DNA of 25,129 nucleotides from a virus: the IMG/VR virus record IMGVR_UViG_3300030090_001950, positions 5,007 through 30,135 of that record. One strand, written 5' to 3'. Shown piece after piece: positions 1 to 25,129 of this stretch. The first letter of the stretch is position 1; each line of letters begins with the position of its first letter. The position numbers and the translations under genes are program-made. Below the pieces are notes generated by a model. That model was not told where the DNA came from. It did no database searches and saw nothing but the letters and a program-made list of their open reading frames with translations.

Positions 1-2147
1 TTGTTTAAATCTCTATACAATGTGCTAGAATTAAAAGTTTTATAAATTATATTATTAATATCTTCTTTTGCTATACGAGAAGTTAAAGATTTTTCTTTAA
101 ATCTTATTTTATTTTTTTGTGTAGCATCTATAATTTTTTGTCCTATTCTTCTAGCATCAGAAGCGTTTTGAAATATTGTATCTAAATTAGCTGTTTTTAA
201 AGATTCTTTATTATTTCTTATAAATGTATCTAAGCGAGATGGGTTTATTGTTCCGTTTGCATTTCTTGTTTCTGATGCTAACTCTCTTAATAAATTATTT
301 TGCAAATCTTCCATTTCTGATATTCGATTTCTATTAGGATTAATACCTAAACCTGCTGCCTGTCTTAAATCTTTTAAAAATAAATTGCCTTCTTTTGGAG
401 TAAACCCTTTTGATAAAGTTAATTCGTATGGAATTTTATCTCCACCAAATCTATCTCTTGAAATTATTGCTCTAACTTTAGATTTTTTAGTAAATAAATT
501 ATTTAATTTTAATGAAAATTGTCTTGCATCATCTAAATAATTTAAAACTCCTTCTTCTTTTATTAAAGAAACATCATCTTGAATTGCTTTAGCTATTGTT
601 TCATAGTTTCTAGCTTCTGATGATTTTCCTTGCGACCTTAAATCTTTTGCTTTTAAATATAATTTAGATGTTAAACTGTTTGAACCAACTAATTTCATTA
701 CTGGCATAGTGTTAATTTTTTTTAATCTTTTATAATATGCTTCTAAAATTGGGTCTAATTTATCTCCTAGTAACATATCAGTTTTTATATCTTGTAAAGC
801 ATTTTTAAAATTATTTACTTTTATAGGATTTTTTGCATTTTTAGCTACTAAATCCCATAAACTACTTTCTGTTTTTCTTCCATCTAATAATGCTTCATCT
901 AAAATTTTTCTTGCTTCTATGTTAATTTGGTCTTTTTGCAACGGAGAACTAATTATTTTTTCTGCTTCTAACATTTTACTTTCTGCATTAGCTACTCTAG
1001 CGTCAAAATAATTGTTTAATATTTCTAATCTAGCTTTTGCTGCTTGTTTAATAGCATCTGGGTCGCCTTCTTTAACAATATTTTTAAATTGTTCATTAAA
1101 ATTTTTAATTGCTAATTTAGCATTTTCTGCTGCTTTTCCTTCTAATTGTGCACTTCCTGACAATAATCTTTTTTCTATTGCTAATAAAGCATCACTACCT
1201 GTTATTTGACCTGCTGTTAAATATTCACTACTTTCTCTATTTAAATCTTTTGCTATTTTTTCAGGAGATTCTCCTCTACCATATACTTGTTTTTGCAAAA
1301 CTGTTGCTGCTTCTTTTTCCCTTCCTGCGGGAGTTAAACTTCTGCCAAATGTTATTGCTTTTCCTATAGTTGGTCCAGCTTTAGAAATTACTACTGGAGA
1401 AAAAGGAGCAACTACCTCTCCTATTAATCTTGCAGTAGGGTCACCTGGTGCTACTCCTTCTGCTATTCCTGCTCCTGTTGCACTATACCCTGTAAATACT
1501 CCTTCTGTTCCTGCAAATTGTGTTGGTTTATCTTTTGCTTTGCGTAATATAGGAGCTAATAATCCTGTTACATCTGAACCTGCTGCTACATTTCTAACTG
1601 CTGCAAAAGGAGCTGCTATAAAAGGTAAAGCCTTTGCTATAGTTTCTCCTGCTACTGCGTAAGGTCTAGCGGTTTTAGGTACTTCATCTCTGTTTCCATA
1701 ACCCATATTAGTTTTTCGTAAAGCAGAAATTAAATTTTTTCTACCGCCTATAGCATCAGATGTTCCTCCTAACAATTCTGTTATTGGAGGAATATTATAA
1801 ACAGGAGTGTCTTTTTTTTCTACATCAGACGCTAAAACTGGTTCTGCTACTGGAGAACCTCTTGACGCTAAAAAAGGAACAATTTTTGATGAAAAATCTG
1901 CAATATTAGTAGCTGTTTTTCCTGCTATAGATGGCATATAATTAACTAAATCTACTACAGAACCTGCTAAATTAGCTAATTCAGTATTTAAACCTTGACC
2001 TAAATAACCTATTTTTTCAGTTATTGATGTAGGTCTTTGTCTAATTACATTTCTATTTCTTAATTCTTCTAATATTTTTTTCTTATTAGGAGGTAACTCA
2101 TTTCTTTTTTCTAATTCTTCTAAAATAAGTAATTTATCTTCGTCCAT
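1..2147 (-). CDS. Large internal virion (ejection) protein, 3' end outside window
   Basis: An open minus-strand frame runs without a stop from the ATG at 2147 to the left edge, about 715 codons, so the C-terminus is missing. The N-terminus is charged (MDEDKLLILEELEKRN). Next comes a stretch rich in Gly, Ala and Pro, with repeated short hydrophobic segments at about residues 150-240. The remainder is Lys/Glu/Asn-rich and largely helical in character, with many coiled-coil-like stretches. No transglycosylase motif is visible in the part present. It is the third and largest gene after the tail nozzle, matching the place of T7 gp16-type ejection proteins; the role comes from position, size and composition, not homology. 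Its ATG shares one base with the TAA of the gene before it (TAATG), suggesting coupled translation. Confidence 0.72.
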   Translation of the reverse strand, partial: MDEDKLLILEELEKRNELPPNKKKILEELRNRNVIRQRPTSITEKIGYLGQGLNTELANLAGSVVDLVNYMPSIAGKTATNIADFSSKIVPFLASRGSPVAEPVLASDVEKKDTPVYNIPPITELLGGTSDAIGGRKNLISALRKTNMGYGNRDEVPKTARPYAVAGETIAKALPFIAAPFAAVRNVAAGSDVTGLLAPILRKAKDKPTQFAGTEGVFTGYSATGAGIAEGVAPGDPTARLIGEVVAPFSPVVISKAGPTIGKAITFGRSLTPAGREKEAATVLQKQVYGRGESPEKIAKDLNRESSEYLTAGQITGSDALLAIEKRLLSGSAQLEGKAAENAKLAIKNFNEQFKNIVKEGDPDAIKQAAKARLEILNNYFDARVANAESKMLEAEKIISSPLQKDQINIEARKILDEALLDGRKTESSLWDLVAKNAKNPIKVNNFKNALQDIKTDMLLGDKLDPILEAYYKRLKKINTMPVMKLVGSNSLTSKLYLKAKDLRSQGKSSEARNYETIAKAIQDDVSLIKEEGVLNYLDDARQFSLKLNNLFTKKSKVRAIISRDRFGGDKIPYELTLSKGFTPKEGNLFLKDLRQAAGLGINPNRNRISEMEDLQNNLLRELASETRNANGTINPSRLDTFIRNNKESLKTANLDTIFQNASDARRIGQKIIDATQKNKIRFKEKSLTSRIAKEDINNIIYKTFNSSTLYRDLN

Positions 2148-3937
2148 TATTCATTTTCCGATTTTAACAATAATTCTAATAATTCTTCTGTACTCGTATC
2201 TTTAAAGTTTTTATCTGTATTTTTTATTAATAAAGCATCATAATTTGCTAGAGCTTGCTCTAAATTTGGTATAACAGCTTTAATAATTGATAAATCATTT
2301 CTAGCTTCTTTTAATGCTTCTGATGCTTTGTTTCCATAATCTTGTCCTCTATTAGCAACTATTCCTTGTGCTTCTATTTCTCTTTGTTTATATAATGGTA
2401 TTAATGCTCTTAACCTAGCAGCATTTGCTGAATTGCTTATATTAGGACTAGGTAAAACAGCTTTTACTTTTTCTTGTGTATAAACAGAACCTTTACTAGA
2501 TAATTTCTTTACTAATGGTACTGCTAATACTACATTTGATGCTTTTAATATAGCTGTATTACTTTGTGTACTTTTAGCTGATGGTGAAAAAGGTTCTACA
2601 CCAAAAAAACCACTTACTAGATTACTAGCTTTATCTATATAACCTTGAAAATCTCCTGCTGACATAGCATCAATATCTAATGGCGGTAAATCAAATTCTT
2701 CATAATCTTTATCATCTTCTACATTTGTTGATGCTTCAGTTACTTGCACAATTTTTCTTACTATATTATCTGCTTCTGCTTCTAATTCTACCATTGATTT
2801 TTTTTGATTTTCTGGCAATAAATTATTTTGTTCTATTAATCTATTTAATTGTCTAGTAAAAGATAGATTATATTGTGAAGGTTTGTCTGGTGCAGGAACA
2901 TATCTATCTGGATTGTCATTAATTTCACTATCTGTTGCAAAAGTTAATTTTCCTGTTTCAGTATCTAAAACTTTTACATTATTTTCTATTTTTATTTCTT
3001 TCGGTGGAGTTGCTGTATAATCAGAAGGCATAGGTATATTAGTAGGATTGCCTTCATCATCTAATAATGAATAAAATGTTCTATTGCCAGATGTTATTTT
3101 AACTGCTTGGTATCTATTACCATCTGGGTCATAAACATCTGATCTTTCACTAATTTCTGGCTGTAAATTTCTTAATCTTTCTTCTTCTGCTATTTCTAAA
3201 GCTCTATTTTGTATTCTTCTATTTTGCATATAATCTCTAAATTCTAATTCATTTACATCAGCACCTCTTAATGCTTGAGATAATGCTTGTTCTGCATTAG
3301 TTGGTAAAACTTTTTGTGGTAATGTGCCACTTAAAAATGTACTTATTGCAGATTTACCTTCTGGTATTTCTTCTCCTACTGTTAAAGCTACATTTTGTGG
3401 TGCGTATGGTATACCTAATGGTGCTTCTGTTGTAGCTTCAAATTCAGAACCAACATAAGGTATTCTAGGTCGTTCTATTATAGGACCATAAGTTGTTTCT
3501 CGTTCTTTAGCTCTTATTTCATTTAATTTATCTATTTCTTCTTGTGTTTGTAATATGTCAGGTCTAGTAAATGTAGATACTCCTCCACGTTCAGCACCTG
3601 TTGGTAATATTTCTAAATTACCTTCAGGACTTACACTCATACCTGTTGTAGATAAATTATTACCTTTTTCCATAGCATTTGCTATTTCAAAAGCTCTACT
3701 ATAAGATTCTTTAGCTTGTTCTTCTCTATTCATAGCCCTTTTATCAGAAGCTCTAGCTAATACACTACCTAATATTTTAGCAGTCATAGTTCCTACTGGA
3801 AATTTACCACCATAAGACTCTGCTGCTATATCTCTAGCACCAATACTACCACTCATTTGTCTTAATTGTTCAGCTAATAATTTATCATACTCTGTTAGAT
3901 ATGATTGTTGTCTAACTGGTGCTTTTACTACTGCCAT
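2147..3937 (-). CDS. Putative internal virion protein (596 aa)
   Basis: This is a soluble-looking 596-residue protein with no signal peptide or clear transmembrane helix. The N-terminal third is helical and charged. The middle holds Pro/Thr-rich linkers and a short beta-like segment around residues 265-300 (DVYDPDGNRYQAVKI). The C-terminal 100 residues look helical and end in a Leu/Glu-rich tail (TEELLELLLKSENE). A hydrophobic stretch (ILKASNVVLAVPLV, about residues 465-480) could touch membrane during DNA ejection. It sits between a gp14-like protein and a very large protein, the slot of T7 gp15-type internal core proteins. I recognise no specific family, and the call rests on synteny. The stop overlaps the next ATG, and the start lies 21 bases after the previous stop. 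Confidence 0.65.
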   Translation of the reverse strand: MAVVKAPVRQQSYLTEYDKLLAEQLRQMSGSIGARDIAAESYGGKFPVGTMTAKILGSVLARASDKRAMNREEQAKESYSRAFEIANAMEKGNNLSTTGMSVSPEGNLEILPTGAERGGVSTFTRPDILQTQEEIDKLNEIRAKERETTYGPIIERPRIPYVGSEFEATTEAPLGIPYAPQNVALTVGEEIPEGKSAISTFLSGTLPQKVLPTNAEQALSQALRGADVNELEFRDYMQNRRIQNRALEIAEEERLRNLQPEISERSDVYDPDGNRYQAVKITSGNRTFYSLLDDEGNPTNIPMPSDYTATPPKEIKIENNVKVLDTETGKLTFATDSEINDNPDRYVPAPDKPSQYNLSFTRQLNRLIEQNNLLPENQKKSMVELEAEADNIVRKIVQVTEASTNVEDDKDYEEFDLPPLDIDAMSAGDFQGYIDKASNLVSGFFGVEPFSPSAKSTQSNTAILKASNVVLAVPLVKKLSSKGSVYTQEKVKAVLPSPNISNSANAARLRALIPLYKQREIEAQGIVANRGQDYGNKASEALKEARNDLSIIKAVIPNLEQALANYDALLIKNTDKNFKDTSTEELLELLLKSENE

Positions 3938-3958
3938 TATATTTTTCCTATCTTAATC

Positions 3959-4933
3959 TTAAATAAGCCCAATACCTGCTCCTACTATATTACCAAAAGC
4001 GTTCATTCCTGCACCATATCCTGCCATTTGTTGTGCATATCTATTAGTTGCATCTGCTCCTTGAGCCATTGCTCCTTGCATAATTGGTGGTGGTGCAATA
4101 CTTACCCCTGGTACGTTTAATCCAGTAGTAGCTGTACCTAAACCAGCAGAACCAACACTTGGTGAACCAGTTAATGTTGCTAATTCTTCCATTGGTAAAC
4201 GTCTTTGTAATAATGTGTCTGCCATAGCTTGAGCTCTTGCTTGATTTTGCATTTCTCTTATTGCACTTGCTTCTGCTAATTGTGCTTGACGCATAGATTG
4301 TGCTTCTCCTGCTAATCCTTGACGCATACGTTGTCCTTCTGCAATAGATGATTGTGCTAACCCTGATAATTGGTCTGCATGTGTCATTTCTAATCTACTC
4401 ATAGCATCATTATATGCTTGAGAGCCTACTGGTAATCCAGAATTAATTAAATCTGTATGTAAAGCTGTTTTTTCCATTTGTTGACCAGGTTGAATACGAT
4501 TAAAAGCTCTATCATAATACGCTTTTTCGCTTCTAGTAGCATAATCGCTTAAATCATCTGTGCTTGCTAAAGGTGTAAATCCTGTTGTATCTATACCTCC
4601 TTGAAATGTTGGTAATGCACCTAAATTAAATTCTCCAGAAGGTAATTCTCCTAATCTTTGCCCTGCTACATCTAAATATTGTCCGCCTATTTGTGCTTGT
4701 TTTTGTCTTTGCGATTCATATTCAGGTCGCAAAGTATAATCCATTCTAAATCTATCATTACCTAAATCCGTAACAACTGTTTGGTCATAAGGCGAATATA
4801 TATCAGGTCTATTCATACGACCTTCTACTCTTGCTGTTTCTACATTAGCTGCACCTTGTGCTGTCGCTGCTCCTGCATAATCTGGAGCTGGTGGTGGTTT
4901 AGGTGGGCTAAATATTCGACTAATAAATCCCAT
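3959..4933 (-). CDS. Internal virion / DNA ejection protein, gp14-like (324 aa)
   Basis: The N-terminus is Pro-rich (FSPPKPPPAPDYAGAATAQGA), followed by a region naming-type for podoviral ejection proteins (NRPDIYSPYDQTVV, then MDYTLRPEYES). The middle (about residues 140-250) is a long Ala/Gln/Arg/Met-rich helix typical of such proteins. It leads to the PMEELATLTGS motif, which resembles the conserved LNEISALLSGS-like motif of this family. The Gly/Ala-rich hydrophobic C-terminus (GAGMNAFGNIVGAGIGLI) could insert into membrane. In T7-like phages a protein of this kind leaves the capsid with the DNA and helps form the channel across the cell envelope. The start overlaps the preceding stop as TAATG and has a good AAAGGAAG ribosome site. 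Family call is from recognised motifs and position. Confidence 0.75.
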   Translation of the reverse strand: MGFISRIFSPPKPPPAPDYAGAATAQGAANVETARVEGRMNRPDIYSPYDQTVVTDLGNDRFRMDYTLRPEYESQRQKQAQIGGQYLDVAGQRLGELPSGEFNLGALPTFQGGIDTTGFTPLASTDDLSDYATRSEKAYYDRAFNRIQPGQQMEKTALHTDLINSGLPVGSQAYNDAMSRLEMTHADQLSGLAQSSIAEGQRMRQGLAGEAQSMRQAQLAEASAIREMQNQARAQAMADTLLQRRLPMEELATLTGSPSVGSAGLGTATTGLNVPGVSIAPPPIMQGAMAQGADATNRYAQQMAGYGAGMNAFGNIVGAGIGLI

Positions 4934-5268
4934 TATACTTCCTTTCGCAATAATACTGCTTTTTTGTTATATCCATTTAAAACTTTTTCCCAACCTTTGC
5001 GTCCTAAAATATCAATATATTTATAATTACGCTTTTTTGCATATTTTTCAATTTTTTTTGTAATTTCTTTAATAGTAACTAAATTTCCACCACCTATACC
5101 TATACGTAATATTTGTCCATGATGTGCAGTAATAATAGCACTATTATCTTTTGCAAACAGTTGGTATTCTCCACTTTGTATCATTTGTTCTAATTGTTCT
5201 CTTGTTACTTCATGTGTTGATTCTATAGCTGGCTCTAACACTTTCCATATTTTATCTGTTATATACAT
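4933..5268 (-). CDS. GNAT-fold-like virion-region protein, T7 gp13-like position (111 aa)
   Basis: A short protein whose layout recalls a reduced GNAT (acetyltransferase) fold. It has an N-terminal helical segment (VTREQLEQMIQSGEYQLF), beta strands (SAIITAHHGQILRIGIGGG), a central helix with many Lys (IKEITKKIEKYAKKRN), a strand (YKYIDIL), then GRKGWEKVL and a final strand (KKAVLLRKEV). T7 gp13, which lies at the same place next to the internal virion genes, has a comparable GNAT-like plan and is needed for virion assembly. The usual acetyl-CoA loop (Q/RxxGxG/A) is not clearly present, so catalysis is doubtful. Both ends are coupled: TAATG at 5268 with the nozzle gene and TAATG at 4933 with the ejection gene. 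Confidence 0.6.
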   Translation of the reverse strand: MYITDKIWKVLEPAIESTHEVTREQLEQMIQSGEYQLFAKDNSAIITAHHGQILRIGIGGGNLVTIKEITKKIEKYAKKRNYKYIDILGRKGWEKVLNGYNKKAVLLRKEV

Positions 5269-6794
5269 TATAAACCACGCCCTATTTCAAACATTACGTC
5301 CGTTGAATGCCATGTAATAGACTGCGCAGTTGTGCTTGTCCTTATTCTTATTGCTGCATTCCACCCTATATCTGCAATACTACGCCATACTTTTTGCGTT
5401 TGTACTGTGCCACCCCATGTGGCAGAATCCCATGTAGCTGTGTCCCATTCTGAACCAGTAGTTGTTGCAGAACTAGGAGTATATACACTTGTGCCATCAT
5501 TAAAGTCTACGTCAAAACCAATACTAACAGGCAAATCTGCATTACTACCCATAACAGGTCTTATTGCTGTAAATCTTTTTGGTGAACCTCTGCCACCATA
5601 ATATATAAATGCTGTTTTAGCATCTCCTTGTATTGCCGAACCTCCATCACTTTGACCATTATCTGCTTGATGTACTTTAGTATTTCCACCAAAATATAAA
5701 TCACCATTTAATGTTGCCCAACAATAAGCATTTTGCCCCGTAAATCTTCCCCATGCACCAGTTGTAAGGTTTACCACATATTGTTCAAAATCTCCTACAC
5801 TTGAAGTTGGTACATTAAACAACCCATATTGCCCTCTAGGATATAATACTGCTTCCCAACCAAATATAGATTTATAATTGTTTACTGCAGTATTTATGCT
5901 ACCACTTATTTTGTCGGATATAGCTACTGCAGGTGCATTTTCTCCTGTTACCAAAGTTTGTGATAATGGCATAAATCCTTGTTCTGATATTAATACTAAA
6001 TCTGAATTTACATTTATTAAACAACGTTTACCTATAGGTCTAGGTAATTTAAAAGTACCTACTAAAGACCATTTGGTAGCATCTGACGGATCAGAACCAG
6101 TATAAATTGCAGCTTCTCCATTATTAGTAACAAAAACAATATAATCGTCTGGACCACTACCACCATCTCTTGTCCATTGTCCTATAGCTTGTATATAACC
6201 ACCCATATTAAATATACTACCTAAATTAAAAGTAGCTACTGTTCCTGCAACACTATTTATAGGTAAATAAGCAAAACTTAATGAATTATTAACACAAAAA
6301 AACAATCTTTCTTTAAATACAGTAACGCTATTTATAGTAGACCCAGTTATACTGTTTAATGTAGGAGTTGCCCACGCACTACCATTATAATGTCTTGGTG
6401 CATCTTCTCCGTTACATATCCATAAAAAACTTCCGCCAGATGTAGTAAAATTAACATGTTGAAATTGTGCATTACTTAATGAAGTAACTACAGCACTTCC
6501 TACTGACCCACTACTTGTAACTTCATAAATATTTGCTCCACTAGCTGCAAATAATTTATTAGTAGCTCCTGCATTATAAGGCATTAAAGATTGTACGGTG
6601 CTAGGCAATCCGGTTACATGATCTGTATAACCACTTCGTAAAGATACATCGGTACTGCCGGGAAAAAAATTATCCAAACGAATAGCATCTTGTTCTGGCA
6701 TCATATCAACTGCATCTCTAGTATTTAATCCCCCAATAGGAGCAGGTACTGTTGTACTTTGTCCTGTAGGTTGAAAATTAGCGTCTAATGGCAT
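5268..6794 (-). CDS. Tail nozzle / head-tail stabilisation protein (508 aa)
   Basis: The opening (VPAPIGGLNTRDAVDMMPEQDAIRLDNFFPG, about residues 17-47) is characteristic of a widespread phage family annotated as stabilisation or tail nozzle protein. In that family, GGLNTRD is followed by a DNFFP-SG segment. The rest is beta-rich, with many Gly, Ser, Thr and aromatic residues and repeated strand-turn units such as VFVTNNGEAAIYTGSDPSD and GRFTGQNAYCWATLNGDLYFGG, consistent with a beta-propeller hub. The role is to extend the short tail below the adaptor ring, like T7 gp12 or P22 gp10. Its ATG follows directly after the TAA of the 43-residue gene, with an AAAGGA ribosome site. The family call is confident; the exact structural equivalence is inferred. 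Confidence 0.82.
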   Translation of the reverse strand: MPLDANFQPTGQSTTVPAPIGGLNTRDAVDMMPEQDAIRLDNFFPGSTDVSLRSGYTDHVTGLPSTVQSLMPYNAGATNKLFAASGANIYEVTSSGSVGSAVVTSLSNAQFQHVNFTTSGGSFLWICNGEDAPRHYNGSAWATPTLNSITGSTINSVTVFKERLFFCVNNSLSFAYLPINSVAGTVATFNLGSIFNMGGYIQAIGQWTRDGGSGPDDYIVFVTNNGEAAIYTGSDPSDATKWSLVGTFKLPRPIGKRCLINVNSDLVLISEQGFMPLSQTLVTGENAPAVAISDKISGSINTAVNNYKSIFGWEAVLYPRGQYGLFNVPTSSVGDFEQYVVNLTTGAWGRFTGQNAYCWATLNGDLYFGGNTKVHQADNGQSDGGSAIQGDAKTAFIYYGGRGSPKRFTAIRPVMGSNADLPVSIGFDVDFNDGTSVYTPSSATTTGSEWDTATWDSATWGGTVQTQKVWRSIADIGWNAAIRIRTSTTAQSITWHSTDVMFEIGRGL

Positions 6795-6926
6795 TTATTT
6801 TTTCCTTTTTTTCCCATAACCACTTGCATAAATTGCTCTCCCTTGAGCAGTAGCTTTAGATTTAGTTTTATAGGTTTTTCCAGTGTTTCCCCATTTATAA
6901 CCACTTTTGGTTTTTTTTACCGGCAT
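6795..6926 (-). CDS. Small basic phage protein (43 aa)
   Basis: A 43-codon gene fills the gap between the adaptor and nozzle genes. The protein reads MPVKKTKSGYKWGNTGKTY, then KTKSKATAQGRAIYASGY and a GKKRKK tail. It has 14 Lys or Arg residues, more than a third of its length once the tail is counted. The G-YKWG--GKTY-TK--A-AQGRAIYASGY pattern recurs in small proteins of many phages and in the tails of some phage head-morphogenesis proteins; its function is not known to me. Its ATG overlaps the stop of the adaptor gene (TAATG), and its TAA abuts the next ATG, so it lies inside a coupled chain. DNA or RNA contact inside the virion is a possible role, as inference only. Confidence 0.85.
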   Translation of the reverse strand: MPVKKTKSGYKWGNTGKTYKTKSKATAQGRAIYASGYGKKRKK

Positions 6927-7633
6927 TATAAAGTATAATTCCCTTCTGGCTCATTTACTGGTAAAAACATTCTATTTGCTTTTGCCATTCTTATTATTGG
7001 TTTAGCTCCGTCTTTCGCTTGTTTTTCCGATAGTTTTAATTTGTATTCTTGAAATTGATTATCGTAAGGAAGTCCTTTTTGTTTTAAAAATCTCCATATA
7101 ACGCCTAAAGTTATGACTTCTTCACTTAACACCGTTGTATTACTATCCGCTGCATAACTCGTTGCGTTTGCCGAGCCATCTCCTGTTGTGTCTACCCAAT
7201 TTTTACCAATATATTCAAAAAATAACTTTTGTCCTGCTGTAGGTGTAGGATTTAATAATAATTTATTTCCTCTTATACGAAAATAATTAGTTACTCCGTT
7301 TACTACTATGCCTTTTAAAGTTTGCCATTCAGTATTATTTAATGGACCGTAAAATTTTCTATTTGTTGTTCTATTCCACATTGTATTATTACTAAATCTT
7401 TCAAAATCTGTGGCTATGCTAGTCATAGCTCCTTGATCTTCTTGTGCTAACAATGTATGTTCTTCTTCTTTTATTAATACTTGCCAATCATAACCAGAAA
7501 CTAAATTTCTTCCTTCTCTATTGGCTGCTGCTAATAATTGTATAACTGTTGTATCTGTTGAGCCAATTACAGTATTAGGAGAAGGTACTCCTATTTCATT
7601 TGCTGCATCTTGGCATATTGTTAATAATGTCAT
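6926..7633 (-). CDS. Head-tail connector / tail adaptor protein (235 aa)
   Basis: The N-terminal part (TICQDAANEIGVPSPNTVIGSTDTTVIQLLAAANREGRNL) is the recognisable helical start of a phage head-to-tail adaptor family similar in role to T7 gp11 or P22 gp4. It continues with DWQVLIKEEEHTLL, a beta part (FRIRGNKLLLNPTPTAGQKLFFEYIGKNWV), and a C-terminal helical segment (VIWRFLKQKGLPYDNQFQEYKLKLSEKQAKDG). Such proteins form a 12-subunit ring below the portal that grips the nozzle. It sits between the HHH-like small protein and the tail nozzle, as expected. The ATG starts right after the previous TAA (TAAATG) with a GGA-type ribosome site. Family call from sequence pattern and synteny. Confidence 0.8.
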   Translation of the reverse strand: MTLLTICQDAANEIGVPSPNTVIGSTDTTVIQLLAAANREGRNLVSGYDWQVLIKEEEHTLLAQEDQGAMTSIATDFERFSNNTMWNRTTNRKFYGPLNNTEWQTLKGIVVNGVTNYFRIRGNKLLLNPTPTAGQKLFFEYIGKNWVDTTGDGSANATSYAADSNTTVLSEEVITLGVIWRFLKQKGLPYDNQFQEYKLKLSEKQAKDGAKPIIRMAKANRMFLPVNEPEGNYTL

Positions 7634-8035
7634 TTATCCTACTACCTGTTCTGCTTGTATATCATATTTTTCTGCTAAATAATCTTTTGCCATTTTTCGT
7701 AAATCTAAAGTACCTTTGCCTAAACCATGACACGCACCATCAGATAAACTTGCTAATTCTTCAACAGATTTAATTCCTTCTAATTTTAATACATCTTCTT
7801 TTCTTTTTCCTAAATCTTTTAACACATTTAAAGATGTTGCTTTAGGTGTTTTTTTTGCAGGTTTTACTTTAAAATATTCTGCATATTCTTTAGGAAATTG
7901 CTCTTTAAGCTGTTCTTTTTTATCTTTAACTCTGTAAATAACTGTATTAGGGTCGCCTATTAGTTTTAATTCTACTAAATCAACCCCTTCTTCTGATTTA
8001 TAAAAATTTGCTCTTAAATTAGATTGTGTAGCCAT
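7634..8035 (-). CDS. Head-region protein with C-terminal HHH-like domain (133 aa)
   Basis: The first 60 residues form a beta-rich, charged domain (LVELKLIGDPNTVIYRVKDKKEQLKEQFPKEYAEYF). A Lys/Pro linker follows (KVKPAKKTPKAT), then a C-terminal domain with a helix-hairpin-helix look (VLKLEGIKSVEELASLSDGACHGLGKGTLDLRKMAKDYL, about residues 82-120). Similar small proteins occur after the capsid genes of many podoviruses; HHH elements often contact DNA or mediate protein contacts, but the role here is unknown. It follows the decoration-like gene after a 59-base gap containing a hairpin, and has a clear GGAGA ribosome site. A head-completion or capsid-associated role is a guess from position. Confidence 0.7.
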   Translation of the reverse strand: MATQSNLRANFYKSEEGVDLVELKLIGDPNTVIYRVKDKKEQLKEQFPKEYAEYFKVKPAKKTPKATSLNVLKDLGKRKEDVLKLEGIKSVEELASLSDGACHGLGKGTLDLRKMAKDYLAEKYDIQAEQVVG

Positions 8036-8056
8036 TTATATTTCTCCTATTATGTA

Positions 8057-8082
8057 TAGAGGGCAGTATAAACCACCCTCTA
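8057..8082 (-). other. RNA hairpin between decoration-like and HHH-like genes
   Basis: A perfect 7-bp inverted repeat (TAGAGGG / CCCTCTA) lies in the short gap between two virion genes. On the minus-strand transcript the inner bases can add two wobble pairs and one GC pair, leaving a 6-base loop (TTTATA). No U-run follows on the minus strand; instead a GGAGA ribosome site comes soon after. It therefore looks more like an attenuator or a 3'-end-protecting or processing hairpin for the upstream capsid mRNA than a classical terminator. Confidence 0.55.
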
Positions 8083-8094
8083 CATATTATAATG

Positions 8095-8559
8095 CTATAA
8101 TGGAAATTGACACATTATTATTTTTGCACTTGCATCAATAGCAGTTGCACAAACAGAATCAGTAACAGCACCAGATACATCTAATGTTGAATCTCCTGCT
8201 CCTACTAATGTTAATGCGTTACCATCAGCACCTGCTGTTAAAGCAGTTGTTAATGTAGCTGGTCCAGCTACCTGAATCCAACAATATTCGCTAGTGGCAG
8301 GTGCTGATTGAAGTACACCAGCTCCTACTCTTGCAGTATCGCTAACATCAGCAGTAACAATATCAACTTGTCCTGCTGAAGTACCACTAGCTGCATAGTA
8401 ACCTACTACGTTGCCAGAAACTGCTGCTACCGAACCTGCTCCTACTACATATTGTACGTATTTATAGAGTTTACCATCAGAAGTTTGACCTATTTGACCT
8501 AATTGAAATTCTAAAGTCGCACTTGTTGCGGTAATATCTATTCCAGTAATATAAGACAT
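8095..8559 (-). CDS. Probable capsid decoration / cement protein (154 aa)
   Basis: A small, almost charge-free protein very rich in Ala, Gly, Ser, Thr and Val. It opens with a beta segment (YITGIDITATSATLEFQLGQIGQTSDGKLYKYVQYV) and contains AATSEYCWIQVAGPATLTTAL-like sequence around residues 88-110. This Y-CW-QV-GPAT pattern is seen in small proteins placed next to major capsid genes. The composition and position, 17 bases after the capsid gene, point to a head decoration or cement protein that binds the outer shell. It has a good AAAGGAG ribosome site. The alternative is a minor head protein or fibre; no motif decides this. Confidence 0.7.
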   Translation of the reverse strand: MSYITGIDITATSATLEFQLGQIGQTSDGKLYKYVQYVVGAGSVAAVSGNVVGYYAASGTSAGQVDIVTADVSDTARVGAGVLQSAPATSEYCWIQVAGPATLTTALTAGADGNALTLVGAGDSTLDVSGAVTDSVCATAIDASAKIIMCQFPL

Positions 8560-8576
8560 AATATTTTACTCCTTTA

Positions 8577-9530
8577 TTATGCTTGTATGATGCCTTGTCT
8601 TGCTCTGTTTGAAACAGTCATATTTCCTGCCCAAACAACTGGCAATACCATTGCATCTTGGTTAACAGATGCCTTTTCCCCTAGTGGAGAAAATTCTCTA
8701 CCACTTGCAGGTCTAAGGAATAAATAGTCCGTATTAAGCATATACATTTTACTTGCCGGACATTGATCGTCATAATACACAGGTGCGTCCATGAACATTA
8801 AGTTCATAAACCCAGCACTTGCTTTATCATCACTCGTAAACCTTTGGTTTGTTTGTAATGACGCCCAATAATATTGGAAATAAGTGCTGTCTGCTACAAT
8901 GCAATCTGGTTTATCTGCACCTCTAATTGTTGCCAACCAAAGTGTGTTCATAGCAGTTTGTATTGTAGTAGCACTAGGTGTAACACTTTCTGTACTAAAA
9001 TCATAAACTTGATTTTGCCAGAAAGAATAAGTTGTTGAGTTAATCCCACCAACTGTGTTTCCTACTGTGCCGGGAACTAGAAGTTGTAACCCTCCTAATT
9101 CTTTACCACTTGTACCTGTACCGTCTGCATATAACGCAGTAGCCATTGTATTTTTTAATGACTTTTCTAAATTTTTAACCCTTGATTTTAAAAGATTAAA
9201 AATTGCTTCTTTACCAGAATTTTCTACTTGCTCTAGACCGGAAATAACAACATTTCCTGCTAATTGCTTATAATTAAATTCTGCTGCGGTAAATACGTTG
9301 CTTGTAGAAGTATCTAAAACTTCATATCCACTATACCACTTAGTTGTGCTATTTGTTGCATATTCAAGTTCTTGTACAATAGTTCTACCTCCAGCAACCT
9401 GTTTGTTGCCTTTCTCCTGTATTGATCGAAGTAAAGCATTGTTATTAGTGATGTTATCAGCCATCGTCCTACTATAATTAGCAAGAGTGGTGGTAACTAT
9501 CTCTGTGTATGTACTATTTGGCGATGCCAT
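8577..9530 (-). CDS. Major capsid protein, HK97-fold type (317 aa)
   Basis: The sequence fits an HK97-fold coat protein family common in short-tailed phages. The N-terminal helix region includes NNALLRSIQEKGNKQVAGGRTIVQELEY. An E-loop-like strand pair (KWYSGYEVLDTSTSNVFTAAEF, residues about 64-85) precedes the conserved VVISGLEQVENSGKEAIFNLL segment, which leads into a long spine-type helix with many Lys (to about residue 135). The C-terminal A-domain-like part holds DAPVYYDDQCPASKMYMLNTDYLF and ends VVWAGNMTVSNRARQG. It follows the scaffold gene, as usual. The ribosome site GAGGAGG five bases before the ATG is the strongest in the window, fitting the most abundant virion protein. Its codons use more C and G than neighbouring genes, a common sign of high expression. 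Confidence 0.93.
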   Translation of the reverse strand: MASPNSTYTEIVTTTLANYSRTMADNITNNNALLRSIQEKGNKQVAGGRTIVQELEYATNSTTKWYSGYEVLDTSTSNVFTAAEFNYKQLAGNVVISGLEQVENSGKEAIFNLLKSRVKNLEKSLKNTMATALYADGTGTSGKELGGLQLLVPGTVGNTVGGINSTTYSFWQNQVYDFSTESVTPSATTIQTAMNTLWLATIRGADKPDCIVADSTYFQYYWASLQTNQRFTSDDKASAGFMNLMFMDAPVYYDDQCPASKMYMLNTDYLFLRPASGREFSPLGEKASVNQDAMVLPVVWAGNMTVSNRARQGIIQA

Positions 9531-9562
9531 AGTATCCTCCTCTAATTAGGTTTGCTCACAAC

Positions 9563-10693
9563 TCAACTTGTTGTAACTCCTGCACTTTCAATACTAGACA
9601 TTAACATACTATCCAAATCCGTTGCTTGAGTACTTCCTTTAGGTGGATTTCCCGATTTTGGTTTAACCTTTCGTGCTTTTTCCACTGCTAATTTTCTTCT
9701 TTTTTCTTCTTCTTTTTTAGCTAAAGTTTTTTCATTTTCTAATGATTTTTTATATAAATCATCATCTAATCTAATAGCTTTATTATATGCGGAAGTTAAA
9801 TCTTCTGCTTCACCAGCTTTTAGTAAAGCACCCATTTTAGTTTTTACTTTTTCAAAATGAGGGTATAATAAATTTCCGCTTTGATCTTTAGAAGATGCAA
9901 AAGTGTTTATGGTTTCTTCATGCTGAGCGGTTTGTGCTCGTATATTGGTTTGTCTTATATTTCCAAGTTCAGTCCTTACTGTTTGCAATTCTTGTTGTAA
10001 TTGAGCGATATGCGGATTTTGTTCTTCAGAAAAAATTCCGCTCTCATTGTCTTCATTTAAGGACGAAAGATTAACACCGAGACCTTGAGCAATTTGTTTA
10101 AGTGCCATTAATGGATTTTGTTTGAGTGCAGTATCTGCAGCAATTAAACGAGATACATATTCTGCCTCGCTTATGCCGGTTGATAATATCATTTGTCTAG
10201 CTGGTTCTAAAACCCCTTCTAATGCTTCAAATTTTTTTCTGTTTTCGGCTAAATCTTGTGTCTTTCTCGTATAGTCTGCTGTCATCTCTTTTTCTCTTTT
10301 TAGCAATCTTTCTTTTGCATTAAGAGGCAGAGAATCAAACATTTCACGATCTTCAGAATTCCAATTTTCTGGAGCAGACAAAGATGTATCTTGCGATTCC
10401 TCTGTTTCTTCTGCTTCTTCCGTTGTTTCTTCTGAAGTTGAAACTTCTTCCGTAGGTGTTTCTTCTTCCTCGCCAGTAGCTTTCTGGTCAAGTTCTTCTG
10501 AGCCTTCTTCTGTTGTTTCAGCTTTGGTATCTTCGGGAATATCTGGTAAAGATGACGTTTGAGTTTCTTCCTTACTAGGAATAGACTCTTCACCTTTTTC
10601 CATTATTTCCCCTATACTACCCTCTAATATTGCGTCAAGTGTAGTTGCTTCCGGAGCTGATTCCTGTATTTCAGGAGTGCTTTCTTCTGCCAT
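9563..10693 (-). CDS. Capsid scaffolding protein (376 aa)
   Basis: The first 110 residues are strongly acidic, dominated by Glu, Thr and Ser (for example EEETPTEEVSTSEETTEEAEE) and likely disordered. A conserved block follows (APENWNSEDREMFDSLPLNAKERLLKREKEMTADYTRKTQ, about 110-150), then helical coiled-coil segments (IAQLQQELQTVRTELGNIRQ). The C-terminal tail is basic (AKKEEEKRRKLAVEKARKVKPKSG). An acidic helical body with a basic C-terminal hook next to the capsid gene is the hallmark of phage scaffolds, whose C-terminus binds the coat protein during procapsid assembly. It is preceded by an AAAGGA ribosome site. No protease motif is seen, so scaffold release rather than cleavage is more likely, as inference. 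Confidence 0.87.
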   Translation of the reverse strand: MAEESTPEIQESAPEATTLDAILEGSIGEIMEKGEESIPSKEETQTSSLPDIPEDTKAETTEEGSEELDQKATGEEEETPTEEVSTSEETTEEAEETEESQDTSLSAPENWNSEDREMFDSLPLNAKERLLKREKEMTADYTRKTQDLAENRKKFEALEGVLEPARQMILSTGISEAEYVSRLIAADTALKQNPLMALKQIAQGLGVNLSSLNEDNESGIFSEEQNPHIAQLQQELQTVRTELGNIRQTNIRAQTAQHEETINTFASSKDQSGNLLYPHFEKVKTKMGALLKAGEAEDLTSAYNKAIRLDDDLYKKSLENEKTLAKKEEEKRRKLAVEKARKVKPKSGNPPKGSTQATDLDSMLMSSIESAGVTTS

Positions 10694-10694
10694 G

Positions 10695-10991
10695 TTAGTT
10701 CCTTTCTCTAACTGAGTGTTTAATCATTTCGTTCCAACTGTTCCAATTTTGAGGCTTTGTACTATTAGTTTCCTCTTTACCATTCCAGTCGTTACCTATT
10801 TGTCTAACACCGTGTTGGCGTTCATGCGCTCTTAGTTTGGATCGGCTACCAATAACCGATTTATCTATCGGCGAAACAAATTCTTCTATATCTGACATAA
10901 TTTGGTAAGATTTTCCATATTTTTTATTTGTTTTTTTTGGAATATTAGAATTTCCCCAATTTATGTTATCATAATTTTTTCTATAACTCAT
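10695..10991 (-). CDS. Small conserved phage protein between portal and scaffold (98 aa)
   Basis: The central segment (YQIMSDIEEFVSPIDKSVIGSRSKLRAHERQHGVRQIGNDW) matches a pattern I recognise from many phage proteins at this position: a short DI-x-x-x-SPID-x-S-VI-SRSK--xH---HG--xIGND motif. Function is unknown to me. The two conserved His (in RAHERQHG) lack paired Cys, so this is not a classical zinc finger. The N-terminus is Asn/Lys-rich and basic. Its ATG overlaps the portal stop as ATGA, and its own stop lies one base before the scaffold ATG, placing it firmly in the head-assembly operon. A role in procapsid or portal assembly would be speculation. Confidence 0.78.
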   Translation of the reverse strand: MSYRKNYDNINWGNSNIPKKTNKKYGKSYQIMSDIEEFVSPIDKSVIGSRSKLRAHERQHGVRQIGNDWNGKEETNSTKPQNWNSWNEMIKHSVRERN

Positions 10992-12925
10992 TGCATCATC
11001 TTTTCTGCTACTTTTAAATCAGCGTCTAATAACGCCAACCCTTCTTTTAATTTATTTCTTTCTTCTGCGTTTAAATTTTCCATTTGTAATTTTGCAAATT
11101 CCATTTTTTCTTTAGATTGGATATCCGCTAATTTACCTTGTTGCTTCATTTGTTCTTTAGTTAATTCAGTTTGCGACCTTTGGTTTTCTATAATTTGTTT
11201 CTCTGATGGTTGCGGTGGAGTGTTCATAGCTTGTTGAGCTTGTTGCATAAGTTGTGCTTCTGTTTGGTCTATAATATCTTCAAATTCTCTACCTATTTTC
11301 CAAGCATTTACTAAAAAACGCAAAGAATAAAACGCTAATGGAGTTAATAATGGGTTCATATTAGATATTTGCACTGCTCTTTCTAAATAACTACCTACTG
11401 TTGATAAAAATTCTATTCTAGTGCGTTTTTCTTCTTCTTCATCTTCAAAAACAGTAGAATCTGTTTCTATATCTATAGAATATCCTCTTAATTTATCATC
11501 ACGCATAATTTGTATCATTTCCGGCGTGACTTGTAATTGTGTTATTGCCATTAATTGTTCTGGTTCATAATGTTCTGCTATTAATTCCGCTTTTATTCTA
11601 AATAATTCTTTAATATAATTTTGCACTTGTTCTTGTCTTTTTTTCATTCTCATGCTGCCAAATTTTGCTTTTAATTGCTGTGCGGTAGCAGTTTCACTAG
11701 CTTTTGTAGACCCTCTAATTAAATCTGAAATTCCTGTTATTTCGTATATTGTTTCTAATATTTGGTTTCTTTGTGTATACAAACCTTGCAAAACAACCCC
11801 TATAGGAGCTATATCTTCTTGTTGAAATACTGAGGATAATCCGCCTTTATTCATTAATTGTGCAAAATTTTCACTAGGAACAAAATCATTATCCCCTGCT
11901 TCCGCTAAATGTGATAATTCTGGTACAGACGCATCGTATACTCCACGCCTTTTTAATCCTTCAATTAAATTAGCTATTCGTGTAGTGATGCGGTCTAATT
12001 CGTCTGCTTGATCTTGATAAAGAGTAAACTCCGGTATCGGCACACTTGTATTATTAGTCCGCACCGCCACTAATGGCGAAGGAGTAGGGAAGAAGTTCTC
12101 CAAGCCATAAGGGTCATCACACTCCATTAATATTTTATGGTAACCTTTTGCCACATAATATCTTTTTAATTTGGTTTTATCCCATATTTCCCATATTTCC
12201 GCTCTTTTAAAAACTTCGTTTACTTCATAATCTTCTGTTTGTGTATCTGGTAACCAATTTAAAGGAATATCATCTATATTAGAAAATCCTTTTTCTTCTA
12301 ATTCATCTTTTGTAAGTAAATGTCTTCTTGCTTTCCAAGTTACATCTTCGGGTCTTTTTGCCGGATTTTCTCTATAATCTTCCCAATGAACGTAATCAAA
12401 ATAACAACGTTGTTCAGCAACTCTTTCTTCTTCTACTTCAGATGTAATAGAAGAACCGTCTTCATTTACAACTTCTACTTCAGTTGTTTCTTTTACTAAA
12501 ATTGGGTCATATACAACCCAAACCACTCCACGTCCGGGAAGTAAAAAATCTTCTACTGCTGCTTCAATTGGTTTTTCAGCATTATATATATCCATTCCAT
12601 ACATTAATGATCTTTCTATTACTCTAGCTATTTGCCTTGCAATAGGGTTTGGGTCAGGAAATCTACGTCTAACATCAGGTTTTGCCATTCTTGCAAATAA
12701 TGCACCTTTTAATGTTTCGGTGTTACTCCATAAGATGTTAAATTTTTTATCAAAACCAACGCTAATTGTATCAACATTTCTTTCATCTCTATAGCGTTCT
12801 ATAACTCTTTTTCCTCTTTTTCGCCATTCTTCTTCTTCTTGGTTTGCCATTTCTAACTCTAGCAACCAATATTGCGCTGTTCCTTGTTTTATTTCTAAAT
12901 CTTCTCTGCTTTCTTCTGTTGCCAT
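10988..12925 (-). CDS. Portal protein (645 aa)
   Basis: A large portal of the podoviral type with conserved features. The N-terminal helical part (LELEMANQEEEEWRKRGKRVIERYRDER) leads to FNILWSNTETLKGALFARMAKPDVRRRF (about residues 60-88). A wing region contains EDFLLPGRGVVWVVYDPI and YFDYVHWEDYRENPAKRPEDVTW. The stem region runs through ITTRIANLIEGLKRRGVYD and ITGISDLIRGSTKASETATAQQLKAKFGSMRMKKRQEQVQ (about 385-430), a portal signature. The C-terminus is a Gln/Lys/Glu-rich coiled helix, like a portal barrel. Twelve copies form the DNA entry vertex and dock the terminase. It lies downstream of terL and upstream of the scaffold, which is the expected order. Confidence 0.92.
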   Translation of the reverse strand: MATEESREDLEIKQGTAQYWLLELEMANQEEEEWRKRGKRVIERYRDERNVDTISVGFDKKFNILWSNTETLKGALFARMAKPDVRRRFPDPNPIARQIARVIERSLMYGMDIYNAEKPIEAAVEDFLLPGRGVVWVVYDPILVKETTEVEVVNEDGSSITSEVEEERVAEQRCYFDYVHWEDYRENPAKRPEDVTWKARRHLLTKDELEEKGFSNIDDIPLNWLPDTQTEDYEVNEVFKRAEIWEIWDKTKLKRYYVAKGYHKILMECDDPYGLENFFPTPSPLVAVRTNNTSVPIPEFTLYQDQADELDRITTRIANLIEGLKRRGVYDASVPELSHLAEAGDNDFVPSENFAQLMNKGGLSSVFQQEDIAPIGVVLQGLYTQRNQILETIYEITGISDLIRGSTKASETATAQQLKAKFGSMRMKKRQEQVQNYIKELFRIKAELIAEHYEPEQLMAITQLQVTPEMIQIMRDDKLRGYSIDIETDSTVFEDEEEEKRTRIEFLSTVGSYLERAVQISNMNPLLTPLAFYSLRFLVNAWKIGREFEDIIDQTEAQLMQQAQQAMNTPPQPSEKQIIENQRSQTELTKEQMKQQGKLADIQSKEKMEFAKLQMENLNAEERNKLKEGLALLDADLKVAEKMMQ

Positions 12926-12936
12926 ATTATATTTTC

Positions 12937-13335
12937 CTAAAAAATATCTTTTCCTGCATTACGAAATTCCATCATTAACATTAATCCTTGCACTCTAGTT
13001 CCTTCATCTTTGCTATTTATTAAATTATTAATATAGCCTTCTATTTGTTCAGCAGGCATTGTATTTACTAAATAATCTAAAGACATAAGAGGAATATCAG
13101 CTTTTTGCATATTATTTTGCAAAATATTATTTTCTCTTAAAGATTTTGCTCCTAATCCACTTAATCCGCTTGAGCTACCTATTGAGCTACCTACTCCAGT
13201 ATTTAAACTTCCTCCAGTAGGAGAATTTAATCTCATAGCTTCTAACTCTGTTTGCGCTCCTGCATTAGGGTCTGTTAAAATATTTGCTAACGCTAATCGT
13301 TCTTTTTCTTCTTCTGTTAAAACTCCGTAAGCCAT
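12937..13335 (-). CDS. Unknown small protein between terminase and portal (132 aa)
   Basis: I do not recognise this protein. It has a helical charged N-terminus (VLTEEEKERLALANILTDPNAG), a flexible Gly/Ser-rich centre (about residues 40-65, SPTGGSLNTGVGSSIGSSSG), and a C-terminal helical domain (SLDYLVNTMPAEQIEGYINNLINSKDEGTRVQGLMLMMEF). There is no signal peptide, membrane segment or Cys motif. It sits 12 bases after terL and 11 bases before the portal gene, so it belongs to the packaging/head operon and may be a structural or packaging accessory protein. Spacing and codon use match the neighbours, and the reading frame is fully open, so the gene is well supported even though its role is not. 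Confidence 0.7.
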   Translation of the reverse strand: MAYGVLTEEEKERLALANILTDPNAGAQTELEAMRLNSPTGGSLNTGVGSSIGSSSGLSGLGAKSLRENNILQNNMQKADIPLMSLDYLVNTMPAEQIEGYINNLINSKDEGTRVQGLMLMMEFRNAGKDIF

Positions 13336-13347
13336 ATTTATTTCCTT

Positions 13348-14682
13348 TTATATTCTAGGTTGTTTTTTATTTCTCATAAACTGTAAATGACTTTTAACCA
13401 TTTCGTCAAGCGTTGGTTTCCTCGTTAATTCTGTTAACGGGTCTATTTTTTTTGCTTCTGGTTTTATGTTTTTATATGCCATAGCTAAATACCTAAAACT
13501 ATCACTAGCATGAGACGCCCAATTATGTAAAGGATTTCTTTTAAATACTCGTTTTATATCATCCCATTCTCTTTGGTAATTTCGTAAAGCATTTAAACCT
13601 TGTTCACAATTTATTTCATCAAAATAACAATGTGTTAACAATAATCGACTAGCATTTATGCCGTCATCGACTTTATGACTAGGTATTATTCTTGGTTTTC
13701 TTCCCATATTTATTAAAGTTTCCGCCCTTGTTCTTCCTGTTCCTAATTCCCGTACTTTAGCGTCATGTGGCAAATAATCATTTCCGTAATAACTGTAAGG
13801 AAGTTCTTCCATAACTTTAACATAATGGTCTAGACCAACTCCCCCACTTTCATAATAATTTATAATTCTTACTTCACCTTGCGTTACTTGAAAAAACCAT
13901 AATGCACAACTATCAGATATTCCTAAATCCCATGCGACATGAACCGGCAAAGCTTCATCATACTCTACTTTAGTTATTCTATTTTCTTTTTCTGCATCTA
14001 TAATTAAATTACCATAATATGAACCTTTTATAGCTGCTGCCCAGCTGCACTCAAACTCTTGCATAAATTCGTCTTCGCCCATTTGTTTTTTTGCTGCTTC
14101 TAACTCTATTGGGTCTACAACTTTTGTTTCCGATGCTCTATAAATAATTCTATACCAGTCTGGGTCGTCTTTTGCGTCTTCATATAATCGCCAAAACTGG
14201 TTACGTCCTTTAGGTGTGCCAATAAATATCGCCCAACCGTTCCTATCTACTAAAGCAGGACGAATTATTTCACTCCACATTCTAGGACTCATATCAGCAT
14301 ATTCGTCTAAAACTACGCCATCTAAAAATATACCACGCAACGCATCTGGGTCATCTCCAGCACCATATAATCTTATACGACTGCCATTTAATAAATCTAC
14401 TCGTAACTCGGATTGGTTTACTTTTGTATTAGGTATATCTTTTGTATAATAAACTAAATAATCCCACGCTACCGCTTTAGCTTGTCGGTAATACGGAGCA
14501 ATATACGCAAATCTACCATCACTTCTTTCTGTTTTAATTTCTAGTGCTTTTCGTAATAGCTCCGTAACAGCATACACAGACTTTCCCCAACGTCTATGCG
14601 ATACACAGATTTTAAACCTTTTATTATTTTTATGTAAGTCGGCTTGTAAAGGTCTAGGTGTATAGGGAATTGTAACGTGCAT
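13348..14682 (-). CDS. terL: Terminase large subunit (444 aa)
   Basis: The packaging motor ATPase and nuclease. The N-terminal ATPase has a Walker A motif SHRRWGKS (residues 28-35, Lys34), an adenine-side PYTPRPLQ motif near the start, Walker B VVLDE (123-127, Asp126 and Glu127) and coupling motif IGTPKG (154-159). The nuclease domain starts with AWDLGISDS (Asp252 and Asp257) and includes LPHDAKV (about 320) and the final acidic residue in SHASDSFRYLA (Asp394), the usual RNase H-like set. Length is normal. It cuts concatemeric DNA and pumps it through the portal. The ATG overlaps the stop of the small subunit (TAATG). The motif set makes this the surest call in the window. Confidence 0.96.
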   Translation of the reverse strand: MHVTIPYTPRPLQADLHKNNKRFKICVSHRRWGKSVYAVTELLRKALEIKTERSDGRFAYIAPYYRQAKAVAWDYLVYYTKDIPNTKVNQSELRVDLLNGSRIRLYGAGDDPDALRGIFLDGVVLDEYADMSPRMWSEIIRPALVDRNGWAIFIGTPKGRNQFWRLYEDAKDDPDWYRIIYRASETKVVDPIELEAAKKQMGEDEFMQEFECSWAAAIKGSYYGNLIIDAEKENRITKVEYDEALPVHVAWDLGISDSCALWFFQVTQGEVRIINYYESGGVGLDHYVKVMEELPYSYYGNDYLPHDAKVRELGTGRTRAETLINMGRKPRIIPSHKVDDGINASRLLLTHCYFDEINCEQGLNALRNYQREWDDIKRVFKRNPLHNWASHASDSFRYLAMAYKNIKPEAKKIDPLTELTRKPTLDEMVKSHLQFMRNKKQPRI

Positions 14683-15077
14683 TATTCTATTTCTTTCTGT
14701 ACCACTTCGGCGTCTATAATCTTTTCTTCTTTAGGTGCATCTAAAGCAAAACTAACTGTTATATTATTAGGCAAACCTTCATGTTCCACAGTTTCACGAA
14801 ATCCCGCCTTAGTTTTAGCTAAAAAGATAGCTGACGTCACATCACCTTTCATAGCTTTACTATATAGCTTAGAACCTATTGACATTATTAGCTTTTCTTT
14901 GCCGGTTTCTAAAGATGTTCGAAAATGTTTTCTTAATGTTTTAGCACTACAACCTACAAGTTTTGCAATTTGCTCATGAGTTAAGCCAAACGCAACCCCT
15001 AATGAACATATTCTTTCTTGTTCTTGTGTAGGTTCAAATTCAGGTCTACCATTTATCATATTTTCAGCACATATCAT
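14682..15077 (-). CDS. terS: Terminase small subunit (131 aa)
   Basis: An N-terminal helix-turn-helix (about residues 32-56, LTHEQIAKLVGCSAKTLRKHF) follows GRPEFEPTQEQERICSLGVAFG, a start typical of terminase small subunits. A helical central part (KLIMSIGSKLYSKAMKGDVTSAIFLAKTKAGF) fits the oligomerisation domain, and an acidic tail ends in AEVVQKEIE. It would bind the packaging site and recruit the large subunit. The first ATG (15077) lacks a clear ribosome site; a second Met at residue 7 (15059) gives MINGRPEFEPT, which fits family starts about as well, so the true start is uncertain. It lies just after the long non-coding region, where its DNA target would be expected. Confidence 0.82.
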   Translation of the reverse strand: MICAENMINGRPEFEPTQEQERICSLGVAFGLTHEQIAKLVGCSAKTLRKHFRTSLETGKEKLIMSIGSKLYSKAMKGDVTSAIFLAKTKAGFRETVEHEGLPNNITVSFALDAPKEEKIIDAEVVQKEIE

Positions 15078-15539
15078 ATTTTAATTTAAAAAGCAATAGA
15101 TGTGTCATAATATTTTAGAAATGAGTTTTATAATGGTTTAGGTTTAGTACTCGCGCTCCCCTCCTCCGGATTTTATTTTTTTGAATTTTTTTCGATTTAA
15201 TTCCTTTGGGACCCCTTGACCTTCCCTTACTTGTGTACTTGCCACAATGTGTAGGTGTTGTCGGAAGTTTCCCAAGTTATAGAATAATTGTCATCCCCTG
15301 CCTATTTGTCCACAAGCTACCCTACTTGCGACAAAGTAACCGGTTTCACCGAACTACGACAAGTAACCCACGTTTAACGCTAGGTGGCTCGGTACTCTTA
15401 CCTATCTAACAGAGTATATGCCTAATATAGTATATATTACTGCCTTATTAAGTTATTAAATATAGCTAGTTTTATACCCCTTTTTTAGTAAGGTATAAAG
15501 ACGCCCTAAGCGGTACGGCAACACTTATTAAAACATCTA
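15078..15539. other. Long non-coding region: candidate packaging site and late-operon leader
   Basis: This is the only gene-free stretch over 300 bases and the composition differs from the rest. It holds a GC-rich patch with GCGC and TCCGGA at about 15150-15170, then T-tracts of seven at 15176-15182 and 15186-15192 (10-bp phase, so probably curved DNA), and GGGACCCC at 15208-15215. TACTTG-type hexamers recur at 15229, 15236 and 15323, with an inverted copy (CAAGTA) at 15360. Two near-identical segments (CGACAAAGTAACC at 15329 and CGACAAGTAACC at 15357) form a short direct repeat. An 8-bp inverted repeat TTTATACC/GGTATAAA lies at 15471-15478 and 15492-15499. The position before terS fits a cos or pac region; an origin of replication is the alternative. 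Confidence 0.5.
15274..15302 (-). promoter_or_regulatory. Weak candidate sigma70 promoter upstream of terS
   Basis: On the minus strand a -35-like TGGACA is followed after 17 bases by AATTAT, reading toward the terminase genes from inside the long gap. The match is moderate (five of six and four of six). A second possibility in the same gap is TTTATA, 17 bases, TATAAA (15479 down to about 15451 side, within the 15471-15499 inverted repeat). Only one of these, or neither, may be real; coordinates are approximate. Confidence 0.25.
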
Positions 15540-16046
15540 TTAACCTTGTTTATTTAATATATTATTAGCCACCTTATTATTATTATCTTTAGAAACACTA
15601 CTAAACCTATCTATTATTCTTTCTTTATCTAACTCTATATTGCTTTTACTTAGCTTAGGCAAAGCACTAGCATTTGCTGACCTAGTTTGGTTTCTATACT
15701 TCATCTTAGCTAATACTCCACGTTTACCCGCTAAACTTCTTTGTTCACGTATTTTATTTATTTTATTAAACTCAGCTAATAACCTTTTATTAGTAAAAGA
15801 TAGTTTATCATCATTAGGCATAAACAAAGGTTCTAATTGCTCGTTCCATAACTTCTGCCACTTTTTACCTTCATTACTAAACCCACAAATACGATGAGCA
15901 TGAGCATATTTTAAACTACAATCCCGTTCTAAAAACATACGACATAATAGCTTAATATAGCACCCCGTTGCTTCGTTAGTGAGGTGATTAGTATCAACAA
16001 GGAAGTCAGCGCAGTATAGACCGAAAAAGAAACTCTTTTCTTTCAT
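15540..16046 (-). CDS. DUF1376-type (YdaU-like) protein, possible replication initiator (168 aa)
   Basis: The N-terminal 100 residues fit the DUF1376 pattern: FFFGLYCADFLVDTNHLTNEATGCYIKLLCRMF, where L-DTxHL-xExxGxYxxLL is the core. A winged-helix-like continuation (CGFSNEGKKWQKLWNEQLEPLFM) follows, then NKRLLAEFNKINKIREQRSLAGKRG, also typical. The C-terminus is Lys/Asn/Ser-rich and probably flexible. Proteins of this family occur in phages and prophages near replication genes and are thought to act like replisome organisers. It is the last gene before the long non-coding region, which would be a natural target. The start overlaps the preceding stop (ATGA) and has an AAGGAG site. Family call good; initiator role inferred. 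Confidence 0.75.
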   Translation of the reverse strand: MKEKSFFFGLYCADFLVDTNHLTNEATGCYIKLLCRMFLERDCSLKYAHAHRICGFSNEGKKWQKLWNEQLEPLFMPNDDKLSFTNKRLLAEFNKINKIREQRSLAGKRGVLAKMKYRNQTRSANASALPKLSKSNIELDKERIIDRFSSVSKDNNNKVANNILNKQG

Positions 16047-16570
16047 GACTTACTCCTTATATTTTTTTCTTTTAAATTATCAACAACAGCGTTGGATAAA
16101 CCAATATATATATCTCCACCACCTTTATCCAGATGATTGTTAATAAACTCAGCTTTCTCATTACCAAATATAATTACTAAAGAATCATAAAATGCTTTAT
16201 AAGCTGGTAAATTACCGTCCTTATAGCATTTTAATAAACGATAGCGATTTCGTATAATAAGCGTGTTATTCTTATTAACTGTAAAAGGACTAGCAGCACA
16301 TCCAAAAGGTTTCGCCTTATGAACGCCACACAACCCGTTCTCTTTCTGGAAGGGACATCTATTAGCTTTAGGTACTAACAAGCTATTGTCGTCTATTTGT
16401 GCGCCTTTATTTGTCATACTTTCCCGTTCTTCCGGAAGAATATGCACGATTGCACCATGTTTAGAGGATTTGCAACACGCACCTTTGCATACATTATTAA
16501 TATATTCCTCCGTACAACCGTGAAAAACTTGTCGACACATTGCAGCCGATATTTTAATTTTCGTCATCAT
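16043..16570 (-). CDS. YkgJ-type cysteine-cluster (metal-binding) protein (about 175 aa)
   Basis: The cysteine pattern is the zinc/iron-chelating cluster of YkgJ-like proteins: NNVCKGACCKSS (C-x3-CC), then RCPFQKENGLCGVHKAKPFGCAASPF, matching the C-f...gC-iy--RP--C--FPf motif. Further Cys lie near the start (AMCRQVFHGC) and at LLKCYKD. Such proteins are predicted to hold an Fe-S or zinc centre; their reactions are mostly unknown. The frame is open back to a GTG at 16603, but the first plausible starts are the ATG pair at 16570/16567 (MMTKIKISAAMC), with only a weak GGA-type ribosome site. It overlaps the end of the methyltransferase gene by 17 bases, so the two are probably coupled and may act together. 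Confidence 0.75.
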   Translation of the reverse strand: MMTKIKISAAMCRQVFHGCTEEYINNVCKGACCKSSKHGAIVHILPEERESMTNKGAQIDDNSLLVPKANRCPFQKENGLCGVHKAKPFGCAASPFTVNKNNTLIIRNRYRLLKCYKDGNLPAYKAFYDSLVIIFGNEKAEFINNHLDKGGGDIYIGLSNAVVDNLKEKNIRSKS

Positions 16571-17864
16571 TATAATCATCCATAGAAGGTAAAGGTATAT
16601 CACCTAATCTTTTCATAATCCTTTTTATATCTCCTTTAATAAAAATTAATACGTTTTGATGTGACTTACCTATTTTTCTAACTGTTTTAAAACTACGACT
16701 TGCTCGTAATGGTAAACTGCCTACCGATGTTGCTAATATCATTTCATTATAATAATATACTCCACACTCCTCAAAATACTCTATGGTCTTAGGCACAAAA
16801 GATTTATAATTACCCTCTTTATTTCGTATTTCCCCTATAACCCAACAAGCAAAACTATCATCTTCTAGTAAGTCGCAGGTTTTATGTATTATTTTTCTAT
16901 AAATAGTATTAAATTCTTCCCAGTTTTTATTAGAAAGGTCGTCCTTATTATCCGTATAATTTTCTAAATCATGATAAGGTGGGCAACTTAATACCATATT
17001 CGCTTTTTTTGTCACCAACGTGTCAATTTCAGAACTGTCGCCAACTATCCACAAAGGCGGTGTAGTATCTTTAATAATTCGCTCAGATTGCTCAATATTG
17101 GCTTCAACTTGTCTTTTACTTAAATCAACACCAATATATTCTCTATTATATAAACTTGCGACAATACCACGAACACTTCCACCTGCAAAAGGGTCTAATA
17201 CTACGTCATTAATTGTACTAAACCATTTAACTAAAATTTCGCATAAGACAGGGTCAAAAATGCTTGTGTCTTTACCTCTTAAAGAAACTTTAGCATTCGT
17301 AAATAATAAATCTTTATCCCTTCCTTCACCGCTATTTATCCCTATTTGTTCCGTCCAAAACTTTTTACGGTCTTGCCAATATCCTTTACGAGCGTCTAAT
17401 ATACTAAAAGGTGGAACTAAAAAATTTTGAAACATATTTTTAGCTCTAGAAGGGTCAGAATCGTAAGGGTCGCCATTAATAATATCATCGGCTTCCATTA
17501 TATCAAAACCTGCCATATCTAAATCCACCCCTAATTCTTTTAAATTAATTAGTTCTAAATTTAATAAAGCATCATCCCAACTAGATATTTCTCCTACTTT
17601 ATTATCCGCTATTCTATATGCTTTAACTTTTTCTTGGCTTAAATCAGCAGTTACTACCGGCACTTTATCTAAATGTAACTCTTGTGCAGCACGATAGCGT
17701 GTATGTCCTACTATAATAACATTATCTTTATCTACTACTATAGGTTGTTGCCAACCAAAATTTTCTAAACTTTCTTTAACTTTGCTTATAGCATCTTCTG
17801 AAATAATACGAGGATTGCGGTCATAAGGTTTAATAGTATTAATATCTGTCATTATAGTTTTCAT
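16554..17864 (-). CDS. ParB-like domain fused to DNA methyltransferase (436 aa)
   Basis: The N-terminal 90 residues form a ParB/sulfiredoxin-like domain: INTIKPYDRNPRI, then GWQQPIVVDKDNVIIVGHTRYRAA (GHTRYRAA at 53-60 is the ParB box II equivalent) and VKAYRIADNKVGE. From about residue 190 an amino-methyltransferase follows, with motif I DPFAGGS (224-230), acidic motif II in YIGVDLS (243-249), and catalytic motif IV SCPPY (293-297). KSHQNVLIFIKG near 400-411 is typical of phage methylases. Motif I precedes motif IV, so the order differs from beta-class (DPPY-first) enzymes. It probably methylates adenine N6 or cytosine N4 to protect phage DNA; the target site is unknown. No partner restriction enzyme is visible. 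AAAGGA ribosome site before M1; M5 is an alternative. Confidence 0.85.
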   Translation of the reverse strand: MKTIMTDINTIKPYDRNPRIISEDAISKVKESLENFGWQQPIVVDKDNVIIVGHTRYRAAQELHLDKVPVVTADLSQEKVKAYRIADNKVGEISSWDDALLNLELINLKELGVDLDMAGFDIMEADDIINGDPYDSDPSRAKNMFQNFLVPPFSILDARKGYWQDRKKFWTEQIGINSGEGRDKDLLFTNAKVSLRGKDTSIFDPVLCEILVKWFSTINDVVLDPFAGGSVRGIVASLYNREYIGVDLSKRQVEANIEQSERIIKDTTPPLWIVGDSSEIDTLVTKKANMVLSCPPYHDLENYTDNKDDLSNKNWEEFNTIYRKIIHKTCDLLEDDSFACWVIGEIRNKEGNYKSFVPKTIEYFEECGVYYYNEMILATSVGSLPLRASRSFKTVRKIGKSHQNVLIFIKGDIKRIMKRLGDIPLPSMDDYNDDEN

Positions 17865-17866
17865 TT

Positions 17867-18055
17867 TTAATAATCCTTTCGAGAATAAATTGTATCTAAA
17901 TCTATTTTATAAATTCTTTGTATTCTTCTGGCTAATTTTATGCTAGGCGACCTTTCTCCAGATAGTATTAATGACACCATTCCTTCTGTTACACCTATTT
18001 TATTAGCAAAATCTCTTTGCGTTCCTCTTTCTAAAATTATATCTTTTAACAACAT
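17867..18055 (-). CDS. Cro/XRE-type HTH regulator (62 aa)
   Basis: A single-domain helix-turn-helix protein of the Cro/CI superfamily. TQRDFANKIGVTEGMVSLILSGERSPSIKLARRIQRIYKI (residues about 12-51) contains the classic Q-x-x-FA-xx-xGV-xxxxVS-xxL-xGxRxPS pattern. Length is typical of a minimal Cro-like protein, with no dimerisation or protease domain. The ATG sits 1 base after the end of the helicase gene, with an AGGAGG site in the last helicase codons, and the stop lies 2 bases before the methyltransferase ATG. It may control phage early transcription, for example the two promoters sharing a dyad at 22867 and 23891, or the methyltransferase; neither target is shown by the sequence. Confidence 0.85.
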   Translation of the reverse strand: MLLKDIILERGTQRDFANKIGVTEGMVSLILSGERSPSIKLARRIQRIYKIDLDTIYSRKDY

Positions 18056-18056
18056 T

Positions 18057-19556
18057 TTATCCTCCTATATCTGCTCTTTGTTGCCAATTATGGTCTTTTG
18101 GTTTATCTTCGCTTTCAAATAATCCCTTGTTTATATTAAAATTCATATCCATTACTCTCGGAAAACCCAACTCCTCATAACGAGTTTTCCATACTGTTAA
18201 TTTACACTCCGTGCTACGACTACCATCATCATTGGTAAATTGAGGTCGCCATAAACTAAATATATGGTCTGGCTTGTTATACCAATGTGCCGAACCAGAA
18301 ATACTATAAGCTGTAGGTGCAGACGCTCCCACCTTTTGATCTGGTTTTGCAGGGTGTGCTAACACCATTATATGTATATCTAAAACTTTTGCCAGTGCCG
18401 TTAAATCGTCTAAACAACGTCCGATAAATTGTGTTTCGCTACCCCCACTAAAAGTAGGCATTTCTAACTTATTAAAAGGGTCTAATATAAAAGCACCTAT
18501 CCCATAACGAGCTTTCATATCCCGTATTTTTTCACATACCCACTTAAAATTAGGTGTATTATTAGGGTGGTTTAAAAAATAAAAATGATCTCGAATCCAC
18601 CAATCAGCACTATCTTTTTCTTGATCAGTACATTCAAACTCTAATTTTTTATGAAATATAGTGCGTAATGACCTTCTAACGTAAGGTTTAACTCTTGTTT
18701 CTCCCATAAACATTCCTACTGTAATTTTATAAGATAAACATATTTGTGCCCACATTTGTATAGTAAATGAAGTTTTTCCATGACCGGGATAACCGGTAAA
18801 CACACTCACCATTCCCGCTCCTAACATTACTTTATCATGCCAACCTTCAAATTGAGGATTCCATAAAGTAATAGGTGATGGCTCCGGAATTTCATCTAAA
18901 TTATAAACACCTTCTATTGGAAAGGCTTGTAAAGATTCTTTAATAAAATATTGTATTTCATCTTTGCCAAGTTTAATTAAAAGTTCATTAACATCTTTAA
19001 TTCCTTTAGGAAAATCTACAAACATACATTTCCCATGACCTAAAATACCTGCTAAATCATTTCTTAAAAAACGTCCTTGTTCATCATTATCTGTTATAAG
19101 CACATATTTTTTGGCTTTACTTAAACCTAATTCTAAACCATCTAAAACATATTGATATTTTCGAGAATTTTCCGGCTCTTCAACAGAACTAGCGGGAGCT
19201 CCGTTAGGAACACTTAATATGCTATCTAAAGCAAACCCACTTTCATACAAAGCCAACGCATCAAATTCACCTTCCGTTATATATAAAGTATCTAAATTTT
19301 TAGATTTTAAAACATTATCTAAGTTAAAAAATTGTTGTGTTCCGTCTTTTTGTTGTTTAAATACTTTTTCTTCAATTGCTCTTGCTTTATAATTTACTCT
19401 TTCACCTTTTAAATCATAATAACCAAATACAATAGATTCTAATTCTCTATTACCATATTTGCCCTTCCCACTTTCGCACCTTAAATCTGTGAGGGTCTTC
19501 TGACTTATCCCCCTCTTTTTTGCGAATTGGATAACTTTTTCTTTTAGTGGCTTCAT
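18057..19556 (-). CDS. Replicative primase-helicase: TOPRIM plus DnaB/RecA-type helicase (499 aa)
   Basis: This resembles T7 gp4 without its zinc domain. The N-terminal FAKKRGISQKTL is the usual lead-in to the primase core. The TOPRIM domain has LYITEGEFDALAL (Glu95) and VLITDNDEQGR (Asp156/Asp158). The helicase has Walker A GYPGHGKT (255-262), Walker B FILDP (about 356-360), VLAHPAKP (398-405) and a WKTRYEELG segment (456-464) where an arginine finger is expected. It would unwind DNA and make primers at the fork. Its ATG has its own GGGAG site nine bases upstream, inside the zinc-ribbon gene, which reads through 107 bases of its 5' end in another frame. A separate start or +1 frameshifted fusion are both possible. 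Confidence 0.9.
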   Translation of the reverse strand: MKPLKEKVIQFAKKRGISQKTLTDLRCESGKGKYGNRELESIVFGYYDLKGERVNYKARAIEEKVFKQQKDGTQQFFNLDNVLKSKNLDTLYITEGEFDALALYESGFALDSILSVPNGAPASSVEEPENSRKYQYVLDGLELGLSKAKKYVLITDNDEQGRFLRNDLAGILGHGKCMFVDFPKGIKDVNELLIKLGKDEIQYFIKESLQAFPIEGVYNLDEIPEPSPITLWNPQFEGWHDKVMLGAGMVSVFTGYPGHGKTSFTIQMWAQICLSYKITVGMFMGETRVKPYVRRSLRTIFHKKLEFECTDQEKDSADWWIRDHFYFLNHPNNTPNFKWVCEKIRDMKARYGIGAFILDPFNKLEMPTFSGGSETQFIGRCLDDLTALAKVLDIHIMVLAHPAKPDQKVGASAPTAYSISGSAHWYNKPDHIFSLWRPQFTNDDGSRSTECKLTVWKTRYEELGFPRVMDMNFNINKGLFESEDKPKDHNWQQRADIGG

Positions 19557-19731
19557 AATATTCTGCTCCCTTTACATTACAATGATGACAAAAATAAACG
19601 ATACAATCTTGTTTCACCCAAACAGATAATGGTGCATCGTTTTTGTGTTTTTTTCTAAGGTGCTGACATTCTGGGCATGAGTATTTGCCACTTCTTTTAA
19701 ATGCCAACACCTTTTCCCTCTCAATCGGCAT
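19450..19731 (-). CDS. Primase zinc-ribbon protein, split from the helicase (93 aa)
   Basis: CPECQHLRKKH (Cys19, Cys22) and FCHHCNVKG (Cys48, Cys51) form a CxxC...CxxC zinc ribbon, with the hydrophobic spacer (PLSVWVKQDCIVYF) typical of the zinc-binding domain of T7-type primases, which recognises the priming site. In T7 gp4 this domain is at the N-terminus of one protein. Here it is a separate frame ending in a basic tail (KKEGDKSEDPHRFKVRKWEGQIW) that overlaps the first 107 bases of the helicase gene. The helicase lies in the +1 frame relative to this one, beyond a run of six A and five G around 19514-19524. The gene starts 10 bases inside the previous one. Confidence 0.82.
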   Translation of the reverse strand: MPIEREKVLAFKRSGKYSCPECQHLRKKHKNDAPLSVWVKQDCIVYFCHHCNVKGAEYYEATKRKSYPIRKKEGDKSEDPHRFKVRKWEGQIW

Positions 19732-19942
19732 TATTTTGTTTTTCTATGTAATTATATTGGGCAACTGTTTTCTTATTTTTTAATGTTTTATTACATTTTT
19801 GTATATTGTGTCCATCTTGTTTGAGGTCATAAATTCTAGCTGCTAATCTTGAAGAATTATAATGCTCAAAAGCTTCTAACCAATTAATTTTACCGTGTTT
19901 TTTAAGATGTGCTAATATTAATTCATTTTGTGTCTTTTTCAT
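19721..19942 (-). CDS. Winged-helix / HTH_55-like protein (73 aa)
   Basis: A small helix-turn-helix protein of the type found in many phages and prophages: ELILAHLKKHGKINWLEAFEHYNSSRLAARIYDLKQDGHNI, in which a helix-turn-helix ends in RLAARI-DLK--G--I, followed by a short beta wing (KKTVAQYNYIEK). This matches the helix-turn-helix family called HTH_55 in Pfam as I recall it. It probably binds DNA, either as a regulator or as a replication accessory; the position among replication genes leaves both open. The start lies 20 bases inside the end of the resolvase-like gene with a GGGGAG site, and its stop overlaps the zinc-ribbon start, so the run is tightly coupled. Confidence 0.8.
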   Translation of the reverse strand: MKKTQNELILAHLKKHGKINWLEAFEHYNSSRLAARIYDLKQDGHNIQKCNKTLKNKKTVAQYNYIEKQNNAD

Positions 19943-20297
19943 CGTTTTTACTCCCCTTTAATTGTTCATGTAATTCATAAATATCCAAACATAATTCTTT
20001 AAACATATCCCAAGTCATGTAAACACAAGGTTGACCAAAATCTCTTTCGATAACTAAAAAATGTGCTTTGCCTTTAGCTTTATCTCCAGTTCGCCAACCG
20101 TGTTTCCATTTCTTTGCTTCAAAAATATACTCATTTCCCGTTGGAGAAAGAGCCGATACATCATGCGGAAAAGCACTATAAATTCCACTTCCAGGTTGTT
20201 TTCGAGCTTTCCATTTGCAATCTTTTTCTAAATCATCAGCTATTTTTTTCTCCAATTTAGTTCCTTTAGCTTTGGCACTTCGAGCTTTAAGAGGCAT
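19923..20297 (-). CDS. Hjc-like PD-(D/E)XK nuclease, probable Holliday junction resolvase (124 aa)
   Basis: The compact PD-(D/E)XK fold motifs are in order. An N-terminal helix KAKGTKLEKKIADDL carries the first Glu (Glu16). Next come KQPGSGIYSAFPHDVSAL (Asp46 is the PD-type Asp; GSG is typical of archaeal Hjc-type enzymes), YIFEAKKWK (Glu60-x-Lys62), and a beta/helical end (HFLVIERDFGQPCVYMTWDMF). Phage enzymes of this family resolve branched DNA before packaging or help recombination. The gene follows the SSB-like gene by 13 bases, with a GGAGA site. Alternative: a VRR-NUC or general DNA endonuclease; the GSG-PHD-EAKK combination favours Hjc. Confidence 0.82.
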   Translation of the reverse strand: MPLKARSAKAKGTKLEKKIADDLEKDCKWKARKQPGSGIYSAFPHDVSALSPTGNEYIFEAKKWKHGWRTGDKAKGKAHFLVIERDFGQPCVYMTWDMFKELCLDIYELHEQLKGSKNDEKDTK

Positions 20298-20310
20298 ATT
20301 TTATCTCCGT

Positions 20311-20808
20311 TTAAAAATTATTAGGAATATCATCTTCTATAGATTGATTATCTAGGTCTTCGGTTTGCTGTAAATGCTTAAATGCTTTTTCAGAACCTCT
20401 ACTGTAATTAAGTATAATCCATTGTAGCTTCTGGTCTGGAGTCCAATCAGCGTGTCTATTTACACATGCTTGTAGTATAATTGCCCAATCTCTCCCTTTA
20501 AGATCAGCTATATCATTGCCAAAAGGGTCTACGTTATCTTTCATAGGATTATGCTCCGGCGATGAGGTATTATTTAAAATAGTAAATTTATTTAAAAAAC
20601 GTATAGTTTTTCCGCTATAATTTTTTTCATTAATTTCTATTGATATTTCATCACCTTCTTTTAAATGTTCTATATTATATAAAGTTGGTTGTGCAAAATA
20701 ACTAATATTATTTTCATCAACAATTTTATAAGAGTTTCTCCCCTTATAACCTTTTTCTTCATTAGGTGGTTGAGGTTTTTCTATTGTAACTACAGTTATA
20801 TTACTCAT
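20311..20808 (-). CDS. Probable single-stranded DNA-binding protein with SSB-like tail (165 aa)
   Basis: The N-terminal 70 residues look like a single OB fold: VVTIEKPQPPNEEKGYKGRNSYKIV, strands with YFAQPTLY, then GDEISIEINEKNYSGKTIRFLNKF. A helical domain follows (DWAIILQACVNRHADWTPDQKLQWIILNYSRGSEKAFKHL). The last residues are acidic and end SIEDDIPNNF, close to the DDDIPF tip by which bacterial SSB proteins recruit partners. It lies between a nuclease and a resolvase in the replication block. The ATG at 20808 has a strong AGGGAAG site; upstream in-frame TTG at 20841 falls in a hairpin and is rejected as start. Function is inferred from fold and tail, not from a firm family match. Confidence 0.6.
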   Translation of the reverse strand: MSNITVVTIEKPQPPNEEKGYKGRNSYKIVDENNISYFAQPTLYNIEHLKEGDEISIEINEKNYSGKTIRFLNKFTILNNTSSPEHNPMKDNVDPFGNDIADLKGRDWAIILQACVNRHADWTPDQKLQWIILNYSRGSEKAFKHLQQTEDLDNQSIEDDIPNNF

Positions 20809-20831
20809 ATTTTCTTCCCTATTTAGTTGGC

Positions 20832-20868
20832 GAAAGGGCAAAGCAACAAGGATAATCTCTGCCCTTTC
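20832..20868 (-). other. 9-bp stem hairpin before the SSB-like gene
   Basis: GAAAGGGCA at 20832-20840 and its exact complement TGCCCTTTC at 20860-20868 form a perfect 9-bp stem with a 19-base loop, between the RecB-like nuclease gene and the SSB-like gene. There is no U-run on the minus-strand side, so a terminator is unlikely; a processing, stability or regulatory hairpin just upstream of the ribosome site is more probable. Confidence 0.6.
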
Positions 20869-20878
20869 ATAATTAACA

Positions 20879-21673
20879 TTATTTCCATTCCTTGTTGTAT
20901 TTCTCTATATAAGAGAAAATATTTAAAATAGATTTCCAAACCGATAAATCTCGAGTATAGGTATCTTTGTTATAATACCTTTCTGTAATAACTCCAGTAT
21001 CACGGTTTATATGAACTATTAATCTTCCAAATGGCTCTCCACCTTCTTCTTCTAAAATTGCTTCCATATATGCTAATAGTTGTATTGGGTATTTTGCACT
21101 ATAAGATAAAGAACTTCCCGTTTTATAGTCTATTAAACAACGACCATAATCTCTAACAGTAGCTTCTAAATCATACTTACCGGCATAGTGGTGTTGCCTA
21201 TTATATACTAATTGCTCAACGGAATGCACTTTAGTTACATTATCAACAAACCAATTTTCAGCAGCTTTTTGCAACGTGGCAATGTTTTCATTTTTATCGT
21301 AAATTGGAGATTTGTTTAATGCAAAATCTTGTATATAATTATGAACTAATGTTCCTCTGTTTGCTCCGTCTTTCCATTTTTGCATTGCTTTTTTGTTAAC
21401 ATCATTAACCCAATATATAAAATCTTCTAATTCTTCAAAATGAATAGGATATTTATTATCTTCTGATATTATTTTTACTTCTTCTATTTGTGTTTCTCTT
21501 AGGTTTTTGCGTCCTGCCATTGCCCCAATATTAAAATCTTCCATAGCTACTTTTAGTATAGTTGTAACGCTAGTGGGTCTTTCTTTAAAACCGGAAGGAA
21601 AAGTTACATAATAACTATGATTACCTTCACTAAATTTTACTTCTGTATTATCTTTTAATGTTCTAATTTCCAT
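20879..21673 (-). CDS. RecB/Cas4-like PD-(D/E)XK exonuclease (264 aa)
   Basis: The motifs of the RecB-type nuclease family appear in order. NRGTLVHNYI holds the helix His (His111), VHSVEQLVY carries the accessory Glu (Glu153), and HYAGKYDLEA supplies the metal-binding Asp168. RCLIDYKTGSS gives Asp182-x-Lys184, and YPIQLLAYMEA (Gln198) is the QxxxY-like motif IV. The N-terminal part (SYYVTFPSGFKERPTSVTTIL) also matches phage nucleases of this family. It would degrade or resect linear DNA in replication or recombination. No iron-sulfur Cys set of true Cas4 is present and no recombinase neighbour is visible. It follows a 46-residue gene with overlapping TAATG. Confidence 0.85.
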   Translation of the reverse strand: MEIRTLKDNTEVKFSEGNHSYYVTFPSGFKERPTSVTTILKVAMEDFNIGAMAGRKNLRETQIEEVKIISEDNKYPIHFEELEDFIYWVNDVNKKAMQKWKDGANRGTLVHNYIQDFALNKSPIYDKNENIATLQKAAENWFVDNVTKVHSVEQLVYNRQHHYAGKYDLEATVRDYGRCLIDYKTGSSLSYSAKYPIQLLAYMEAILEEEGGEPFGRLIVHINRDTGVITERYYNKDTYTRDLSVWKSILNIFSYIEKYNKEWK

Positions 21674-21813
21674 TAATGTATTCCTATTCCGCTTTTGTAT
21701 TGTCTAAACAAAATCATTAAAGTTGTAGTCCAATAATTTTTTCCCCATTCTGATTCGCAATTATCTCTGGCTCTTATGCAATTATCTATACGTCTTTCCA
21801 TTATATTATCCAT
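21673..21813 (-). CDS. Small hypothetical protein (46 aa)
   Basis: A short open frame fills the space between the 64-residue gene and the nuclease: MDNIMERRIDNCIRARDNC, then ESEWGKNYWTTTLMILF and RQYKSGIGIH. It has a charged N-terminal helix, two Cys, and a short hydrophobic part that is too brief for a sure membrane helix. I recognise no family. Its stop overlaps the nuclease ATG (TAATG) and its start overlaps the previous stop. The alternative start is the Met at residue 5 (21801). Full use of the gap and coupling at both ends support a real gene. Confidence 0.6.
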   Translation of the reverse strand: MDNIMERRIDNCIRARDNCESEWGKNYWTTTLMILFRQYKSGIGIH

Positions 21814-22000
21814 TGCTATTGTCCTTTTCTATTTGGAAATAACCGCATAAAGCTCCTAATTTAGATATATTTTCTATATCTTCTTTTGTCATTTGCTCTA
21901 TACGACCTTTAGTAAAAGCAGTATGCAATCTTTCATGTAAATTTTTCACATCTTTTCTAATTAGTTCTATGTCTAAATTTTCCATGCCATTAATCATCAT
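21806..22000 (-). CDS. Small helical hypothetical protein (64 aa)
   Basis: A small, charged, mainly helical protein (ENLDIELIRKDVKNLHERLHTAFTKGRIEQMTKEDIENISKLGALCGYF). No signal peptide, membrane segment or metal motif is seen, and I do not recognise a family. The start overlaps the end of the upstream gene by 11 bases, and the ATG-ATG pair allows starts at residue 1 or 2; Met6 is a third choice. It is cotranscribed with the 101-residue gene and the 46-residue gene. Confidence 0.6.
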   Translation of the reverse strand: MMINGMENLDIELIRKDVKNLHERLHTAFTKGRIEQMTKEDIENISKLGALCGYFQIEKDNSNG

Positions 22001-22295
22001 CTTCTACCTTATCGTACCAAGCATTTTTATCAGTAGGTAATACTCTATCTGCCCACCACATAGGGTGTTCAGAACTTTCATGTTTTTGCTTTTTAAATTT
22101 CATCATTTCTTCAACTTTATCACTAAATTCTTCTAAATCATCTATATCTTTAAAAGTCAGATGTCGAACTCCACTTTCTCTAACATCTCTAACAACTGTA
22201 TTTATTTGATTAATTAGTTTTAAGATGTCTTTATTTTCATCTTCATTTAGATTAGTTTTAATATTATCATATTTAATTATTTTATTTTTAGGCAT
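21990..22295 (-). CDS. Hypothetical coiled-coil-like protein (101 aa)
   Basis: Unknown family. The N-terminal two thirds are helical and charged (NEDENKDILKLINQINTVVRDVRESG and IDDLEEFSDKVEEMMKFKKQKHE), suggesting a coiled-coil dimer. The C-terminal end is Trp-rich and acidic (HPMWWADRVLPTDKNAWYDKVEDDD). It overlaps the 178-residue gene by 8 bases and has an AAGGAG site in that overlap. The acidic, aromatic tail might mimic DNA or bind a partner, but nothing in the sequence decides this. Confidence 0.65.
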   Translation of the reverse strand: MPKNKIIKYDNIKTNLNEDENKDILKLINQINTVVRDVRESGVRHLTFKDIDDLEEFSDKVEEMMKFKKQKHESSEHPMWWADRVLPTDKNAWYDKVEDDD

Positions 22296-22824
22296 TTGTT
22301 ATCTCCTTATTACAATTTGTCATTTCAACATACCAATCTGGTGTAGGAATTCTTCCCCAATAAGCAATATCTTTCTTATGATAAGCATAATATTGCCTAT
22401 ATGCTTGAACTGTATCTTCAGCTTTATATATGTCTGGCATACATTGTGGTGGTTTTGTAAAACCTTTGGCACAACTTTCATGAATTGTAGAAAAACAGTC
22501 TTGCCATATCTTTTTTGTTGGGATTAACAAATCTAATATAACTTGTTGGCATTTATGGACTTTACCATAACGTCTAGTGTATTCAAAACATAACTCTAAA
22601 GCATGTTTTCTTAACCAAAGATAATTTTCATAACTATCACCTGCCCATATAGTCATAGGATGATTTTTAAATGATTCTTTATATTGTACTTTATCGCCAT
22701 GACCATATCTATGCCAGACACTTGATAGCATCTGGGCAGACTCTAATGGCATTTTTACAATATGCTTATCGCAAAGCATTCTTGCTGCTGTTTCAGGATT
22801 ATTATCTACAAAAAATATATTCAT
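22288..22824 (-). CDS. Conserved phage protein of unknown function, CDKH family (178 aa)
   Basis: I recognise the pattern but not the function. It starts MNIFFVDNNPETAARMLCDKHIVKMPLESAQMLSS (CDKH at 18-21, with VKM-LE-AQ-L), then KNHPMTIWAGDSYENYLWL, YTRRYGKVHKC and FTKPPQCMP-IYKAEDTVQAYRQYY. These blocks recur in proteins from many phages and some bacteria. The conserved His and Cys (Cys18, His21, His55, His90) could bind metal or be catalytic; a DNA-repair or nucleotide enzyme would be a guess. It is the first gene after the promoter-like element at 22853-22881, with an AAGGAG site. Confidence 0.75.
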   Translation of the reverse strand: MNIFFVDNNPETAARMLCDKHIVKMPLESAQMLSSVWHRYGHGDKVQYKESFKNHPMTIWAGDSYENYLWLRKHALELCFEYTRRYGKVHKCQQVILDLLIPTKKIWQDCFSTIHESCAKGFTKPPQCMPDIYKAEDTVQAYRQYYAYHKKDIAYWGRIPTPDWYVEMTNCNKEITNA

Positions 22825-22852
22825 AATTTCGCTCCTTGTTAAATATGTATTA

Positions 22853-22881
22853 ATTGTAATTTATAATTTACTATAAGTAAA
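22853..22881 (-). promoter_or_regulatory. Candidate sigma70 promoter with dyad over the -35 box
   Basis: Reading toward lower coordinates: -35 TTTACT (22881-22876), 17-base spacer, -10 TACAAT (22858-22853). A perfect 15-bp dyad TTTACT-TAT-AGTAAA covers 22867-22881. A start about 7 bases past the -10 gives a leader of about 22 bases before the ATG of the 178-residue gene. The same element recurs at 23877-23905. Confidence 0.55.
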
Positions 22882-22884
22882 CAT

Positions 22885-23046
22885 TTAATTAATTTTTTTT
22901 TCTTTTTTATATTCTTTTTTGCTTTCTGCTTTAGATTTAATTATATTTCTCCATTCTGAATAATAAGGGTTGCCGTCGTCAGCTAACATTTTATTTTTTT
23001 TTATTATGTAATTTATAGCTTTAATTCTTTTATCTTTCCATGACAT
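22885..23046 (-). CDS. Small Lys-rich hypothetical protein (53 aa)
   Basis: An open frame of 53 codons, very basic: MSWKDKRIKAINYIIKKNK, then MLADDGNPYYSEWRNIIKS and KAESKKEYKKEKKIN. It has about 18 Lys or Arg residues. It has a clear AAGGAG site and its ATG overlaps the stop of the previous gene (TAATG), so it looks real. No family is recognised. The basic tail might bind nucleic acid. It ends just upstream of the dyad promoter at 22881, so it is the last gene of the preceding transcription unit. Confidence 0.65.
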   Translation of the reverse strand: MSWKDKRIKAINYIIKKNKMLADDGNPYYSEWRNIIKSKAESKKEYKKEKKIN

Positions 23047-23351
23047 TAATTTTCTCCTTTATTAATTATATTATTAATATATTCAACTGCTTTAGCTGAG
23101 TTACCGCCTATATTCCATTCGGTAATATTTTCTATATCTAAACCTTCTTCTCCTAGATAATTTTTACCATTTTTCCAGTTATAAATAGTGGCTATCGTTC
23201 CGTCCTCAAATTCTAATCCCCAATTTACATCTGTTTTGTATTCATCAGAAGGTATAGTTGCAGGAAGTTTACTAACCAATTCTAAATAAGGTATTTCTAT
23301 ATATCCTCTTAAAGAAGTTCCGTTTATATTAGTTGTTCTTTCGTATTTCAT
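23046..23351 (-). CDS. Small conserved phage protein of unknown function (101 aa)
   Basis: NGTSLRGYIEIPYLELVSKL and VNWGLEFEDGTIATIYNWKNGKNYLG, followed by ITEWNIGGNSAKAVEYINNII, form a pattern I have seen in many small phage proteins (G-x-GYI-xxxxL, then W-x-x-EFEDG-xATIYNWK, then W-IGG-S--AV---N). Function is not known to me. It is a compact beta-rich core (residues about 10-65) and a C-terminal helix. It lies in the early-type block with an AAAGG site and a TAATG overlap to the next gene. Confidence 0.75.
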   Translation of the reverse strand: MKYERTTNINGTSLRGYIEIPYLELVSKLPATIPSDEYKTDVNWGLEFEDGTIATIYNWKNGKNYLGEEGLDIENITEWNIGGNSAKAVEYINNIINKGEN

Positions 23352-23365
23352 AAATTTAGTCCTTT

Positions 23366-23452
23366 CTAATAAGTAATTAAAAATAAGTAACCATAAATTA
23401 ATATGGCTAAAATCATTAAAATAAGATTTAATTTAAATAAAAAATTAAGCAT
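23366..23452 (-). CDS. 28-residue hydrophobic membrane peptide
   Basis: A frame too short for normal calling: MLNFLFKLNLILMILA, then ILIYGYLFLITY. Apart from one Lys it is almost entirely hydrophobic and would form one membrane helix. The ribosome site is excellent (AGGGGAG, 8 bases before the ATG), and the frame lies between two genes with no other function for the gap. It could alter the membrane or act as a holin-like or exclusion peptide, but no evidence shows this. It may be a leader peptide instead. Confidence 0.5.
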   Translation of the reverse strand: MLNFLFKLNLILMILAILIYGYLFLITY

Positions 23453-23467
23453 TATAATTCTCCCCTA

Positions 23468-23845
23468 TTAACTAGATACAAATTTAACTTCTAATTTTTT
23501 ATGGTTATCCCATGCTTTTTTAACTTCTTCAGTTTCCCATAAACTTTCTAATGTATTTCCAAGTTCTGGAGCATATACTCTTTCTACTTCAGCTAATTTT
23601 GTAATTGTTTTTCCATTTCTCCATATCTTAATAGTATAATCATCGCTGTAAGTTAAAAGAATATGAACTTCCACTTCATCTCTATATTTAGATGTATTTC
23701 TAATAGTAAAAGATAATCCACCATTTTGACTTTCATGTATAGGTAATGCTTGAAAATCATCGGCTCCTGCACAAATTAACACCATAGGGTGTATTTGGCT
23801 TTTAATAGTTTTTGCTATATTTAATCTATGTTGTTTACTATTCAT
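23468..23845 (-). CDS. Small phage protein of QHRL-AKTI-SQ family, unknown function (125 aa)
   Basis: The N-terminus MNSKQHRLNIAKTIKSQI followed by VLICAGADDFQAL matches a small phage family I recognise by its QHRLE-AKTI-SQLG...(M)TGAK-F start. It continues with LSFTIRNTSKYRDEVEVHILLTYSDDYTIKIWR (beta-rich) and a helical end (LESLWETEEVKKAWDNHKKLEVKFV). Function is unknown. It follows the candidate promoter at 23877-23905 with a leader of about 25 bases and a GGGAG site, so it may head an early transcription unit. Not a known enzyme as far as motifs show. Confidence 0.7.
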   Translation of the reverse strand: MNSKQHRLNIAKTIKSQIHPMVLICAGADDFQALPIHESQNGGLSFTIRNTSKYRDEVEVHILLTYSDDYTIKIWRNGKTITKLAEVERVYAPELGNTLESLWETEEVKKAWDNHKKLEVKFVSS

Positions 23846-23876
23846 TTTTGTTCTCCCTGTTATTATTTATACTCAC

Positions 23877-23905
23877 AATATACACTATTCTTAACTATAA
23901 GTAAA
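23877..23905 (-). promoter_or_regulatory. Candidate sigma70 promoter with shared dyad (second copy)
   Basis: Minus strand -35 TTTACT (23905-23900), a 17-base spacer, and -10 TATATT (23882-23877) lie just upstream of the 125-residue gene. The segment 23891-23905 matches the dyad at 22867-22881 in 14 of 15 positions, so both promoters may share an operator. Confidence 0.55.
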
Positions 23906-23923
23906 GTATTTATTCCCTTTTTT

Positions 23924-25129
23924 TTAACTTTTTATTTTATATTCTTTTTCTATTATTCCTAATTCTTCATTGCCTCTATTATAATTTTTAATCCATACTT
24001 TTTTACCGGTTTTATATGTTCGCAAATGACCTCTTACGCTATGAAATCTATTTTCATGATGTTTTGTATTAATAGAAGTATTTGTATATTTATTAACGAT
24101 ATTAGGATTTATTGTTAAAGTTTTAAATTCGTAATAATTTTGTTTATTTCTATTATGTCTTTTAGAACCTTGACAATTATTAATCTCATTAACAGTTTTT
24201 TCATTACTTATTGCTGATAAAAGTAAAAACAAATTATTGGAAATACCTCGTAAATATTTTATGTTTAAATTAAACAATTCTTCTTGAATTTTATCTAATT
24301 TATTTTCTATATTATTAATAGTCATATCTATTGATCTATCTTTATCATTTAACATAAAAGATTTAATTGTTTTATCAGCTTTTTCTTGTTCTAAATGCTC
24401 TAACCATAAATGAGCAGTTTGTGATACAGTAAATTGTGTTTTATCATTTGCTAATATGTCTAAATGAGTAAAATTGTCCCATTTAGAACCGAAATAACTA
24501 GAAACTAATCTAACATGGTCATTTACTCGAAAATTTTTTAAGTTTAAGTCGTGTTTGCCCCATAAAAATCTATCCGTATGATCAATTCCTTTTGGTTTTA
24601 ATTTTAAATCTATTAAAGACATTTTATTACTAAATAAAAGAGAGTACATAGGAGCTATTATTTTAATTGGATTTTTTCTACTGCCGACATTTCTAAACTC
24701 TTTTATATATAATGTTGATATATAAGGTGTAATCAAGTATAAAAAATCATTGTTTTTTGGCACTTGCGAATTGTAAGTTTTCTTAATATGAAAACCAGAT
24801 ATAAATTCTTCGTTATTATCTTTTACTTCTATCCATGTGTTATCATAAGGTATTTTAATATCAGTAACATTACACCCCTTTGGACAATTTTTATTTATCC
24901 ATTCAGCAGAAGTAGAAAATTTATGGCTATTTCTTAATTGGCTTCTTAGCTCTAATAAATGTTTTTTATCTCTTTTTAATAAAGATCGAGTAAAAAGCAT
25001 TTTCCAATTTTCTTCTTTTTGATTAAAAACATCTAATATATTGTAATTTATTGTTTCTGAACCACAAAAATGAAAAGCCACTTCTGGTTTTTTATAACTA
25101 TGTATAATAGTATCTAAAAATTTATTCAT
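23924..25129 (-). CDS. Hypothetical phage protein with C-terminal RGH-RG motif (401+ aa, start may lie outside)
   Basis: The frame reaches the right edge exactly at an ATG (25129-25127), so the true start may lie further right and no ribosome site can be seen. The body is rich in Asn, Lys, Leu and Ile, mainly helical in the middle (a helical stretch near 250-300, TINNIENKLDKIQEELFNL). I recognise only the C-terminal 40 residues: HSVRGHLRTYKTGKKVWIKNYNRG. This VRGH-R-Y-xGK-VWx-xxxRG signature recurs at the end of many phage and mobile-element proteins of unknown function. The N-terminal part carries Cys/His (CGSETINYN, NKNCPKGCN). No enzyme motif is evident. Confidence 0.65.
   Translation of the reverse strand: MNKFLDTIIHSYKKPEVAFHFCGSETINYNILDVFNQKEENWKMLFTRSLLKRDKKHLLELRSQLRNSHKFSTSAEWINKNCPKGCNVTDIKIPYDNTWIEVKDNNEEFISGFHIKKTYNSQVPKNNDFLYLITPYISTLYIKEFRNVGSRKNPIKIIAPMYSLLFSNKMSLIDLKLKPKGIDHTDRFLWGKHDLNLKNFRVNDHVRLVSSYFGSKWDNFTHLDILANDKTQFTVSQTAHLWLEHLEQEKADKTIKSFMLNDKDRSIDMTINNIENKLDKIQEELFNLNIKYLRGISNNLFLLLSAISNEKTVNEINNCQGSKRHNRNKQNYYEFKTLTINPNIVNKYTNTSINTKHHENRFHSVRGHLRTYKTGKKVWIKNYNRGNEELGIIEKEYKIKS

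Follow-up and report, generated by a model that had tools for sequence, protein, structure and literature searches.

A T7 gp4-type primase-helicase encoded in two overlapping frames, with a putative trans-acting zinc-binding protein

The zinc-ribbon and TOPRIM-helicase genes

The window analysed here is a stretch of 25,129 nucleotides from the virus record IMGVR_UViG_3300030090_001950. On its minus strand a short zinc-ribbon gene runs into, and overlaps, a gene for a TOPRIM primase and DnaB-type helicase, and the features of this region are as follows.

19721–19942, minus strand: HTH_39 winged-helix gene, upstream of the zinc ORF (Pfam HTH_39, E 4e-15)
19450–19731, minus strand: predicted stand-alone primase zinc-binding protein, 93 aa (ORF; profile and PHROG matches)
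19554–19570, minus strand: helicase ATG (19554–19556) with a Shine-Dalgarno-like GGGAG (19566–19570), from the sequence
18057–19556, minus strand: TOPRIM primase/DnaB-type helicase, 499 aa (Pfam, phrog_239, T7 gp4 alignment, predicted structure)
19450–19556, minus strand: dual-coding overlap of 107 nt, holding the tail of the zinc protein and, in +1, the N-terminus of the helicase (two-frame conservation)
19509–19521, minus strand: A6-G-A-G5 run, a proposed slip site (varies among split relatives)

The final 11 nt of the HTH_39 gene overlap the start of the zinc ORF. The ORF coordinates bear out the first-pass annotation, which was made from the sequence alone, as to both ORFs, their 107-nt overlap and the +1 phase of the helicase, and GGGAG does lie nine bases 5' of the helicase ATG. 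That annotation had also placed a run of A6 and G5 in the overlap; the run is there, with a small correction, the minus strand reading AAAAAAGAGGGGG with A6 at 19516–19521 and G5 at 19509–19513. Rfam and tRNA scans across the window gave no matches.

The helicase ORF matches Pfam Toprim_2 (4e-7) and DnaB_C (2e-8), and aligns to the DNA primase/helicase family phrog_239 over profile positions 118–614 (E 2e-70). Its alignment to T7 gp4 begins at gp4 residue 66, about where the short form gp4B starts (Met64 in T7), and T7 gp4 is the top structure match of its predicted model. The acidic TOPRIM residues E95, E97, D156 and D158 are kept in the alignment, as is a Walker-type GHGKT. By these matches TOPRIM and DnaB/RecA-like helicase domains lie on a single chain, as in gp4-type proteins. 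Since the phrog_239 match runs from position 118, the gp4 alignment from residue 66, and gp4 is the best structure match, the 499-aa ORF is, as judged by homology, the equivalent of gp4B.

The zinc ribbon (CPEC..CHHC) occupies residues 19–51 of the 93-aa protein and is followed by a basic C-terminal tail of ~34 aa. Searched alone, the window's own zinc ORF gave a weak primase match (E 0.016). A profile built from 35 relatives, by contrast, aligned with an hhalign probability of 99.7 to the zinc domains at the N-terminus of fused relatives, and 17 of 36 zinc-protein members matched phrog_47 (DNA primase) and 13 of 36 phrog_239, which identifies the CxxC..CxxC domain as a homologue of the primase zinc-binding domain. 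A Foldseek comparison of the predicted structure with PDB folds, which gave no significant match, and a PDB sequence search with the zinc profile both returned only generic zinc proteins, DNA primase chains appearing at E about 0.9. The tail is modelled with low confidence. Among split members it is 24–38 aa long, nearly always 29–38, with a mean net charge of +5; its approximate consensus in GC-rich members is DFGxxARRxRYG. This conserved basic tail may serve in docking or in binding DNA.

Distribution of the split among relatives

In a non-redundant set of 146 relatives, 57 have the zinc motif fused in frame to the helicase; another 49 have it out of frame, and no zinc motif was recognised in the remaining 40. 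The helicase is in +1 relative to the zinc frame in every one of the 49 out-of-frame relatives, and neither in these nor in the window do the zinc domain and the TOPRIM-helicase form one continuous frame. Three explanations had been offered for the arrangement at the outset: a truly split primase, a programmed +1 frameshift, or an assembly homopolymer error. Aligning the homologues had been proposed as a check, and the result, a deeply conserved split of uniform phase, favours the first of these.

The A6 and G5 runs do fall in the overlap, where a miscounted base could have cut one continuous gene. However, many samples have yielded independent contigs with the same split, and it is found as well in GC-rich relatives that lack the run, in one GenBank phage (BDU-MI-1) and in bacterial genome records. 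The identical 107-nt overlap occurs in independent IMG/VR contigs whose helicases are 62–74% identical. Together with the position of the split on a single branch of the helicase tree (below), the shared phase of all 49 out-of-frame relatives refutes assembly error, to which we attach practically no probability.

The split members are alphaproteobacterial phages or prophages together with marine contigs, and the bacterial genome records that carry the split are alphaproteobacterial, including Bradyrhizobium and Methylocapsa. Bradyrhizobium phage BDU-MI-1 (KY940711) has the same split, phase and order, and is a distant member, with about 28% identity to an L097-type member of the clade and 37% to L208. 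In an unrooted tree of 97 helicases, built by a quick method, split members make up one side of a single branch (SH-aLRT 99), and one change is enough to account for the split. Because fused forms are widely spread, we infer, the tree being unrooted, that the split form derived from the fused one. The tether between zinc domain and helicase was apparently lost once, across the entire clade, with no reversion in the set examined.

Selection in the overlap and the route to the helicase

The overlap exceeds chance. When synonymous codons were shuffled within each helicase gene, keeping protein and codon usage, the zinc frame of the window gene reached its stop without interruption at P = 0.009; the corresponding values were 0.002–0.04 in most AT-rich relatives (0.34 in L205) and about 0.2–0.9 in GC-rich members, in which the frame is often open by chance. 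Conservation of the zinc frame was then scored between helicases 36–62% identical. It can be seen that over helicase codons 1–35 the score is z = 19.7, while elsewhere in the gene it lies between -0.5 and 3.0; these values rank regions and are not probabilities because the pairs share ancestry. In five-codon steps the signal lasts to the zinc stop and is then gone (codons 36–40, z = 1.1), and over the same region fused relatives score 2.3 compared with 18.5 for split ones. In the reverse test, with zinc codons shuffled, the helicase frame gives z of about 0 upstream of its start codon, followed by 4.4 and 10.1.

The third frame is also raised in the overlap (z = 10.9), although it holds stops in AT-rich members, and part of the conservation signal is therefore constraint at the nucleotide level, as expected of bases that serve two codes at once. 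Selection acts on both frames throughout the overlap, and its limits are the predicted helicase start and the zinc stop. The region thus shows the purifying selection on both frames that characterises an overlapping gene pair, and does so with the fused relatives as a control.

These results bear on whether the tail of the zinc ORF is a mere by-product, only the ribbon mattering and the overlap being neutral read-on to the first chance stop. The frequent chance openness of the zinc frame in GC-rich members would fit such an origin. Set against it, AT-rich members keep the frame open at odds of mostly 0.002–0.04, residues of the zinc frame are much better conserved than under synonymous permutation, also where both members of a pair are GC-rich, and tail length and charge are steady; we consider neutral read-on highly improbable. 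As a separate observation, in three split relatives (L209:2814–3491, L213:2811–3206 and L218:2826–3284) the zinc frame remains open 200–520 nt into the helicase gene, well past the usual stop, and for L209 none of 1000 permutations kept it open that far. These three could possibly encode a much longer overlapping protein.

A start codon for the helicase lies near the expected position in 46 of the 53 split members, 7–46 nt past the last cysteine, and 37 of these 46 have a Shine-Dalgarno match of at least 4 nt. In the other seven (L097, L101, L188, L189, L206, L159 and L161) there is no ATG, GTG or TTG near the expected helicase start. A search upstream for an extension of the helicase in this start-less group found no helicase-frame conservation there, and that candidate was discarded.

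The lack of a nearby start codon in these seven would be accounted for if a programmed +1 frameshift yielded a gp4A-like fusion, whether in place of the zinc protein and short helicase or alongside them. The uniform +1 phase of the helicase in 49 of 49 split members is what such a shift would require, and T7 itself makes full and short forms (PMC12593628). A fixed phase would, however, also follow if all members had inherited one overlap from a common ancestor. No conserved slippery site was found in the overlap among split relatives, where A6/G5 and the other candidate motifs vary. At a shift site, selection on the upstream frame should end where that on the downstream frame begins; here both frames are selected across the whole overlap, the one as far as the zinc stop and the other from the helicase start onwards, and each unshifted product would therefore be expected to be made. 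In addition, a virtual fusion would carry only 21–34 residues between the last cysteine and the conserved TL site, whereas true fusions have 40 or more, with one outlier at 31.

Two-frame selection, the missing shared motif and linker length led us to reject an obligatory +1 frameshift, against which the helicase start codons of 46 of the 53 split members also speak, and as the main route the frameshift put forward in the first-pass annotation finds no support; we regard it as unlikely, while a minor frameshifted product may be made. We also considered prokaryotic +1 sites such as CCC TGA or TCC TGA, which some GC-rich members have where the zinc frame ends, but these are dictated by helicase F-P-E and vary elsewhere, and a shift there would remove the conserved helicase N-terminus.

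A proposed two-subunit primase and its relation to known systems

We propose that this locus encodes a T7 gp4-type primase-helicase in two pieces, with a zinc protein that works in trans and a helicase whose translation begins at a start codon of its own within the zinc gene, a reading to which we assign a probability of about 0.86. Two separate polypeptides would thus be made in the cell. The zinc ribbon protein would recognise where on the template priming is to occur, working in trans together with the hexamer's TOPRIM domain, and unwinding of DNA and polymerisation of the primer would fall to the 499-aa gp4B equivalent. Docking, on the hexamer or on DNA, would probably be through the conserved basic tail, itself overprinted on the helicase N-terminus. 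A bolder version adds that the docking tail arose de novo across the clade, that the seven start-less lineages reach the helicase by +1 frameshifting or non-standard initiation, and that such recoding sets the ratio of priming to unwinding subunits; we think this version unlikely.

The likeness to T7 gp4 (gp4A/gp4B, PHROG 239) extends to the same modules in the same order. In T7 the zinc domain and helicase are joined on one chain and gp4B, the short form, is made from an internal start of gp4 (PMC12593628), whereas here a gene of its own, in a different frame, encodes the zinc domain, and there is no ORF for an in-frame gp4A. Priming and unwinding are likewise on separate polypeptides in T4 (gp61 primase and gp41 helicase) and in bacteria (DnaG and DnaB). 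The cut in those systems, however, falls between primase (zinc-binding domain plus TOPRIM) and helicase, while here it falls between the zinc-binding domain and the TOPRIM-helicase. Docking of the zinc domain on the helicase is described for T4 (PMC10359460). To judge by the title of Corn et al. 2005, as cited in PMC10359460, the DnaG zinc domain acts in trans, which would be a precedent for the zinc domain of one subunit serving the catalytic domain of another, although the DnaG domain stays covalently attached to its own subunit, unlike the separate zinc protein here.

Descriptions of T7-like primase-helicases have a single chain, on which a zinc domain held by a tether locates the site for priming. 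One proposal is that the length of this tether contributes to setting that of the primer, and a test in T4 showed a small effect (PMC10359460). The apparent loss of the tether in this clade makes its role directly testable, and in a natural two-subunit primase the ratio of zinc protein to helicase can vary. The 107-nt overlap would clearly exemplify how overprinting of a conserved gene for replication can give rise to a new protein tail. Searches of the open literature turned up no earlier description of a split T7-type primase or of a primase whose zinc subunit is separate, though such an absence is no proof. The split gene is easily overlooked: in BDU-MI-1 the zinc-ribbon ORF is unannotated (L184:2802–3131, equal to KY940711.1 17539–17868), directly upstream of the annotated DNA primase/helicase.

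No family-A DNA polymerase was found in the whole record of 30135 bases, which carries the primase-helicase, an exonuclease and a terminase; the record may be incomplete. Four other minus-strand genes of the window are recorded here. That at 23924–25129 encodes a 401-aa protein without a Pfam match, its PHROG matches being weak and of unknown function. At 22288–22824 lies a pyrimidine dimer DNA glycosylase-like protein (Pfam Pyr_excise, 4e-11). A single ORF at 16554–17864 combines ParB_N nuclease-like and N6/N4 DNA methyltransferase domains, and it is overlapped by a gene with a GTG start at 16043–16603 for a CxxCxxCC (YkgJ-type) metal-binding protein.
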